64,000 nt of DNA from an uncultured Spirochaetaceae bacterium (GTDB lineage Bacteria > Spirochaetota > Spirochaetia > Sphaerochaetales > Sphaerochaetaceae). Shown in pieces: positions 1-64,000 of this stretch. A model generated the notes under the pieces. It did not search any database. It had not been told where the DNA came from and was given only the letters and a program-made list of their open reading frames with translations. Positions within the stretch are counted from its first letter, which is position 1, and each line of letters begins with the position of its first letter. Made by a program: the position numbers and the translations under genes. The stretch covers positions 62,001 to 126,000 of the forward strand of contig CALXOL010000003.1 in the NCBI GenBank assembly GCA_944390015.1, given 5' to 3'.

Positions 1-83
1 ATGCTGGGCCATTTACCCTCGAACTCCCTTCCCCTATATTCGTCAAGAAAGCTCCATGCTGTTGAATCTGACTTCTTGGACAT
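1..83 (-). CDS. Acyl-CoA synthetase paralogue, 5' end only (runs off the window)
   Basis: The reverse strand from an ATG at 81-83 reads MSKKSDSTAWSFLDEYRG and then REFEGKWPS up to the window edge. This closely follows the N-terminus of the complete acyl-CoA synthetase at 195-1916 (MSKKDNPQPWNFLDEYRG, then KEFEGKWPN). I therefore read it as the first 27 codons of a tandem AMP-forming acyl-CoA synthetase transcribed leftward out of the window. Its upstream region carries the same palindrome (108-126) as its neighbour, at nearly the same distance from the start codon. The family assignment rests on this short match and the shared upstream site only. Confidence 0.75.
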   Translation of the reverse strand, partial: MSKKSDSTAWSFLDEYRGREFEGKWPS

Positions 84-107
84 TCACACCCCCTCTTTTA
101 CTAACAC

Positions 108-126
108 TTTTACATTTTATGTAAAA
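108..126. promoter_or_regulatory. Palindromic operator, copy 1
   Basis: The site is an inverted repeat, TTTTACAT-TTT-ATGTAAAA, beginning 25 bases upstream of the start codon at 83. Its inner 17 bases are identical to the site at 1943-1959 in front of the paralogous gene. Two identical palindromes in the same position before two related genes point to one dimeric regulator, probably a repressor that responds to fatty acids or acyl-CoA. The regulator itself is not identified. Confidence 0.6.
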
Positions 127-159
127 AAGTTCCTAAAAATCAATTACATAAGAGAAAAA

Positions 160-187
160 GACATAGCCCTTCCAGGAAAGGAAGGGC
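160..187 (-). terminator. Intrinsic terminator of the acyl-CoA synthetase gene
   Basis: A perfect 8-bp stem (GCCCTTCC at 166-173 with GGAAGGGC at 180-187) with a 6-base loop lies 8 bases past the stop codon on the reverse strand. It is followed by a U-rich stretch. Confidence 0.75.
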
Positions 188-194
188 AAAATCG

Positions 195-1916
195 TCAGTC
201 TTTAAATAGTTTTACGACTTCGTTTCTCTTAATCTTTTTAGTACTTGTCATAGGAAGAGGCTCATTGGAGATATCCATCCTGGTTATCTTCTTGTAGCTC
301 TGAAGCTCCTTGTTAACCTCACTGATGATATCATTCATCCTTGCTTTAAGTGTATCATCCGTGCTGTAAGTTTTCTTCGCATTGGCACTGGGATAGATGA
401 TTGCCCTGATCCCCTCGGCCTTGGTCTCCTTATTTACCAGGTATCCTATGATACAGATCTGGTCAATCTCATCATAAAGCTGGAAATGATCCTCGATCTC
501 TTCTGGGAATACATTCTTTCCCCCATCGGTTACGATCACGCTCTTTGCCCTACCCGTAAGATAGAGATAATGGTTCTTATCCTCGTGTCCTACGTCTCCG
601 GTATTCAACCAACCATCCTCTGAGAGAACCTCCTTGGTCGCCTCCTCATTATTGTAATAGCCCTTCATGACCATTGGTCCCTTGATGTAGATTGTTCCAT
701 TTCCCTCATCATCTGGATCAACGATCTTAACCTGACACTCTGGAATCGACTTTCCAACCGAGCTCTCAATATAGGCATAAGTAGGATTGAGGTGTGTTAT
801 CGGGCTAGTTTCAGTTAGGCCATAGCCCTGTACGAAATCTATACCGAGCTGATTGAACATCTTGAATGTGGATGCAGGAAGTGGTCCACCGCCGCAGATA
901 CAGATTCTGTTGTTCTCAAGACTGAGATTCTTAAGAAGGAATGAAAACATCTTCTTTCCGATGTTAACTCCGAATATCTTCTTAATAGCACCAGAGACGC
1001 TCATCAGGAATCTGATTAACCCATATACTACGATTCCCTTCTTTCTTATTCCGCTCATTAAAGCTGCGATCATCTTGTTAAAAAGCATAGGAACAGCGAG
1101 GAACATCGTTACCTTGCCCTCCCTGAGTTCCTTGAGAATCTGCGTTACAACCAGTTTCTTTCCAAAGACAGTACAAGCACCTACGCTGAATGACTCATAC
1201 ATTACCGCAAGCATCGTATAGGCATGATGGATTGGAAGAATCGCATAGAAGACATCAGTTGAATAGATGTTCATGTTCCCCTGTGCAAGATAGCAGTCCG
1301 CAACAAGGTTCTCGTTAGTAAGCATTACGCCCTTTGGAGTACCAGTTGTTCCCGAAGTAAAGAGAATGGCTGCAACCTCATCGCTCTTTGCCTCAAATCC
1401 CTCTCTCTCCTCTCCATCAAGATCAAGCACGTATTTATACTCATTATCTGGCTCGAGAGAGAGCTTCTCGATAAGACCTACGCTTCCATCCTTGTCTATG
1501 TTGCGGATTCTGTCCGAATCAATGAAAAGTCTTGATACCCCTCCGAACTTCATAAGAGTCTCCATCTCTGAATCCTTTAGAAGGATATCGAGAGGAACGA
1601 CGATGCATCCTGCATAAATGATGCCAAGGTATGCAATCGCCCATTCAGGGCTGTTCTTTCCGCTAACAGCTATCTTATCCCCTTTCTTCACCCCTTGGGA
1701 AAGAAGGTAGTACGATACCTCTTTAATCTTCTTCTCAGCCTCAGCATAAGTAAAAGAAATCTCTTTTGGAGAGAACGCCTTAAAACAGTTGTTGTTCGGA
1801 TATCTTAAAACGGAAATATGGAACATGGTCTTTACGTTAGGCCATTTTCCTTCAAACTCTTTTCCGCGGTATTCATCTAAAAAATTCCATGGCTGCGGGT
1901 TGTCCTTCTTCGACAT
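195..1916 (-). CDS. AMP-forming long-chain acyl-CoA (or acyl-ACP) synthetase
   Basis: This 573-residue cytosolic or membrane-associated enzyme should activate fatty acids with ATP through an acyl-adenylate. The adenylate-forming family signatures are all present: the P-loop-like FTSGTTGTPKGVML near residue 186, GYGLTETSP near 365, the NTGDVG segment, and the C-terminal hinge GRAKSVIVTDGGKNVFP with the late catalytic lysine in TSTKKIKRN. The start ATG has a good ribosome site (AAGGAG). A palindrome at 1943-1959 overlaps its promoter region, and a second synthetase begins just downstream. CoA or ACP as acceptor, and chain length, cannot be told from the sequence. Confidence 0.85.
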   Translation of the reverse strand: MSKKDNPQPWNFLDEYRGKEFEGKWPNVKTMFHISVLRYPNNNCFKAFSPKEISFTYAEAEKKIKEVSYYLLSQGVKKGDKIAVSGKNSPEWAIAYLGIIYAGCIVVPLDILLKDSEMETLMKFGGVSRLFIDSDRIRNIDKDGSVGLIEKLSLEPDNEYKYVLDLDGEEREGFEAKSDEVAAILFTSGTTGTPKGVMLTNENLVADCYLAQGNMNIYSTDVFYAILPIHHAYTMLAVMYESFSVGACTVFGKKLVVTQILKELREGKVTMFLAVPMLFNKMIAALMSGIRKKGIVVYGLIRFLMSVSGAIKKIFGVNIGKKMFSFLLKNLSLENNRICICGGGPLPASTFKMFNQLGIDFVQGYGLTETSPITHLNPTYAYIESSVGKSIPECQVKIVDPDDEGNGTIYIKGPMVMKGYYNNEEATKEVLSEDGWLNTGDVGHEDKNHYLYLTGRAKSVIVTDGGKNVFPEEIEDHFQLYDEIDQICIIGYLVNKETKAEGIRAIIYPSANAKKTYSTDDTLKARMNDIISEVNKELQSYKKITRMDISNEPLPMTSTKKIKRNEVVKLFKD

Positions 1917-1942
1917 ATAAAAACTCCTTGAAATGAATTTCC

Positions 1943-1959
1943 TTTACATTTTATGTAAA
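1943..1959. promoter_or_regulatory. Palindromic operator, copy 2
   Basis: TTTACAT-TTT-ATGTAAA is a perfect palindrome around a 3-base centre, beginning 27 bases upstream of the synthetase ATG. On the gene's strand it contains a TAAAAT hexamer that could serve as a -10 box, so bound protein would block the polymerase. It is identical to the core of the site at 108-126. Confidence 0.6.
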
Positions 1960-1987
1960 CCAAGGTATTTTTACCACCCAGAAGCCA

Positions 1988-2003
1988 TGGTTAATATTAA
2001 CCA
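1988..2003. promoter_or_regulatory. 16-bp perfect palindrome
   Basis: TGGTTAATATTAACCA lies between the stop of phoR and the acyl-CoA synthetase promoter. It is a perfect inverted repeat without a following U-tract, so it looks like a protein-binding site and not a terminator. Its partner is unknown. Confidence 0.35.
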
Positions 2004-2010
2004 ATTTCCA

Positions 2011-3609
2011 CTATTTTGATGGGAAAACCAGTTTTATCGTGGTTCCAACGCCAAGAGTACTGTTAATCTCTATCTTCGCACCATGACGCTCTGCAACGCT
2101 CTTGACGATGCTCAGCCCAAGCCCCGTTCCACCAGTCTGGCGACTCCTTGATTTATCCACACGGTAAAAACGATCGAATACCCTCTCCTTATCATAAGGA
2201 GAAAGCCCGATTCCATGGTCCTCCACCTCAAACGACGTATCATCAATCCTGATAACAATCTCATTTGAATCCCTGTTGTATTTGATGGCGTTATCAACAA
2301 GATTATATATTGCCTCAAAGATCAAGGTGCTGTTTCCCCTTATCAGGAGCTTGCCCTTGTTTTCAATTCTTACAATTGGATTTGAGATGGAATCAAGCAC
2401 ATCCTTTGCAATGGAGGCCACATCGATTTCGCTGAACTCGACCTCTGCCTCCTCATCAAGCCGGCTAATCGCCATTATATCCTCAATCAGCTGATAGAGC
2501 CTCTTTGCCTCACTGTATATCTGAGATGAGAACTCCTTGATGTGATCCTTATCAACCTGATCCCTCATTATAAGCTCGGAGTATCCGCTGATGGAGGTCA
2601 ATGGAGTTTTAAGCTCATGGGAGACGTTCTGTATGAACTCCCTCTCCTTCATCTCAAGTGCCGTCTTGTCGGAGACATCAAAAAGAAGGATTGCAGAGCC
2701 TATTCCTTCTACTTCCTCTGCATGAACCTCGATCACTCTTCCCTCTACCTTGATTCTTCCGCTTTCAGAGCCCTTTTCGATTATCGAGAAGAAAAGGCTT
2801 TCCCTGCTCAGCTCTATTATGCTTTTAAACTCATCATTCGTATTCTTTCCCATCAGAGTCTTCGCAGCATCGTTGATCATCAGGATATCCCCATTGCTTC
2901 TTACGATAACAAGTCCGTCCTTCATGCTCTTGACTATGAGTTCAAGCTCATTGCGGTCCCTTCTGAGAAGCTCAATCTGCTTTTTTATCTCCGAATTCTG
3001 CTCATCTATCCTCCTAACAAGGGGACTGAGTTCCTCATAAAGACCGCTATCCTCCATCGGGCGGTCAAGGTTTATACGGTTTATCGGTGAGACAATCTTC
3101 TTTGAGATGAAATTCGACAAGAAGAGAGTCGCGATAATTACTGCAAGAATGATTGCGATAACATAAGGAAGGGAGTCGAAGATGAAAGAATAAAGGCTGC
3201 TTTGAGCCTCGCTCAGCCTTATGACAGTCCCATCACTCGATAGTATTGCGACATAGAACATATTCTCAAGCATCGTGGAGCTCTCCCGTACTGCGAATCC
3301 TGTCATCCTGGAAAGCGCAGTCTGAACCTCGGGACGCATCAGATGGTTCTCCATCTCATCCTTATCCGCCTCTGAGTCGAAGATTACCGTTCCATCATCA
3401 CTTATCTTGGTAAAGCGCCTTGAGCCGAAATCCAGAGAGGAGAGATCACCTTCATAGCTGTCTATCAGCTGAAGAGTCATTAAAAGATCTTTCTGAATGC
3501 TGTTCTCGTAAGTACGGTACATCGCATTTACAGTAAAGATCGCTGTAATTACCACGGCAAGAACAACCACTAATGTAGTAACTGTGAATAGTTTATTGCT
3601 CAGCTTCAT
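2011..3609 (-). CDS. phoR: PhoR-type phosphate sensor histidine kinase
   Basis: This inner-membrane kinase pairs with the response regulator encoded just before it. It has a membrane segment near residues 10-32, an extracytoplasmic loop, a second segment near 147-168, a PAS-like domain (MKDGLVIV), a dimerisation/phosphoacceptor helix with the H-box VSHELKTPL, and an ATPase domain with N-box LVDNAIKYN, G1 VEDHGIGL and G2 GTGLGLSIVK. I start it at the ATG of MKLSNKLF (3609), inside the end of phoB. An upstream start adding nine residues is possible but the extra residues look non-conserved. It is the last gene of the phosphate operon. Confidence 0.88.
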   Translation of the reverse strand: MKLSNKLFTVTTLVVVLAVVITAIFTVNAMYRTYENSIQKDLLMTLQLIDSYEGDLSSLDFGSRRFTKISDDGTVIFDSEADKDEMENHLMRPEVQTALSRMTGFAVRESSTMLENMFYVAILSSDGTVIRLSEAQSSLYSFIFDSLPYVIAIILAVIIATLFLSNFISKKIVSPINRINLDRPMEDSGLYEELSPLVRRIDEQNSEIKKQIELLRRDRNELELIVKSMKDGLVIVRSNGDILMINDAAKTLMGKNTNDEFKSIIELSRESLFFSIIEKGSESGRIKVEGRVIEVHAEEVEGIGSAILLFDVSDKTALEMKEREFIQNVSHELKTPLTSISGYSELIMRDQVDKDHIKEFSSQIYSEAKRLYQLIEDIMAISRLDEEAEVEFSEIDVASIAKDVLDSISNPIVRIENKGKLLIRGNSTLIFEAIYNLVDNAIKYNRDSNEIVIRIDDTSFEVEDHGIGLSPYDKERVFDRFYRVDKSRSRQTGGTGLGLSIVKSVAERHGAKIEINSTLGVGTTIKLVFPSK

Positions 3610-4279
3610 TTTTAAACCTGTATCCCACACCTGCAACGGTCTGTATCATAGCCCCCGATGCTCCAAGCTTTTCCCTGATTCTCCTGACATGGACATCGAC
3701 GGTTCTGTTCTCCCCATCGAAAGCATACCCCCAGACCGTATTGAGGATGCTGTCCCTTGAAAGGCAAATGCCCTCATTCTCCATTAAGAGTTTTAAAAGA
3801 GAGTACTCTTTAAGCGTCATCTGAACTTCTTTTCCATCAACTTTGACCATATGAGCCTTGCCATCGATTGAGACAGCTCCATATTTTATGATTCCGTCAT
3901 TAGAAGTGCTTCTCATTCCTTTTCTTCTAAGCGCTGCCTTCACCCTGGCAAGAAGCTCCATCATTCCAAAAGGCTTTGCAATGTAATCATCGCTTCCAAG
4001 GTCAAGACCGAGAACCTTATCGTACTCACTGCTCTTTGCAGTCAGCATAATGATCAGAACATCATCATATTCTTTCCTGCTTCTCATCTTCTTAAGAACA
4101 TCAAGCCCGCTCATCTCCGGCAGCATGATATCCAGAAGAAGAAGCTCGGGCTTCTCTTCCTGCATCGCTTTAAAAAGGAGACTCGGACGGTCAAATCCCT
4201 TGACGGTATACCCGTTTGATGAGAGCGTGTATTCGACAAGTTTCAAAATTGATGCATCATCTTCAAGTATGTAAATCAT
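3593..4279 (-). CDS. phoB: PhoB-type response regulator
   Basis: This is an OmpR/PhoB-family regulator: a receiver domain with the acidic pair EDD, phosphoacceptor aspartate in LLLDIMLPEMSG and lysine in AKPFG, then a winged-helix DNA-binding domain (VDVHVRRIREKLG). It should activate the pst operon under phosphate limitation through the repeats at 8342-8448. The ATG at 4279 gives the typical N-terminus MIYILEDD. A TTG at 4288, directly after the phoU stop, would add three residues and is better spaced from a GGGAGA. It overlaps phoR by 17 bases. Confidence 0.88.
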   Translation of the reverse strand: MIYILEDDASILKLVEYTLSSNGYTVKGFDRPSLLFKAMQEEKPELLLLDIMLPEMSGLDVLKKMRSRKEYDDVLIIMLTAKSSEYDKVLGLDLGSDDYIAKPFGMMELLARVKAALRRKGMRSTSNDGIIKYGAVSIDGKAHMVKVDGKEVQMTLKEYSLLKLLMENEGICLSRDSILNTVWGYAFDGENRTVDVHVRRIREKLGASGAMIQTVAGVGYRFKNEAEQ

Positions 4280-4288
4280 AGTAGTCAA

Positions 4289-4933
4289 TTATATATTCAT
4301 ATCTCCCGATACGGACCAGATCAATTGTTTAGATAGATTAACGCAGTGGTCGCCCATCCTCTCAAGGTATTTTGCAGCCAAAAGCGCATCAGGGGCTTCC
4401 TCAATGCCATCGACACTGGTCTTGATCATCTTTATAAGGCCTTCCTTCGCTGAGACGAAAAGAGAATCGAGCGCATCATCCTCCCTGATTACAAGTTCGG
4501 CCTTCTCCTCATTACGCATCACAAAAGCATCGATTGATTCAGTCAGCATTTTTGAAACCTCCTCAATCATCTTCGGAAGTCCAATCTGCTGAAGTATCTC
4601 CCTATTCTCACAATATGTGATAGCCTCTGCGAGATCTAAACTGTTGTTTCCGATCCTCTCTAGATCCGTGATTATTCTAAGAGATGCGGATACGCTCCTG
4701 AGATCTTTTGCAACCGGATGCTTTCTTAAAAGAATCCTCATACACTCCTGCTCTATCTCCCTCTGGCTCTTCTCAACCTGATCGCTGAGATCCTGAATAT
4801 CCCTTATGTCTTTACCGCCCCTTTCAACGAGGGAGGATACCCCGTATAGGGCCTTCTCGCATAGGGATGCCATCTTAACTATATCTCTCTTTAGAGATGC
4901 GATCTCCTCATCAATATTAAGCGTAAACGTCAT
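4289..4933 (-). CDS. phoU: Phosphate-signalling regulator PhoU
   Basis: This 214-residue, all-helical cytoplasmic protein has the two PhoU repeats, with acidic motifs such as LERIGNNSLDLAE and LERMGDHCVNLSK that bind metal in the family. It couples the Pst transporter to the PhoR/PhoB pair and damps signalling when phosphate is plentiful. The ATG of MTFTLNIDEE at 4933 starts one base after the pstB stop. A longer upstream reading runs through pstB in another frame and begins with arginine-rich sequence that is not PhoU-like. Confidence 0.9.
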   Translation of the reverse strand: MTFTLNIDEEIASLKRDIVKMASLCEKALYGVSSLVERGGKDIRDIQDLSDQVEKSQREIEQECMRILLRKHPVAKDLRSVSASLRIITDLERIGNNSLDLAEAITYCENREILQQIGLPKMIEEVSKMLTESIDAFVMRNEEKAELVIREDDALDSLFVSAKEGLIKMIKTSVDGIEEAPDALLAAKYLERMGDHCVNLSKQLIWSVSGDMNI

Positions 4934-4934
4934 A

Positions 4935-5690
4935 TCAACCAAACCTTCCTGTAATATAGTCTTCCGTCTTCTTCTCCTTCGGATTGGAGAAGATCTGCTC
5001 GGTATCCCCGACCTCAATCAACTCTCCCAAGAGGAAGAACGCGGTCTTGTCAGAGATGCGCAATGCCTGCTGCATGTTGTGGGTTACTATTACAATAGTA
5101 TAGTCTTTTTTCAGCTCCATTGCCAAATCTTCAATCCTGCTGGTGCTTATCGGATCGAGGGCGCTGGTAGGCTCATCCATTAAAAGCACCTTTGGCTGGA
5201 CTGCAAGAGCTCTTGCGATGCAGAGCCTCTGCTGCTGTCCACCAGAGAGTCCGAGTGCGCTCTTTTTAAGCCTGTCCTTCACCTCATCCCATAAAGCAGC
5301 GTTTCTAAGGGCCTCTTCCACGATCTGGTCAAGCCTTGCCTTGTTCTTAACACCGTTTGTACGTGGGCCGTATGCGATGTTGTCATAGATGCTCATCATG
5401 AACGGATTCGGCTTCTGGAAAACCATTCCTATGTCCCTTCTCAACCCGTTAACATCAATCTTAGGAGAGAATATATCCTCCCCCTCATAAAGAATCTCCC
5501 CTGTTATCTTAACCCCCTGGATGAGGTCGTTCATCCTGTTAAGCGTCCTGAGAAAAGTACTCTTTCCACATCCTGATGGGCCGATGAGAGCCGTGATATT
5601 CTTCTCCTCAATATTGATGTTTATATCCTTAAGAGCATGCATCTGCGTATACCAGAGGTTCATGTTCTTAGCTTCAATAATATTACTCAC
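4935..5690 (-). CDS. pstB: Phosphate ABC transporter ATPase PstB
   Basis: This 251-residue ATPase has Walker [10 protein letters not shown], the PstB-typical Q-loop region FQKPNPF, signature LSGGQQQRL, Walker [14 protein letters not shown] and the switch histidine in VTHNMQQA. It powers phosphate import by the PstC/PstA channel. The start is a GTG overlapping the pstA stop as GTGA, consistent with translational coupling. Length and motifs are standard. Confidence 0.95.
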
Positions 5691-6553
5691 TGTCCGTTTC
5701 TCCTTTCCATTATCTTACCCAGGTAAGTCGTTATAAGATTGATTATCACCGTCAGGATGATCAAAATAGCGGCAATCGCATATGCTATATCGAAATCTCC
5801 ACGCTCGGATGCATATACGTAGAGGGCAACGGTAAGTGTTGCTCCGCTGTTTGCCATGCCTTCAAAGAATCCATATAGCCTATGAGCAAGTCCTGCAGTG
5901 AAAAGAAGTGCGGCCGATTCGCCTAAAATTCTTCCAATCGTGAGGATACAACCTGTGACGATTCCATTGACGCAAGTCGGAAGAACTACCGTCCTGATGA
6001 CCCTCCACTTCCCTGCTCCAAGGGCGAAGGCACCCTCCCTATAGCTCTGGGGAACGGTCTTAAGAGCCTCCTCCGTAGTCCTCATGATAGTAGGAAGGTT
6101 CATTATGACCAGGGTACAGCTTCCTGCGAGAAGTGATGTGCCGAAGCCAAACAGCTGTACGAAGAGAAGCATTCCCACAAGACCGTATATGATCGATGGG
6201 ATTCCAGATAGGGTCTCACTCGCAAACTCTATGATCTCAACCACCTTTCTGTTCTTCGCATACTCCGTAAGGTAGATTGCAGCACCAACACCGAGAGGAA
6301 GCACCATTATAAGAGTTGCGATAACCACGTAAATGGTGTTCATGATATCCGGAAGTATTCCGTCTATATCACGTCTGACACTCGGTGTCTCTATGAGCAT
6401 CTTAGGGTTCTCTATGATGTTCGGTATTCCTTTGGCAAGCACATAGAGCAGCATGAATGCAGTGAGTGCTACTACTAACGCAAGAGATATGTAACAGAGA
6501 GCCTTCATTAAAGCACACCAGGCTTTTCTCTTATTTGAAAGTCCTTCTATCAT
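5687..6553 (-). CDS. pstA: Phosphate ABC transporter permease PstA
   Basis: This 288-residue polytopic permease has the MetI-like core. The ATPase-coupling loop carries [21 protein letters not shown], and the sequence [13 protein letters not shown] is typical of PstA. It forms the membrane channel with PstC. Its ATG overlaps the pstC stop (ATGA) and its own stop overlaps pstB. Confidence 0.93.
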
Positions 6554-7461
6554 ATCTTCTGACTCCTTGTCTTTATGAAATTAAGAGCGGCATTGATGAG
6601 CATGATGAAAAAGAAGAGCACCAAGGCGATTGAAAACAGCGCCTGACGCTGCAGGCCGGATGAGTAGCTCATCTCACTTGCTACCGCAGTGGTAAGAAAG
6701 CGTACCGACTTAAAAAGTCCAGGCATGTTCGCGACATTACCAGCTACCATCATGATCGCCATCGCCTCCCCTATAGCCCTTCCAATGCCGAGAACTATAG
6801 CTGTGAATATTCCGCTTTTCGCAGCTGGAACAGTTACCCTGAAGTACGTCTCAGTACTCGTGGCCCCTAGAGAGAGGGATGCCTCCTCATATTCATGAGG
6901 TACCGCCTCAAGCGCAGAGAGCGAGACGTTTATCACTGAGGGAAGAATCATGACTGCAAGTACGATTATGGCGGCAAAGAGGCTCGCACCGTCTGGAACA
7001 TTGAAAATAAGCCTGATTGCGGGAACAAGCACAGTCATGCCCACAAGGCCATAGATAACTGATGGGATGCCCGCAAGAACGCCCACGCATAGCTTCATGG
7101 CATCTTTAAATCTCTTATTCGCCATCTTCGCTAGATATACTGCAACGAAAAATCCGATAGGAACACCGATTATTATCGCACCCGATGTTCCGTAGATGCT
7201 TGTGAGTATGAAAGCAAGTATTCCATATGAAGGCTCTGATGCCGTACTTGCCCATTTCGTTCCAAAAAGAAACTCAAGCGGCCCGATCTCAATTATCGCA
7301 GGCAGTCCGCTTATTATCAGATAAACGGTGATTATGAGAACACAACCGACCGTTATAAGACCAAGAATCAGAAAAATAAAATGTATCAGGTCCTCAACAA
7401 GACGTTTCGGGTTAGCTTTGTAACCCGAAAAGAGAACATTCATTCGTTCATTTAGATTCAT
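6550..7461 (-). CDS. pstC: Phosphate ABC transporter permease PstC
   Basis: This 303-residue permease has six predicted membrane helices and the coupling segment EAVPHEYEEASLSLGAT. GRAIGEAMAIMMVAGN is the usual PstC motif. It sits 14 bases after pstS and overlaps pstA by 4 bases, so the whole transporter is made from one message. Confidence 0.93.
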   Translation of the reverse strand: MNLNERMNVLFSGYKANPKRLVEDLIHFIFLILGLITVGCVLIITVYLIISGLPAIIEIGPLEFLFGTKWASTASEPSYGILAFILTSIYGTSGAIIIGVPIGFFVAVYLAKMANKRFKDAMKLCVGVLAGIPSVIYGLVGMTVLVPAIRLIFNVPDGASLFAAIIVLAVMILPSVINVSLSALEAVPHEYEEASLSLGATSTETYFRVTVPAAKSGIFTAIVLGIGRAIGEAMAIMMVAGNVANMPGLFKSVRFLTTAVASEMSYSSGLQRQALFSIALVLFFFIMLINAALNFIKTRSQKI

Positions 7462-7475
7462 ATGGATTTTAACCC

Positions 7476-8282
7476 TTATACTAGAGGTACCGCTCCAGCA
7501 TCTGCAATGATGTCAGAAGCATCTGTTGAGAGAGCGAAGTCGAAGAACTGCTGTGCCGCCTCAGAGAGTTCTGCATCTGCCTTCGTTACGAAGACGAACG
7601 GGCGCTGAATCTGATACTCACCTGAGAGTACTGTCTCCTCTGATGGTGCTACTCCGTCAACAAGGACCGTCTTGATCGTATCATCGACTGCGGAAAGGGA
7701 TGCATATCCTATTGCATTAGGGTTGGAAAGTACTGCTGTGATTACAGCACCTGTGCTTGTAAGTTCCTGGTTGTACTTACATACATCCTCTGTTCCTGTG
7801 ATGGATTCAAAACCATCTCTCGTACCGCTTCCAGCCTCTCTACCGATAAGAACGACAGGAGCATCAGCTCCACCTACTTCAGCCCAAGAAGTTAATTCTC
7901 CAGTATAAAGAGCTGCAATCTGCTCAACACTGAGGTCGCTAACAGGGTTCTCATTGTTTACGATGATTGCAATTCCATCGAGAGCAACGGTCGTACCCTT
8001 AAGACCGGATGCGACTTCCTCATCCTTAAGAGATCTGGAAGAGAGTCCGATGTCAGCCCTTCCCTCCTGAGCAGCCGTAATACCGCTGCCACTTCCTGTC
8101 GGGTTATATGTGACTACGATTCCAGTATTCTCCTCAAAAACCTCTGCAAGTGAGAGAACAACGCTCTCCATACTTGTAGAACCATCGGTGCTTACGCTCT
8201 GATTAGAAGCTTCCTTAGCACCAGCTGCAAACAGTGATACAGCGCAGAGCGCTACTAACATTGTAACAAGAATCTTTTTCAT
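7476..8282 (-). CDS. pstS: Periplasmic phosphate-binding protein PstS
   Basis: This is the high-affinity phosphate receptor delivering to PstCA. The N-terminus (MKKILVTMLVALCAVSLFAA, then GAKEA) is an export signal without a lipobox cysteine. The mature part has phosphate-contact motifs typical of the family (GSTSM, GSGSGI, REAGSGTRDGFE, NPNAIGYAS). I place the start at 8282, preceded by AAGGAGATAAAA. An upstream reading adds 16 non-signal residues and lacks such a site. The promoter region upstream carries two Pho-box-like repeats. Confidence 0.93.
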   Translation of the reverse strand: MKKILVTMLVALCAVSLFAAGAKEASNQSVSTDGSTSMESVVLSLAEVFEENTGIVVTYNPTGSGSGITAAQEGRADIGLSSRSLKDEEVASGLKGTTVALDGIAIIVNNENPVSDLSVEQIAALYTGELTSWAEVGGADAPVVLIGREAGSGTRDGFESITGTEDVCKYNQELTSTGAVITAVLSNPNAIGYASLSAVDDTIKTVLVDGVAPSEETVLSGEYQIQRPFVFVTKADAELSEAAQQFFDFALSTDASDIIADAGAVPLV

Positions 8283-8341
8283 TTTTATCTCCTTACGACC
8301 ATGATTTTTGCCACTGAAAGTAAAATCCATGTGCTCGGAGC

Positions 8342-8359
8342 TGTTAAATCTTTGTTAAA
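8342..8359 (-). promoter_or_regulatory. Pho-box-like direct repeat, downstream pair
   Basis: On the pst-sense strand two TTAACA hexamers are separated by 5 bases, an 11-bp period. A weaker third copy continues the period to 8370. The pair lies about 60 bases before the pstS ATG, downstream of the likely transcription start, so it may be an auxiliary binding site. Confidence 0.5.
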
Positions 8360-8411
8360 TCATTGATTTTATTATTTCTTCAAATTTCCACAAAATTTAT
8401 TCTATTTCTTT

Positions 8412-8448
8412 ATTATATAAAGAATAGCCTTGTTAAATTGGTGTTAAT
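8412..8448 (-). promoter_or_regulatory. PhoB-dependent promoter of the pst operon
   Basis: Two TTAACA hexamers on the pst strand are spaced by 5 bases (8431-8448). They end 13 bases upstream of a perfect TATAAT (8412-8417). No -35 box is seen in addition, so the repeat occupies the place where an activator substitutes for it. TTAACA-N5-TTAACA is the form known for Bacillus PhoP, and the 11-bp period is shared with enterobacterial Pho boxes. The predicted start is near 8405, giving a leader of about 120 bases. Confidence 0.6.
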
Positions 8449-8498
8449 CAAACGAAATCCATCTTCGCCTACGGGGAAAACGAGGTCTTTTTGCTCAC

Positions 8499-8527
8499 TT
8501 GTATGTATGCTGTAAAACTCTTAATAT
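8499..8527 (+). promoter_or_regulatory. folC promoter, predicted leaderless
   Basis: TTGTAT (8499-8504), a 17-base spacer and TAATAT (8522-8527) make a good sigma-70 promoter. The expected transcription start, about 7 bases beyond the -10 box, falls on the A of the folC ATG at 8535. No ribosome-binding site precedes that ATG. Confidence 0.55.
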
Positions 8528-8534
8528 TTCTAGC

Positions 8535-9815
8535 ATGTTAAAAAGCATAGAAGAGCTTGATGATTTCTTTCTTTCGTACATGCCCGAAAAGGGAGCAATC
8601 GGGAATCTTAGAGATAACAGACTTGAGAGGATGGAGACTCTGCTTTTTGCCCTTAAAAACCCTGAAAAGAGCTATAAGACGATACATCTGGCTGGAAGCA
8701 AGGGAAAAGGAACGACGGCAACGCTTATCGCAGCAGGGCTTAACACATCTAAAAAGACGGGACTTTACCGCTCACCGCATGTATATGACACGAGGGAGCG
8801 GTTCACGCTCTCAGGCACTTTCTTTGCAGATGATGAATATCTTGAGAGTGCTAACGAGCTTTCATCATATCTTGATAAACTCTCCTTCTCTCCTACCACA
8901 TTCGAGCTTTATACGGCTTATGCCTATCTCCTTTTTAAAAACACGGGATGCGAATATGCCGTGATAGAAACAGGCCTAGGAGGGAGACTGGATGCGACTA
9001 ACACTATTGAAAGCATCATGGAGGTCATCCTTCCAATCGAGCTCGAGCATACCGATGTGCTCGGAGACACCATTGAGAAGATCTCAGTCGAAAAGAGCAA
9101 GATCATAAAGAAAAACAGCATCGTTATCCTTTCCGATGTAACTGAGAAGGCATATAGGATATTCGAGGATGAGGCAAGAAGAGAGGATGCAAAACTCTAT
9201 TCATTCAGGGATGAGATCAGCTCATTCAGCCACAGCGAGGAGAGGGACGGCAGCCTGACATCCTTTTCTCTCGATGGGAAAAGATACGATCTTAAATGTA
9301 GAATCAGAAGCTATGAGATCGGGAAGAACTATGCCCTCTCAATTCTCGCTTTGAAGAGAACCGGTGAACTTACTGAAGATGCCATCAAAGCCATGACGGC
9401 AATTAATATCGAGGGAAGGTTTGAAGAAAGAAGTAACGGCGGTAAGACGACCGTCCTTGATGTGGCGCACACCGCACACAGCATGCAGAACCTGACTGAT
9501 ACGTTCTCCAGGCTTTACGATGTAAAGAAGTCGTGCGTCGTCTACTCATCCCTCAGCGGCAAGGATTATCAAGGCATGCTCGGCATATTGCTTGAAAAGT
9601 TTGACAGTCTGATAATAACGAGCGCAGGCAGTTTCAAAAAGAGCGATCCAGATGAAATATATAATGCAGCGATGAGGATGAAAAGAAACAATCAGATGAT
9701 ATATCTGATAAAAAACGAGAAGGAGGCATACTCCTTTGCAAAACGTATTAGTGATATCATATTGATAACAGGATCGTTCTATCTCGTCGGTCAGTTTGGA
9801 GATGAAAATGCTTAA
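8535..9815 (+). CDS. folC: Folylpolyglutamate synthase / dihydrofolate synthase
   Basis: This 426-residue cytosolic Mur-ligase-type enzyme adds glutamate to (dihydro)folates using ATP. It shows the family's N-terminal SIEELDDFF, the P-loop GSKGKGTTAT, the segment YRSPHV, the motif IETGLGGRLDATN and the C-terminal domain entry LDVAHTAHS, where the family usually has D-x-AHN. I chose the ATG giving MLKSIEELDD. The open frame extends upstream to a TTG, but those codons overlap the promoter. Translation runs into the next gene by 8 bases. Confidence 0.9.
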   Translation: MLKSIEELDDFFLSYMPEKGAIGNLRDNRLERMETLLFALKNPEKSYKTIHLAGSKGKGTTATLIAAGLNTSKKTGLYRSPHVYDTRERFTLSGTFFADDEYLESANELSSYLDKLSFSPTTFELYTAYAYLLFKNTGCEYAVIETGLGGRLDATNTIESIMEVILPIELEHTDVLGDTIEKISVEKSKIIKKNSIVILSDVTEKAYRIFEDEARREDAKLYSFRDEISSFSHSEERDGSLTSFSLDGKRYDLKCRIRSYEIGKNYALSILALKRTGELTEDAIKAMTAINIEGRFEERSNGGKTTVLDVAHTAHSMQNLTDTFSRLYDVKKSCVVYSSLSGKDYQGMLGILLEKFDSLIITSAGSFKKSDPDEIYNAAMRMKRNNQMIYLIKNEKEAYSFAKRISDIILITGSFYLVGQFGDENA

Positions 9816-11205
9816 TTACAGGGAAGTAAGCCTGCTTTTATCGGAAATTCCGTTTCAGAACAGCTATATACAGGACGTGAGGGAGAGCGACTTCCATAGC
9901 TTCACCCTATCCCTCTTCAATAAGGAGGAGAAAGCCTTTGATGTCTATTTTGAGATTGCCACCTCAACTTCGCACTTCTCCATGACTAAAAAGACGAGAA
10001 AGAAGAGCAGGAAAATGCAGCGTTTCACGCAGCTTCTAAGATCAAGGGTGGTAGGTTCAAGAGTAATTGAGGTACGCCAACTTCCGTTTGACAGGGCATT
10101 TTATCTGAAACTAATCAAGGATGAAAAGACAAACTACCTTCTTTTCAGGTTCTACTCCGGCCCTGGGGCTAACGTAATATACTGCGATGAGGACGGCATC
10201 ATAATCGATCTCATGTTCCGCCGTCCAAAAAGAGGTGAGATAAGCGGAGAAAAACTCAAGATTGAAGAGCGCACTGCCCCACCTGAGAAGGATTATCAGG
10301 TAAGAGAGCATGATGAGAATATCAGCTTCAATGAATACATAGACCGCTACTATCTTGAGAAGGAGAGAGGGGAGACGCTTGAGAGCCTGAAAGAGGAAGT
10401 GCTTCGCCAGATGGAGAAGGAATGCGCAGAGATAGAGGGCAACATAAGGCGCTTTGAGGAGAAGATAAGAAACACCAAGGGCTTTGAGGATGAGAAGAGA
10501 ATAGCAGACCTTCTCTCTTCAAATCTCCATCTAGTTAGAAAGGGAGATACGCAGATCTCTGTTACGGATTACATGAGTAACGAGATCATTCACATTCCTC
10601 TCAGGCCAGAGCTGAGTGCAAGGGAGAACCTCGAAAGGTATTACAAGGCATACCAGAAGGATAAAAAGAGCTATGAGACCGCCATCGAGGACTTGAAAAG
10701 ATGGGAGGAAAGGCTGTCTGAGAGGAAAAAGTACTATCAGGGTCTGCTTGAAAGTCCAGATATCAGGAAAATTGGAGAATCCCTAAAGGATAATGGAAAA
10801 AAGGAAACAGAAAGGAGATATCACGGCCCTTCGTTCATCGATTCCGGCTTCACTATAATAGTCGGCAGAAGCAGCAAGGAGAACGACGAGATCCTGCGTC
10901 ATGATGCAAAGGGCAACGACATATGGGTGCATGTCAGGGATTATGCCGGGGGCTATGTGATCATTAAAAAGGATAAATCTAAGGATATTCCGTTCTCCAT
11001 CATCCTGGATGCAGCACATCTTGCTGTGCATTATTCGAAAGCCAAGGATGAAAAAAACGTTGACCTTTATTATACTTATGTAAAATATCTTAGAAGAGCT
11101 AAGGATGCAAAACGCGGACTGGTACTTCCTACCCAGGAGAAGAACCTCGCACTGAGAATCGAGGATGAGAGGATGAGACGCGTTTTGAGCCTGAAGGTGG
11201 ATTAA
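9808..11205 (+). CDS. RqcH/NFACT-family ribosome quality control protein
   Basis: This 465-residue protein matches the NFACT (FbpA/Tae2/RqcH) layout. It has an N-terminal NFACT-N-like domain, a helical coiled-coil middle around residues 185-320 rich in Glu/Lys/Arg, and a C-terminal NFACT-R domain (SGFTIIVGRSSKENDEI, GNDIWVHVRDYAGGYVII). In bacteria such proteins bind obstructed 50S subunits and recruit alanyl-tRNA to tag stalled chains. It is about 100 residues shorter than Bacillus RqcH, so full activity is not certain. The start at 9808 has a GGAG 7 bases upstream, inside the end of folC. Confidence 0.8.
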   Translation: MLNYREVSLLLSEIPFQNSYIQDVRESDFHSFTLSLFNKEEKAFDVYFEIATSTSHFSMTKKTRKKSRKMQRFTQLLRSRVVGSRVIEVRQLPFDRAFYLKLIKDEKTNYLLFRFYSGPGANVIYCDEDGIIIDLMFRRPKRGEISGEKLKIEERTAPPEKDYQVREHDENISFNEYIDRYYLEKERGETLESLKEEVLRQMEKECAEIEGNIRRFEEKIRNTKGFEDEKRIADLLSSNLHLVRKGDTQISVTDYMSNEIIHIPLRPELSARENLERYYKAYQKDKKSYETAIEDLKRWEERLSERKKYYQGLLESPDIRKIGESLKDNGKKETERRYHGPSFIDSGFTIIVGRSSKENDEILRHDAKGNDIWVHVRDYAGGYVIIKKDKSKDIPFSIILDAAHLAVHYSKAKDEKNVDLYYTYVKYLRRAKDAKRGLVLPTQEKNLALRIEDERMRRVLSLKVD

Positions 11206-12701
11206 TGGTTAAGGATACGGAGATAAGAGATCTCATAATAGATGGAGAGGTAAAGACCGCCCTTCATCTCGGTGAAAAAGAGGATAGCCTACCTAGGCAT
11301 GTCTTTCAGGGAGAGAAGTTCGACAGCCTCATCGTAAAAGACGGGAATGTCAGAAAAATAAGATACGGCGCAATCCATAACGAGGGACTAAAGCGTTACG
11401 TATATTTCGACAAGATGGAGATATTCAGTCTTGAGCATCTTTTTACGAGCCATCGTAAGAACGCACTGACCATAATAAGGAACATTGCAATCGCGCTTGA
11501 GAGCGCACCGAAAGAATTCCTTAATCTGGAAACCGGGGTTTTCCCCCTCTATAGGATTTTCATCTATGAGGATGACGGCGCATTCCTCCTTTCCCCTGAT
11601 ATTGGGGACGTACTCTCCCTTTTAAGAAGTGAGAAAGAGAGAAGCGGCGAGATAAACGCGCTCATAAGAAGGGATAGTGAGGACAATTACCGCCTCATAG
11701 CGGAGATGGGAGAACTCCTGTATTATGCGGCAACAGGAAGCCTGCCATATATTTCTGATGATGTAAGACTTTATAAATACAGTGAGTTCCCCCTCACCGA
11801 TGCCCTTAAGATCCTTGGTGATAAGCTTGATGAGAAGACTGCAGGATTCATTAATCTCATTCTCCATGCGAAGAGACAGGAGATGAGGGACATAATGGGA
11901 AACAACAGTCCATCGAAGGCCCTCTCATGGTTCATTTCACGCTCCCTTACCTTAAGCTGGGATCTTGAGGAGAGAAAAGAAGAGGACAGGGAGAGAATTG
12001 AAAAAAGTGAGGCCTTCACCTCTTTCTCGGCAAAAGCCTTCTCAGGGGCAAAGCGTAATACTTTTTTCAGAAAAAGAGGGACTCTGATCTTAATCATCTT
12101 AATCGCAGCGGCACTGACAGGCACTTTCCTCTATGACTATATTACCGAGCTTTTAAGGCCCCCGGTATCGGCAGGAATGGATCAGGAAGGAGTCATCATG
12201 AGCTTCTATCAGGCACAAAATGACCTCATGCTCGATGACATGCTCTCAGCGGTAAAGAAAACAGATGTTCCACAGGAGACCGAGATATCCACACTCTACG
12301 TTACAAGCAGGATGAGAATGGCCTATGAGGTCTACAACCCAATGGTAAATGCTGAGGACTGGATTGCTTCTGGAATGCCGAGCGTAAACCCGGGAGCGAT
12401 AATCTACGGAGTCACAGACATCAGCCTTGAGAGAATCGATGAGGATACGATAGCCGCACACTCAACATGGTATACCCCGTACTCCGAGAGCGGGGACATT
12501 GAGAATGATAGTTCCGATGTTACAGATCCGACATATCTGATGATCTATGAGAATGAGGTAACCCAGGTCTTTGATTTCGAATGGAATGACCGTGGCTGGT
12601 GGAATATCACGGGAGCGGAGATCACATCATTTGAGCAGAAGGATGAACATAGGGTCGATTACATCATGAATGAGGAAAACCCTTCTCTTCAAGAAGCCTA
12701 G
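11205..12701 (+). CDS. Single-pass membrane protein with pseudokinase-like cytoplasmic domain
   Basis: I do not recognise a named family. The first ~270 residues are cytoplasmic, with a run (FSLEHLFTSHRKNALTIIRN, then IAIALESAP and a stretch on TGSLPY) that resembles the C-lobe of bacterial kinase-like folds. No catalytic HRD or DFG motif is visible. A basic stretch leads into one membrane helix near residues 285-305 (TLILIILIAAALTGTFLY), and the last ~190 residues are acidic and extracytoplasmic. Its ATG overlaps the previous stop (TAATG), so it is coupled to the NFACT gene. Its 3' end overlaps the convergent miaA by 38 bases. Confidence 0.6.
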   Translation: MVKDTEIRDLIIDGEVKTALHLGEKEDSLPRHVFQGEKFDSLIVKDGNVRKIRYGAIHNEGLKRYVYFDKMEIFSLEHLFTSHRKNALTIIRNIAIALESAPKEFLNLETGVFPLYRIFIYEDDGAFLLSPDIGDVLSLLRSEKERSGEINALIRRDSEDNYRLIAEMGELLYYAATGSLPYISDDVRLYKYSEFPLTDALKILGDKLDEKTAGFINLILHAKRQEMRDIMGNNSPSKALSWFISRSLTLSWDLEERKEEDRERIEKSEAFTSFSAKAFSGAKRNTFFRKRGTLILIILIAAALTGTFLYDYITELLRPPVSAGMDQEGVIMSFYQAQNDLMLDDMLSAVKKTDVPQETEISTLYVTSRMRMAYEVYNPMVNAEDWIASGMPSVNPGAIIYGVTDISLERIDEDTIAAHSTWYTPYSESGDIENDSSDVTDPTYLMIYENEVTQVFDFEWNDRGWWNITGAEITSFEQKDEHRVDYIMNEENPSLQEA

Positions 12702-13575
12702 CAATCCCCTCAATATCGGACGGGTCAAACCAGTTCACATTATCAAATGAGCGGAAGAACGTCATCTGCCTCTTGGCGTACTGCCTGGTTGAAAGGATTA
12801 TCTTCTCCCTGATCTCATCCTCGCTAAGTCCGGGTATGAAGAACTCCTTGTATCCTATGGCCTGCATCGCGGGCCATGAGGCAACAGCACCCATCTCCCT
12901 GAGTCTTCTTATCTCATCGACAAGTCCCATGGAGAACATCTCGTCTACCCTTTTTTCAATCCTCTCATCCAATACCTTCTTATCAAGTCTCAAACCTATG
13001 ATAAGAGGATCTAATGATGGTCGCACGCTGTTATTCACCTTGAACGACGAAAGAGGCTTCCCACTCTGATAATAAACCTCGATTGCCCGGCTAATACGGT
13101 ATATGTCATTAGCATTTATGCGATCTGCTGAAACGGGGTCAATAGTATGGAGAAAAGAGTAGGCCCACTCCTTTCCCCTTTCATCTATCTCATCCTTTAC
13201 CCTCTTTCTTATGTCCATGTCGGCCTCGGGCGTGGATGCGACTCCGTAGAGAAACTGCCTGAAATAATAGGCGGTTCCACCTGTTAGGAGAGGATAATTT
13301 CCTCTTTCTGATATCTTTTCGATTAAATCTTCTGCAAGAGTGCAGTAAGTTCCGACTGTAAACTGCTCATATGGTTCGAGGATATCAACTAAATGATGGG
13401 GGATACAGCTCTGTGTGAACTTATCGGGCTTAGCCGATGCTATGTCGAGCCCCTTATATACCTGAACGCTGTCAGAATTGATTATCTCGTAGTGATTCTT
13501 AAAAAGTGCAAGGGTCATGGCGGTCTTTCCAACCGCCGTAGGACCGAAAAGCACGATAAGCTTTCTCTTACTCAC
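12664..13575 (-). CDS. miaA: tRNA dimethylallyltransferase MiaA
   Basis: This 303-residue enzyme transfers a dimethylallyl group to A37 of tRNAs reading UNN codons. It shows the P-loop GPTAVGKTAM, the substrate motif INSDSVQVYKGLDIASAKP and the tRNA-binding part with TRQYAKRQMTFFR. The start is a GTG overlapping the end of rpoZ by 8 bases. It is the last gene of the yicC-cmk-rpoZ-miaA run. Confidence 0.93.
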   Translation of the reverse strand: MSKRKLIVLFGPTAVGKTAMTLALFKNHYEIINSDSVQVYKGLDIASAKPDKFTQSCIPHHLVDILEPYEQFTVGTYCTLAEDLIEKISERGNYPLLTGGTAYYFRQFLYGVASTPEADMDIRKRVKDEIDERGKEWAYSFLHTIDPVSADRINANDIYRISRAIEVYYQSGKPLSSFKVNNSVRPSLDPLIIGLRLDKKVLDERIEKRVDEMFSMGLVDEIRRLREMGAVASWPAMQAIGYKEFFIPGLSEDEIREKIILSTRQYAKRQMTFFRSFDNVNWFDPSDIEGIARLLEEKGFPHS

Positions 13576-13759
13576 CCTTTTTGTATTTGATTTCGCCCTT
13601 CAAGGCCTTATCAAGGACATAGGAGACAATCTTATCCCCTTCCTTCTCAATCTCATCCTTGACATCCGTAGAAGCATATATGTTCGCTTCTTTTATAGCT
13701 ACGCATGTCATCTCATAAACATTCTGTTCATTGTCAATCAAGCTATCGAGTGGAATCAC
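13568..13759 (-). CDS. rpoZ: RNA polymerase omega subunit (short form)
   Basis: This 63-residue protein starts with GTG behind AAGGAG. Its residues 1-23 (MIPLDSLIDNEQNVYEMTCVA) fit the omega pattern of an N-terminal segment followed by a conserved helix that binds the beta' tail. The C-terminal part is acidic then lysine-rich. Position supports the call: omega genes often sit after yicC and a nucleotide kinase. The protein is short and similarity is weak, so the call is moderate. Confidence 0.62.
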   Translation of the reverse strand: MIPLDSLIDNEQNVYEMTCVAIKEANIYASTDVKDEIEKEGDKIVSYVLDKALKGEIKYKKGE

Positions 13760-13778
13760 GTGAAACTCCTTATAAGAA

Positions 13779-13796
13779 AACTATATTAATATAGTT
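13779..13796. promoter_or_regulatory. 18-bp perfect palindrome upstream of rpoZ
   Basis: AACTATATTAATATAGTT is a perfect inverted repeat in the 61-base gap between the CMP kinase stop and rpoZ. It has no loop and no U-tract. It could be an operator or an RNA-processing stem separating the two halves of the operon. Confidence 0.35.
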
Positions 13797-13820
13797 GATT
13801 ATCGCTGTTATGTCGATACA

Positions 13821-14345
13821 TCAGCCTCTTTTTTTCTCCGCCTCCCTGATAATCAGGTCAGCTATCTCCTCTGGACGACGGAAATCGGTATCTATTACGA
13901 GATCGGCAATCTTATCGTATTCGTCATTGTCTATCCCATAGATCCTCTTATAGCGCGCCCTATCGTGCTCATCACGCTCCTTGGTCTCTTTGAACCTCTC
14001 TTCAAAAGATCCCCCTTCCCTCTTGAAGATCCTCTCAGCCCTGGTCTTCTCACTTGCTCTGAGATAGACTTTCAGATCGGCCTTCTCAAGCATCCAGATG
14101 GCAAGCCTACTACCAAGCACGCATGAAGGCTCGGCCATCGCCATCTCAACCTGACGGGCATCAAGCTCCTTATCGATGGAATCATCATTCTCTGCCATTG
14201 TGCAGAAAGTCCAGAAGTCAACTCCCCGCTCCTCAGCCATCTGCCTGAAAGTGAAATTTATCATCTTACAACCAAGACGCTCAGCAACAAGCTTACTGAC
14301 CGTCGTGTTACCACAACCGCTCTTACTGGAAATCGCAATCCTCAT
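13821..14345 (-). CDS. cmk: Cytidylate kinase (archaeal/spirochaetal short type)
   Basis: This 174-residue P-loop kinase should phosphorylate CMP and dCMP with ATP. The N-terminal phosphate-binding loop is SSKSGCGNTTVSK, and the C-terminal part has RYKRIYGIDNDEYDKIADLVIDT, a hallmark of the short cytidylate kinases found in archaea and spirochaetes (shown here as family resemblance). It overlaps yicC by ATGA. The gene occupies the slot that guanylate kinase takes next to yicC and rpoZ in many other bacteria. Confidence 0.75.
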   Translation of the reverse strand: MRIAISSKSGCGNTTVSKLVAERLGCKMINFTFRQMAEERGVDFWTFCTMAENDDSIDKELDARQVEMAMAEPSCVLGSRLAIWMLEKADLKVYLRASEKTRAERIFKREGGSFEERFKETKERDEHDRARYKRIYGIDNDEYDKIADLVIDTDFRRPEEIADLIIREAEKKRG

Positions 14346-15208
14346 TCTATGTTCCTCACCTGCTCCCTTATATTCTCAATACTGTCTTTCATGATAACCG
14401 TCATGCTGGAAATCTCAGCCATGCCGCTCTTACTTGCTATGGTATTCGTCTCCCTGTTCATCTCCTGGGAAAGGAAATCGAGACGCTTGCCCACAGCCTC
14501 AGTGCTCTCAAGAAGCTTAAAGTACTCGTCAAGATGCACATAGAGCCTCTTAATCTCCTCATTTATGGAATACTTTACCATCATCAGAGTAACTTCCTGT
14601 GTAAGTCTCTCCTCATCTATCTCCTTGTCACTCAAGAGCTCAGAGTACCTATTTGAGAAGAGAAGCCTGAAATACTGCTCAATCTCCCTGCTCTTTCCGT
14701 TTATCATATCGACAGAGGACTTAAACTCTTTCCCGAGTCTTAGAAGATCCTCGTATGTGCCCCGCCCCTCCCTTTCTTTTGCAGAGGAAAGCATACCAAG
14801 AGCATCTGAGAGTGCCTTCTCAAGCGCTTCTTTATATAGATTCGAATCATCGTTCTTTACAAGCGTTACTACCCCGTCGGCATTCATGTAATCGGAAAAA
14901 GAAGGCTTAAGTCCAGTCTCTTCCTCTATCTTGGAGAATGCTCTCCTATATTCAGAAAGCGTACTTCTATCCACATTTACGGACACTGATGCCTCAAGCA
15001 CCTTTAGGCGCACGCTCAGCTCGATATGCCCACGCCTTGCCACCTTCTTAATCTCGGAATCGATATAACTCTCAAAACAGGATAGCGTGTAGCTGATATT
15101 ATGCTGTATCTCAAGATAACGGTTATTATAGCTTTTGATCTCCACCTCAAGGAGGTAGTCATCATCCTTTACTGCACCATAGCCGTAGCCGGTCATACTC
15201 CTGAGCAT
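14342..15208 (-). CDS. YicC/YloC-family endoribonuclease
   Basis: This 288-residue protein has the N-terminal YicC signature MLRSMTGYGYG and the C-terminal DUF1732 segment (GKRLDFLSQEMNRETNTIAS). Members of this family are reported to act as endoribonucleases in RNA turnover. It has a strong ribosome site (AAGGAGGA) and starts one base after the upstream gene's stop, so it lies in the same operon. Confidence 0.9.
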   Translation of the reverse strand: MLRSMTGYGYGAVKDDDYLLEVEIKSYNNRYLEIQHNISYTLSCFESYIDSEIKKVARRGHIELSVRLKVLEASVSVNVDRSTLSEYRRAFSKIEEETGLKPSFSDYMNADGVVTLVKNDDSNLYKEALEKALSDALGMLSSAKEREGRGTYEDLLRLGKEFKSSVDMINGKSREIEQYFRLLFSNRYSELLSDKEIDEERLTQEVTLMMVKYSINEEIKRLYVHLDEYFKLLESTEAVGKRLDFLSQEMNRETNTIASKSGMAEISSMTVIMKDSIENIREQVRNIE

Positions 15209-15209
15209 A

Positions 15210-15872
15210 CTAATCCTCCTTAACCAGCTCTATTTCAAAGACCGCATCACTTGGCGATATATAGCTAATTATATCATCAATCGTCTTTATATCCACGACT
15301 GCGGAAAGCCTTTTAACAACTGGAGAGAAGATCACCCTGTCCAGTGCCTTTTTAAATCTCTCTTCATCCTTGCCGCCTCTTCTTAGGAGGAAAAGGATGT
15401 CAGCATTCTGGAATGCCGAGGCCAAGGCATGCATATCGTCATACGAATCGAAAGAGAAGATCACAAGAGTCCTGAGAGACGAGCCCCTGCTGCTTATGAC
15501 GCTCCTGATCTCCTTCGCACTCTTTACGCGGAAGAACATGTCACTCTCAAGCTCGATGTTCTCCAGCCTCTTCAGATCAATGCCATATGTACGGCATAAA
15601 GCATATGCGAGATCCGCGCTGTCGGGATCAGGATAGCTGAAGACGATGGACGGATCATAAGAATCGGCATAGAGATTCTCCCCCAGCGCCCTTATATTAT
15701 CTCCATAGACTATGGCCTCACCACCATCAAAGAGGCTTGATGAGATGAAAAGACGCTCTCCATCGCACTCATAACCGGGACAATCCGCAATGACGAAGTC
15801 CTCATTCTCAAGAGACAATCCCCTTACTAAAGATTCGATCTTTTTCTTTCTAAGCAGTGAATATATTCTCAT
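15210..15872 (-). CDS. Conserved protein of unknown function upstream of yicC
   Basis: I do not recognise this 220-residue protein. It starts with a basic segment (MRIYSLLRKKKIESLVRG), is otherwise acidic, and lacks signal or membrane segments. A central stretch (LRTLVIFSFDSYDDMHALAS) alternates strands and helices. The ATG at 15872 lies right behind the terminator of the preceding gene, with no obvious ribosome site. An alternative TTG at 15881 would add three residues. Its stop is one base before the yicC start, suggesting a shared transcript. Confidence 0.65.
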   Translation of the reverse strand: MRIYSLLRKKKIESLVRGLSLENEDFVIADCPGYECDGERLFISSSLFDGGEAIVYGDNIRALGENLYADSYDPSIVFSYPDPDSADLAYALCRTYGIDLKRLENIELESDMFFRVKSAKEIRSVISSRGSSLRTLVIFSFDSYDDMHALASAFQNADILFLLRRGGKDEERFKKALDRVIFSPVVKRLSAVVDIKTIDDIISYISPSDAVFEIELVKED

Positions 15873-15882
15873 AATTAACAAA

Positions 15883-15903
15883 AAACAGCCCCGTCAGAGG
15901 CTG
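15883..15903 (-). terminator. Terminator after the zinc-ribbon gene
   Basis: A short stem (CAGCC/GGCTG, 15886-15903) is followed on the reverse strand by a run of six U. It ends the transcript of the small gene at 15925-16089. Confidence 0.65.
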
Positions 15904-15924
15904 ATTCAAAATAATCAAAGGATT

Positions 15925-16089
15925 TTACTTTGAGAGCTTAGCGTTGCAGCTCTTGCAAACCTTGACCTTCTGTCCATCAATTTCCCTTTCGTAAAGACAC
16001 TTGATGGCAGTTCTCTTACATACAGGGCACTCCGCTCTGCCGTTGTTGAACTGGTCACGGATACCTGTTCCTCTATGCGACTTGGACAT
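15925..16089 (-). CDS. Small zinc-ribbon protein, 54 residues
   Basis: The reverse strand reads MSKSHRGTGIRDQFNNGRAE, then CPVCKRTAIK, and ends with VCKSCNAKLSK. The two CxxC pairs, 23 residues apart, are expected to bind one zinc ion, and the basic N-terminus would suit RNA or ribosome binding. It has a good ribosome site (TAGGAG) and its own terminator, so it is a real monocistronic gene. Function is unknown. It has the feel of a small ribosome-associated protein, but I cannot match it to a named ribosomal protein. Confidence 0.75.
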   Translation of the reverse strand: MSKSHRGTGIRDQFNNGRAECPVCKRTAIKCLYEREIDGQKVKVCKSCNAKLSK

Positions 16090-16189
16090 TCTTAACTCCT
16101 ATTAGAAATTTCTACCTTGAAAATATATCAAATTGGAATCAATATAGTCAATAGAAAAGATGGGAGAGATTCTTCCTGATGGTGGGATA

Positions 16190-17326
16190 ATGAAAAATAA
16201 GTTTTTCTTTGCAACATGCGCTCTGCTGATGGTGCTCCTCGGTACAAGTGACGCACTAAGGGGAATATTCTCCCCCCTCTTTCTAAGCGGATTCGGTTTT
16301 TCTGAATCCATGATAGGCGTGATAGTCTCCGCCTCATACCTTGGAAACCTTGTTTTCCTCCTCCTTGGAGGTGCAATACTCGATAAGATCGGAGTAAAGA
16401 AGAGCATGCTGATCTTCATATCAATGATGCTATTCTCCCTTCTTCTCCTGATTTTCGGATACATATATGCAATACTGATTGCGGGCTTCTTCCTAACATT
16501 GGGACTCTCCACGCTGCTTAACACGAGCATAAACATCGCATCCGACAGTTTCAGCGAGGCAAACTCACTGCCATATCTGAACCTGCTCTTCTTTATACAG
16601 GGTATCGGGACATCGGGGGCTCAGCTGCTTTTATCCCCTTATTCGGAAAGCCAGAATGCATGGACGCTCACACTGCTTTCTATTTCAGTCTTGATGATTC
16701 CAATTCTCATCATGCTCTCAAAAGCAAGACTTGAGACGAAAAAGACGGAAGAAGGGAGGATAGAAGAGACGGCAGGCGGGCGTATCGAGCCTCTTTCCCT
16801 CACATTTTTAATCCTATCTTTAGCATTCTATACCATCGCAGAGCATGGGGTTACAAACTACATCATCAGCTATGGTATCTCAATGGGCAATGAGAGCGCG
16901 TTAATGGGAAAATACCTGGCACTCTACTCTGCTGGGATAATGAGTGGAAGACTCATTCTTGGAAGCCTGATAGCAAAGACAGGTACAAGGAGGATGTTAC
17001 TTCTCTCCCTCACGGTGGGAACCACCTCATTCTTCATGATATTCTTCTTCTCCATGCTACCTCTCACCCTCCTTGCCGGATTCTCAATCTCAATCTTCTA
17101 CCCTACGATCGTCGCTTATTCCCGCCTGTTCGTAAGCAGTAATTACGCATCAAGAGTGACGACGGCTGTTGTCAGTCTTGCAAGCATACTGGACATAATA
17201 TTCAACTTCTCATTCGGCTTCGCAACTGAGAAATTCGGATTCAGCGCTTCAATGCGTATCCTTCCCATCATGATGGCACTCTCTCTTTTATCACTCCTTC
17301 CTCTATTAGCACGGAAAAAGAAATAA
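16190..17326 (+). CDS. Major facilitator superfamily transporter
   Basis: This 378-residue protein has about twelve hydrophobic helices and a short charged central loop near residue 190-210 (KTEEGRIEETAGGRIE), the 6+6 layout of MFS carriers. Motifs such as GGAILDKIGVKKS after helix 2 match the MFS loop 2-3 signature. The substrate cannot be read from the sequence. I start at MKNKFFFA, the first plausible membrane-protein N-terminus. The frame opens ten codons earlier. Confidence 0.8.
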   Translation: MKNKFFFATCALLMVLLGTSDALRGIFSPLFLSGFGFSESMIGVIVSASYLGNLVFLLLGGAILDKIGVKKSMLIFISMMLFSLLLLIFGYIYAILIAGFFLTLGLSTLLNTSINIASDSFSEANSLPYLNLLFFIQGIGTSGAQLLLSPYSESQNAWTLTLLSISVLMIPILIMLSKARLETKKTEEGRIEETAGGRIEPLSLTFLILSLAFYTIAEHGVTNYIISYGISMGNESALMGKYLALYSAGIMSGRLILGSLIAKTGTRRMLLLSLTVGTTSFFMIFFFSMLPLTLLAGFSISIFYPTIVAYSRLFVSSNYASRVTTAVVSLASILDIIFNFSFGFATEKFGFSASMRILPIMMALSLLSLLPLLARKKK

Positions 17327-17350
17327 AAACGGCCAGAGGTTTTCTGGCCG
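17325..17350 (-). terminator. Shared terminator between convergent genes
   Basis: An 8-bp stem (CGGCCAGA 17330-17337, TCTGGCCG 17343-17350) is followed on the reverse strand by a U-rich run. It is a good terminator for the reverse-strand gene at 17378 and a weaker one for the MFS gene. Confidence 0.7.
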
Positions 17351-17377
17351 AGGTTTTGGGGTCTATGAAAAAAGCTT

Positions 17378-17746
17378 CTAGCTGTTCTCGCCTCTCTCAT
17401 TTTCATTCTCCTCAGATACTATCTCTGCATCGACAACCTTTTTCTCCTTCTTGATTTTGTCCTTAACCTTGGCATCGACTGCATCTTCCTTCTTTGAAGA
17501 GAAATAAAGGGTGAAACCAAGCATTATGAATGAAGAGATCAATAAAACCCTCCCCAATGAGAACAAAATGGATCCCATCTGAATTGAATGCGGGCTTACG
17601 TACCTTACGGAATAAGAGAAAAATCCATATCCTAAGTGATATGAGACAGGATTTGCAACCATGTTTACTCCGAATGCGATAAGGAGAATGGCTGCTACGA
17701 AAAGTATTATCGTGATGATCATGCTGACCAATGTGTTTCTTCTCAT
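17378..17746 (-). CDS. Small two-helix membrane protein, unknown function
   Basis: This 122-residue protein has hydrophobic helices near residues 6-30 and 60-82. A charged cytoplasmic tail follows, rich in Lys and Glu (DAKVKDKIKKEKKVVDAEIV). I do not recognise a family. It has a ribosome site (AAGGAG) and a terminator, and seems to be transcribed alone, divergently from the pyrophosphatase gene. Confidence 0.65.
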   Translation of the reverse strand: MRRNTLVSMIITIILFVAAILLIAFGVNMVANPVSYHLGYGFFSYSVRYVSPHSIQMGSILFSLGRVLLISSFIMLGFTLYFSSKKEDAVDAKVKDKIKKEKKVVDAEIVSEENENERGENS

Positions 17747-17889
17747 GTTGCGCTCCTTACATGAGTGAATTTAAAATATTGTGAAAGAAAAGAAAACCAA
17801 CTTCAATAAAACTATAAAATTCTTCAAATTTCTGAGACAAAGATAATATTCTGCCTATATTTTTGCTATACACCTAAAAAAACACATGT

Positions 17890-17976
17890 TAGAATTTTAC
17901 TTAAGATAGTGTGATGGAGATAACATCACATAAGACGGATGCCTCCTCGCACCTTTTATCTGAAGACAAAAGGAGG
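17890..17976 (+). promoter_or_regulatory. hppA promoter and structured leader
   Basis: An extended -10 box (TGT-TAGAAT, 17887-17895) predicts a start near 17902. The leader then has a 7-bp hairpin (TGTGATG 17910-17916 with CATCACA 17924-17930). A second stem, CCTTTT (17952-17957) with AAAAGG (17968-17973), covers the purine-rich part of the ribosome site AAAAGGAGG. An upstream CCTCC (17942-17946) could cover the rest. This suggests control of translation by RNA folding; no known riboswitch class is recognised. Confidence 0.4.
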
Positions 17977-17987
17977 TAAAGAAATTC

Positions 17988-20066
17988 ATGCCTGACATGC
18001 AAAATCTGTTTTATCTGCTCTCTTTTTTAACTGCGGTCATCGCCTTCCTGTTCGCACTTTACCTATATCTATGGGTAAAAAAACAGAAAGTCGAAAATGC
18101 CGAGATAATAAGGGTATCGCGTCTGATAAAAGAGGGTGCAGAGACCTTCATGACCAGGGAGTACAAACTTCTTGGCCTTTTCGCACTATGCGTATCCGCA
18201 TTGATTCTCATCATACTACCTAAACCGATATGGCAGGGTTCTGTCCTAAGTAACATCAAAATGGTAGTTTCATATCTTGCGGGAACAGCTCTATCAGCAA
18301 TTGCTGGAAAGATTGGAATAATGGTCGCAACCCTCTCAAACGGAAGGACCGCTGAGGCCGCTGAAAGAGGTCTTAAAGATGCCTTCCTCGTGGGCTTCAG
18401 AGGTGGGGCCGTAATGGGACTTCTGGTCGTCGGATGCTCCCTTTTCGGTGTTGCGGCGGTTCTCCTCATCGCAGGTGATACGAGCATTCTCCTAGGCTTC
18501 TCATTCGGAGCCAGCTCCCTGGCTTTGTTTGCTAAAGCGGGAGGAGGAATCTTTACAAAGACCGCGGATGTCGCTGCAGACCTTACTGGCAAGGTAGAAC
18601 TCGGAATCGCAGAGGATGACCCGAGGAATCCCGCAGTAATCGCAGACAACGTGGGAGACAATGTCGGGGATGTCGCAGGAATGGGTGCAGACCTTTTCGA
18701 CTCAAACGTCGCTGCTATGACATCAGCCCTGGTAATCGCATCAAGTCTTAGTGCTCCGGGTATCAGGAACACGGAGATGGTATTCTGCTATGCGATACTC
18801 GGACTTATCGCTTCGATAATCGGCATTGCCACGGCAAGGGTCGGAAAAGATGGGAATCCAACGAAGGCGCTAAACAGTTCTACATACGTCACTACAGCAG
18901 TCTTTCTCATCCTCACCGCCCTTTCGACCGCCTTTATTGACGGTTTCTCCTGGCGCATATGGGGATCTTCTACGACAGGACTTATCGTAGGACTCATAAT
19001 CGGACTGACAACCGATTACTTCACTGATGATACAAAACCGATTGTAAGGAAGGTGGCACATGCCTCTGCATCCGGCCCTGCATTCACGATACTATCTGGA
19101 ACCTCTTACGGCTTCATATCATCCATGCCGGCAATGGTAGGAATCGCAATAAGCGCCCTTATCTCCTACAAGCTCTGTGAACCTATCGGAGAGGGGTATG
19201 CGATATTCGGAATAGCTATGTCTGCCGTTGGAATGCTCTCAATAGTCGGCATGATAATATCAAATGACGCGTACGGCCCTGTTGTCGATAACGCACGAGG
19301 ACTGGCGGAGATGGGAGGACTGAGAGAGGAGACGATAAGAATCGCGGATGAGCTTGACAGTGCTGGAAATACCGTTAAAGCCGTAACAAAGGGATTCTCA
19401 ATCGGAGCTGCGGGACTAACAGTAATCTCACTGCTCGGTGCATTCATGGCTGAGACCAACGAAGTGCTTGCAGCTGCGGGAAAAGACTTAATCCAGGGCT
19501 TTGACATAATGGAGCCGACAGTGTTCTTCGGTATTCTGATCGGAGCTTCAATTCCTGCCGTATTCTCAGCAATGCTTATTCTAGGAGTTGACAGGAACGC
19601 AGAGAGGATGGTCAAGGAGATTCACAGGCAGTTTGACAGCATCCCTGGGCTAAAGGAAGGCAATGCCGTACCTGAGTACGCAAAATGCATCGACATAGCC
19701 ACTCGTGGTGCTCTTAAAGAACTTATTCCGGCGGGAATGGTCGCAATCATCGCAACCCTGCTTGTAGGCTTCATTGGAGGGGCAAGCGCAATCGGAGGAT
19801 TCCTACTTGGAAACATCGTAAGCGGACTGCTGCTGGCACTCTTCATGTCCAATGCGGGAGGGCTATGGGATAATTCAAAGAAATATGTCGAAAGCGGAGA
19901 GAAAGGTGGAAAAGGAAGCGCGGCACACAAGGCTGCCGTCATTGGAGATACTGTTGGTGATCCTTATAAGGACACGGCAGGACCATCCATCAACACTCAG
20001 ATTACCGTAGTCTCCCTTGTCGCTTCACTCTGTTCATCACTGTTTGTCGCCCTATCATTGTTCTAA
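17988..20066 (+). CDS. hppA: Membrane proton-pumping pyrophosphatase
   Basis: This 692-residue integral membrane enzyme hydrolyses pyrophosphate and pumps ions outward. It has the catalytic segment DVAADLTGKVE, the metal/PPi ligand regions NVGDNVGDVAGMGADLFDS and GDTVGDPYKDTAGPSIN, and about sixteen helices. At the site that sets potassium need it reads GNTVKAVTKG, with Lys and Thr where K+-dependent enzymes carry Ala and Gly/Ala. That predicts the K+-independent type, which is usually an H+ pump. It provides energy recovery from biosynthetic PPi. Confidence 0.93.
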   Translation: MPDMQNLFYLLSFLTAVIAFLFALYLYLWVKKQKVENAEIIRVSRLIKEGAETFMTREYKLLGLFALCVSALILIILPKPIWQGSVLSNIKMVVSYLAGTALSAIAGKIGIMVATLSNGRTAEAAERGLKDAFLVGFRGGAVMGLLVVGCSLFGVAAVLLIAGDTSILLGFSFGASSLALFAKAGGGIFTKTADVAADLTGKVELGIAEDDPRNPAVIADNVGDNVGDVAGMGADLFDSNVAAMTSALVIASSLSAPGIRNTEMVFCYAILGLIASIIGIATARVGKDGNPTKALNSSTYVTTAVFLILTALSTAFIDGFSWRIWGSSTTGLIVGLIIGLTTDYFTDDTKPIVRKVAHASASGPAFTILSGTSYGFISSMPAMVGIAISALISYKLCEPIGEGYAIFGIAMSAVGMLSIVGMIISNDAYGPVVDNARGLAEMGGLREETIRIADELDSAGNTVKAVTKGFSIGAAGLTVISLLGAFMAETNEVLAAAGKDLIQGFDIMEPTVFFGILIGASIPAVFSAMLILGVDRNAERMVKEIHRQFDSIPGLKEGNAVPEYAKCIDIATRGALKELIPAGMVAIIATLLVGFIGGASAIGGFLLGNIVSGLLLALFMSNAGGLWDNSKKYVESGEKGGKGSAAHKAAVIGDTVGDPYKDTAGPSINTQITVVSLVASLCSSLFVALSLF

Positions 20067-20074
20067 AAACATAA

Positions 20075-20105
20075 GCGGAGCTCACATGGGCTCCGCATTG
20101 TTTTT
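20075..20105 (+). terminator. hppA terminator
   Basis: A stem GCGGAG (20075-20080) with CTCCGC (20091-20096), extended by one C-G pair, is followed by ATTGTTTTT. It overlaps the stop codon of the convergent gene at 20082. Confidence 0.75.
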
Positions 20106-20660
20106 CAAGAGGGCAAGAGAAATCAGGCGATCATGGAAATCCACATCATCCATCTCTATTGATGCTATTTTGAAACCTACGCTCTCCGAACTTTGAAGGA
20201 TGTCTATGAGTGTGTAGTATTTCATATATATTTTTTCCTCTGAGTAGAAGCTATCGACAAGTGTCTTATCCTGAAGACTCGGGGCTATCGCATCGGGAAA
20301 ACTTATATAGAGTAGACCGCCCTCCTCTAGGGCATCATAGCAGTCAAAGAGAAACCTGGTAAGCTCTCTCACCCCAAGCCCTTGTATGTACAGGGGTGCG
20401 GAGATTATTGAATAATCTCCGTTAATTTCCTTCACTTCGGTTATGTCGGTATACATCAGTGAGCGCTCATAACTAGAGGAGGCATCGAAACTGTAAAGAA
20501 GACCATTAAATCCGATTGATCTGTAAAATGGTGCAAGGGATGCGGCAAAAGGGCCCACCAGCAGCATGCTATCCCTTTTCTTAGTGTAAGAAAGGAAATA
20601 TCCGGCGTGCCTGAAGACCCTGCTGTTCTTCCTCATCCATGATATGATATCCTTTCCCAT
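20082..20660 (-). CDS. Protein with methyltransferase-like fold, unknown function
   Basis: This 192-residue protein has the alternating strand/helix pattern of class I SAM-dependent methyltransferases, with a late-domain segment CYDALEEGGLLYISFPDAI resembling post-motif III. The glycine-rich motif I is poor (LLVGPFAAS), so SAM binding is doubtful. It overlaps mtnP (TGATG) and may be co-translated with it. A link to methylthioadenosine recycling is only suggested by position. Confidence 0.5.
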   Translation of the reverse strand: MGKDIISWMRKNSRVFRHAGYFLSYTKKRDSMLLVGPFAASLAPFYRSIGFNGLLYSFDASSSYERSLMYTDITEVKEINGDYSIISAPLYIQGLGVRELTRFLFDCYDALEEGGLLYISFPDAIAPSLQDKTLVDSFYSEEKIYMKYYTLIDILQSSESVGFKIASIEMDDVDFHDRLISLALLKNNAEPM

Positions 20661-21364
20661 CAGATGCTCCTCAGCGCATCAAGTGCGATATCAAGCACAC
20701 GGAGGGTAAGTTTCTTCCTGCTCTCCCCTTCTATGAAGGAGATGCCCTCCTCATCGAGTCCAGCGGCCCAGTTTATTGAGAAGCAGATGGAGCTGAGCTT
20801 GATTCCAAGCTCATGTATCAGGTTCACCTCGGGATTGAGCGTCATGCCCACTACATCGGCTCCCCAGCTCCTATAGGCTCTTATCTCGGCCTTGCTCTCA
20901 AGACGAGGACCGTTTGTCGTTATGTATGTGAGTGCTGGACTTATTCTTAAATTACGTTCGACCGACGCCCTTATGACCTGGAAACGGAGCTCATCATCAA
21001 AAACATCATTCATGGGCACATGCCTTAAAGGTCTTTTAACCCCATCGAAGAAAGTAAACGGCCTCTGCTGTGTGAAATCTATGAAATCCGAAACAAGACC
21101 TATATTGGTAGGAAGAAGCCTTTCTGTTATGGAGCCGACTGCATGCGTGGTAATGACATGGCTCACATCCATGCTCTCTAAGAGAGAGACGTTGGCCAGG
21201 TAGTTTATCAAATGCGGGGCATCGGTATGTCCTGATCGATGACGGAGGATGAAAAGGATATCACCATCGATGGACGCATCAACGTCCCCATACTCCGTAT
21301 GATAGACTTTGAAAGGTTTGTTTATAATCTGTTCTATTGCTGTTCCTGCGATAATTGCTTTCAT
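20660..21364 (-). CDS. mtnP: Methylthioadenosine phosphorylase-type nucleoside phosphorylase
   Basis: This 234-residue phosphorylase should split 5'-methylthioadenosine (or a related purine nucleoside) into base and pentose-1-phosphate. Family motifs include RHRSGHTDAPHLINYLANV (phosphate/ribose site), TTHAVGSITERL, DFIDFTQQRPFTFFDG, TNGPRLESKAEIRAYRSWGA and VGMTLNPEVNL. It is somewhat shorter than human MTAP. The downstream-acting isomerase homologue lies 30 bases upstream in the same orientation, which supports methionine salvage. Confidence 0.8.
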   Translation of the reverse strand: MKAIIAGTAIEQIINKPFKVYHTEYGDVDASIDGDILFILRHRSGHTDAPHLINYLANVSLLESMDVSHVITTHAVGSITERLLPTNIGLVSDFIDFTQQRPFTFFDGVKRPLRHVPMNDVFDDELRFQVIRASVERNLRISPALTYITTNGPRLESKAEIRAYRSWGADVVGMTLNPEVNLIHELGIKLSSICFSINWAAGLDEEGISFIEGESRKKLTLRVLDIALDALRSI

Positions 21365-21394
21365 TTTTTTCTAATAATAAATTAAGTTCATGCA

Positions 21395-22342
21395 TTATTC
21401 AAAGGGTTTTAGAACTCCATCCTTCGTAATTATGCCCTTTATCAGGCAAGGCGGTATGATGTCGAATGCAGGATAGAGCGCATGCAGACTGCTGTCAGTG
21501 ACATAGCGTCCTGCGACCTTCAAAACCTCCTCTTCATCCCTCATTTCAATCTTTATATCGCTGTTATAGCTGCTTTTTAGGGAGAACGGATAATATGGGA
21601 TACCGTAATATGATGCGGCTATCGCATGCTCCAGCGTCCCGATCTTATTAGAAACGGAGTAATCAGGCAGGATCGCATCGGAGGCTGTCATGTAAATGTT
21701 AATGTCCCCTCTTGCCATGAAGAAAGCGGGCATGCCATCCGTAATCAGGTAGGCCTCAATTCCCATCTGAGAAAGAGAGGGAAGCGTCAGGCGGGAGCCT
21801 TGAAGATACGGCCTCGTCTCTGGCACATATACCCTTACCCTCTTTCCATCCAGCATGGCCTTCTTAAGAGAGAGAAGGAAACTATGCTCGGCAAAACATG
21901 TCGTGAGAATCCCATCCCCATCCTTGATGAGAGATGCGCCATAATCACTCATCTTGTCATATGCCTCATCGTATGCTGCAAGAGTAGAGTTGATCAGGCT
22001 GCCAAGGTCCTCACCCTCCTCCACTTTTTTTATAACCTCTTTAAGCGTGTTTGCCATGCTCTTGTTCGTAGGTCTTGATGAAGAGAGGATTTCATACGCA
22101 TCAGATAGGCTCACCCCCTGGTCTTTAGCGAGTAAGAGAGCATGGAGGGCAAGCTCCATTGGACCTCCCCCTTGGGTAACCATGTTTTTAATCGCAATTG
22201 CAACCTCCTTTACGCTTTGCATGACATAGTATTTCTTCTCAAGGGGGTATCTGCGGCGGTCTAAAGTATATAGTTTTCCTCCCTCATAACGCGCTATCTC
22301 ACTGTGTCTGAGCACCAAAGGGAGCATTTGCTGAGTAAACAT
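21395..22342 (-). CDS. mtnA: Methylthioribose-1-phosphate isomerase-like protein (eIF2B-alpha fold)
   Basis: This 315-residue protein belongs to the aIF2B/MtnA fold. The catalytic cysteine and aspartate of MtnA appear to be present in GILTTCFAEHS and ITDGMPAFFM. Further family motifs are RVYVPETRPYLQGSRLT and YYPFSLKSSYN. It would convert methylthioribose-1-phosphate made by the neighbouring phosphorylase, though a ribose-1,5-bisphosphate isomerase role is possible. The ATG at 22342 has no ribosome site but a TATAAT (22349-22354) ends 6 bases before it, suggesting a leaderless message. Confidence 0.72.
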   Translation of the reverse strand: MFTQQMLPLVLRHSEIARYEGGKLYTLDRRRYPLEKKYYVMQSVKEVAIAIKNMVTQGGGPMELALHALLLAKDQGVSLSDAYEILSSSRPTNKSMANTLKEVIKKVEEGEDLGSLINSTLAAYDEAYDKMSDYGASLIKDGDGILTTCFAEHSFLLSLKKAMLDGKRVRVYVPETRPYLQGSRLTLPSLSQMGIEAYLITDGMPAFFMARGDINIYMTASDAILPDYSVSNKIGTLEHAIAASYYGIPYYPFSLKSSYNSDIKIEMRDEEEVLKVAGRYVTDSSLHALYPAFDIIPPCLIKGIITKDGVLKPFE

Positions 22343-22445
22343 GGAACAATTATAAATTGAAAATTCAAGCAAAATCCATACTAAGTGTTTGACCTTGAGG
22401 CATAAGTGGGCTTAAATTGTAGAAAAAAGCAAAAAGGATGAGGAA

Positions 22446-23732
22446 ATGAGGAAAAAACTATTACTTTCTTTAATGATCGCACTGCTTCTTTCTTCTCTGA
22501 GCGCAGCAGGCATCAGGGAAATTCAAGATAACGAGAGCATCGTCAAGGTAATCTCCGTCCAGAGCTATCAGAACGGCGTTACCGACATCACGGCTCTCAA
22601 AGAAGATGGAAGTACTGCCGTCTACCATGTATTCGATGATACCGTATTTGAAGATATCGAACTGAGCTCAATAAAAGAAGGGATGGTTCTCGTCATAACA
22701 GATACGGGTATCGCTACGATGAGTATCCCTCCACAGTTGAGCGCAGCAGGCATCAGGGACATAACGCTCGCATCTTCTCTAGGCTTCTATGACGTGTCAT
22801 TTGCAGAGCCGGTTGAATATGCATCAATTGCTGAGGATGTCGCCCTGCCATTCAATCTTGATGAGATGGTTCCACGCTTCTCATATGCCTACGGTTACCT
22901 CTCCATGGATAACCTGATGATGCAGAACCTCACAGTCAGAGGAGATTATTTCGCACGTGGAATCATCGATGCAATCGACCTCACAAATGATGTGCTCTTA
23001 TCATTCGATGAGATGATGATGGTTACCCAGGAGTATTTCACGACAGTCTATGAGCAAGGAATCATCGGAGATGAGGGAGAGATGGTTACTTCTGTTGAGG
23101 ACGTAGAAGCCCTAGGACTTCCTGAGACCCTTGAAGAGGAGTTCGCATATGCCTATGGTTACATCCTGACATTCCAGATAATGAGCCAGGGCATAGAGCT
23201 TGACAGAATCGCATTCCCTTATGGAATGTTGAACAGGCTGTACAATGAGAAGGCGCTTCTTACGACTGATGAGATGAATGCAGCAATAGAGGATTATATC
23301 GCATACCTCAATCAGGTTATAACCGAGTACATCCAGCAGATGGCGGGAGAGAACCTTAAGGAGGCTGAGGCTTTCTTAGCTGAGAATGCGAAGAATGAGA
23401 ATATCGAGAGCATAAGCGACCTGCTTCAGCTTGAATTCACAGCTAGAAGCCAGGAGGAAAGTGCTATGCCAAGCGCAGAGGACACGGTCGTTGTCAACTA
23501 CACTCTCCGTGATAAGGATGGAAACATCATAGAACAGAATGATGGCGTCTCATTCCCTCTTTCCGGAGTCATAGAGGGCTTTAGAAGTGCCATTACCAAC
23601 ATGCACGTCGGAGACAGCGTGACGGCTTATATCCACCCAAGCATCGGCTATGGTGAAAGCGGCGCCGGAGCAATCGAGCCGAACCAGCTTCTGATATTCG
23701 ATATCGATTTAATTGCGATTGAGGAAAACTAA
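22446..23732 (+). CDS. Exported FKBP-type peptidyl-prolyl isomerase
   Basis: This 428-residue protein starts with a signal peptide (MRKKLLLSLMIALLLSSLSA). The last ~85 residues are an FKBP domain (DTVVVNYTLRDKDGNIIEQ, GFRSAITNMHVGDSVTAYI, GYGES). Residues ~130-325 contain two helical FKBP-N-like dimerisation segments, each with an AYGY motif. It should assist folding of exported proteins in the periplasm. An odd detail is that LSAAGIR occurs both at the end of the signal peptide and near residue 98. Confidence 0.85.
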   Translation: MRKKLLLSLMIALLLSSLSAAGIREIQDNESIVKVISVQSYQNGVTDITALKEDGSTAVYHVFDDTVFEDIELSSIKEGMVLVITDTGIATMSIPPQLSAAGIRDITLASSLGFYDVSFAEPVEYASIAEDVALPFNLDEMVPRFSYAYGYLSMDNLMMQNLTVRGDYFARGIIDAIDLTNDVLLSFDEMMMVTQEYFTTVYEQGIIGDEGEMVTSVEDVEALGLPETLEEEFAYAYGYILTFQIMSQGIELDRIAFPYGMLNRLYNEKALLTTDEMNAAIEDYIAYLNQVITEYIQQMAGENLKEAEAFLAENAKNENIESISDLLQLEFTARSQEESAMPSAEDTVVVNYTLRDKDGNIIEQNDGVSFPLSGVIEGFRSAITNMHVGDSVTAYIHPSIGYGESGAGAIEPNQLLIFDIDLIAIEEN

Positions 23733-23746
23733 TTAAGAAAAAATTA

Positions 23747-23776
23747 TGGGATATCCAAACGGGTATCCCAATTTTT
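23747..23776 (+). terminator. Terminator after the FKBP gene
   Basis: The stem TGGGATATCC (23747-23756) with GGGTATCCCA (23761-23770) is followed by six U. The convergent gene at 23776 ends at its foot. Confidence 0.75.
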
Positions 23777-24156
23777 TAGAATCTGAATATGACGCTTTTA
23801 ACGCTTTTATCTATGTTGCGCGTCATTCTTCTTTTAACCCCGGTCTCTCCTTTTATGAGCAGAAAACGACCTGGAGCCATTACGAATACATTATCGGAGC
23901 CGACGCTCGTGACGCTCTCCCCTTCTAAAACGATCTCCACTGAATACTCCCTCTCACTCGGCATCTCAAGTCTGCCCTCCCTCGTAGTAGGATAAGCATC
24001 AATCTCATAGACTATCTTATCATCCTCAGGACACGTGTATCTTCCTGGCCCCTGATCATAGGGAAGACTTCGATCCATCACGGTGATGAGACCAAGAATC
24101 TTATCGCTGATTCCTTGATAGAGCTCTAGGTTGTCAAGAGTATCGAAGATGATCAT
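23776..24156 (-). CDS. YhcH/YjgK/YiaL-family (DUF386) protein
   Basis: This 126-residue protein has the cupin-like YhcH pattern: MIIFDTLDNLELY, a central EIDAYPTTREG and the metal-site style C-terminal VMAPGRFLLIKGETG. Members occur in sugar, often sialic acid, catabolic operons. In the usual motif a histidine (PGDxHxP) is expected, but here the equivalent stretch reads APGRFLLI, so one metal ligand seems missing. It overlaps the next gene (ATGA). Confidence 0.7.
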   Translation of the reverse strand: MIIFDTLDNLELYQGISDKILGLITVMDRSLPYDQGPGRYTCPEDDKIVYEIDAYPTTREGRLEMPSEREYSVEIVLEGESVTSVGSDNVFVMAPGRFLLIKGETGVKRRMTRNIDKSVKSVIFRF

Positions 24157-24806
24157 TTAACCCTCTCTCCATCCTTATCACGGTGCTTCTTGAACACCTC
24201 GGTGTATCTGAGGATCATCTCGATGCACCCCTCTATTCCAAGACTTGCAGAGTCAAGGCTGAGATCATAGGTGCGGCACATCCCCCACTTCATGTCGGAG
24301 TAGTAGTTATAGAAATTCGCCCTGGTCTTATCGCTCTTGAGACATACATCCTCAGCCTTATCGGCATCTATCTCGTAGACATTCACAGCCCTGTAGACCC
24401 TTGCAGCTAACGGAGCATGGATGAAAACGGAAACAACATCTGGGTCATCGCGCAGGATGAAGTCAGCACAGCGTCCAATGATTACACAGCTTCCCTGGTC
24501 TGCTATCTTCTTTATCGTCTTTGACTGGATGAGGAACAACTGATCGTTAAGGGGCATCTCATTAAAGCCCAGAGCTCCCGTAGCCATAGGATAGTTACCC
24601 ATCGCAAGCGAGTATAGGAGGCTTGAAGTCGGTTTCTCATCCGCATTCTGGAAAAGGGACTCGGAGAGCCCGCTGTCTTTTGCGGCAATACTCAGAAGTT
24701 CCTTATCGTAATACGGGATATGAAGGTGTTCTGCAAGCTTTTTTCCTATCGCCCTACCGCCCGAACCAAATTGCCGACCGATAGTATAAATCGTCTTTTC
24801 TCCCAT
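24153..24806 (-). CDS. Cytidylate-kinase-like family protein
   Basis: This 217-residue protein starts with TIYTIGRQFGSGGRAIGKKL, the modified P-loop of the cytidylate-kinase-like family (AAA_26/Cytidylate_kin2), and has the mid-segment SCVIIGRCADFILR and VFIHAPLAARVYRAV. The real substrate of this family is not settled. The window has a second, more typical short CMP kinase at 13821. A strong ribosome site (AGGAGGAG) supports the start. Confidence 0.78.
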   Translation of the reverse strand: MGEKTIYTIGRQFGSGGRAIGKKLAEHLHIPYYDKELLSIAAKDSGLSESLFQNADEKPTSSLLYSLAMGNYPMATGALGFNEMPLNDQLFLIQSKTIKKIADQGSCVIIGRCADFILRDDPDVVSVFIHAPLAARVYRAVNVYEIDADKAEDVCLKSDKTRANFYNYYSDMKWGMCRTYDLSLDSASLGIEGCIEMILRYTEVFKKHRDKDGERVK

Positions 24807-24879
24807 GTTTTTCTCCTCCTTATCTACTCAACATTATATAGGATTTCCCCTCAACTTAAAGAAAAAAAGTACATTTTTG

Positions 24880-24911
24880 AAAAAAGACTCCCTGCTTAAA
24901 ACGGCAGGGAG
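24880..24911 (-). terminator. Terminator of the flavodiiron protein gene
   Basis: A perfect 8-bp stem (CTCCCTGC 24888-24895, GCAGGGAG 24904-24911) is followed on the reverse strand by TCTTTTTT. Confidence 0.8.
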
Positions 24912-24930
24912 ATGCAAAAATTGAATTAGG

Positions 24931-26127
24931 TTACTTTGCAAGATTATCGGCAAGCTCATCCAAAGAGGAAAGCACGCTTCCCCTGGCATTGCTTAGAATG
25001 CTTACCTGCTTATCATTGACAATCTCAATACCTTTCATAGCATTCAATATGTCAATCATTTTCTTTCCACTCTGAAGAGCCCAGGTTCCGCACTCTACGA
25101 CTGCTACCTTCCTGTTCTGGAACAGGTGTGCCTTCAAATCCAGAAGAAGGTTCTCCATCTTCGGGAAGATTTCAAGATTGTATGTCGATGATGCGAATAC
25201 AGCCTTTGAATATCTGAAACATTCGGAAAGCAGATAAGAACTATCGGTCTTGGAGGCATCGTACATGTGTATGTTCCTTACTCCGAGATCTGCAAGCTTA
25301 AGAGCAAGGTAGTTCATCGCCTGCTCCGTGTTCCCGTAAATCGATGAGTAAACGATAACTACTCCATCATCCTCCGCCTCATAGCTCGCCCACGTCTTAT
25401 ACTTGTCTATGAACCACGCGAGGTTCTCTCTCCAGATTGGACCATGAAGAGGACAGATCATGGCGATATCGACAGAGGATGCCTTCTTTAAAAGATTCAT
25501 TACCTGCACGCCGTACTTTCCCACGATGTTCAGATAATATCTTCTGGCATCGTCAAGCCACTCCCTCTCAAAATCAAGTTCATCTGCAAAGAGGTTTCCA
25601 GAAAGGGCTCCAAATGTTCCGAACGCATCCGCACTGAAGAGGACCTTTGTCACCTGGTCGTAAGTAACCATAACCTCAGGCCAATGCACCATCGGAGCGA
25701 AAACGAATGTGAAAGCGTGCTTACCGGTATTGAGGACATCACCCTCCTTCACGCTCATAGCCCTTGAGTCAACATCAAAATCATAGAACTGTGATATGAA
25801 CTGGAGCGTCTTAGCATTTCCGACAATCTTACACTCAGGATACTCCCTGACGATGCTGTCTATGCTTGAAAGATGATCAGGCTCAACATGGTTGACGATA
25901 AGATAATCAAGATTGCGACCATCAAGAACGTATCTCACGTTCTCCATGAACTGTCTTGAAACACTATGATCTACGGTATCGAGAAGAACGGTCTTCTCAT
26001 CCATTACCATGTAGCTGTTATAGCTTACACCCCTTTCAATCGGATAGATATTCTCAAATAGCTCAAGTCTTCTGTCACTTGAACCTACGTAATAGGTATC
26101 TTCTGCAATTTTTCTGCTTAGCTGCAT
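24931..26127 (-). CDS. fprA: Flavodiiron protein (A-type flavoprotein)
   Basis: This 398-residue cytosolic protein has an N-terminal metallo-beta-lactamase-like domain with di-iron ligands in NHVEPDHLSS, FAPMVHWPEVM, SADAFGTFG and CPLHGPIW. A C-terminal flavodoxin domain follows (VIVYSSIYGNTEQAM). It reduces O2 to water or NO to N2O and protects anaerobes. The ATG at 26127 follows AGGAGAA. An upstream TTG adds six residues without support. It is transcribed alone. Confidence 0.93.
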   Translation of the reverse strand: MQLSRKIAEDTYYVGSSDRRLELFENIYPIERGVSYNSYMVMDEKTVLLDTVDHSVSRQFMENVRYVLDGRNLDYLIVNHVEPDHLSSIDSIVREYPECKIVGNAKTLQFISQFYDFDVDSRAMSVKEGDVLNTGKHAFTFVFAPMVHWPEVMVTYDQVTKVLFSADAFGTFGALSGNLFADELDFEREWLDDARRYYLNIVGKYGVQVMNLLKKASSVDIAMICPLHGPIWRENLAWFIDKYKTWASYEAEDDGVVIVYSSIYGNTEQAMNYLALKLADLGVRNIHMYDASKTDSSYLLSECFRYSKAVFASSTYNLEIFPKMENLLLDLKAHLFQNRKVAVVECGTWALQSGKKMIDILNAMKGIEIVNDKQVSILSNARGSVLSSLDELADNLAK

Positions 26128-26278
26128 TATGTATTCTCCTAACAACCGATATCCTATATTAAAAACGAAAATAATTAAAGCATGGGAGCAAAAATTGGAT
26201 TTTCATGTGGCATTTGCGATGATTTGCTGTTAATATACAAGGGCCGGTATTTAGGCAATGCTTAATAAAAAAAGGTAA

Positions 26279-27673
26279 ATGATTTTATGGAGTAGAAGAA
26301 AAGGAATGAGTGGAACATCTAAATGGTCTAACCAGTATTTCACGGATCGTCAGAATGACTTTGAGTCTTCTGCCAGGAGTTATCCCCGCAAGTTTCCATT
26401 TGCACTGGAAAAAGCCAAGGGATCGTACGTTTGGGATGTAGAGGGAAACCGGTATCTTGATTTCCTGTGTGGAGCGGGAACACTGGCCCTGGGGCACAAT
26501 GATGATGAGGTGAATAAGGCCATGATCAAGCTTCTTAGCGAAGATGCTCCGCTTCATACCTTGGATCTGACCACACCCGTAAAGGATAAATTCGTTGATA
26601 CCGTCATTTCCTTGCTTCCCGAAGGACTTAAGGAGAGGGCTAAAATCCAGTTCTGCTCTCCAAGCGGAACGGATGCAGTGGATGCCGCGATAAAACTTTG
26701 TAAGAGTGCGACAGCAAGGGGCAACGTCATAGCATTCTCCGGAGGCTACCATGGAATGGGACACGGAGCACTTGCACTCACAGGTAACCATAACGCAAAA
26801 AACAAGGTTGCAAACCTCATGAGCGGGGTACAGTTCATGCCCTACCCTTATTCATACCGTTGCCCGTTCGGCCTCGGAGGAGAAGAGGGAACTGATGCCG
26901 CATGCGCATACTTTGAAAGGATGCTTAAGGATCCTGAGAGCGGAGTTACCCGACCTGCGGCCGTGATAATCGAACCTATTCAAGGAGAGGGAGGAGTGAT
27001 TCCAGCCCCGGTAAAGTTTCTTCAGACAGTCAGAAGGGTCACAAAAGAGCTCGGTATTCCTTTAATTGTCGATGAGATTCAGTGCGGCATAGGACGAAGC
27101 GGCAGATTCTTCGCATTTGAATATGCTGATATAGTTCCCGATGTTATCCTGATGTCAAAGGCCGTAGGGGGAAGTCAGCCACTGAGCATCGTCGTATACG
27201 ACAAAGCTCTGGACAAATGGGAAGCCGGAGCACATGCGGGAACATTCAGGGGCAACCAGCTGGCGATGGCAGCAGGAACCGTTCTTCTTGAAAGAGTCGG
27301 TAAGAGCGAGTTTTTAAGTGAAGTCAGAAGGAAAGGCCAGATCATCTTCGAGAGCCTAGAAAAGCTGAAAGATGAGGTAAGCATCATCGCTGATGTCAGG
27401 GGCAAAGGTCTCATGATAGGCATAGAATTCATCGATCCTAATGGAAAGAAGGATATAATGGGACATCCTGAGCCAAGTGGAAAAATTGCCGCTCTGATTC
27501 AGAAAAAGTGCTTTGAGAATCATCTTGTAATGGAGAAAGGCGGCAGGTATGGCTCGGTAATGCGCTGCCTATGTGCATTGAATGTCAGCGATGAGGAGAT
27601 TCACGAGATGCTTACGATCTTCTCACGTGTTACGAAAGAGGTGGATGAAATTGTCAAATTACACGCTCTCTGA
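26279..27673 (+). CDS. dat: Diaminobutyrate-2-oxoglutarate aminotransferase
   Basis: This 464-residue class III PLP aminotransferase should convert aspartate semialdehyde to L-2,4-diaminobutyrate. Dat/EctB-type features are the N-terminal FESSARSYPRKFPFALEKA, CGAGTLALGHN, GGYHGMGHGALALTGN, EPIQGEGGVIPAP, DEIQCGIGRSGRFFAFE and the PLP lysine in LMSKAVGGSQPLS. The downstream decarboxylase gene overlaps its end, which favours the diaminopropane route over ectoine. A second ATG at 26306 (MSGTSKW) is an alternative start. Confidence 0.85.
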   Translation: MILWSRRKGMSGTSKWSNQYFTDRQNDFESSARSYPRKFPFALEKAKGSYVWDVEGNRYLDFLCGAGTLALGHNDDEVNKAMIKLLSEDAPLHTLDLTTPVKDKFVDTVISLLPEGLKERAKIQFCSPSGTDAVDAAIKLCKSATARGNVIAFSGGYHGMGHGALALTGNHNAKNKVANLMSGVQFMPYPYSYRCPFGLGGEEGTDAACAYFERMLKDPESGVTRPAAVIIEPIQGEGGVIPAPVKFLQTVRRVTKELGIPLIVDEIQCGIGRSGRFFAFEYADIVPDVILMSKAVGGSQPLSIVVYDKALDKWEAGAHAGTFRGNQLAMAAGTVLLERVGKSEFLSEVRRKGQIIFESLEKLKDEVSIIADVRGKGLMIGIEFIDPNGKKDIMGHPEPSGKIAALIQKKCFENHLVMEKGGRYGSVMRCLCALNVSDEEIHEMLTIFSRVTKEVDEIVKLHAL

Positions 27674-29078
27674 TTGCCCATCCGATAGAAATCAATACTC
27701 TAAAATCATCGATGAGACAAAGAATGCGATACTATCATCTTTCTCTGATGATACCTCGTTCTCAGGCATTGATCCAAATGAGCTGAGGAAAAAGATCAGA
27801 TCAATCAGCATTCTTGAGGACGAGGGACTCGGATTTGAAAGGACGCTCGCCCTTGTCAAAGAGGAGATCCTGCCTCATATGCTCAGAACATGGAGCAGGA
27901 ACTACATGCCGCATCTTCACTCACCTGCCCTCCTTGAGTCCCTTGCATCCGAGATGATAATCTCAGCCTTCAATGACAGCATGGACAGCTGGGACCAGGG
28001 ACCGGTTGCCACAGAGATTGAAGAGGCCGTCATAAGAGAGCTTCTCGTCCTATATGGCTTTGATCCGGATGGGGGAGACGGGGCTTTCACATCGGGGGGA
28101 AGCCAGTCAAACCTAACGGCGATCATCGCAGCAAGGGACAAGTACATCTCGAGGAAATTCAACTGGGATGTAAAGAAAAAAGGACTTTTCCCTGAATGCT
28201 CAAAACTGAGGCTTTATACCTCTGAGATATCGCACTTCTCCATGGATAAGAGCGCTCATATCCTAGGGCTTGGGTACGATGCTGTACGTCATGTAAAAGT
28301 GAATGATAAGGGTGAGATAGACATCCCCTATTTCTCAAGGCTTTTAAAAGAGGATAGGCAAAAAGGACTTATACCGTTCCTTTCTGTCGCAACAATCGGC
28401 ACGACCGACTTCGGATCGATCGATGATGTCGAGGCGATGAGAAGGCTATGCGATGAGTATTCAATGCACCTGCATCTGGATGCGGCATACGGAAGCGCAC
28501 TCGCACTAAGCGACAGGGAAAGATGGAGAATGGGAAGAATCGAACTTGCCGATTCAATCACAATCGACTTCCATAAGATGTTCCTTCTTCCGATAAGCTG
28601 CTCTGCTATACTCTTTAAGGACAAAAACGACCTAAAGCCGTTTTCACTCCATGCCGACTACCTGAACAGGGAGGAGGACGAGGAGGACGGGTATATCAAC
28701 CTTGTGGGTAAGGGCATACAGACCACAAGGCGTTTTGACGCCCTTAAGGTTTTCTTCTCTTTTAAATCAAGAGGGAAAAAGGAGTATGCCAGTATAATCG
28801 AGAAGGCACTGGATAACGCATCTTATGCCTACACTGTCATAAGCTCGGATGATGCCTTCTTCGCACCTGTTGCTCCGGCTCTCAGTTCTGTAGTCTTCGC
28901 ACTTAAAGGCGGCGATGAGTTGAACAAGAGAGTAAGAAGAGCGCTCTTAAAAGAAGGAATCGTCATAGGACAGACGGTGATGAATGGATCTGTCATGCTT
29001 AAGCTTACGCTTTTAAACCCGAACATCGGGCATGAGGATCTCGATAAACTGATTGAGAAGATTAAAAACTATCGATAA
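27645..29078 (+). CDS. ddc: L-2,4-diaminobutyrate decarboxylase
   Basis: This 477-residue group II PLP decarboxylase shows GGSQSNLTAIIAARD, HFSMDKSAHILGLG, LHLDAAYGSAL and the PLP lysine in SITIDFHKMF. With the overlapping aminotransferase it should make 1,3-diaminopropane from aspartate semialdehyde, as known for dat-ddc pairs. Overlap with dat is 29 bases. The ATG at 27645 is only three bases from its purine-rich site, and a TTG two codons later is better spaced and equally possible. No norspermidine-forming genes are in the window. Confidence 0.85.
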   Translation: MKLSNYTLSDCPSDRNQYSKIIDETKNAILSSFSDDTSFSGIDPNELRKKIRSISILEDEGLGFERTLALVKEEILPHMLRTWSRNYMPHLHSPALLESLASEMIISAFNDSMDSWDQGPVATEIEEAVIRELLVLYGFDPDGGDGAFTSGGSQSNLTAIIAARDKYISRKFNWDVKKKGLFPECSKLRLYTSEISHFSMDKSAHILGLGYDAVRHVKVNDKGEIDIPYFSRLLKEDRQKGLIPFLSVATIGTTDFGSIDDVEAMRRLCDEYSMHLHLDAAYGSALALSDRERWRMGRIELADSITIDFHKMFLLPISCSAILFKDKNDLKPFSLHADYLNREEDEEDGYINLVGKGIQTTRRFDALKVFFSFKSRGKKEYASIIEKALDNASYAYTVISSDDAFFAPVAPALSSVVFALKGGDELNKRVRRALLKEGIVIGQTVMNGSVMLKLTLLNPNIGHEDLDKLIEKIKNYR

Positions 29079-29104
29079 TATGCCCTTAGCCGGGCATATT
29101 TTTT
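29077..29104 (+). terminator. Terminator of the dat-ddc operon
   Basis: A perfect 9-bp stem (AATATGCCC 29077-29085, GGGCATATT 29092-29100) with a 6-base loop is followed by a U-run. Confidence 0.85.
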
Positions 29105-29201
29105 AAATCTAATTATCATTCTTAAATCGCTTATTACAATTCTAAAAGCAATCATACCTACACGCATTTTACATAATAAAAGTTTTTTACATTAAATAGG
29201 T

Positions 29202-29576
29202 ATGAGAATAGATGATTTAGTTAATGCATTCTGGGGGCGTTTCGAACAGAAGCTTTTTGAATACGGATACTCATCCCTGAGAAATTTCTGTGCTCTGAAA
29301 AATATGAACTACCAGGTTATTGCCGCAGCAAGAAGAAGGAAGGAATTCCCCCGACTTGAGGATGTGATTCTGATTTCCGATTATCTTAATGTCGATATCA
29401 ACTATCTCATATATGGAACAAATTACGAAGAGGTAACGGAAACGAGGGAGATTAAGCTCGATATCAGAAAAGCAAACTTAAGAAGATTCAAGAATATTTT
29501 CGACTCCCTTCAGCAGGCAGATCCGATTAGAATAGCAGCAATTGAGATTATTCTAGGAATTTACAATGAGAAATAA
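29202..29576 (+). CDS. XRE-like helix-turn-helix regulator
   Basis: This 124-residue protein has an N-terminal helix-turn-helix domain of the lambda-repressor type (LRNFCALKNMNYQVIAAARR, then LEDVILISDYLNVDINYLIYG). A charged helical C-terminus may dimerise. It is a probable DNA-binding regulator. The upstream region holds two direct copies of TTTTACAT (29167-29174 and 29185-29192), matching the half-site of the operators before the acyl-CoA synthetases. That may be coincidence. Confidence 0.7.
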   Translation: MRIDDLVNAFWGRFEQKLFEYGYSSLRNFCALKNMNYQVIAAARRRKEFPRLEDVILISDYLNVDINYLIYGTNYEEVTETREIKLDIRKANLRRFKNIFDSLQQADPIRIAAIEIILGIYNEK

Positions 29577-29644
29577 GTAAAAGTGGCGATCATACGGGTC
29601 AAAACAGTTCTTTCAGCTCTTGAGAGCTATATAGTTTTTCCTTT

Positions 29645-29678
29645 AGCATAGTCTGGAAACAGGCTATGCTTTGCTTTT
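29645..29678 (+). terminator. Terminator after the XRE regulator
   Basis: A long stem (AGCATAG-T-CTG 29645-29655, CAG-G-CTATGCT 29660-29670) with a GAAA loop is followed by TTGCTTTT. Confidence 0.65.
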
Positions 29679-29686
29679 GAAAGTCA

Positions 29687-29695
29687 TGCTATAAT
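29687..29695 (+). promoter_or_regulatory. Extended -10 promoter, predicted leaderless
   Basis: TGC-TATAAT is a textbook extended -10 element. Its predicted start lies at about 29702-29703, on or next to the ATG of the secreted-protein gene, which lacks a ribosome site. Confidence 0.6.
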
Positions 29696-29702
29696 ACTAT
29701 GC

Positions 29703-30116
29703 ATGAAGAGAATACTCGTTACCCTGATTCTTATAGCACAGCTTTCCCTAGCCTGGTCATACAGTGCTAAAGACATGCAGGGACTCTGGTACATGGCCAC
29801 AAATACTCCGATTGGTATCAACCGCGGTAAAATAGAAGCGATATTCATAGATGAGCATAACTTCTATGGAAGTATAAACATGTTCAATCATGATAATGAG
29901 TTTTCAAACGGATATTTCCTCTCTGATGCATTCGCATTCTCAGGGAAAATCAGATTCCTGCTCTCAAACATCGCATTTGAAGCCATCGGAACGATAAACG
30001 ATGATGGAAACGTAACAGCGACGATTGAAACGAGGATGGGAGAGTTCAAGGCCGTCGCGGCAAGAAGTGAAGAAGAACTTGAGAGTATTCTGCATAAGAA
30101 ACCATTCAAGAAATAG
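29703..30116 (+). CDS. Small exported protein, unknown function
   Basis: This 137-residue protein has a signal peptide (MKRILVTLILIAQLSLAWSY). The mature part is strand-rich (LWYMATNTPIGI, KIEAIFIDEHNFYGSINM, NDDGNVTATIETRMG) and ends in lysines, suggesting a small lipocalin- or beta-barrel-like fold. No family is recognised. The start is fixed by the signal peptide although no ribosome site precedes it. Its stop is two bases from the convergent P-II gene's stop. Confidence 0.65.
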   Translation: MKRILVTLILIAQLSLAWSYSAKDMQGLWYMATNTPIGINRGKIEAIFIDEHNFYGSINMFNHDNEFSNGYFLSDAFAFSGKIRFLLSNIAFEAIGTINDDGNVTATIETRMGEFKAVAARSEEELESILHKKPFKK

Positions 30117-30118
30117 GC

Positions 30119-30712
30119 TCAACCCAGTGTGACGAAATTCCTAACAGGAATCGTAAAGAGTATTCCCATACCCTTCTTTTTAAGGCAGTCCATCTCCTTT
30201 ACAGCATCACAGACCTTATCTGCGACATCGTTTTTAGCAACGATGAGAAGAATCTCCTTCTCTGGAACTATTGATATGCCGAAGAATTTGGCATCCTCCT
30301 CACTGGCTGTACCATGTGCGTTTATTACCGTACCACCGCTTGCACCAGCCTTTCTGGCCTTAGCCATCACATCCTCACTATACCCTTTCTCTACGATTAT
30401 CTCTATAAGCTGCCAATTATTGTCCATCTCACCCTCCTCTCTACTATTTGCATCCATTATGAAAACAATACCATTCCTGCTTTTCTTCTCAATACAGCTA
30501 CTTAGGACGTTATCAAGGACAGGCTCACCAAGGAGGCTGAAAATAACCTCCCTTCTGCTCTCTCCAAGTCCAAGGACGGAAAGGATATTACTGGATGCCG
30601 TTCCACGTGCATAACAGATCGTACCACCTGTAGCACCTGCTGCTCTCATCGTCTTCATGATCCGCTCTCCCTCCCCTTTCTGAAGGACAGCGATTAACAG
30701 ATAATTCCTCAT
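30119..30712 (-). CDS. Tandem P-II-like signalling protein
   Basis: This 197-residue protein contains two P-II-type (GlnB-like) repeats, each with the core motif seen as GATGGTICYARGTAS in the first and GASGGTVINAHGTAS in the second, and an ILLIV-type strand. P-II domains form trimers that sense nucleotides and metabolites; a two-domain chain would change that assembly. It overlaps the double-DUF1538 gene (ATGA), so it probably regulates that membrane protein. Confidence 0.8.
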   Translation of the reverse strand: MRNYLLIAVLQKGEGERIMKTMRAAGATGGTICYARGTASSNILSVLGLGESRREVIFSLLGEPVLDNVLSSCIEKKSRNGIVFIMDANSREEGEMDNNWQLIEIIVEKGYSEDVMAKARKAGASGGTVINAHGTASEEDAKFFGISIVPEKEILLIVAKNDVADKVCDAVKEMDCLKKKGMGILFTIPVRNFVTLG

Positions 30713-32160
30713 TTCTTCAAGCCCTCCTTTTTGTTAAGAGCCCTTTGATATATTATACCAAGAATTTCAATGCATAGTATCGGAGTCATTGCTATCAGGC
30801 CAATCATTCCGAAGCTTGCTGTAGCAATATCCGCACCAAGTCCGGAGGCAGCTCCTATTGCGAACGGCAAAAGGAACGTCGAACTCATTGGACCGGTTGC
30901 AACGCCTCCGCTATCGAAAGCAATTCCGACAAAGAGTGTCGGACTTTTTATCATAAGCAGGATTACTAGTATGTATCCAGGCAGGATGAACGCCCATATG
31001 GAAAGAGAGAATATGATTCTCAACATCGCCAGAAGAAGGGCGCATGCAACACCGATGCACATCGCAGCAAACATTATATTTCGCTTGATATGCCCCTCCG
31101 TAGTCTCCTCGACCTCTTTTGTAAGTACCCAGATTGCAGGCTCAGCAAGAACAACGGATGCCCCAAGAAGCATGGCCGTAATGCATAGCCCTGGCTTAGA
31201 TGCAGCGGAAAGAGCTTCCCCTATCGCCCTTGCCGTCGGCATAAAGAAGCAGTTCACAGAAAAAAGGAAGAGTATTAGGCCGATATATGTATACAATATA
31301 CCTACAAACATCCTGATTGCCTGATAGAGCGGCATCTTCATGACGAAGGCCTGCATCAGGATGCAGATGATGAGCAATGGAAAAAGTGCTACGCTCACCT
31401 CTTTTATAACAAGAAGAAGCCTAGCAATATTTGTAACCTCATCTTCAACAGAAGAGATAGAGGTATTAAGATTGCCACGGAAAACGAAGCCAAGAATCAG
31501 GACAAACAATACAGGGCCTATTGAGGCCAGTCCTGCATAACCGAAAGAGGACTCCTCCCCATCGGCCTTACTTTTGCTTATACCAAGGCCAAGAGCCATG
31601 ATGAATGGCACAGCCATCGGACCTGTAGTCGCTCCACCTGCATCGAAGGCTACGGATACAAAGAACTCATCGACAAAGGACGCTACGGCAAAAAGCAACA
31701 CGACAGAAAGGCAAAGCGTAATCTTTAAAGATAGGTTGAGTATGCTCCTGAGAAATGAAATGGCTACGAAAAGCCCCACCCCTATGCTTATCATCAGGGT
31801 AAGTGTCATCACGCTGATATCTGAATTTATCTCATGAACCTGATTCGCAAGAACCTGTACATCCGGCTCTGCGATTGTAATGATTGCGCCAAGGAAAAAA
31901 CCAGTAATAAGCAGAAGACCTATGCTCTTCTTCTGCGTTACCTTGGCTCCTATCTGGTTACCAACGGGAATAAGTCCTATATCGACACCGAGAAGGAATA
32001 CTGTAAGCCCGATGATTACCAGCGCTACGGAAAAAATGAACTCAACGAATGAGACCCCATCCGTTGAGAACACATTTAAACTTAGGCCTGCGATAGCGGC
32101 GATAAGCGCTATCGGCAGGACGGAGACGGCCGTCTCCTTAAGCTGTTTTAACAGCCCCAT
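30709..32160 (-). CDS. DUF1538 membrane protein with two repeated domains (putative cation antiporter)
   Basis: This 483-residue protein has about twelve helices in two related halves. Each half carries GLTVFLLGVDIGLIPVG- or GLILFLFSVNCFFMPTAR-type and EPDVQVLANQV- or EPAIWVLTKEV-type segments plus the motif FDAGGATTGPMAVPF/FDSGGVATGPMSSTF. DUF1538 proteins studied as two-gene pairs have been described as Na+(K+)/H+ antiporters; here both halves are fused. It lies between the OadG-like and P-II genes, with TAATG and ATGA junctions. Confidence 0.82.
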   Translation of the reverse strand: MGLLKQLKETAVSVLPIALIAAIAGLSLNVFSTDGVSFVEFIFSVALVIIGLTVFLLGVDIGLIPVGNQIGAKVTQKKSIGLLLITGFFLGAIITIAEPDVQVLANQVHEINSDISVMTLTLMISIGVGLFVAISFLRSILNLSLKITLCLSVVLLFAVASFVDEFFVSVAFDAGGATTGPMAVPFIMALGLGISKSKADGEESSFGYAGLASIGPVLFVLILGFVFRGNLNTSISSVEDEVTNIARLLLVIKEVSVALFPLLIICILMQAFVMKMPLYQAIRMFVGILYTYIGLILFLFSVNCFFMPTARAIGEALSAASKPGLCITAMLLGASVVLAEPAIWVLTKEVEETTEGHIKRNIMFAAMCIGVACALLLAMLRIIFSLSIWAFILPGYILVILLMIKSPTLFVGIAFDSGGVATGPMSSTFLLPFAIGAASGLGADIATASFGMIGLIAMTPILCIEILGIIYQRALNKKEGLKK

Positions 32161-32300
32161 TATTTGTCGCTCTTATCCTTCTTATTACCTGTTAGAGCAT
32201 TCAGGACGATAAGAACGATGAAAAGAATTCCAAGACCGAGAGCGAGTAATCCCCAGCTCTTAAGTCCGATTCCGATAACTTCCATTAAAGATGCATCCAT
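32160..32300 (-). CDS. OadG-like small membrane subunit, 46 residues
   Basis: A short reverse-strand frame reads MDASLMEVIGIGLKSWGLLA, then LGLGILFIVLIVLNALTG and a lysine-rich tail. One N-terminal membrane helix with a charged tail, right after OadB, is the pattern of the gamma subunit (OadG) of sodium-pumping decarboxylases, which anchors the complex. It has an excellent ribosome site (AAGGAGG). Its stop overlaps the DUF1538 start. It is shorter than usual OadG and lacks the histidine-rich zinc tail. Confidence 0.7.
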   Translation of the reverse strand: MDASLMEVIGIGLKSWGLLALGLGILFIVLIVLNALTGNKKDKSDK

Positions 32301-32310
32301 CACTTCCTCC

Positions 32311-33411
32311 TTAACCAATCACATAGGGGGTAACGAGGGAGAGCAGCAAGCCACCTGCGAGAACGGATCCAATCTGTCCGGATACGTTTGCACCGAGTGC
32401 GAACGGCAGGAGATGGTTCTGCTTATCAGCCTCAATACCGATTTTCTGAACTACACGGCTACTCATCGGGAATGCTGAGATTCCAGCTCCTCCGATAAGA
32501 GGATTGATCTTATGACCCTTCTTCAAGAAGAGGTTTGCAATCTTTACGAAGAATACACCACAAGCTGTATCGAAAGCGAATGCGACAAGACCGAATCCCA
32601 TGATCATGATTGTCTCAGGCTGCAGGAGTGAACTTGCCTGCATCTGAGGAGCGATTGCGAGTCCTAAAAGCAGTGTGATGAGTGGACTGAGCATGTTCTG
32701 GGCTGCCAGAGAGAGGCTGTCAAGAACGCCGCACTCTCTTAAGAGGTTACCGAACATGAGCATTCCGACAAGTGCTGCACTGTCTGGAGCGATGGTTCCA
32801 CATACGATCGTCGTAATGATCGGGAAGAGGATTCTTGTACTCTTGCTTACGCTCTTAGCACTGTAATGCATCCTGATGCAGCGCTCTTTCTTTGTCGTAC
32901 AGATCTTAAGAACAACAGGCTGAATAATAGGAACAAGTGCCATGTAACAATATGCTACAACAAGAATTGCTGGAACATACTGGCTCATCAGACGCTGGCT
33001 TACAAGGATAGCTGTAGGACCGTCTGCAGCACCGATGATACCAATTGATGCGGCATCATTGATGGAGAATCCAAGAGCGGCTGCCACGATCATGGAGATG
33101 AAGATACCACCCTGACCTGCTGCACCGATGAAGATAAGCCATGGCTTACTGAGAACAGGACCGAAATCGATCATGGCTCCGATACCGATGAAAAGGAGGA
33201 GCGGGAATACCTCTGCAGTCTCAATACCAACATTATATAGCCATCCGAGGATACCGTTATCCAGGGCTATAACCGAACCGGGCAGGTTGACGAGAATCGC
33301 GCCAAAACCCATAGGTAATAGGAGTGTAGGCTCCATCTCTTTCTTAATAGCGAGATAAATGAGCAACAATCCCACACCAATCATAATAATTTGACTAACT
33401 AATCCGTTCAT
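32311..33411 (-). CDS. oadB: Sodium-pumping decarboxylase beta subunit
   Basis: This 366-residue protein matches OadB/GcdB/MmdB. The conserved segments include GIGAMIDFGPVLSKPW, the ion-site region GIIGAADGPTAILVSQ, and the C-terminal NPLIGGAGISAFPMSSRVVQ and GANVSGQIGSVLAGG. It couples decarboxylation of a carboxybiotin-bound substrate to Na+ export. No alpha (carboxyltransferase) gene is in the window, so the substrate (oxaloacetate, methylmalonyl-CoA, glutaconyl-CoA) is open. The ATG at 33411 has no ribosome site; a TATATT ends 7 bases upstream. Confidence 0.9.
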   Translation of the reverse strand: MNGLVSQIIMIGVGLLLIYLAIKKEMEPTLLLPMGFGAILVNLPGSVIALDNGILGWLYNVGIETAEVFPLLLFIGIGAMIDFGPVLSKPWLIFIGAAGQGGIFISMIVAAALGFSINDAASIGIIGAADGPTAILVSQRLMSQYVPAILVVAYCYMALVPIIQPVVLKICTTKKERCIRMHYSAKSVSKSTRILFPIITTIVCGTIAPDSAALVGMLMFGNLLRECGVLDSLSLAAQNMLSPLITLLLGLAIAPQMQASSLLQPETIMIMGFGLVAFAFDTACGVFFVKIANLFLKKGHKINPLIGGAGISAFPMSSRVVQKIGIEADKQNHLLPFALGANVSGQIGSVLAGGLLLSLVTPYVIG

Positions 33412-33575
33412 ACTGACAAATATAAACGAAATACAAAATCTTATAAAGCGTAAAAACGGACAAGTTGCAACATTTAGCACTGAAAAACCGGGTAACAAGC
33501 CTTCTATCCTTGTTCTAAAGACCCATATGTGTTAATTTTCCCTCTTGATGCAGAAAATCATCATTGGAGGATTCA

Positions 33576-34514
33576 ATGGAAAAGAAAAAAGACTGGATTA
33601 GAAGCATGTATGCCATATTCCTATTGGCATGCCTTTCCTGTTTTCTATGGGGAAGCGCGACACCTTCCATAAAAAAAGGTTATGAACTCTTTGGTATTGA
33701 GTCATCAGAGACTCTCGATATCATATTATTCGCAGGGATAAGGTTCTTCCTTGCTGGCATTCTCGTAATACTATTTCAGTCAATAGCACAGAAACGGCTT
33801 ATAACGCCTGAGAAAGGTTCAATTCCTTCAATAATAAAACTTTCTTTCGCTCAGACCATCGTGCAGTATTTCTGCTTTTATATAGGACTTGCGCATACGA
33901 GCGGAGTTGCTGGGACAATCATCTCCGGGGCAAGCGGCTTCTTCTCGATACTGCTCGTCTCCCTCGTATTTAAATATGAGAAGATGACAACGGCGAAAAT
34001 CCTCGGGTGCATACTAGGCCTTGGAGGAATCATCATAATGAACATCTCCCCGGATAAAGAGACCGTATTCTCTTTCACGTTCCTCGGAGAAGGTCTTGTG
34101 CTTCTTTCAACAATCAGCCTCGCCCTCTCAGGAATTATGGTTAAAAACTATTCAAAACGGTTTAATGTCGTGATGCTCTCTGGCTACCAGTTCATCTTCG
34201 GTGGCCTTATAATGATAGTAGTCGCCCTGATTCTTGGAGGCAGGATTACCCTCGTCCAGAATCCGGGAGCTTATATCCTGATGCTCTACATGGCTTTAAT
34301 ATCAGCAGTTGCATACTCTGTTTGGAGTACTTTGCTGAAATACAACGATGTAAGCAAGGTTACTATTTTCAGTTTCATGACACCGCTTTTCGGAGTGTTC
34401 CTTTCTGCAATATTTCTTGGGGAGGTCGATGAGGCGCTTCAGCTTAATAAGCTCATCGCACTTGTTCTCGTATGTCTTGGCATATACATCGTTAACAGGA
34501 AACAGAAAGCCTAG
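33576..34514 (+). CDS. EamA/DMT-family transporter
   Basis: This 312-residue protein has ten predicted helices in two EamA repeats (CFLWGSATPSIKKGYELF, then LGCILGLGGIIIMN and TPLFGVFLSAIFLGE). Such carriers export or import metabolites; the substrate is unknown. The ATG at 33576 has GGAGG six bases upstream. It is divergent from oadB. Confidence 0.85.
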   Translation: MEKKKDWIRSMYAIFLLACLSCFLWGSATPSIKKGYELFGIESSETLDIILFAGIRFFLAGILVILFQSIAQKRLITPEKGSIPSIIKLSFAQTIVQYFCFYIGLAHTSGVAGTIISGASGFFSILLVSLVFKYEKMTTAKILGCILGLGGIIIMNISPDKETVFSFTFLGEGLVLLSTISLALSGIMVKNYSKRFNVVMLSGYQFIFGGLIMIVVALILGGRITLVQNPGAYILMLYMALISAVAYSVWSTLLKYNDVSKVTIFSFMTPLFGVFLSAIFLGEVDEALQLNKLIALVLVCLGIYIVNRKQKA

Positions 34515-34534
34515 TGGAGATAAGAAGAGAAGAG

Positions 34535-34556
34535 AAAAGGGCCAGACGGCCCTTTT
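34535..34556. terminator. Bidirectional terminator
   Basis: A perfect 9-bp stem (AAAAGGGCC 34535-34543, GGCCCTTTT 34548-34556) with a 4-base loop sits between two convergent genes. U-tracts occur on both strands. Confidence 0.85.
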
Positions 34557-34559
34557 TCA

Positions 34560-36308
34560 TTAATAACCCCACATGTAAGAAATACATGGAAGGATTATGA
34601 ACATCGCAACGGTTGCCAAGGTAAGGAGTACGAAAAGAATCCTCAGCTTTATTCCATTATAGGCAATAAGAACCTTGTCCTTCCTGACCTGTGCCCTCTT
34701 GGCGGCAATTGCCTGGTACGTCATTATCATGATGACCGCCAGTGTGAATATGTTGATCATCGTTATAAGTGAGAATATTCCCGCATCGGATACCATCGAA
34801 AGTCCTACGAGCATCGAGGATATGACACCGAAAAGTCCTGTTCCGAGCATTCCAACACTGTCTTCTCCAGTATAACTCTGGCTGTAGAATGCTATGATGA
34901 TCCAGATTACGACGCTAAATAGGTTTATGAACGCCTGTAAAAAGAGTGAGAGTCCCGCCCTATTCGCCCTTACTATTATCTCAAGCTGTGTTCTCACCGT
35001 ATGCTCGAAATCAATCGCAGGATCATTATTCTCATCATAGTAGTAATTCAGACGAAGAGTGAAATTATCCGCCTTATCGGTATTAATTAGCCTGTAGCCC
35101 GAGGTGATTGAGAAGTACGGAGTGAATCCGCTAATCATCACGCCATCATCTGTCTGATCATGATCTGGGACATAACGGATATAGTTCGCATCCATCGTAG
35201 GAAGAATGTACATCTTGAACTGCACGGAGTCCAGAGGATAGCGGACGCTGTCGAAGGCCTTCTCAAAAGCTCCGTTGAACTTAACTTTCTGATAGCACAT
35301 CGTCCTCAGATTTCCATTCTCGTCGTAATACTGAACCTCTTCAAGCTCCTTCAGCGTACCAAATGAATCAGGAACGAACTCCCCGTTTCCAATCGTGAAC
35401 ATCGTCTCCTTATCCGTCAGTACGTTAGAAGGAGTCTCTCCTGGATAGTAATCGGAGTCATGAAGATCCACCCACTCATTGAAGTACTCTTCATGGGAAG
35501 ATACCCACTCTTCATGGTTGAAGCTACCCTCAGGTCGGCTCTCTTCTGGATAAGTTGAGTAATAGTCATCTATGACCTGATCAAGAAGAACATTATATGC
35601 ATAATGGCTGAACATGTCCCTGAACTCATCCTTGTCGAACTTGAAATAGAGCTGCATCCTGGTCTCATAGCTGCTCGTTGCGCTCTGTATGTTCTTTATC
35701 CTCTCAAGTACGACTCCGACTTTAACCTCTGCATAATACGCATCCGGATTATTAGCTCTGCTTGTACCCTCAAGGTCATCATGATATTTCTTCTGCATCG
35801 GATCATAGATGTCGTATACAAGGCCGTCACTACCCCTCTCATACTTTTTAATATCCCCAAGCCTCTCATTCGCTGCTTCTGAAACGCAGAACAGGATGTA
35901 AGCGACGAGTGGAACCGTTATCAAAAGGACGGAGAGAACAAGTTTAAGTCTCTTCTTGTAGCCTATCATCTTCCAGTTGCGGGCGATGTAGTGCTTCTGC
36001 TTCATCCTCTCGATATCATTCTCGACATCATTGCGCTGAACAGAGAGAAGATCCTCATCGAGCTGCAGAGTGCCAAGATCTGGAAGCTCCTTGTCATCAT
36101 CAGTAAAAATATTGAGAGGAATGAAGAAATATGACGCTATCTTATTCAATATCTTGATATTCAGCTCATCTTCACCACTGAGAATTTTGCTCATCTTTGC
36201 AGGATTAATGGAAATGGCACGCGCTAAAGTAAGCGAATACTCCTTTTCCAGAAATGCTGCAAGTTTTTTAACTTTGCCTGATGTATTTTTCCCTATTTCT
36301 TTTTTCAT
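34560..36308 (-). CDS. Membrane-bound XRE-domain protein with extracytoplasmic sensor and four C-terminal helices
   Basis: This 582-residue protein is a rare combination. Residues ~10-68 form an XRE-like helix-turn-helix (YSLTLARAISINPAKMSKIL, then a helix ending IASYFFIPLNIF). A helix near 121-142 crosses the membrane. Residues ~145-450 form an extracytoplasmic strand-rich domain. Four helices follow near 453-475, 485-505, 512-534 and 556-577. The order 'extracytoplasmic beta domain, then four helices' is the topology of pentameric ligand-gated channels, but I cannot show homology. No ribosome site is obvious at the ATG. Confidence 0.65.
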   Translation of the reverse strand: MKKEIGKNTSGKVKKLAAFLEKEYSLTLARAISINPAKMSKILSGEDELNIKILNKIASYFFIPLNIFTDDDKELPDLGTLQLDEDLLSVQRNDVENDIERMKQKHYIARNWKMIGYKKRLKLVLSVLLITVPLVAYILFCVSEAANERLGDIKKYERGSDGLVYDIYDPMQKKYHDDLEGTSRANNPDAYYAEVKVGVVLERIKNIQSATSSYETRMQLYFKFDKDEFRDMFSHYAYNVLLDQVIDDYYSTYPEESRPEGSFNHEEWVSSHEEYFNEWVDLHDSDYYPGETPSNVLTDKETMFTIGNGEFVPDSFGTLKELEEVQYYDENGNLRTMCYQKVKFNGAFEKAFDSVRYPLDSVQFKMYILPTMDANYIRYVPDHDQTDDGVMISGFTPYFSITSGYRLINTDKADNFTLRLNYYYDENNDPAIDFEHTVRTQLEIIVRANRAGLSLFLQAFINLFSVVIWIIIAFYSQSYTGEDSVGMLGTGLFGVISSMLVGLSMVSDAGIFSLITMINIFTLAVIMIMTYQAIAAKRAQVRKDKVLIAYNGIKLRILFVLLTLATVAMFIILPCISYMWGY

Positions 36309-36384
36309 AAGTGTTTAACTTAATGAAATTTGAAGATTTTGTGAAGACGTCATCTAAAGAGGTGTAATTAATGATTTTTATCGG

Positions 36385-37332
36385 CTATTTTAGGAACTCC
36401 ATGTTCGGATAGATTCTCTGCATCCTCTCATCTGGCAATCTTTCATCAAGGAGGATTTCAACCCTGTTTGAAGCCTCTTTTCCCTCAATCCGCTCAGACC
36501 ATCTGTAAACTGCGAGTGCAGATACCACCGAATTGAAGATCATGAAAACAAGAAGTATCCATACAAGAATCTTGCCTATCTTATTTGGAATCTTCAATAT
36601 CCATACCGACATCCTTGGATAGATGGATTTTATCCATAGTATGCCGAGAAAGCCCCAGAAAACCGAATACAAAAGGCAGACTCTTCCATTGATATTCAGT
36701 GGTATGTTCGAATAATCCCAGCTTACAGAACCGAAGAGCGTCTCCTGAAGATATGAGCAGATGTATTCAACTACGCTTCCTGCGACAAAGCCCCCGATAA
36801 AAGAGTATATCGTAGAACGGTTGCGGTATTTATAGAGCATCAGTGTCAAAAAGAACGCACCAACACCATAGATCGGAGAAAAAGGTCCGTATACCAGGCC
36901 CGCCCTGCTCTCCACATAACCGTGACGCAGGAAACACCAAGCAGTCTCCACTATCACACCGGCTACCGAACCGATTAAAAAAATCAGAAAAAGCTTATAG
37001 CCGTTAAGACCACGTGCAAAATGATGAGCCTTCTCCTCCCTGTAATCAATCGTTCCATTTGCGGGAGCACGGGAGATTATGAAGCCCTTCTTATTGCTGT
37101 TGATCGTGTCTTTAAGTCTCGCCTTAAGCTCATCGGAAGAGGAGGAGAGGAACTTCGCCCACTCCTCAGCCTTCTCATGCCCCTCTTCAAGGCTTTCAAT
37201 GGTCTTTCTTATCTCCTTATACAGCTTCTGCTGCTCCTTTTCGCTTAAAGAATCTAAATTCGCAAGGGAAAAATAATATGCGTTCAGCTTATCCTCAAGC
37301 TTCTTCTGTTTCTGCGAAGGTTCCAATATCAT
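36385..37332 (-). CDS. CmpB-type putative ABC-transporter membrane protein (DUF1113 family)
   Basis: This 315-residue protein has a charged helical N-terminus (residues ~5-85, probably coiled coil). About six helices follow, with the family pattern GSVAGVIVETAWCFLRHGYV, GPFSPIYGVGAFFL and GGFVAGSVVEYICSYLQE. Annotation as an ABC transporter part is by family name only; no ATPase is nearby. The ATG lacks a ribosome site. An extended -10 (TGT-TAGATT on the reverse strand, hexamer 37339-37344) ends 6 bases before it. Confidence 0.7.
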   Translation of the reverse strand: MILEPSQKQKKLEDKLNAYYFSLANLDSLSEKEQQKLYKEIRKTIESLEEGHEKAEEWAKFLSSSSDELKARLKDTINSNKKGFIISRAPANGTIDYREEKAHHFARGLNGYKLFLIFLIGSVAGVIVETAWCFLRHGYVESRAGLVYGPFSPIYGVGAFFLTLMLYKYRNRSTIYSFIGGFVAGSVVEYICSYLQETLFGSVSWDYSNIPLNINGRVCLLYSVFWGFLGILWIKSIYPRMSVWILKIPNKIGKILVWILLVFMIFNSVVSALAVYRWSERIEGKEASNRVEILLDERLPDERMQRIYPNMEFLK

Positions 37333-37402
37333 ATAAATAATCTAACACGCAAAACCGCTTTAGGCAAAAGCGAAAAGTAATGCGGAAACACAAACTTAAC
37401 TT

Positions 37403-37439
37403 TAAAAAAAAGAAGCAGGCCTTCTTAAAGCCCCGCTTC
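37403..37439 (-). terminator. Terminator of the glutamine synthetase operon
   Basis: An 8-bp stem (GAAGCAGG 37412-37419 with CCCGCTTC 37432-37439, one wobble pair) is followed on the reverse strand by eight U. Confidence 0.7.
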
Positions 37440-37445
37440 ATCATT

Positions 37446-39521
37446 TCATACATAGAATAGAATCTCAGAATACGTCGGAATCGGCCAGAATGACTTATCT
37501 GTCATCTTTTCAAGCTCATCGCTTATCTTTCTTGCCTCTTCCATTTTCACAATGATCTTATCAGCTGCATAGAATGCTGCAGATTCGACCTCACTCGGGC
37601 AAGCGCTTACGCATTCATCTAGCTCATCCGTCTTAGCCAGGAGATCATCACATAGAGCGCTTAGCTTGAGACATAGCAGCTTATCAGCATTCACATGCAA
37701 CCCATTTCGCTCCTTTACTTCTAATGAAGATGCAAGATAAGAGCAAAAACGCATGGCAGAAGGTAGAATCTGCCGCCTGAGCATTTCAATCATCGTCATG
37801 GCTTCGATATGTATCGCCTTTTTGTATTCGTCAAGGGAAATCTCAAGCCTCGATTCCATCTCTTTCAGGCTGTAAATTCTATGCCTTTCAAAAAGAGCCA
37901 CGTTCTTCTCATCACAGTAATGGATGAGAGCATCGGGAGTTCTTTTGTAATTCGAGAGCCCTCTTCTTTCCGCTTCGGCCTCCCACTCCTTGCTGTAGCC
38001 GTTCCCGTTAAATAGGATTCTCCTATGCTTTTTCAACTCTCTTTTTATAAGCTTCTTGAGGGAGGAATTGAAATCTTCTGAGCCCTCAAGCTCATCGGAG
38101 AAATCCTTGAGAGCATCTGCGACTGCAGTATTCAGCATCACATTGGTACATGCGATGTTGAACGAAGAGCCGGGCATTCTGAATTCGAACTTGTTACCCG
38201 TGAATGCAAAGGGGCTCGTTCTGTTCCTGTCAGAGTTATCACGTGCAAGCTTGGGAAGAACGCTTGTTCCGATATCGAGATGGGAAGAGAGGCTGTTTTT
38301 AGAAATCATCTTGTCCTCAATGATTGCCTCAATCACCGATTCAAGCTCATCTCCCACGAATATCGAGACTATCGCAGGAGGAGCCTCGTTGGCCCCAAGT
38401 CTATGATCGTTTCCAGCGCTTGCCACGCTGATTCTCAAAAGATCCTGGTACTCATCGACCGCTTTTATTATCGCAGTAAGGAAAAACAGGAACTGCGCAT
38501 TCTCCATCGGTGTCTTTCCTGGATCAAGAAGATTCTCTCCTTCATCGGTGCTAAGCGCCCAGTTGTTATGCTTTCCAGATCCGTTAATACCTTCAAATGG
38601 CTTCTCATGCAATAGGCAGGCAAAGCCATGACGCTCAGCAACCTTCTTCATCATCTCCATGGTAAGTTGGTTGGAATCCGTGGCTTTGTTGGCGTTATCG
38701 AAGATTGGTGCCATCTCATGCTGGCACGGAGCAACCTCATTATGCTCGGTCTTCGCAGTTATTCCAAGTTTCCATAGCTCCTGATCAAGGTCTTTCATGA
38801 AATCTTTCACCCTTGGCCTTATCGATCCGAAGTAGTGATCCTCCATCTCCTGTCCTTTTGCAGACGGTGCTCCGATTAGGCTACGACCTGTAAGGCGAAG
38901 ATCGAGGCGTTTTTCATAGTCCTTTTTATCTATTAGAAAATACTCCTGCTCAGCTCCTATCGTCGCATTAACCCTTTTAGCATGCTTGCCAAAAAGTCTG
39001 AGGGCCCTTACCGCCTCACGGCTTATCGCATCCATGCTCCTTAGAAGCGGAGTTTTCTTATCAAGGATCTCCCCTGTATAAGAACAGAAGGCTGTCGGTA
39101 TGCAAAGAGTATCATCTTTTATGAACGCATAACTTGTCGGATCCCATGCCGTATAACCACGGGCCTCAAATGTCGCCCTTAGACCACCGGACGGGAAGCT
39201 GGAGGCATCTGGCTCTCCTTTCGTCAGCTCCTTTCCAGAAAAATCCATTATGACAGAGCCGTTCTTGTCTACGGATAGGAAACTGTCGTGTTTTTCAGCC
39301 GTGATGCCTGTCATAGGCTGGAACCAATGCGTGAAATGTGTCGCCCCCTTGCTGACGGCCCATTCCTTCATCGCTGATGCCACGATATCTGCGACATCCT
39401 CATCAAGAGCTTTACCCTCGTTAATTGTGTTCTTTAATGATTGATATACCGATTTCGGAAGCATTTTTCTCATGATAGAATCATTAAAAACCATAGAACC
39501 AAACATTTCTGGGACGTTCAT
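37446..39521 (-). CDS. glnN: Glutamine synthetase type III
   Basis: This 691-residue enzyme makes glutamine from glutamate, ammonia and ATP. It has the GSIII N-terminus (FGSMVFNDSIMRKMLPKSVY) and shared catalytic segments (GAEQEYFLID, HNEVAPCQHEMAPIFDNANK, EKPFEGINGSGKHNNWALST, GNKFEFRMPGSS). A strong ribosome site (AGGAGG) precedes it. It is the last gene after glnA and the ANTAR regulator, with 11-base spacing, so the organism expresses two different glutamine synthetases together. Confidence 0.95.
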   Translation of the reverse strand: MNVPEMFGSMVFNDSIMRKMLPKSVYQSLKNTINEGKALDEDVADIVASAMKEWAVSKGATHFTHWFQPMTGITAEKHDSFLSVDKNGSVIMDFSGKELTKGEPDASSFPSGGLRATFEARGYTAWDPTSYAFIKDDTLCIPTAFCSYTGEILDKKTPLLRSMDAISREAVRALRLFGKHAKRVNATIGAEQEYFLIDKKDYEKRLDLRLTGRSLIGAPSAKGQEMEDHYFGSIRPRVKDFMKDLDQELWKLGITAKTEHNEVAPCQHEMAPIFDNANKATDSNQLTMEMMKKVAERHGFACLLHEKPFEGINGSGKHNNWALSTDEGENLLDPGKTPMENAQFLFFLTAIIKAVDEYQDLLRISVASAGNDHRLGANEAPPAIVSIFVGDELESVIEAIIEDKMISKNSLSSHLDIGTSVLPKLARDNSDRNRTSPFAFTGNKFEFRMPGSSFNIACTNVMLNTAVADALKDFSDELEGSEDFNSSLKKLIKRELKKHRRILFNGNGYSKEWEAEAERRGLSNYKRTPDALIHYCDEKNVALFERHRIYSLKEMESRLEISLDEYKKAIHIEAMTMIEMLRRQILPSAMRFCSYLASSLEVKERNGLHVNADKLLCLKLSALCDDLLAKTDELDECVSACPSEVESAAFYAADKIIVKMEEARKISDELEKMTDKSFWPIPTYSEILFYV

Positions 39522-39532
39522 TTGTTTTCCTC

Positions 39533-40078
39533 CTATGCTAATTCCCGTAAAATACTCATCGCCGCATCTATAAGAGAGATACGCCGATCCATCGCTTTCT
39601 TCTCTATGTAACTATGGGCCTCAGCCTCACTCATTCCTCTTTTTCCGGCGAGTAGACATTTGGCCTCTGTAAGCAACTTCTCTCTTTTAAAGCGCTCAAG
39701 AAGTTTTTTATTCTTTTCCTCTATCTTCCTGATCCTCTGCTTTGAAACACGGATCGCAGTTAAAACAGATTCAATTTCTTCCCTATTTAAAGAGCTGGTA
39801 TAGACGCCGTAATTCATCATTATCTCCCTTATATGGAAGATGATCGGGCCTGGAGCAAGGACAAGAGTATCTATTTCCCTCATGGCAGAGAAAATTGAGA
39901 TTTCTTTCGCCCCCTGAATCTCAAAGTCTACGATGACGAAAGAGGGTGATAGATCCAGCAGTTTTCCCTTTGCCTCCCTCTCGCTTGATGCTCTGAGAAA
40001 AGCATATGATCCTGGATAAAAGAGTTTCTTTATCTCTTCGAATTTGCTTTGTTCCGCAACCAATAGAACAGTTTCCAT
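39533..40078 (-). CDS. ANTAR-domain RNA-binding antiterminator (NitR-like)
   Basis: This 181-residue protein has a degenerate receiver domain (residues ~1-115; the phosphoacceptor region reads FVIVDFEIQ). A coiled-coil linker follows, then an ANTAR domain (LTEAKCLLAGKRGMSEAEAH, then SYIEKKAMDRRISLIDAA). ANTAR proteins bind paired hairpins in nascent RNA and stop terminators forming. It lies between two glutamine synthetase genes, as NitR does beside glnA in clostridia. Terminator hairpins in the leaders at 41395 and 41571 are its likely targets. Confidence 0.85.
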   Translation of the reverse strand: METVLLVAEQSKFEEIKKLFYPGSYAFLRASSEREAKGKLLDLSPSFVIVDFEIQGAKEISIFSAMREIDTLVLAPGPIIFHIREIMMNYGVYTSSLNREEIESVLTAIRVSKQRIRKIEEKNKKLLERFKREKLLTEAKCLLAGKRGMSEAEAHSYIEKKAMDRRISLIDAAMSILRELA

Positions 40079-40087
40079 AGAGACATC

Positions 40088-41374
40088 CTATATGAATCTG
40101 AAATACCTGCTTATCAGATAGTCGTGGCCCTTTCCGCTCTTTTCGTATTCACTGACCTCCGTTGCCCTATCATCAAGGTACTCCTTCAATATCTTCTCTG
40201 ATATCACTTTAGCAACGAAATCGCTGCGCCTTGCTAGCTCAACAGCCTCAGAAAGAGAGGAAGGAAGGCTCTCTGATGCTCTTGTAGAAATCATGTCGCA
40301 GACTGCCTCCTCTGGTGCAACCAGGTTATCGACAATTCCTTCAAAGCCGGCTGAGAGAAGAAGGGATATAAGGAAATAGGGATTCACAGCCGGATCTGGA
40401 CTTCTTAGTTCCATTCTGCAGTCATGGCCCTCCGCATAAGGGATTCTCACTAGAGTTGACCTGTTCTGATGGCTCCATGAGATTGTGGAGGGTGCCTCAA
40501 AATGACCAAGTCTCTCATATGAAGAGACTAAAGGATTTGAAAAGACCGTAATCTCCTTCATCCTCCTGAGAATTCCTGACATGAATGACATGGCTTTTCT
40601 ATCATTCTTCTCAAAAAGATTCTCATCGTTTTCATATAACGACAGGTTGATATGAAGCCCGCTTCCACTCTCACCTTCAAGAGGTTTTGGAAGGAATGAG
40701 GCAAAGAGTCCATTCTGCTGTGCTATCGCCTTGACGGCTGTCTTGAATGTCATCAAATCATCAGCCGCCTTAAGAGGAGATGAGCAGCGGAAATCTATCT
40801 CATTTTGCCCCGGGCCATGCTCATGGTGGCTTCGCTCGGGCTTGATGCCAAGACTCTCAAGGGCAAAACATATCTCACGCCTTATGTTCTCCCCCCTGTC
40901 CAGCGGAGCCATGTCAAAATAACCCGCATCATCGTAAGGAGAAAGGATTGGAAAACCTTTATCATCGGTATTGAATAGATAGAACTCACATTCTGGTCCG
41001 ACAAGGAATGAGTACCCTCTTTTTCCACTTTCCTTCTCCAATTTCTTCAAAAGATATCGTCCATCCCCTTCAAACGGCCTTCTGTCCGGATATGTTATAT
41101 AACAGTAAAACCTCGCAACAGCCCTTTCTACAGGTCTCCAAGGAAGGACGGAGAACGTATCAAGATCGGGAAATAAAAGGAGATCCGACTCATTTATGTT
41201 CAGAAATCCCTTTATGGCGGAAGCATCGAACGAGACCCCGTGTCTTACGGCATGTTCGATCTCATCAGCCATTATGGCAATGTTTTTCTGCCGTCCGGAA
41301 ATATCGCAGAAAACGAGCCTGATGAATTTGATCTCATACTCGGCAAGTAGCTCCCTGATATCCTCTAAATCCAT
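40088..41374 (-). CDS. glnA: Glutamine synthetase type I (alpha-like)
   Basis: This 428-residue enzyme has the GSI catalytic core: GPECEFYLF, HHEHGPGQNEIDFR, FLPKPLEGESGSGLHINLSL, LVRIPYAEGHDCRMELRSPD. I see no adenylylation-site motif of the NLYDLP type, so control is probably by feedback or transcription. The ATG at 41374 (MDLEDIREL) is six bases behind GGGAGG. An ATG at 41380 would abut that site. The transcript must pass the hairpin at 41395-41425. Confidence 0.93.
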   Translation of the reverse strand: MDLEDIRELLAEYEIKFIRLVFCDISGRQKNIAIMADEIEHAVRHGVSFDASAIKGFLNINESDLLLFPDLDTFSVLPWRPVERAVARFYCYITYPDRRPFEGDGRYLLKKLEKESGKRGYSFLVGPECEFYLFNTDDKGFPILSPYDDAGYFDMAPLDRGENIRREICFALESLGIKPERSHHEHGPGQNEIDFRCSSPLKAADDLMTFKTAVKAIAQQNGLFASFLPKPLEGESGSGLHINLSLYENDENLFEKNDRKAMSFMSGILRRMKEITVFSNPLVSSYERLGHFEAPSTISWSHQNRSTLVRIPYAEGHDCRMELRSPDPAVNPYFLISLLLSAGFEGIVDNLVAPEEAVCDMISTRASESLPSSLSEAVELARRSDFVAKVISEKILKEYLDDRATEVSEYEKSGKGHDYLISRYFRFI

Positions 41375-41394
41375 ATACATCCTCCCGAAAATGG

Positions 41395-41425
41395 AAAAAG
41401 CGCCGCAGATGATTCTCTGCAGCGC
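41395..41425 (-). terminator. Terminator hairpin in the glnA leader (attenuator)
   Basis: A 10-bp stem (41400-41409 with 41416-41425, one wobble) with a six-base loop is followed by five U. It lies between a strong promoter and the glnA ATG, so it should abort transcription unless countered. The loop on the RNA strand is GAAUCA, which has six bases as ANTAR targets do but lacks their A1/G4 pattern. Confidence 0.7.
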
Positions 41426-41444
41426 CTTTGCTGTTCTTGGCTGA

Positions 41445-41473
41445 ATAATAGAAAGCCGAGAAGATAAAGTCAA
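41445..41473 (-). promoter_or_regulatory. glnA promoter
   Basis: On the reverse strand TTGACT (41468-41473), a 17-base spacer and TATTAT (41445-41450) form a near-consensus sigma-70 promoter. The start is predicted near 41438, only about 13 bases before the leader hairpin. An inverted repeat (CTTGGCT/AGCCGAG, 41436-41460) straddles the -10 box. Confidence 0.65.
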
Positions 41474-41481
41474 GTACTTTT

Positions 41482-41497
41482 ATGCATTGCCCTGCAT
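41482..41497. promoter_or_regulatory. Inverted repeat between divergent nitrogen operons
   Basis: ATGCA-TTGCCC-TGCAT lies between the glnA promoter and the glutamate synthase promoter, close upstream of the glnA -35 box. It could bind a regulator acting on both operons. No known consensus is matched. Confidence 0.35.
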
Positions 41498-41526
41498 TTT
41501 CATTCATAAAATATTCATTTTTACGA

Positions 41527-41556
41527 TTGACACAGAAAGCAGAAATATCGTAAAAG
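41527..41556 (+). promoter_or_regulatory. Glutamate synthase operon promoter
   Basis: A perfect TTGACA (41527-41532) is followed after 18 bases by TAAAAG (41551-41556). The predicted start near 41563 leaves about 65 bases of leader, filled mostly by the terminator hairpin at 41571. Confidence 0.5.
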
Positions 41557-41570
41557 ATACGGCAAGGAAC

Positions 41571-41610
41571 AAGGACGTTCTAAGGGAGATCTTAGTGCGT
41601 CCTTTTTTTT
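41571..41610 (+). terminator. Terminator hairpin in the glutamate synthase leader (attenuator)
   Basis: The outer stem AAGGACG (41571-41577) pairs with CGTCCTT (41598-41604), and the inner stem CTAAG (41580-41584) with CTTAG (41591-41595). Eight U follow. It ends 18 bases before the first ATG. The loop GGAGAU has G at position 4, as in ANTAR loops, but not A at position 1. A smaller hairpin (41549-41561) precedes it if transcription starts further upstream. Confidence 0.75.
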
Positions 41611-41628
41611 ATTTACAGAGGTCGTCAG

Positions 41629-42723
41629 ATGAAAAGAGAGGGAGAAGTAAGGATAAGCTCAGGATGTGCGATCAGCGGTATATTCTGCCGGGATGGAAGA
41701 CGTATATCGGGAGAGGCCATCAAAAAGAGCATCGCAATCATGCATAACAGATCGAACGGGCTTGGAGGAGGATTCGCTTCTTATGGGATTTATCCGCAAT
41801 ACAAGGACTATTTCGCACTCCACATTTTCTATGACACAATTTCTGCCAGAGAGGAGGCAGAGCGGTTCCTTGATAAAAGATTCGACATTATTAACCTGTC
41901 AAAGATTCCAACGCGCCAGAGTGGAAAAATAACGGATGCTCCTCTTATCTGGAGATACTTCATTACCCCGCTGCCCCACCTTTTACAGGACAGCCAGCTT
42001 GATGAGATGGAGTATACATCAAAGGCGACAATCAAGATCAACGAATCGATAAAAGGTGCTTATGTAGTCTCATGCGGTAAGGACATGGGCGTATTCAAAG
42101 CCGTGGGCTATCCAGAGGATGTTGCGGACTTTTACCGCATTGAGGAATATGAAGGGTACTCATGGACGGCTCATGGCCGCTATCCGACAAATACTCCTGG
42201 ATGGTGGGCTGGCTCCCATCCTTTCTCCCTTCTGGATCTCACTGTCGTACATAACGGGGAGATCTCATCTTATGATGCGAACAGAAGAGCTGTTGAGATG
42301 TACGGCTACTCATGCAACCTCCTGACCGATACGGAAGTAATAACATACATAATCGACTATCTGACAAGGAAGCAGGGGCTGACACTCAAGGAATGCTCAG
42401 AGGTTATCGCAGCCCCATTCTGGACAACGATAGCGCTTAAAGACGAAGAAGAGAGAGAAAGGTTCTCGTATTTAAGAAAGATGTACTCATCCTTTTTAAT
42501 AACAGGTCCGTTTTCAATTCTTGTAGGCTTCAAAGGTGGGATGATGGCGCTTAACGACCGTCTGAAACTTAGAAGCCTCGTCGCTGCGGAAAAGGGCAAT
42601 ACTGTATACTTCAGCTCTGAGGAAGCCGCGATAAGGGTAATAGAGGAGAATCCCGACAGGATCTGGGCACCACGTGGAGGGGATGCGGTAATCGTCACCC
42701 TTGATAAGGAGAATAAGCAATGA
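41629..42723 (+). CDS. Glutamate synthase, glutamine amidotransferase subunit
   Basis: This 364-residue protein is the class II amidotransferase domain of a split glutamate synthase. It releases ammonia from glutamine. The catalytic cysteine is in SSGCAISGIF at residue 13, implying a short propeptide is removed. Other motifs are HNRSNGLGGGFASYG, AHGRYPTNTPGWWAGSHPFS and VVHNGEISSYDANRRA. It overlaps the synthase gene (ATGA). This three-gene form is typical of archaea and anaerobes. Confidence 0.88.
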   Translation: MKREGEVRISSGCAISGIFCRDGRRISGEAIKKSIAIMHNRSNGLGGGFASYGIYPQYKDYFALHIFYDTISAREEAERFLDKRFDIINLSKIPTRQSGKITDAPLIWRYFITPLPHLLQDSQLDEMEYTSKATIKINESIKGAYVVSCGKDMGVFKAVGYPEDVADFYRIEEYEGYSWTAHGRYPTNTPGWWAGSHPFSLLDLTVVHNGEISSYDANRRAVEMYGYSCNLLTDTEVITYIIDYLTRKQGLTLKECSEVIAAPFWTTIALKDEEERERFSYLRKMYSSFLITGPFSILVGFKGGMMALNDRLKLRSLVAAEKGNTVYFSSEEAAIRVIEENPDRIWAPRGGDAVIVTLDKENKQ

Positions 42724-44204
42724 GGAGATACAGGATAAGAAAAGACGAGAGCTGCATATTATGCCTCAGATGCTCAAGAGAGTGCTCTTTCGGGGCAATA
42801 GAAGTCAAAGATGGTAAGGCTCTTCTCTTTAACCATGAGAAATGCACGGACTGTCAGAGATGCGTCACGTTCTGTCCGACTGGAGCCATCTACATAACGG
42901 AGGATGAGAACAGATTCAGGGAGAACTCCGTATTCAAAGACGATGATATAAAAGAGATAATACTACAGGCGAAGACAAAAGGTGTACTTCTTTCATCAAT
43001 GGGAGCTCAGGGGAAAAACATACCGATTTATTTTGACAAGATTCTTTTAAATGCTAGCCAGGTGACAAACCCGTCCATAGATCCTCTAAGAGAGCCGATG
43101 GAGACATCCGTATTCATCGGAGCAAGGCCAGCAAAAATAGAGAGGGATGCAAATGGGAAAATAGTTGACAATCTTCCTCCTCATCTAGAACTAAAGACTC
43201 CGATAATGTTCTCAGCCATGAGCTATGGAGCCATAAGCCTGAATGTGCATAAGGCGCTTGCATCAGCATCAGAGGCTCTCGGCACTTACTGGAACACGGG
43301 AGAAGGAGGCCTTCATGAAAGCCTCTACAAATACAAGAGGAACACGATCGTACAGGTTGCATCAGGACGCTTTGGTGTACATGAGACATATCTGAATACC
43401 GCAGAGGCTATCGAGATAAAGATAGGACAGGGAGCAAAGCCCGGAATAGGCGGACATCTGACGGGAAAGAAGATCGTAGGAGATGTATCAAAAACAAGAA
43501 TGGTACCGGAGGGGCTGGATGCAATCAGCCCTGCTCCCCACCATGACATCTACTCAATCGAGGATCTTGCGCAGCTTGTAATGTCGATAAAAGAAGCAAC
43601 CCATTTTAGGAAAGCAGTAATCGTCAAGGTGGCAGCGGTTCACAACATAGCACCGATTGCATCGGGAATAGCGCGTAGCGGTGCTGATATCATCGCAATC
43701 GACGGCTATAGAGGTGGAACCGGTGCCGCGCCCAAACGCATCAGGGACAATGTGGGCATTCCGATTGAACTTGCGATAGCCTCTGTGGACGAGAGGCTCA
43801 GGGAAGAGAAGATAAGGGACAGGGTAAGCATCGTAGCATCCGGGGGAATCAGGAACTCGGCAGATGTTTTTAAAGCGATTGCCCTTGGTGCGGATGCAGT
43901 CTCGATAGGAACTGCAGCCCTTTGCGCACTCGGCTGTCATATATGTGCCTCCTGTCATACGGGAAAGTGTGCATGGGGCATTGCAACTCAGGATCCGAAA
44001 CTGATGGAAAGACTTGATCCTGAAAAGGGGGCAGAGCATCTTGTAAACCTCGTAAGCGCCTGGACAAGTGAGATAAAGGAGATCATGGGCGGAATGGGAA
44101 TCAACAGCATTGAAGCTTTAAGAGGAAACAAGATGGCTCTTAGAGGGGTGGATATGAATGAAAAAGAGCTTGAGATTCTAGGAATAAAATACGCAGGAGA
44201 ATGA
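42720..44204 (+). CDS. Glutamate synthase, FMN-binding synthase subunit with ferredoxin domain
   Basis: This 494-residue protein starts with two 4Fe-4S motifs (CILCLRCSRECSFGAI, CTDCQRCVTFCPTGAI). The FMN/2-oxoglutarate barrel follows (PIMFSAMSYGAISLNVHKAL, GEGGLHE, GQGAKPGIGGHL, DGYRGGTGAAP, GADAVSIGTAAL), and a cysteine cluster (CHICASCHTGKCAWGI) binds a 3Fe-4S or similar centre. It makes glutamate from 2-oxoglutarate and ammonia with electrons from ferredoxin or a reductase not encoded here. Confidence 0.92.
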   Translation: MRRYRIRKDESCILCLRCSRECSFGAIEVKDGKALLFNHEKCTDCQRCVTFCPTGAIYITEDENRFRENSVFKDDDIKEIILQAKTKGVLLSSMGAQGKNIPIYFDKILLNASQVTNPSIDPLREPMETSVFIGARPAKIERDANGKIVDNLPPHLELKTPIMFSAMSYGAISLNVHKALASASEALGTYWNTGEGGLHESLYKYKRNTIVQVASGRFGVHETYLNTAEAIEIKIGQGAKPGIGGHLTGKKIVGDVSKTRMVPEGLDAISPAPHHDIYSIEDLAQLVMSIKEATHFRKAVIVKVAAVHNIAPIASGIARSGADIIAIDGYRGGTGAAPKRIRDNVGIPIELAIASVDERLREEKIRDRVSIVASGGIRNSADVFKAIALGADAVSIGTAALCALGCHICASCHTGKCAWGIATQDPKLMERLDPEKGAEHLVNLVSAWTSEIKEIMGGMGINSIEALRGNKMALRGVDMNEKELEILGIKYAGE

Positions 44205-44205
44205 T

Positions 44206-44988
44206 ATGAGGACATTAGAAGTAAAAAATGACAGCTTAAGCGAGATGGAAAAGTACGAGAGTATGGAACATGGTGTTGACGGGATGAAAACCCGTTGTCC
44301 ATCAACAGACATTAAGAATAAAGAGAACGATGAGATTATTATAACAGATTGTCTTGGAGAAAGATACATGGGGTGTGCCAAGAAAAGCGGCATACTCCGA
44401 ATAAAAGGCACCCCCGGTAACGCTCTAGCCTCCTATCTGGACGGAGGGACCGTATTAGTTGACGGTAATGCGCAGGATGCGGCTGCCGATACCATGAATG
44501 CCGGACTTCTTGCGGTAAGAGGCTCTGCAGGTGATGCCCTTGCCTATGGAATGCGAGGTGGCAGGGTCTATATCCTAGGGGACGCCGGATACAGGGCAGG
44601 AGTGCACATGAAGGCCTATGGGGATAAGAGGAGCATACTCGTTATCGGAGGAAGAGCCGGTTCCTTTTTAGGGGAATACCTTGCAGGTGGAATCATAATC
44701 GTACTGGGACTTGGCTACGAGGGTAAGGACATTACGGGATACTTCTGCGGGAATGGCATGTATGCAGGAACAATCTATCTTAGAACTGATAAAACTCCTC
44801 TTAATCTTTCTCAGAATCTTATAAAGCGTGATGTAACTAAGGAAGAGAAGGAAAAGATACTTTCTCCTATACTTTCGGACTATGCCGCAACATTCTCACT
44901 CTCTCTCGAACGCTGTTTGTCAGGTGGCTTCATCGCAATTGAAGCGGATAAATCAAAAACATATGGCGAGCTTTACGCCGCTGTCTGA
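44206..44988 (+). CDS. Glutamate synthase, GXGXG structural subunit
   Basis: This 260-residue protein is the beta-helix (GXGXG) domain of glutamate synthase. Its core has repeated G-rich turns (GNALASYLDGGTVLVDGNAQ, GSAGDALAYGMRGGRVYILG, GGRAGSFLGEYLAGGIIIVLG). It holds the subunits in place in the complex. It starts one base after the synthase stop. The N-terminal 50 residues are charged and less conserved. Confidence 0.88.
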   Translation: MRTLEVKNDSLSEMEKYESMEHGVDGMKTRCPSTDIKNKENDEIIITDCLGERYMGCAKKSGILRIKGTPGNALASYLDGGTVLVDGNAQDAAADTMNAGLLAVRGSAGDALAYGMRGGRVYILGDAGYRAGVHMKAYGDKRSILVIGGRAGSFLGEYLAGGIIIVLGLGYEGKDITGYFCGNGMYAGTIYLRTDKTPLNLSQNLIKRDVTKEEKEKILSPILSDYAATFSLSLERCLSGGFIAIEADKSKTYGELYAAV

Positions 44989-44996
44989 GGTGTTAT

Positions 44997-46583
44997 ATGT
45001 GTACAGTATTTGCTTATGAAGGACGATCGTTAGGAGTGGCCCAGATTAAAGCCATTCTAGAAAGAACAAAAAGAAGAGGCCCCGATGCTGAGAGGATAAT
45101 CTCTCCAAAGAAGAACCTCTTTCTCGCATTCCAACGCCTTGCGATCATGGGAATCGATGAGAGGGGGATGCAGCCTTTTGAATATAATGGCATGTATAGC
45201 ATCACGAACGGGGAGATATATGGATTCAGAGCCATAAGGAGAAAGCTGGAAAGTGAGGGGTATGATTTTCATTCCGACTCCGACTGCGAGACCGTCTTAT
45301 ACCTATATGAGAAATACGGGAAGAAGATGTTTTCCATGCTTGATGCGGAATATGCGACAGTAATATATGATGAAAAAGAAGGCTTCATCGCCGCAAGGGA
45401 TCCAATCGGAATCCGTCCCCTATTCTACGGCTATGATAAGGATGGCATGATAGCTTTTGCCAGTGAGGCAACACTTCTTACCCCGTTTTGTGCCGATGTA
45501 ATGCCGTTTCCCCCAGGGCATTATTATAATAAGGGAGAATTCATCAGCTACAGGGACATCTCTGAGGTGAAATCATATACGTATGGGAGCCTGGATGAGA
45601 TAACAAAATCAATAAGGGAGCGTCTGATAAAGGCCGTTGAGAAAAGACTCGACTCAGACACACCTCTTGCATTCCTCCTCTCTGGAGGACTTGACAGCTC
45701 CCTCGTATGCTCTATTGCGACAAAGATACTAAAGAAGCCCATCAGGACGTTCTCAATCGGTATGGATAAGGATCCTATCGATTCTAAATATGCAGAGCGC
45801 ACAGCAGCATATCTAGGTGCGGTACATACGAACGTAACAATGAGTGAAAAGGATGTCATCTCTGCCCTGCCGGAGGTTATAAACGCACTCGCCACTTATG
45901 ATATCACGACGATAAGAGCTAGCATCGGCATGTTCCTCTTATGCCGCTTCATCCACGAGAATACCGATATCAAAGTACTTCTCACGGGAGAGGTTTCAGA
46001 TGAGCTGTTCGGGTACAAATACACGGACTATGCCCCAAATGAAGTAGAGTTTGAAAAAGAGAGTCAGAAAAGAATACGTGAGCTTTATGCGTACGACGTA
46101 CTTAGAGCTGACAGATGCATTGCTGATAACAGCATTGAAGCACGGGTTCCATTTGGTGATCTTGATTTCGCATCATACGTGCTCTCTATCGACCCTGAAA
46201 TGAAGATGAACCATACGGGACATGGAAAATATCTTCTGCGCAAGGCATTTGAAGACGGTGGATGGCTTCCTGATGATATCCTTTGGAGGGAAAAGGCGGC
46301 ATTCAGCGATGCTGTTGGACACAGCATGGTGGATGACCTCAAGGCATATGCAGAGAGGTATTACGAGGGAAAAGACCTTGAAAAAGAGTATAAAAAATAT
46401 CCAGAGCAAGGAAGACCGTTTACCCCGGAGTCCCTGCTCTACAGAGAGATATTCGAGAGCTTTTATTCAGGACAGTACAAGATGATACCCGGCTTCTGGA
46501 TGCCAAACAGCAGCTGGCCGGGATGCCGTGTCTCAGATCCTTCTGCCCGGGTACTATCAAACTACGGAAAAAGCGGAGAATAA
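44997..46583 (+). CDS. asnB: Asparagine synthase (glutamine-hydrolysing)
   Basis: This 528-residue enzyme has the N-terminal catalytic cysteine (MCTVFAYEG), the amidotransferase motifs RGPDAER and ITNGEIYGFRAI, and the PP-loop FLLSGGLDSSLV of the synthetase domain with LLTGEVSDELFGYKY. It makes asparagine from aspartate, ATP and glutamine. The spacing of 8 bases after the GXGXG gene places it in the glutamate synthase operon, so asparagine synthesis shares its attenuator. Confidence 0.93.
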   Translation: MCTVFAYEGRSLGVAQIKAILERTKRRGPDAERIISPKKNLFLAFQRLAIMGIDERGMQPFEYNGMYSITNGEIYGFRAIRRKLESEGYDFHSDSDCETVLYLYEKYGKKMFSMLDAEYATVIYDEKEGFIAARDPIGIRPLFYGYDKDGMIAFASEATLLTPFCADVMPFPPGHYYNKGEFISYRDISEVKSYTYGSLDEITKSIRERLIKAVEKRLDSDTPLAFLLSGGLDSSLVCSIATKILKKPIRTFSIGMDKDPIDSKYAERTAAYLGAVHTNVTMSEKDVISALPEVINALATYDITTIRASIGMFLLCRFIHENTDIKVLLTGEVSDELFGYKYTDYAPNEVEFEKESQKRIRELYAYDVLRADRCIADNSIEARVPFGDLDFASYVLSIDPEMKMNHTGHGKYLLRKAFEDGGWLPDDILWREKAAFSDAVGHSMVDDLKAYAERYYEGKDLEKEYKKYPEQGRPFTPESLLYREIFESFYSGQYKMIPGFWMPNSSWPGCRVSDPSARVLSNYGKSGE

Positions 46584-46593
46584 AACTAACGTT

Positions 46594-46630
46594 CAGGAAT
46601 GCACAAGCGATTGTACATTCCTGTTTTTTT
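46594..46630. terminator. Shared terminator of the asnB and pyrG transcripts
   Basis: A long stem (8 bp CAGGAATG/CATTCCTG plus 4 bp ACAA/TTGT, 46594-46623) with a GCGA loop is followed by seven U on the plus strand. It overlaps the pyrG stop codon region. Confidence 0.8.
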
Positions 46631-48230
46631 ACTTAGCGAGGGCTGCCTTGATAAACCCATCAAAGAGCGGATGAACCCTGTTCGGTCTGCTCTTGAACTC
46701 AGGATGGGACTGCACGGCTACGAAGAATCGGCATGAGGGGTTCTCCATCGCCTCCACAAGTTTTCCATCGGGGCTCATTCCGCTGAAAACGATTCCACCC
46801 TTTTCAATCCTTTCTTTGAAAACCGGGGAGACCTCATAGCGATGCCTATGACGCTCATCGACCAGATCACAGTTATATAAGTCATGAAGAAGAGTACCTT
46901 TTTCTATCGAGCAAGGATAGGAGCCAAGACGCATTGTCCCACCTTTTGCCGTGATATTCCTCTGCTCATCCATAAGGTCTATCACGCATTCATCGCATTC
47001 TGCGTCAAACTCCCTTGAGTTCGCCCTCTCAAGACCTGATAGTGAACGTGATGCCTCGATTACAGCTATCTGCATTCCAAGGCAAATTCCCAAATACGGA
47101 ACATCGTGTTCTCTGGCATAACGCGCTGCAAGAATCATCCCCTCGATTCCCCTTGAGCCGAATCCGCCAGGAACAAGTATCCCATCGACAGAGCAAAGAT
47201 GCTTTGCAGCCCCATCCCTCTCCAAGTCCTCAGAATCAACAAAATCGAGCTCAAGTTCCGCATTGTTTTTGCTTGCCGCATGGTATAAAGCCTCGTTAAT
47301 CGATAGATACGCATCGTGGAGTTTCACATATTTTCCGCATATTGCGATACGTACCTTCCTCTCCTTTTTCCCCATCATCTTGCTGACTGCGCTAGCCCAT
47401 GCGTCAAGATCACATTCCCTTGATTTTAGAAATAGCCGCGATACAACATATTCATCGAAGCCCCGCTCATGCAGTAAGAGAGGAAGCGCATAAATCGGAC
47501 TAATGTTTTCATTGCCGATTACCGCATGGGAATCGACATTGCAGAACAAGGAGATTTTTTTAAGTATGTCAGCATCAAGCGCCTTATCAGATCTTGCGAT
47601 TATGCAGTCAGGCATTATCCCCATCCCTTGAAGCTCATGGACAGAATGCTGACTCGGCTTTGTCTTATACTCACCGCTGCATGCAAGATAGGGAACGAGA
47701 ACGACATGTATGAACATGGAATTCTCAATTCCGACCTCAGTCCTGAGCTCTCTTGCAGCCTCAAGAAAAGGCTGGCTTTCTATATCACCTATCGTACCCC
47801 CGATCTCAGTAATCACCACATCCGCTCCTGTCATTTCGCCAAGAGAATATATGTTGGCCTTTATCTCGTCGGTCACATGCGGGATTATCTGGACCGTCTT
47901 TCCAAGATACTCCCCCCTTCTCTCCCTCGTGAGAATATTCCAGAATACCTTACCGCTTGTAAGATTGGATTTTCGATTTAGATTCTCATCTATGAATCTC
48001 TCATAGTGTCCGAGATCAAGATCTGTCTCAGCCCCATCATCTGTTACGAAGACCTCACCATGCTGATAGGGGCTCATCGTTCCCGGATCTACATTCAGAT
48101 ATGGATCCAGCTTCTGCGCTGCAACTTTCAGCCCCCTCTGTTTAAGTAAAAGACCCAGGCTCGCTGCGCTTACACCCTTACCTAGCCCTGATACGACTCC
48201 ACCAGTGACGAATATGAATTTCCGCTCCAT
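46629..48230 (-). CDS. pyrG: CTP synthase
   Basis: This 533-residue enzyme makes CTP from UTP, ATP and glutamine. It shows the N-terminal FVTGGVVSGLGKGVSAASLG, LDPYLNVDPGTMSPYQHGEVFVTDDGAETDLDLGHYERF segments and the C-terminal glutaminase triad context LGICLGMQIAVIEASR and VQSHPEF. The ATG at 48230 has GGGAGGAAAGC before it. Longer upstream starts would lie inside the leader hairpin. Confidence 0.95.
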   Translation of the reverse strand: MERKFIFVTGGVVSGLGKGVSAASLGLLLKQRGLKVAAQKLDPYLNVDPGTMSPYQHGEVFVTDDGAETDLDLGHYERFIDENLNRKSNLTSGKVFWNILTRERRGEYLGKTVQIIPHVTDEIKANIYSLGEMTGADVVITEIGGTIGDIESQPFLEAARELRTEVGIENSMFIHVVLVPYLACSGEYKTKPSQHSVHELQGMGIMPDCIIARSDKALDADILKKISLFCNVDSHAVIGNENISPIYALPLLLHERGFDEYVVSRLFLKSRECDLDAWASAVSKMMGKKERKVRIAICGKYVKLHDAYLSINEALYHAASKNNAELELDFVDSEDLERDGAAKHLCSVDGILVPGGFGSRGIEGMILAARYAREHDVPYLGICLGMQIAVIEASRSLSGLERANSREFDAECDECVIDLMDEQRNITAKGGTMRLGSYPCSIEKGTLLHDLYNCDLVDERHRHRYEVSPVFKERIEKGGIVFSGMSPDGKLVEAMENPSCRFFVAVQSHPEFKSRPNRVHPLFDGFIKAALAK

Positions 48231-48241
48231 GCTTTCCTCCC

Positions 48242-48281
48242 AAAAAAGAAAAAGACGCCTATCCCAAACGAGATAGACGTC
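48242..48281 (-). terminator. Terminator hairpin in the pyrG leader (attenuator)
   Basis: A 10-bp stem (48254-48263 with 48272-48281, one wobble) with an 8-base loop is followed by TTTTTCTTTTTT and then directly by the pyrG ribosome site. A promoter (TTGAGA, 18 bases, TAGAAT on the reverse strand) lies upstream. In Gram-positive bacteria pyrG is controlled by CTP-sensitive attenuation at such a leader. The run of initial G residues used by Bacillus is not seen here. Confidence 0.7.
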
Positions 48282-48398
48282 CTTGTCCAATTTTCGTCAT
48301 TCTACATCTTTACATGCATTTATCTCAACAGAAAAAAGAGAGAAAGCAATGAAATTTGCAATAACAGGAAACGATTGGAAAATCTTAAGATGTTCTGC

Positions 48399-48725
48399 CT
48401 ACTTTCTAATGAATGATCTGTCTTTATCAGGCATCTCATCCCTTATATACCGCTCAGCTTTCATATGAAGATTGTACTTCTCTCTAAGCTTTGCAACTTC
48501 GCTCATTAAAGGAGATGAATGGTATTCATCCAATGCCTTCTGATCTCTCCATGTATCTATTAAGAGAACCGTCTCAGGATCGGAAAGACCGATGAAATAT
48601 TCATATCTGAGGCATCCATCAATTTTCTTTATTCTTTCAACGATTCCACCAGAGAGCATTTCTTCTGCAAAAGCTTTTGCATTACCTTTTTCACCAGAGT
48701 AATAAAGATTCATTGAAAAACTCAT
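48399..48725 (-). CDS. Antibiotic biosynthesis monooxygenase (ABM) domain protein
   Basis: This 108-residue protein fits the dimeric alpha-beta ABM fold, with CLRYEYFIGLSDPETVLLID and WRDQKALDEYHSSPLM. Small proteins of this type include quinol and haem-modifying oxygenases; the reaction is unknown here. It seems to stand alone. Confidence 0.72.
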   Translation of the reverse strand: MSFSMNLYYSGEKGNAKAFAEEMLSGGIVERIKKIDGCLRYEYFIGLSDPETVLLIDTWRDQKALDEYHSSPLMSEVAKLREKYNLHMKAERYIRDEMPDKDRSFIRK

Positions 48726-48904
48726 CGCCCCATCCTTCCACAGTTACCACTAAGCAGAGTGAAATAATCCATCTTCATACCTTCCTTGACGAAAAGATGT
48801 AAAATTTAGGTATGTTCTAAAATTCTTCATCCTTACCTTTATTTCTAGAATTTACAACGGAGATATTAAAATGTCTAATACTTATTTTTCATTTCAATAA
48901 ATAC

Positions 48905-49771
48905 TTAATCTGTATTTTTAAGAAAATCAATGAAACTTCTTGTGACGGTGGAAAAGAGCTGGTTCTTCTTCCAACACACAGCACTCCCTGTCATCAGAGG
49001 AGGAATCATGGGGATGAAGCGGAGGCCTTCATAGTTTGCAAAGAGGTCAAAGCATATCCCTATCCCAAGTCCAGAGCGAACCATTACAGCGACGTTCCTA
49101 CCGAGGTTGTATCTTGCAGCTATATTAAGATCCTGAAAGGAGGCACCGAACCAGCCTTCAAGAATATATCTCACTTCCGTCCTGACAGGGAGAATAAGAG
49201 ACTTGTCCTTAACATCATCGGGACAGACAAATTCCTTTTCAGAGAGCGGATCATCTTCTCTGACGAGCGCGCCCCATCTTTCCTTGCCCTGAAGATGAAG
49301 TGTCTCAAAGCGGGATGTATCCACAGGCTCTGTAACAAGCCCCAGTTCAAATACTCCCTTCTCAATATTCTCCTTGATGCCATCAGCATTCGTCGTATAG
49401 ATGTTGTAGATTACGCCTTTATGAAGTTTCCGGAACTCTGCCATCTTCGATGCAAGGATATCCATGCTGTGCGTCTCTGTGCAGCCAATAGTGATTTCAC
49501 CTACAATGTCCTTATTCTTGTTGCCAATAGCCTCTGTGGTATTCTCAGCAAGGGAGAGAATCTCCTCTGCTCTACGCTTTAAAAAGAGCCCGTCCTCTGT
49601 AAGTTTTATGCAGTACTTGCTCCGCTTAAAGAGCTTTGTTCCGAGCTCATCCTCAAGCTGCATGATCTGCCTTGAGAGTGTTGGCTGCGTGACATGGAGT
49701 ATGTCCGCCGCCCTTGTTATGTTCTCTTCCTCTGCAATCGTGAGGAAATATCTTAGTACTCTGAGTTCCAT
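48905..49771 (-). CDS. LysR-family transcriptional regulator
   Basis: This 288-residue regulator has the N-terminal winged helix-turn-helix (MELRVLRYFLTIAEEENITR, AADILHVTQPTLSRQIMQLE) and a LysR substrate-binding domain. It is divergent from the CMD-cupin gene at 49897 and probably controls it through the 125-base intergenic region. The ATG has no ribosome site. An extended -10 (TGA-TAGAAT on the reverse strand) ends 7 bases before it, so its message may be leaderless. Confidence 0.88.
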   Translation of the reverse strand: MELRVLRYFLTIAEEENITRAADILHVTQPTLSRQIMQLEDELGTKLFKRSKYCIKLTEDGLFLKRRAEEILSLAENTTEAIGNKNKDIVGEITIGCTETHSMDILASKMAEFRKLHKGVIYNIYTTNADGIKENIEKGVFELGLVTEPVDTSRFETLHLQGKERWGALVREDDPLSEKEFVCPDDVKDKSLILPVRTEVRYILEGWFGASFQDLNIAARYNLGRNVAVMVRSGLGIGICFDLFANYEGLRFIPMIPPLMTGSAVCWKKNQLFSTVTRSFIDFLKNTD

Positions 49772-49896
49772 ATTTGTGATTCTATCATGATTATAAATTA
49801 CCTAAAAGCATTTTTAATCATGAAAAAGAAGTATTAGACATAACAATCCAGCAATTTTAAATTATAGGTAAAGATTGATGTTCATGGAGGCAAGTT

Positions 49897-50631
49897 ATGG
49901 TCAAACAGACGGCAGGACGTGATGCCCTCACAGGATTTGCGGATGAGTTTGCACATCTCAATGATGACATACTCTTTGGCGAGGTATGGACGAGGGAAGA
50001 TAAACTATCTCTAAAAATGAGATCCATTCTCACTATAACTGTACTTATATCAAAAGGGTTAATCGATTCCTCTTTTCAGTACCATATGCAGACTGCGAAG
50101 AAGAACGGTGTGACAAAAGCTGAGATGGGAGAAATTCTAACCCATATCGCATTCTATGCAGGATGGCCAAATGCATGGGCGGCATTCCGAGTTGCTCTTG
50201 AAGTCTACAAGAATGATAAAGGAAAGGACGGCGGCATGTTCGGCCTTGGAGAGCCCAATGATGCTTATGCCCAGTATTTCATCGGCAAGTCATATCTCAA
50301 GCCACTTACGGATCCGAAGGAGACCGTGTTCATGGCGAATGTCACCTTCGAGCCTGGATGCCGCAACAACTGGCATATCCATCACGCTGACAAAGGCGGA
50401 GGACAGATTCTTCTCTGCACATCGGGCCGAGGATGGTATCAGGAGGAAGGAAAAGAAGCAGTAGAACTTCACCCGGGCGATGTCATTACGATTCCAAGAG
50501 AAGTGAAGCACTGGCATGGTGCGGCAAAAGACAGCTGGTTCAGCCACATCGCAGTCGAAGTTCCTGGAGAGAATACGCATAACGAATGGCTCGAGTCTGT
50601 TTCAGATGAAGAATATTCTAAGCTAATTTAA
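49897..50631 (+). CDS. Carboxymuconolactone decarboxylase-like and cupin fusion protein
   Basis: This 244-residue protein joins a CMD/AhpD-like domain (residues ~15-105, KMRSILTITVLISKGLID and ILTHIAFYAGWPNAWAAF) to a cupin (residues ~140-225). The cupin has metal ligands in NNWHIHHADKGGGQ and HPGDVITIPREVKHWHG. The usual CxxC redox pair of AhpD is absent, so a peroxidase role is unlikely. The cupin may act on quinones or other small molecules. It has a good ribosome site (GGAGG). Confidence 0.8.
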   Translation: MVKQTAGRDALTGFADEFAHLNDDILFGEVWTREDKLSLKMRSILTITVLISKGLIDSSFQYHMQTAKKNGVTKAEMGEILTHIAFYAGWPNAWAAFRVALEVYKNDKGKDGGMFGLGEPNDAYAQYFIGKSYLKPLTDPKETVFMANVTFEPGCRNNWHIHHADKGGGQILLCTSGRGWYQEEGKEAVELHPGDVITIPREVKHWHGAAKDSWFSHIAVEVPGENTHNEWLESVSDEEYSKLI

Positions 50632-51094
50632 ACCTGTAATAGCGGCATCTGGTTACCATTTCAGCAACTAGATGCCTGCTTGCCATGAAATGAAGATCTC
50701 AAATACGGTACATTCACATTTGAAAAAGTTCAGCCCCAATTTACCCTTATACTTATAATCTAAAAATCTATTTTCAGATTTTACACTATTATTTAAAAAT
50801 TAATTTTAAATATTATTATTTGCAAGTTAATCAACAAAAAGATCTCCTTTTCTGTCTCTAGATACTAAGATTATGTTTGCTGGCATACAATATTTTCTAT
50901 ATAAAGCCTTTTTAAAGAACTAAATCATATTCTAACTTTATATGCCCAATTGAATAATACTTAACCAAGTATTTATATTTTATATTTTTGACAACTATTA
51001 CCAAAAATTCAATTTATACATTGAAGACAATCAGCTAAATTGTTATATTTACTATGATTCATAACAAGTAATCAATAATTTTTAGGAGATCATC
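50632..51094. other. AT-rich intergenic spacer before the defence pair
   Basis: No convincing gene is seen in these 463 bases. A long imperfect hairpin (GGCATCTGGTT 50644-50654 with AACTAGATGCC 50666-50676) follows the CMD-cupin gene, but no U-run follows, so it is an uncertain terminator. The rest is very AT-rich. A TTGACA at 50988-50993 may belong to the rloA promoter, with a poorly spaced TTTATA. The base composition differs visibly from the flanks, as at island borders. Confidence 0.5.
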
Positions 51095-52315
51095 ATGCTC
51101 ATCAGATTTAAAGCAAGCAATTTTCGATCCTTCCGAGAGCCAATGGAATTTTCCATGAAAGCATCTTCAAATAAGGAACATCCTGAGAATACAAAAGAGC
51201 AATCCATCTATGGAAATCTCTTAAAATCTGCAGCTATCTTTGGTGCAAATGCTGCAGGAAAATCAAATCTTATAAGAGCGATTACATCCGCTCTTATAAT
51301 CATACGTACATCAGAAACAAGACAGGTCAACGAACTTATTCCGTTTGTTGAGCCTTTTGCCTTCTGCAAAGAGGTAAAGGAAACATCCTTTGAATTCGAA
51401 TTTACAATGGATGAAAGCAGATACATTTACGGATTCTCTTGTACTCAGAAGAAAATCACCGAAGAACATCTGACAGCATACAATTCTCAGAGACCCACAA
51501 AGATATTCAAGAGAACAGCAAAGGGATATGAATTCTACAGCAATGAAGCACAAAACCAGCTTAGGCCTCTAACTGAACGAACCACTGCTAACAAGCTATT
51601 CATTGCCACTGCCACAGTATGGAATGCCAGTCTGACTAAAAAGCCCTATCTCTGGCTTAGCAGTTATATAGATGTCTTTGACTCAAACAACCCCATGCTT
51701 CAATCGCTTGAGCTATATGAAAAAGATAAGAGCGGAAAGCTCAGATCATTCACAAATAACCTTCTGAAAGAGGCTGACATAAACATAAGTGATTTTACAA
51801 TTGAAGCAAAGAATATAAATAATCCACCTCTTTTCATGGTTAATATACCTGTTCCGTCCATACAGAAGGAGTATATAGTAAGGACAGAGCATATTGTTCG
51901 AACGGACGGAGATAATCATGCCATATATCAGCTCCCATTACCTGCTGAATCTAAAGGAACACAAAATCTATTTTTCTTGAGTCCATGGATTAAGAAAGCT
52001 CTCGATAAAGGATATGTATTCTGTGTGGACGAGCTTGATTCAAGCATGCACCCTGCCCTACTGCTTTATATCGTCAATCTCTTCAATTCTCCTGAAACGA
52101 ATCCGAAAGGTGCTCAGCTCATCATGACAACGCATACTACTGATCTCCTTTCCACAAGCATCATGAGAAGGGATCAGATCTTCTTCGTGGAGAAAGACAA
52201 CAATACGGGTCTCTCGGATCTGTACTCTCTCAATGACTTCCCTGCAAGGACCAGAGAAGATATTAGGAAAGCATATATCGCAGGCAGATTCGGTGCTGTA
52301 CCGAACATACTGTGA
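51095..52315 (+). CDS. rloA: RloA/AbiLi-type AAA ATPase (phage defence)
   Basis: This 406-residue ATPase has an ABC/SMC-like ATP site: Walker A IFGANAAGKSNLIRA near residue 50, Walker B YVFCVDELDSSMHPAL and the switch region LIMTTHTTDLLS. It is in the family of RloA and AbiLi, which act with a RloB partner in abortive infection. The start has AGGAGA at good spacing. It is followed after 9 bases by the rloB-like gene. Confidence 0.78.
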   Translation: MLIRFKASNFRSFREPMEFSMKASSNKEHPENTKEQSIYGNLLKSAAIFGANAAGKSNLIRAITSALIIIRTSETRQVNELIPFVEPFAFCKEVKETSFEFEFTMDESRYIYGFSCTQKKITEEHLTAYNSQRPTKIFKRTAKGYEFYSNEAQNQLRPLTERTTANKLFIATATVWNASLTKKPYLWLSSYIDVFDSNNPMLQSLELYEKDKSGKLRSFTNNLLKEADINISDFTIEAKNINNPPLFMVNIPVPSIQKEYIVRTEHIVRTDGDNHAIYQLPLPAESKGTQNLFFLSPWIKKALDKGYVFCVDELDSSMHPALLLYIVNLFNSPETNPKGAQLIMTTHTTDLLSTSIMRRDQIFFVEKDNNTGLSDLYSLNDFPARTREDIRKAYIAGRFGAVPNIL

Positions 52316-52324
52316 GGTACAATC

Positions 52325-52966
52325 ATGGCAAAAAGAAATGAGAACCCATCAAAAAAGAGAAAACAGAACAAGCTCATATTATTTGCCGCAGAAGGGCATA
52401 ATGCCACAGAGACTCTTTATCTCAAGGACTTGATCAAGAATCTTAATGGAGTAGTGCTCAGAAAAGCCCACGGTAACGAAACAGATCCTATAGGTATGAT
52501 TGAGAATTTGATAGCTTCAATGGATGCGCTTGGTTTCGATTCCTATTATGGAGATCTTGCGTTCTGTTTCGTTGATCTTGACTGTGATAAAGGAAAGGAG
52601 CAGCAAATCAGGAAAGCATTGGAACTAGCTACAAGTAACAACATTCACCTCATCATTTCAAATCCTTGCTTTGAATTATGGTATATATGCCATTTTACAA
52701 GCTCTCCGAAGAATTATCTCAAAAGCAAAGACCTGTTAAATGATATGCCTTCTTACATAAATGGATACAACAAATCTATGGAGGCAATATATCCACTGAT
52801 CAAGGACAAAACCAATGCGGCAATAAGGAATGCAGAACAACTCGAAAAGCGTGCAAAAGAAAAAGGCTATATCCCTAACACTGCAGATTTTTCTCCGTCA
52901 ACCGATGTCTACAGGATTTTTCAATTACTGACTGCTCCCACAAGCAAGCAAATGGGGTTCCGGTGA
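52325..52966 (+). CDS. rloB: RloB/AbiLii-like effector
   Basis: This 213-residue protein matches the RloB domain: KLILFAAEGHNATETLYLKD at the N-terminus, an acidic FCFVDLDCDK and the segment LIISNPCFELWYICHF. These resemble the TOPRIM-like core of the family, so it is probably the nuclease effector released or activated by the RloA ATPase. It shares a transcript with rloA. Its 3' end faces the end of the TnpB element. Confidence 0.78.
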   Translation: MAKRNENPSKKRKQNKLILFAAEGHNATETLYLKDLIKNLNGVVLRKAHGNETDPIGMIENLIASMDALGFDSYYGDLAFCFVDLDCDKGKEQQIRKALELATSNNIHLIISNPCFELWYICHFTSSPKNYLKSKDLLNDMPSYINGYNKSMEAIYPLIKDKTNAAIRNAEQLEKRAKEKGYIPNTADFSPSTDVYRIFQLLTAPTSKQMGFR

Positions 52967-53039
52967 ATAGGCTTATACCATATCCGTACATCATTCTCAG
53001 ACTTTGGGATTAAAGGCTGCCACCCAGAGCACCTGAACT

Positions 53040-53134
53040 GCCGGACAAGCACCGCACTCAGCACATTAGCATCCGGCTTCTGTCCTCACGGACAGGGAGA
53101 GACAGTCAGCTCCCCCATGCTGTTTCTTTCTTTT
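53040..53134 (-). ncRNA. Candidate TnpB-associated guide RNA scaffold
   Basis: Directly after the TnpB stop the reverse strand holds several stems. One is CTGTCC/GGACAG (53080-53095), whose loop reads GTGA on the RNA strand. Another is GCCGGA/TCCGGC (53040-53045 with 53072-53077). A third is a shorter GGGAG/CTCCC near 53100-53118. TnpB guide RNAs are normally made from this location. The exact 3' end and guide cannot be read without the element's right boundary. Confidence 0.4.
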
Positions 53135-54463
53135 TTACTTCAAGTTCTGTCTTTCTCCTCCCCGAGCTCTTATCCCGCTGTTAAGCACTTTCCTTCCTGA
53201 AAGCCTTATCCTTTCAATTTCCTCTTCATGCATCCTATTGAAGGAAGCGAAGCTGTTGATGCAATTCATCCCATCTATCACCAACTGTCCCGTGCTATTG
53301 TCCGCAGTGGCATTGTAGAGTAGAAATGAAGAATACAGATCCCTCTGCACGATTGTTCCATCTGAAAGGGGGAACATCCTCTCAGAGAGCTTCCTCTTCA
53401 CATACTCCCTATTCGTGTGATCATATTGCGAAGCCCTGTAGTCATAAGGGACTTCAAGGTATCTACCACCGGAAGATGTGAATTTCATCTCAATCCGGCT
53501 CTGGAAATATCCGGGACAACGGATCCTTACAGACTTGCCGAATCTCTTCTTCCTGTTTGTCCTCCCTGATTTCTCATTGACTGTTGTCTCCTTTGAGCGG
53601 AGCATCAGCTTCTTCGCATTCTTCGCCTCTGTGATGAATACATCCCCAAGACTCCTCATATGGTTCACATCCTCCCTGATAGCGAGGTGGCGGTTGATGG
53701 AGTTCTTACGATGAAGAGAGGAGAGTTTTTTCCTGTTTTCGACATAGTTCTTTGAGAAGGTCCACTTCCCGCATCTTTTCCTTACTGTTCCATCATCATT
53801 GAAATTCTGAGGATTCATCTCCCTTATTGAACGGTCAAGCCTCCTTAAAAGAAGTCTTTCTTTTCTTTCGCTCCTTGATATGGCATTACCGCGCTCTGCA
53901 AGGTTCCTGAGGCCGCACTCTTTATCAGAAGTGTAGGCAATCGTCTGAGTGCCGATGTCGCAGCCGATGATGCCGGTTCCATACTTGTGACGATATGAGC
54001 CATCCTTGTTGAACTTCGCCATTGCCTTTCCTTCAATCGTGAGATAGATGAACACCCTGAGCCTTCCTCTTATCTCCTCGCACTTCAGTGCGGCATAACA
54101 TGGACGATAGGTGTCATGGATTTTCCCGGTCTCAGAAAAGAGCTTTGCCGCCTTCTCATCAACCTCTTCACTGTGAGCCAGATAATCGAGTACCGCATCA
54201 GCCTCATCCCTCTCGAACCTGTCCCTTATTATCGGGGAGAAGGTGATGCCATCACATGAGAGAATCAGATGGTTGTTAATGTTCTTCACCGTGATGATCC
54301 TCTCAATCTGCTTGGCCCTTAGGATGGGGAGAGCACCTCTCCTCTGGAAATGGATCATTTTCCCTTCTTCATACAGAACCTTCTCAACTCCTTTCCAGAT
54401 ATCCTCGGCACGGGTTAGGGCGAACACACTGGGAAGCTTGAATTTCTTTCCAATCGGAATCAT
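53135..54463 (-). CDS. TnpB-family RNA-guided nuclease, C-terminal part (split by a stop)
   Basis: These 442 residues carry the RuvC parts of an IS200/IS605-type TnpB. The acidic triad is present: Asp in GIIGCDIGTQTIAY, Glu in DVFITEAKNAKK and Asp in VQRDLYSSFLLYNA. The CxxC zinc-ribbon pairs normally found between the last two are absent; the segment reads SQYDHTNREYVKRKL. The frame continues upstream without a shift through seven codons to a TAG at 54482-54484, beyond which the N-terminal part lies. It is therefore one 547-residue gene interrupted by an amber codon. No TnpA is nearby. Confidence 0.75.
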   Translation of the reverse strand: MIPIGKKFKLPSVFALTRAEDIWKGVEKVLYEEGKMIHFQRRGALPILRAKQIERIITVKNINNHLILSCDGITFSPIIRDRFERDEADAVLDYLAHSEEVDEKAAKLFSETGKIHDTYRPCYAALKCEEIRGRLRVFIYLTIEGKAMAKFNKDGSYRHKYGTGIIGCDIGTQTIAYTSDKECGLRNLAERGNAISRSERKERLLLRRLDRSIREMNPQNFNDDGTVRKRCGKWTFSKNYVENRKKLSSLHRKNSINRHLAIREDVNHMRSLGDVFITEAKNAKKLMLRSKETTVNEKSGRTNRKKRFGKSVRIRCPGYFQSRIEMKFTSSGGRYLEVPYDYRASQYDHTNREYVKRKLSERMFPLSDGTIVQRDLYSSFLLYNATADNSTGQLVIDGMNCINSFASFNRMHEEEIERIRLSGRKVLNSGIRARGGERQNLK

Positions 54464-54481
54464 GGCTTTCCTGCAGAAGTC

Positions 54482-54778
54482 CTAGCTCACACCATACTCA
54501 ATCTGCATGGCCTTCATCTGAGCAGAAAGATGCGATTTCAATGCATTGTCACCATTCTCAGAAGCCTTGCCGTAAAGTGTTTTCAGCTTCCTGTACCTTT
54601 TTGTCCTGAGAAGCTGAATGATGCTGTTCCTCATCAATGCTGTAAGCTCGTTGCCGGCAAGGCGGAGACGGTCTGCGATGCTGAAGATCCTTCTCTTTTC
54701 ATCCTCGCTCATATCTGCCTCGATTACGAGGACATGCCTTGAACTCTTCTTTCTTAAGGATTTCATGTCGTCATCCAA
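54482..54778 (-). CDS. TnpB-family nuclease, N-terminal part ending at an in-frame TAG
   Basis: These 98 residues are helical and basic (DRLRLAGNELTALMRNSIIQ and LLRTKRYRKLKTLYG) and look like the N-terminal region of TnpB proteins. The stop TAG is in the same frame as the downstream RuvC part, only seven codons before its first ATG. The start is probably the TTG at 54778, seven bases after AAGGAGG. A later ATG at 54766 is too far from it. It makes sense only as part of the longer protein. Confidence 0.65.
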   Translation of the reverse strand: MDDDMKSLRKKSSRHVLVIEADMSEDEKRRIFSIADRLRLAGNELTALMRNSIIQLLRTKRYRKLKTLYGKASENGDNALKSHLSAQMKAMQIEYGVS

Positions 54779-55012
54779 TGGCGCACCTCCTTGTCCTTCA
54801 TTGATTATATTATACCATATATCGTGATATCTTCATATAGCAGAATGAAATATTCTGATTATTCATGGCATTTCAGGTGCTGGCTGTGGCAGAACGGGAG
54901 GAAGGGACGAATATATGCATGTTAAGGTTTGTCTTACTTCTCTAATCCCATATTCTGTTGCTTACATCCCATATGCAAGCATACGGGTTTTACGCAACTG
55001 GTTTATAACTGG
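54779..55012. other. Spacer between TnpB gene and tRNA-Val; probable left end of the element
   Basis: No gene of convincing length is seen. The region holds several short inverted repeats (for example ATATCGTGATAT and GAATGAAATATTC near 54818-54858) that could be the subterminal hairpins of an IS200/IS605-type left end. A 26-codon open frame starting at 54847 has no recognised similarity and is probably not a gene. Confidence 0.35.
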
Positions 55013-55054
55013 AATAAAAAAGCGTAAGTCATTTGATTAGCAAACAACTTACGC
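55013..55054 (-). terminator. tRNA-Val terminator
   Basis: A perfect 8-bp stem (GCGTAAGT 55022-55029, ACTTACGC 55047-55054) is followed on the reverse strand by six U. Confidence 0.7.
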
Positions 55055-55056
55055 AA

Positions 55057-55128
55057 TGGGCGGTACAGGGTTTGAACCTGTGACTTCAACCACGTCAAGG
55101 TTGCACTCTCCCACTGAGTTAACCGCCC
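55057..55128 (-). tRNA. tRNA-Val (anticodon GAC)
   Basis: The reverse strand folds as a cloverleaf. The acceptor stem is GGGCGGT/ACCGCCC with an A discriminator, and the anticodon stem CAACC/GGTTG frames the loop TTGACGT. The T-arm is CACAGGTTCAAACCCTGT. The GAC anticodon reads GUC/GUU valine codons. CCA is not encoded. The accessory region lies directly on its 3' side. Confidence 0.93.
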
Positions 55129-55184
55129 GAACATGAAGAAGATATCACCTTTTAACAGATGATGTCAAGCACATGAAATCAATG

Positions 55185-56438
55185 TCAGCATTGTTCAGAT
55201 TCTAAGGTCCTCAAACTTTGAAATAATGAAATCTTATCCTCATCAGGCTTTATGCCAAGGAGGGCGAAAAACTCCTCTTTTTTGATACCTACTTCCTCAA
55301 GAGAGGGAATAAGACTTACAATATCCCTATATCTGTCTGCTATTCCCGCTTTCTGCATCCCTTTAAGCATCACAACTCCATTCCCGTTAACGATGATATT
55401 ATCAAGGGTGAGATTACCGTGAGAAAATACACAATCTTCTTTAACCTGTGCGTCCTCAACATCCTGAAGCATCATCCAGCCTTTATATGAAAGGTGCTTC
55501 TTTTTCAAATTCTCAATTGTCAGCTTTATGTCCTCAGAGCATGGACATGATGATATATCCATAGCCCAGAATGCTTTAAGAAGCATTACCGAGGTCTTAA
55601 GGATCCTGTTCCTTGTTGAGGCGCTCAGCACTCTTCCCTTCTTTTTTGAGAGCAAGAGATAGCTATCATCCTCATATAGGATTTCAGCAACAGGGAAGCT
55701 TTGGCTCATCCATCTGATGATCTCAGCCTCATTGCCGTAAGCCTTATGAAGAGAACAATAAGTGAATTCACGGTCTTCTCCAAGCATGTCAGGGCGTAGG
55801 CGAATCGTCTCTTTCACCGACTCTATCTCATTAAAACTTCTGATTTTCTCCCTATCCCCGCTAAGAAGAACAGGAGGAACGCCTTTTCCTCCAAATAAAG
55901 CAGGATGTGTGTACTGGGGATACTCTAGAATTCCATTCTCAAAACTCTCCTCTTTCGCAGAAGTTCCTCTTAGCGCCCCTTCAAGAAGACGGGTAACCGC
56001 CTCTGCAGTGATTATTGCGGCACTTTCACCCCCGGTGAGAATGTAATCTCCGATTGAAAGCTCATAATCAACATAACTCCTGAACCTCTCATCAACACCT
56101 TCATAATGCCCTGCAATAAGAATGATATGCTCCTCTTTTGCCAGCTCGTGAGCAATCGGCTGGGAGAATTTCTTTCCCTTAGGGCCCATGAGTATTGTTT
56201 TTGCACCAACTGTTTTTACTGCATTGAGTGCATTTGCCATCGTATCAACTCTCAGCAGAAGCCCAGAGCCCCCACCATAGGGAGAGTCATCCACCTTGCG
56301 GAAACAGCCATCGGCATATTTCCTGATATCAACAACATCAAAAGTTACAAGTCCTTTCTTCTGAGCCCTTTTGATCACAGGATAGTTTAAAAAGCTCGAA
56401 AACGATTCTGGGAATATTGTAAGAAAAGTTATCTTCAT
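55185..56438 (-). CDS. trmD: TrmD tRNA(m1G37) methyltransferase fused to a degenerate APH(3')-like domain
   Basis: Residues 1-220 are a complete TrmD: MKITFLTIFPESF, SPYGGGSGLLL, LMGPKGKKFSQPIA, AGHYEGVDERF, SIGDYILTGGE, YPQYTHPA. It methylates G37 of tRNAs with SAM. Residues ~221-417 follow without a break and resemble an aminoglycoside phosphotransferase of APH(3') type: EAEIIRWMSQSFPVAEILYE, FSHGNLTLDNIIV, AGIADRYRDIVSLIPSLEE and FFALLGI. The catalytic Asp of HGD is Asn, and the Mg-binding ID(F/L)G site reads MLKGM, so kinase activity is doubtful. Normal TrmD is about 230-260 residues. Confidence 0.9.
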   Translation of the reverse strand: MKITFLTIFPESFSSFLNYPVIKRAQKKGLVTFDVVDIRKYADGCFRKVDDSPYGGGSGLLLRVDTMANALNAVKTVGAKTILMGPKGKKFSQPIAHELAKEEHIILIAGHYEGVDERFRSYVDYELSIGDYILTGGESAAIITAEAVTRLLEGALRGTSAKEESFENGILEYPQYTHPALFGGKGVPPVLLSGDREKIRSFNEIESVKETIRLRPDMLGEDREFTYCSLHKAYGNEAEIIRWMSQSFPVAEILYEDDSYLLLSKKKGRVLSASTRNRILKTSVMLLKAFWAMDISSCPCSEDIKLTIENLKKKHLSYKGWMMLQDVEDAQVKEDCVFSHGNLTLDNIIVNGNGVVMLKGMQKAGIADRYRDIVSLIPSLEEVGIKKEEFFALLGIKPDEDKISLFQSLRTLESEQC

Positions 56439-56458
56439 ATATCCAAGCAGCAAGTTTG

Positions 56459-56492
56459 AAAAAAAGAGGACTGAAACACACATTCAGTCCTC
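56459..56492 (-). terminator. Terminator of the glycerate kinase gene
   Basis: A perfect 10-bp stem (GAGGACTGAA 56466-56475, TTCAGTCCTC 56483-56492) is followed on the reverse strand by seven U. It lies just before trmD. Confidence 0.85.
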
Positions 56493-56502
56493 CCTATCTT
56501 GT

Positions 56503-57639
56503 TTAACCTATTATCGCCTTCTGGTATCTCAACAGGTTGTCAACGGTGAGAGCGAGATCACTCTTTGCCCTTGGCCTGGCCTCCTTATAAGGAACGGCGA
56601 CACGGTTCGTAGAGAAGATGCCTGTAACACCTTCACTATAGGCGTTCTCAATGTTGTCTCCAATGTCCCCTACTATGGCAATCACCTTAACGCCCTTAGC
56701 CTTGGCCTTCCTGGCAACTCCTATTACGACCTTACCTCTCAGGCTCTGGCCATCGATCTTCCCCTCTCCCGTGTAAACGAAATCAGTACCATCGAGAAGA
56801 TCATCGAAGTGCACGGTCTCAAGCACGGTCTCAATTCCCATCTGAAGTTTTGACTTGAAGTATGCTGCCATACCTCCTCCCATTCCTCCGGCGGCACCGG
56901 AGCCGGGGATACTCTGCACGTCAACAGAGCAGTCCCTCTTCATTACTTCAGCAAGAGTCCTCATCTTGTCATCAAGCATCTTCACCATCGCCTCATCAGC
57001 ACCCTTCTGCGGACCATAAATCGCGGGAGCGCCCTCTGGGCCATAGAACGGATTGTCGATATCGCACATGGTAACGATCTCAACCTTCTTAAGAGACTCG
57101 TCAATACTGCTAGTATCGATTCTTACTACCTCATCCATGCTCTCACCAAGCGGTGTGAACTTCTCACCTTTGGCGTTATAGAAACCGACTCCACAGGCCG
57201 ATGCCAGACCACATGCGGCATCATTTGTAGCAGATCCACCAAGACCGAGGATGATCTTTGATACCCCTTTTCTAGCGGCATCGATCATAAGCTCCCCAAC
57301 CCCGTATGTCGTCGTCTTTGATGGGTCTTTCCTATCTCCAACCATTGGAAGTGCAGCAGCGGCGGCCATCTCAATGACAGCGACATTACCAGGAAGGATT
57401 CCGTAATACCCTTTCACCTTCTCTCCAGGATACGGACCTGTGACCTCCTTGTATATCTTCTCGCCCCCTACTGCATCCAAAAAAGCATCAACACTGCCTT
57501 CTCCTCCATCAGCAACGGGAATACTTATCACCTCACAATCGGGATAATGCCTTAAGATAACGCTCTTCATCGTCTGGCAGATCTCACTTGAAGACATCGT
57601 CCCTTTGAATGAATCTGGAATCAGAATCACCTTTTTCAT
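56503..57639 (-). CDS. garK: Glycerate 2-kinase (GarK/GlxK type)
   Basis: This 378-residue kinase has the type 1 glycerate kinase signatures: IPDSFKGTMSS at the N-terminus, PVADGGEGSVDAFL, LGLGGSATNDAACGLASA, PGSGAAGGMGGG and the GEGKIDGQSLRGKV segment. It converts D-glycerate to 2-phosphoglycerate, the last step of glucarate breakdown. A ribosome site (AAAGGAGG) precedes the ATG. A terminator separates it from garR. Confidence 0.92.
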   Translation of the reverse strand: MKKVILIPDSFKGTMSSSEICQTMKSVILRHYPDCEVISIPVADGGEGSVDAFLDAVGGEKIYKEVTGPYPGEKVKGYYGILPGNVAVIEMAAAAALPMVGDRKDPSKTTTYGVGELMIDAARKGVSKIILGLGGSATNDAACGLASACGVGFYNAKGEKFTPLGESMDEVVRIDTSSIDESLKKVEIVTMCDIDNPFYGPEGAPAIYGPQKGADEAMVKMLDDKMRTLAEVMKRDCSVDVQSIPGSGAAGGMGGGMAAYFKSKLQMGIETVLETVHFDDLLDGTDFVYTGEGKIDGQSLRGKVVIGVARKAKAKGVKVIAIVGDIGDNIENAYSEGVTGIFSTNRVAVPYKEARPRAKSDLALTVDNLLRYQKAIIG

Positions 57640-57699
57640 ATATATCCTCCTTTCTGAATTTTAACTTTAAATAAGACAAAAATAAAACAAAATTACTTA

Positions 57700-57730
57700 A
57701 AAAGCAGGGGGAGATCTAATTCTCCCCCTG
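57700..57730 (-). terminator. Intergenic terminator between garR and garK
   Basis: A perfect 10-bp stem (CAGGGGGAGA 57705-57714, TCTCCCCCTG 57721-57730) with a six-base loop is followed on the reverse strand by CTTTTT. It should end most garR transcripts, so garK is expected to have its own promoter in the 60-base gap or to depend on read-through. Confidence 0.8.
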
Positions 57731-57768
57731 AAAGAAACAAAACAATGACTATCGGTTATGATTCCCTC

Positions 57769-58653
57769 TTACTTTATGATTGAGGTATCGGAAATCTTCT
57801 CATAGTAGCGGGCAAGCGCGCTATGGTCATCCTTCTCGAACCCATAAGCCTTGAGAGACTGCATCATCTCCATGACCTCACCTGTGAGTGGAACAGGTGC
57901 GTTAACTGCATGGGCTGCGTTCAAAGCATTTGTGAGATCCTTGATATGGAGCTCGATCCTGAATCCTGGCTTATAGTTTCCAGCAATCATCATAGGAGCC
58001 TTGGCATCCATTACCGTTGATCCTGCAAGTCCGCCGCGGATTGCCTGATATACGAGCTCTGGATCTGCTCCGACCTTCTTACTGAAAGTAAGTGCTTCTG
58101 CAACAGCTGCGATATTGCATGCGACTACGATCTGGTTTGCAAGCTTGGCGATGTTACCAGCACCAAGAGAACCAACATATGTAACAGATGCTGCCATTGC
58201 CTTTAAAACAGGAAGGAACCTATCGAAGTCCTCCTTCTCTCCTCCGACCATGACTGAGAGCGTTCCATCAATAGCCTTTGGCTCACCACCTGATACAGGT
58301 GCATCAAGCATCTTACATCCCTTCTTTGCAAGCTCTTCTCCAATCTTCTTACTCTCAACCGGGTCGATCGAAGACATATCAATCAGTGTGAATCCTGGTT
58401 TTGCAGTCTCTGCGATACCGTTCTCTCCAAGAACAGCTGATCTTACCTGAGGACTGTTCTGAACCATAGTGATGATCACGTCAACTTCCTTTGCCATCTC
58501 AGCACCGTTGGCTGCGCTTTTTGCACCACATGATACGAGGTCTGCCACATGATCCTTATTAAGATCGCAGACAACAAGCTCGTGGCCGGCCTTGATAAGG
58601 TTCTTTGCCATCGGGCGACCCATGATTCCTAGTCCGATAAATCCAATTTTCAT
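57769..58653 (-). CDS. garR: Tartronate semialdehyde reductase
   Basis: This 294-residue beta-hydroxyacid dehydrogenase reduces tartronate semialdehyde (2-hydroxy-3-oxopropionate) to glycerate with NAD(P)H. It has the nucleotide motif GFIGLGIMGRPMAKNL, the substrate motif LDAPVSGGEPKAIDGTLSVM and the catalytic lysine in GAGNIAKLANQI. The ATG at 58653 lies behind CGGAGG. An upstream frame adds twelve residues and runs into the previous gene. It follows the aldolase gene by one base. Confidence 0.9.
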   Translation of the reverse strand: MKIGFIGLGIMGRPMAKNLIKAGHELVVCDLNKDHVADLVSCGAKSAANGAEMAKEVDVIITMVQNSPQVRSAVLGENGIAETAKPGFTLIDMSSIDPVESKKIGEELAKKGCKMLDAPVSGGEPKAIDGTLSVMVGGEKEDFDRFLPVLKAMAASVTYVGSLGAGNIAKLANQIVVACNIAAVAEALTFSKKVGADPELVYQAIRGGLAGSTVMDAKAPMMIAGNYKPGFRIELHIKDLTNALNAAHAVNAPVPLTGEVMEMMQSLKAYGFEKDDHSALARYYEKISDTSIIK

Positions 58654-58654
58654 A

Positions 58655-59566
58655 TTAGTTTTCCTCCGAAATTGTATATCCGTTTTCAATAAATACTTTC
58701 TTTAGTCCCTCAATCTGGGCTTCCGTTGAAGGCTTATTAGGCAGGAAAGGCTTACCTAAGCTTCTTCCCATGAGGTTCCCACAATCCTTCATCGCCACAG
58801 GGAAGGATGACTTATCCATCTGAAGCCTGATTGGATTGAGACGGAATTGCGCCTCAAGCGCTCCCTTCAGGTCTCCCGCGACGAACTTGTCGTAAATCGA
58901 GCAGACGAGCTCAGGAATGAAGTTCGCAGTACAGCAGACTGCGCCGACTGCGCCAACTGCGAGAGCTGGGAAGATAGCAGTATCTTTTCCGCACATGACC
59001 TTGAAACCAACGTCCCTGTTTCTCCTGATGAATTCCTCCGTCTGTGTGATATCACCGGAGCTGTCCTTCATACCGATGATGTTCTCTTTTTCATGGCAAA
59101 GCCTTGAAACGAGATCCTGGCTGATGCCGTACCCCGTTCTTCCAGGATTGTTATATAGGAGCATCGGAGTTTCCTTAAGGGCATCTGCGATCGATGCAAA
59201 ATGCGTATAAAGCTCATCCTCCGTAGGTTTTAAGAACATAGGCTGAAGAACGGATACTGCATTTACTCCAAGCTCTTTAGCCATCAATGCGAGTTCAATG
59301 CATTTTTTCGTCCTGATTGCTCCGACTCCCATGTATACGGGAACCCTGCCTTTCACCTGATCGATGATGATTCTCAGAATAGCCTCCTGCTCATCCTTAT
59401 CCATCATGTAGAATTCGCTGTTTGATCCGAATGCGAGGATTCCGCTTATTCCACGCTCGATCATGTAGTCTATATGTTCCCTGAGCTTAGGTTCATTCAC
59501 CTTCTCATTTTCATCTATCGGCGTTGCAATCGGTGGTACAATGCCTTTGAAAAATGAAGTATCCAT
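58655..59566 (-). CDS. DapA-family aldolase/dehydratase acting on 5-keto-4-deoxyglucarate
   Basis: This 303-residue enzyme has the dihydrodipicolinate-synthase fold with the Schiff-base lysine in IIGMKDSSGD, the proton-relay tyrosine in LLYNNPGRTGYG and the N-terminal GIVPPIATP. The family contains both 5-keto-4-deoxyglucarate dehydratases and aldolases. Because garR and garK follow, an aldol split to pyruvate and tartronate semialdehyde is expected, replacing the unrelated GarL. The ATG at 59566 is better spaced from AGGAGG than the one at 59569. Confidence 0.78.
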   Translation of the reverse strand: MDTSFFKGIVPPIATPIDENEKVNEPKLREHIDYMIERGISGILAFGSNSEFYMMDKDEQEAILRIIIDQVKGRVPVYMGVGAIRTKKCIELALMAKELGVNAVSVLQPMFLKPTEDELYTHFASIADALKETPMLLYNNPGRTGYGISQDLVSRLCHEKENIIGMKDSSGDITQTEEFIRRNRDVGFKVMCGKDTAIFPALAVGAVGAVCCTANFIPELVCSIYDKFVAGDLKGALEAQFRLNPIRLQMDKSSFPVAMKDCGNLMGRSLGKPFLPNKPSTEAQIEGLKKVFIENGYTISEEN

Positions 59567-59674
59567 CATAGCCTCCTAAATTGTTGATTTAAGCTTATTA
59601 CAAGCTAATATATTTGTCAAACAATATTTGAATATTTTTAGCAATTTCTAAAAATTTATAATATCGTTATATTT

Positions 59675-61021
59675 TTATCTAACAAGACACGGTTTTTTAG
59701 AATCATAAACCCAGTTTGGGATAAGATACTGCATGTATTCAGCATCGTTCCTATCATGACTGGCCAGTGACTCATAAAGTCTGTTCGCCTCCTCAAGGCG
59801 TGCCCTATTAATATGCACACCAAGCCCCGGAGCATCGGGAAGGATGATCTTTCCCCCTCTTATCTCAGGAGTATCAAGAAGCAGGTTCTGCCCATCCTGC
59901 CAGATCCAGTGCGTATCAAGCGGTGCGATGTTTCCTACAGCAGATGCTCCCACCTGGGCAAAGGCCGCAAGGGTGATATCGAAATGGTTATTCGAATGTA
60001 TTCCCCAGGTCAGGCCCCAAGGCTTTAAAAGCTGCGACATGCGTATGGTCCCATCAAAGCCCCAGAAATGAGGATCTGCGAGTATGATGTCACAGGCAGA
60101 TTCTATCACCGTATGATAAAGCTGTCTCCAGTTCGTCGCAATCATGTTGGTTGCCACTGGGAGGTTTGTCGCATTCTTGAACTCCCTCATTATCTCACGG
60201 CCTGAAAATCCGTCCTCCGGGCCACACGGATCCTCGACATATGTGACAAGCCCCTTCATCTCACGAGCCAGCTCAATCGCCTCTGAAAGCGACCATGCAC
60301 CGTTTGGATCGATGTTTATACGTGCCTCAGGGAAGGCCTTCCTCAAGGCCTTGAGAGCCTCAAGCTCCTCTTTTCCGCTTAAAACTCCTCCTTTGAGTTT
60401 GAAGTTCGTTACCCCGTACTTCTCTTTGACTGCCGCGGCCTCCTCGACTATCCTCTCAGGAGTGAGAATAGTCTCTCTTCGTAAGCGGAACCATGGATCA
60501 GAGGAAGATGACTCATCGATGTATTTTAATGGGGCACCCTCGGCCTTGGCCTTATCGGAGACATAGAATAGATATCCCAGAATCTCAACCTCATCCCGTT
60601 GCTTGCCCTCCCCTAAGAGCTCCGCCATAGGAAGGCCAAGGAACTGCCCGAAAAGATCGAGGAGCGCACACTCCAGAGCCCACTCGGTCTTAACAACGAA
60701 TTTCAGCTTGCTTATATCAAGCGTCTGTAAATCATCCCCGCCATTCCTCGTATTATCGTAGAGGGCATGGACATCCTGAAGGATGTGCCTGTAGGCTCCA
60801 ATCTGCCTTCCCTCTACGAGAGGAATGAGGTTTTTCAGGAATGAGAGGGCATAGTCCCCTCCGTGTATCTCCCCTATCCCCTCATGCCCCGTGCTGTCGG
60901 TAAGAATGACAATGTTCCTGGTAAATACGGGAGCATGAGCTCCAGAAAGGGTCATCAGCATGCTGTCGTATCCTGCGACAGGGATGACCTCCATCTTGGT
61001 TATGATAGGAGTATCAGACAT
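59675..61021 (-). CDS. gudD: Glucarate dehydratase (enolase superfamily), copy 1
   Basis: This 448-residue enzyme dehydrates D-glucarate to 5-keto-4-deoxyglucarate. It has the lysine pair in NFKLKGG, metal ligands in NIDPNGAWSL, EDPCGPEDG and ATNMIATNW, and the catalytic histidine in [12 protein letters not shown]. It starts 6 bases after the stop of the paralogous copy. A 108-base gap with a possible promoter (TTGACA on the reverse strand, 59615-59620) separates it from the aldolase gene. Confidence 0.88.
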   Translation of the reverse strand: MSDTPIITKMEVIPVAGYDSMLMTLSGAHAPVFTRNIVILTDSTGHEGIGEIHGGDYALSFLKNLIPLVEGRQIGAYRHILQDVHALYDNTRNGGDDLQTLDISKLKFVVKTEWALECALLDLFGQFLGLPMAELLGEGKQRDEVEILGYLFYVSDKAKAEGAPLKYIDESSSSDPWFRLRRETILTPERIVEEAAAVKEKYGVTNFKLKGGVLSGKEELEALKALRKAFPEARINIDPNGAWSLSEAIELAREMKGLVTYVEDPCGPEDGFSGREIMREFKNATNLPVATNMIATNWRQLYHTVIESACDIILADPHFWGFDGTIRMSQLLKPWGLTWGIHSNNHFDITLAAFAQVGASAVGNIAPLDTHWIWQDGQNLLLDTPEIRGGKIILPDAPGLGVHINRARLEEANRLYESLASHDRNDAEYMQYLIPNWVYDSKKPCLVR

Positions 61022-61026
61022 GTTTT

Positions 61027-62355
61027 TTACCTCACCATACAGGGTTTCTTGTTATCGAACTTCCACCCAGGAATCAGATACTGCATACCCTTTGCATCAT
61101 CACGTGCGCCAAGGCAGTTCTTCTCGAAGATCTCAGCCGCCTTCTCGACCTGAGAGCGGTCAACCTCTATACCAAGTCCTGGCTTCGTAGGAAGATCTAT
61201 GCAGCCGTCCTTGATCTGGAGAGGTTCCTTCGTAAGGCGCTCCCTTCCCTCCTGCCAGATCCAGTGCGTGTCGATTCCGTTCATCTTTCCAGGAATTGCG
61301 GCCGCACACTGCACGACCATCGCAAGCGAGATGTCGAAGTGGTTGTTCGAATGGCATCCCCACATGAGACCGAAGTCATTGCAGAGCTGTCCTACCCTGA
61401 CCGATCCCTCCATCGTCCAGAAATGCGGGTCTGCAAGTGGGATATCAACGCTGTTGAGCGCGATACAGTGCGCCATCTGACGCCAGTCGGTATCGATCAT
61501 GTTCGTCGCAGTAGGCATTCCAGAGCCTCTCTTGAACTCGGCCATTATCTCACGGCCGGAGAATCCCTCCTCGGCACCGCATGGGTCCTCACAGTATGCG
61601 AGAACCTTCTTAAGCTCAGGTGCGATTTCAAGTGACTCCTTGAGAGACCAGCACCCGTTAGGATCAAGGTCAACCCTTGCATCGGGGAAATCCCTCTTTA
61701 TCAGCTTTACAGCCTCAAGCTCCTGCCAAGAGGTAAAGACACCACCTTTGAGCTTGAAATCGACAAATCCATATTTCTCATGTGTAGCATGGGCAAGCTT
61801 CAATATCGCCTCGGGGGTCATCGCCTCCTCGTTCCTAAGGCGGTACCACTCGCAATCGGAGTCGGACTCATCCATGTATGGAAGATCGGTCTTCCTCCTG
61901 TCTCCTATATAAAATAGATATGAGAGGAACTGCACCCTCTCCCTCTGGATTCCGTCCCCCATCAATGCTGCGGCTGGTACTCCAAGGAATTTCCCAAGAA
62001 GATCAAGACATGGGGCCTCGATTGCGGTAACTACATGAACTCCCGTCCTGAGGTCGAAAGTCTGAAGTCCCCTCACGTCGTCCTTTATATTGCTGCTAAG
62101 CCACGCCCTGACCTTGTTAAGCGTCTGCTTGTAGTCTGCGAGGCTCGTTCCGATTACCAAGTGCTTGACATCTTCCAAAGCCTTGGCAATCTTCTGCCCT
62201 CCAGGGACCTCTCCAACACCTTCAGCTCCTGTGCTGTCGGTAAGGATTACGACGTTTCTTGTGAAATATGGTGCATGGGCACCGGAAAGATTCAATTCCA
62301 TAGAGTCATGGCCGGCAACCATGAATACTTCCATTTTTGTGATTGTAGGACTCAT
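61027..62355 (-). CDS. Glucarate dehydratase-related enzyme (enolase superfamily), copy 2
   Basis: This 442-residue paralogue of copy 1 keeps the catalytic set: [35 protein letters not shown] and [12 protein letters not shown]. The two copies are clearly related along their length but far from identical, so they may take different acid sugars (glucarate and idarate or galactarate) or form mixed complexes, as GudX does with GudD. The start at 62355 matches the N-terminus of copy 1 ([10 protein letters not shown]) and is well spaced from AGGAGAGG. It heads the operon. Confidence 0.85.
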
Positions 62356-62861
62356 CATTCCTCTCCTTTTAGATATGCTTAAGATGAGTGTAACACTGCT
62401 TTTTAGAGAAAACAAGAAAAAATATAGGATTTTTATAAAAAACTTTGATTTTTCAAAACTAATTATATTTTTATAAAAGAATTTTTCTCATATATTTGAG
62501 CAAAATATTAATTTAAAGAACAAAATATTCGGATTAAGAACTTATAAAGGGAATATTAACCTTGTCTTTCTTCCTATAAAAAACCAAACATTTGTTGGAG
62601 TTTTATATGAAATATTAATTTTATTTCTTATAATATAAATACTTATTAGTTATTTAGCAGTATCACTGTTATTCTGTCATTAGACAACAATAAAAGAAAA
62701 ATCTAAAAATAGTGCAAGTTTTTATCCTAAATTTCTAATATATCTAATCAAATTATATTTTTTTGTTGACATATTATAAAACTGGTCTTAAAGTTTTAAT
62801 CGAACACTAAAACCTAACCCTTGAGCTAACCATTTGTTCTGGGGACTAAAAGGAGATAAAA
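62356..62861. promoter_or_regulatory. Divergent regulatory region of the glucarate cluster
   Basis: This 506-base AT-rich region has no gene. For the transporter a perfect TTGACA (62766-62771), a 17-base spacer and TAAAGT (62789-62794) give a likely promoter with a start near 62801. On the operon side two identical copies of ATTTTTATAAAA lie at 62429-62440 and 62467-62478, spaced by 38 bases, and may be operators. No clear -10/-35 pair for the operon stands out. Confidence 0.45.
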
Positions 62862-64000
62862 ATGGATCTTTACATCACATTGGCTGTTACAATCGGCATG
62901 ATGGCAATGTTCATCTGGGGTAAGTACGCATATGGACTTATTACAATGACATGCTGTGTCATCCTTGCCGCAACAGGCGTTCTTCCACTTTCAGGAGCCT
63001 TCTCAGGTTTCTGTAATCAGATTGTTGTTCTTATTGCACCGACTCTTGCCCTCAGTGAAGCACTCAAAAGGACAAGCCTCATCGGTTCATTCGGAACTCT
63101 TCTTGATAGAATGAAGGGAACCCACGGAACACTTCTTATCCTCGCATTCTATGCTGTAGGTATCATCATGGCACAGTTCATTCCTACGACAGGAGCTATC
63201 GCCATTCTCATCGTATTCCTTGCAACACTTGGAAATACTGGTGATATCACGACAAAGAGAGTCATGATGCCACTGCTTGGAGTAATGGTTGCCTGGAAGT
63301 TCAGAACTCCAATCGGACTTGGTGCTACTACATTCGCCATGGTAAACGGTTTTGCAGGAGATATCCTTGCTCCAGAGTTCCAGCTTCAGCTTCTCGATCC
63401 GTTCCTCTATGCAATCGTTCCTTCCATCTGTCTTACAGTCTACTGTATCTTCTGCTGGAAGCTTATGCCCAAGGATGACACGGCTATCGATGAGAGTAAG
63501 CTAAAGAAGCAGGCTCAGGTAGAGCTTCTTCCTATGAACAAGCAGTACATCGTATACGGAGTATTCGTAGTTGTCGTAGCTCTCATGCTTTTCAACATCC
63601 TCAACCTCCGCTACCTTGCACCAGCAATCGGAGTCATCATCCTTATCTTCACAGGATGCTTAAAGGTACCAGAGGCTGTTAAGCCAATGACAAGCGACAT
63701 GATCTGGATGATCGCAGGTGTTCTTGCTGTTGCAGATGCACTTTCAAAGTCTGGAGCAAGCGAGCTCATTGGATCTGTCCTCCAGTCAGGACTCGAGCAT
63801 GTAACAAATCCGTACATCATCTGCTTAATCTTCTCTGCAGTAACGGTTATCATGACGACCTTCCTTTCAAATACAGCTACACAGGCTGTTCTTATCCCTA
63901 TCGCAGCATCAATCTGCGCAGCCGCAGGATGGGATCCGAGAGGACTTCTGCTCATCATCGGAACATGTAACTATTTTGCTATCGGATTCCCTTCAGGTTC
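62862..64000 (+). CDS. SLC13/DASS-type anion transporter, 3' end outside the window
   Basis: From the ATG at 62862 (behind AAAGGAGA) the frame stays open to the window end, 379 codons. The product has many helices and segments typical of SLC13/CitMHS-type carriers: FIPTTGAIAILIVFLATLG, MIWMIAGVLAVADALSKSG and TTFLSNTATQAVLIPIA. Such proteins import di- and tricarboxylates with Na+. Its place next to the glucarate genes suggests a sugar-diacid substrate. Confidence 0.82.
   Translation, partial: MDLYITLAVTIGMMAMFIWGKYAYGLITMTCCVILAATGVLPLSGAFSGFCNQIVVLIAPTLALSEALKRTSLIGSFGTLLDRMKGTHGTLLILAFYAVGIIMAQFIPTTGAIAILIVFLATLGNTGDITTKRVMMPLLGVMVAWKFRTPIGLGATTFAMVNGFAGDILAPEFQLQLLDPFLYAIVPSICLTVYCIFCWKLMPKDDTAIDESKLKKQAQVELLPMNKQYIVYGVFVVVVALMLFNILNLRYLAPAIGVIILIFTGCLKVPEAVKPMTSDMIWMIAGVLAVADALSKSGASELIGSVLQSGLEHVTNPYIICLIFSAVTVIMTTFLSNTATQAVLIPIAASICAAAGWDPRGLLLIIGTCNYFAIGFPSG

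Follow-up and report, generated by a model that had tools for sequence, protein, structure and literature searches.

Introduction

TrmD is the textbook universal, essential and normally single-copy enzyme, and it is an antibacterial target. In Kae1-Bud32 (KEOPS), a tRNA position-37 modification protein responsible for t6A is joined to a small kinase-fold protein, Bud32, which is an active ATPase. For the kinase APH(3')-IIIa, we take D190 to be the catalytic residue, D208 to be Mg-binding and Lys44 to belong to the N-lobe.

How TrmD reads its substrate has been described for the Haemophilus influenzae enzyme, in which D169 and R154 act on G37 and D50 on G36, F171 and S170 lie at SAM, Ser198-Gly199-x-His201 contacts G10:C25, and Arg183 contacts the phosphates of G26-C28 (PMC5372744). 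Canonical TrmD needs a purine at position 36 (PMC9508554), so that a tRNA with C36-G37 should be a poor canonical substrate. In the TrmD-Tm1570 fusion, the TrmD half is active (PMC11187310). Neither a fusion of TrmD with APH nor a TrmD paralogue of the kind described here was found in the literature searched.

Results

The window (the whole stretch of 64,000 nucleotides that was analysed) carries on its minus strand, at 55185..56438, an open reading frame of 417 amino acids, whose ATG start at 56438 matches that of its homologues. Residues 1-219 (55782..56438) match TrmD above the NCBI equivalog cut-offs (NF000648, E 9e-76, 253.9 vs 220 bits; TIGR00088, E 5e-74, 248.5 vs 195 bits). Residues 220-417 (55188..55781) form a C-terminal extension. 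A search with its 197 residues alone, which the earlier note had proposed, returned the APH(3') profile NF033068 (E 3e-25, model positions 50-251 of 255) at 89.1 bits, below the equivalog cut-off of 205; the first ~50 model positions, the N-lobe up to helix C, are missing. A profile built from six homologues matches the structures of APH(3')-IIIa (2bkk, E 1.9e-23). In the alignment with APH(3')-IIIa, N342 stands in place of D190 and G360 in place of D208; E60, N195 and the ADxxxD segment persist, whereas the N-lobe, and Lys44 with it, is gone. The degenerate catalytic loop reads HGNLTLDN (residues 340-347; 55398..55421, minus strand), and K359-G360-M361 occupies the former place of the Mg-binding DxG (55356..55364, minus strand).

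The frame is intact, and the identity of the gene as a TrmD-APH(3') fusion is secure, as the earlier note had it when it described a TrmD running into some 197 APH(3')-like residues. The alignment likewise confirms its observations that the start of the N-lobe is missing, that HGD has become HGN and that DxG is lost; given these three losses, the extension is probably non-catalytic, as it had suspected. A sequencing or assembly error joining two genes is ruled out, since 11 separately assembled species share the fusion as a homologous open frame and intermediates exist. The match of the profile to the PDB structures, together with the intermediates in the sister genus g8 (see below), shows the common descent of the extension with APH(3'). 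The extension reached the curated cut-off of no Pfam family (APH, 20.0 vs 23.2 bits), so that routine annotation would probably name the fused protein plain TrmD. Structure predictions from shallow input alignments reached mean pLDDT values of only 54 and 45, and the best Foldseek match of the low-confidence model, again 2bkk, was not significant (E 0.019); with AlphaFold models this poor, the assignment of a kinase fold rests on sequence homology.

The earlier note had taken the fused frame for the essential TrmD of the organism. This does not hold, since a canonical TrmD is encoded elsewhere in the same genome (G000:C6:100948-101613) in the gene order ffh-rpsP-KH-rimM-trmD-rplS. The fused protein, 43% identical to it, is a second TrmD (hereafter TrmD2), which explains why rpsP, rimM and rplS are absent near the fused gene, as had correctly been remarked. 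TrmD2 is an accessory paralogue found in ~32 of 139 genomes of the family, although many of the genomes sampled are incomplete MAGs and calls of absence are soft. The survey of spirochaete TrmDs, also suggested earlier, found the same extension in related spirochaetes: the pseudokinase fusion occurs in 11 genomes, five in g1 (G000, G039, G004, G027 and G031) and six in g12 (G058, G101 and G111-G114), where G039 is the public record CALXKU010000001.1 of an uncultured Spirochaetaceae MAG. Other fused states occur in g8, and unfused TrmD2 of ~240 amino acids in g1, g12, g53 and g9. Outside the family, no match spanning both the TrmD and the APH(3') parts was among the matches listed for 393 genomes of the phylum. 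Viral contigs, phages and plasmids yielded no copy of the fusion, and trmD2 has no conserved operon partner, its neighbours differing between genomes. Loss of the canonical TrmD was considered as proof of TrmD2 function and rejected: in the genomes that have TrmD2 only (G171, G166, G175, G174, G128 and G129), rplS too is either absent or truncated where a contig stops, so that the canonical operon is simply missing from those assemblies.

In a maximum-likelihood tree, TrmD2 forms one clade outside the spirochaete canonical TrmDs (UFBoot 100), and the 11 pseudokinase fusions form one clade as well (UFBoot 100). We chose to read the unrooted TrmD2 tree from the unfused end, since it is these forms that retain the normal last helix of TrmD; read in this way, the order is unfused forms, G054 and G171, then G166/G172/G173/G174, then the pseudokinase clade, with backbone supports of 63-93. 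The states of the kinase part are graded along this order. In G171, a single frame exceeds the NCBI equivalog thresholds of both enzymes (TrmD, 261.8 vs 195 bits; APH(3'), 216.8 vs 205), and the kinase part of G054 keeps HGDLCLPN and DLG. G166, G172, G173 and G175 keep HGD and have lost the middle helices, the ADR segment and the C-terminal helix. In the pseudokinase clade, the N-lobe is absent in all 11, HGD has become HGN, HGS, HGA, HGK or HGR, and DxG is lost throughout, a few members keeping the Asp without the Gly; the ADRYRD-like segment is kept nearly throughout and so is the C-terminal part, with the substrate helices shortened. The simplest reading is a single fusion followed by stepwise decay of the kinase: a near-complete APH(3')-type kinase would have taken the place of the last helix of TrmD2, most simply in one event, and this kinase would later have lost its N-lobe, its catalytic Asp and its Mg-binding Asp.

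Four g1 genomes carry a stand-alone APH(3') gene; such genes are also present in g58 and its relatives, where they are 43-47% identical to the kinase part of G171. The stand-alone genes sampled are split from all fused domains (UFBoot 100). The g1 genes (L118:3756-4532, L119:5813, L120:4794-5579 and L161:4501, in G030, G013, G021 and G005) are intact, one scoring above and one just below the NCBI APH(3') cut-off, and lie at a stable chromosomal site in the order coaE-like gene, unknown gene, APH, peptidase-like gene. In g58 (L217, L218 and L220, from G366, G437 and G464), APH(3') is joined to an N-terminal P-loop kinase-like domain in one frame of 438-455 amino acids, which is another APH(3') fusion among spirochaetes.

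We carried the residue numbers of H. influenzae TrmD over via PDB alignments. D50, R150, E164, S165 and F166, corresponding to D50, R154, D169, S170 and F171, are invariant across fused TrmD2; Glu in place of Asp169 is also the rule in the canonical TrmD of the same species. The tRNA-body contacts in the METHYLTRANSFERASE are changed. The equivalent of Arg183 is His (H178; 55905..55907, minus strand, in the window) in 17 of 17 fused TrmD2, and that of His201 is replaced in every fused TrmD2 with a readable column. The G10:C25 reader of the window's protein has become S193-G194-D195-R196 (55851..55862, minus strand); its last position, 196, is R, K or S in the pseudokinase forms and D, Q, R, A or T in g8. 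The equivalents of W207 and R208 are also replaced in the pseudokinase clade. The 12 unfused TrmD2 have Lys for Arg183, but all keep Ser-Gly-Asn and 11 keep the His, so that the change in the reader of the tRNA body goes with the fusion. In all 12 (e.g. L112:2318-3037, G021), His takes the place of Phe171, a residue whose replacement by Ala is reported to give an inactive enzyme (PMC5372744), and these proteins may be altered in a way of their own.

The extension is not positively charged (pI 5.0-8.2), yet it has less of the net acidity that marks the stand-alone APH(3') proteins (Mann-Whitney p 0.0004), which makes direct binding of tRNA plausible but does not indicate it. Both halves of fused TrmD2 are under purifying selection. 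In the extension, the three closest pairs give dN/dS values of 0.19-0.23 and other pairs 0.14-0.35, the distant ones being near saturation in dS, with bootstrap upper bounds of at most 0.50; the corresponding values are 0.08-0.19 for the TrmD2 half and 0.08-0.10 for canonical TrmD.

A gene for tRNA-Val(GAC), with C36-G37 and A10:U25, lies 57 bp downstream of the fused gene on the same strand (55057..55128; G37 at 55093). It is directly preceded by a promoter-like site, TTGACA-18-TATCTT (55139..55168, minus strand), and directly followed by a terminator-like hairpin and T run (55022..55054, minus strand); promoter-like sites are not in excess over the whole region around it. Close to this locus, at 51095-52966 on the plus strand, a pair of genes for an AAA ATPase and an RloB-like protein matches the AbiL abortive-infection system (PADLOC AbiLi, E 4e-90, and AbiLii, E 6e-20; Pfam AAA_21 and RloB). 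At 53135-54778 on the minus strand lie a frame of 442 amino acids that is TnpB-like by eye and, upstream of it, a separate one of 98, with no Pfam match at E 0.001; in G039 (L107:10675), a short TnpB-like C-terminal frame also lies beyond trmD2.

In 10 of the 11 pseudokinase genomes, tRNA-Val(GAC) lies 57-2997 bp from the fused gene, always on its 3' side, and the protein neighbours of these tRNA-linked genes fall into several different contexts. No tRNA-Val adjoins the unfused or g8 trmD2 in the loci examined. Among the 41 tRNAs read in G000, tRNA-Val(GAC) is the only one with G37 but without G36, and the only G37 tRNA without G10. In a pattern survey of the family, it has G37 in 27 of the 27 TrmD2 genomes with a tRNA call; the 81 genomes without TrmD2 divide into 63 with A37 only and 18 with G37. 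Fisher's test, which does not correct for phylogeny, gives p 8e-14 for this association in the family and 2e-5 within g1. Outside the family, A37 in this tRNA is the rule in the class. The 18 genomes with G37 and no TrmD2 mean that G37 does not require TrmD2 and is tolerated without it; in those we looked at, no trmD2 remnant lies beside the G37 tRNA-Val. On the TrmD1 tree, g1 offers three clean contrasts (G031 against G034/G023/G003; G004 and G027 against G037; G040/G030/G013/G005 against G044), and a fourth clade (G000, G039, G036 and G045) is mixed. G031, the one unlinked pseudokinase case, has a different tRNA-Val(GAC) backbone, also with G37. G004 carries two copies: one shows the A37 pattern, and the other, which has G37 and sits 2.4 kb from trmD2, is the same as the g12 allele.

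Comparison of L255, L270 and L374 (G014) with the window (55057-55128) separates tRNA-Val(GAC) in the family into two types of allele, which differ jointly at position 37 and in the pair that closes the anticodon stem; G37 mostly goes with C31:G39 and A37 with G31:C39. The A10:U25 pair was considered as a co-evolving feature and ruled out, since it occurs in the A37 tRNAs of the family too and thus does not track TrmD2.

Discussion

We propose that the pseudokinase form of TrmD2 is an active, mobile m1G37 methyltransferase, probably for tRNA-Val(GAC), in which a non-catalytic kinase fold has been reused for docking; we give this reading a probability of about one half. Its methyltransferase half would be active, as the SAM knot, the G37 pocket and the G36 contact are kept. 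Its reading of the tRNA body would have changed, with the former kinase domain offering a non-catalytic docking surface for the tRNA or for a partner. The earlier note had suggested that this domain could bind tRNA; the altered tRNA-body contacts of fused TrmD2 and the tRNA-Val(GAC) gene nearby lend that idea indirect support. The most likely substrate would be the divergent tRNA-Val(GAC) beside the gene, with G37 behind C36 and with A10:U25. A dedicated enzyme accounts for both the linkage to this tRNA and the association with G37, though we framed the idea with the data already before us, and how well it fits should be weighed accordingly. Counting against it are the 18 genomes with G37 but no TrmD2, the occurrence of A10:U25 in A37 tRNAs, the lack of a tRNA-Val beside unfused and g8 trmD2 in the loci examined, an extension that carries no positive charge, the low confidence of the structure models, and a G37 association uncorrected for phylogeny. 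A bolder version, which we advance only tentatively, is that the TrmD2-pseudokinase and the G37 tRNA-Val(GAC) to which it is dedicated have spread horizontally as a pair, a dead resistance kinase having been remade into a tRNA-reading domain.

It is possible, although we rate it clearly below the proposed reading, that the tRNA-Val(GAC) locus is instead a hot spot for the integration of islands, with trmD2 as cargo, the tRNA as its landing site, and TrmD2 a redundant or stress-related enzyme acting on ordinary tRNAs. Accessory genes do vary at the locus: the window has the AbiL-like pair and the TnpB-like frame, G004 has RhuM-like and HTH genes, G058 has an HTH gene, and in G036 and G002, which lack TrmD2, other inserts separate tRNA-Val from a glycerate kinase gene. 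The TrmD2 tree also conflicts with the TrmD1 tree (G000/G039 group with G111/G112/G114, UFBoot 97), which implies transfer of trmD2. Moreover, D50, which reads G36, is unchanged although tRNA-Val(GAC) has C36, a point against this tRNA as the substrate. Yet no tRNA-end repeats that could serve as att sites were found at the locus, and mere cargo would explain neither the changed tRNA-contact residues nor why, in g1, unlinked and unfused TrmD2 goes with G37 while the sister without TrmD2, G044, has A37.

It seems unlikely to us that the pseudokinase domain acts as a sensor, retaining a nucleotide or an aminoglycoside-like compound as its ligand and controlling TrmD2 by allostery. The ancestral fusion resembles an active APH(3'), and the Glu of helix C, the Asn of the catalytic loop (in G000) and the ADRYRD segment after the DxG position have been kept; however, all 11 proteins lack the N-lobe with its nucleotide loop and Lys44, all have lost DxG, the substrate helices are shortened, and, as noted above, the net acidity is lower than is usual for APH(3'). 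Least probable is a functionless, decaying gene born of an accidental fusion. Patchy presence beside a second, canonical TrmD in the same genomes would fit such a gene, but the frame is open in 11 of 11, the selection estimates lie well below 1 in both halves, and the catalytic residues do not vary.

If the proposed reading is true, a mobile additional TrmD whose tRNA-reading surface is altered, encoded beside one particular tRNA, would show how an enzyme of tRNA modification becomes re-specialised, and it would open the identity of position 37 to direct testing. The g8 genomes offer a rare gradation that begins with a bifunctional methyltransferase-kinase and ends with a methyltransferase-pseudokinase; if the intact relatives are active, one protein would be both an aminoglycoside kinase and a tRNA methyltransferase.

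Among known systems, Kae1-Bud32 resembles fused TrmD2 in outline, but it differs in the modification, in the fold of the enzyme and in having an active ATPase as the partner, and the Bud32 profile matches the extension only marginally (E 0.065). The TrmD-Tm1570 protein of Calditerrivibrio nitroreducens (PDB 8B1N) likewise has a second domain at the C-terminus of TrmD; there, the partner is another SPOUT methyltransferase rather than a kinase, and the protein is not described as an accessory paralogue (PMC11187310). Compared with APH(3') (NF033068; APH(3')-IIIa, 1J7I/2BKK), the extension keeps helix C, segments of the C-lobe, ADxxxD and the C-terminal helix and is recognisable by sequence, whereas it has no N-lobe, has D190 and D208 replaced and the substrate-binding part shortened, and is fused to TrmD. 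With TrmD itself (NF000648/TIGR00088), TrmD2 shares the whole SPOUT domain, most of the C-terminal domain and all catalytic residues checked; it differs in its site outside the rpsP-rimM-trmD-rplS operon, in the replacement of the last helix, in the loss of the equivalents of Arg183 and His201, and in the ~197 amino acids of kinase-derived extension.
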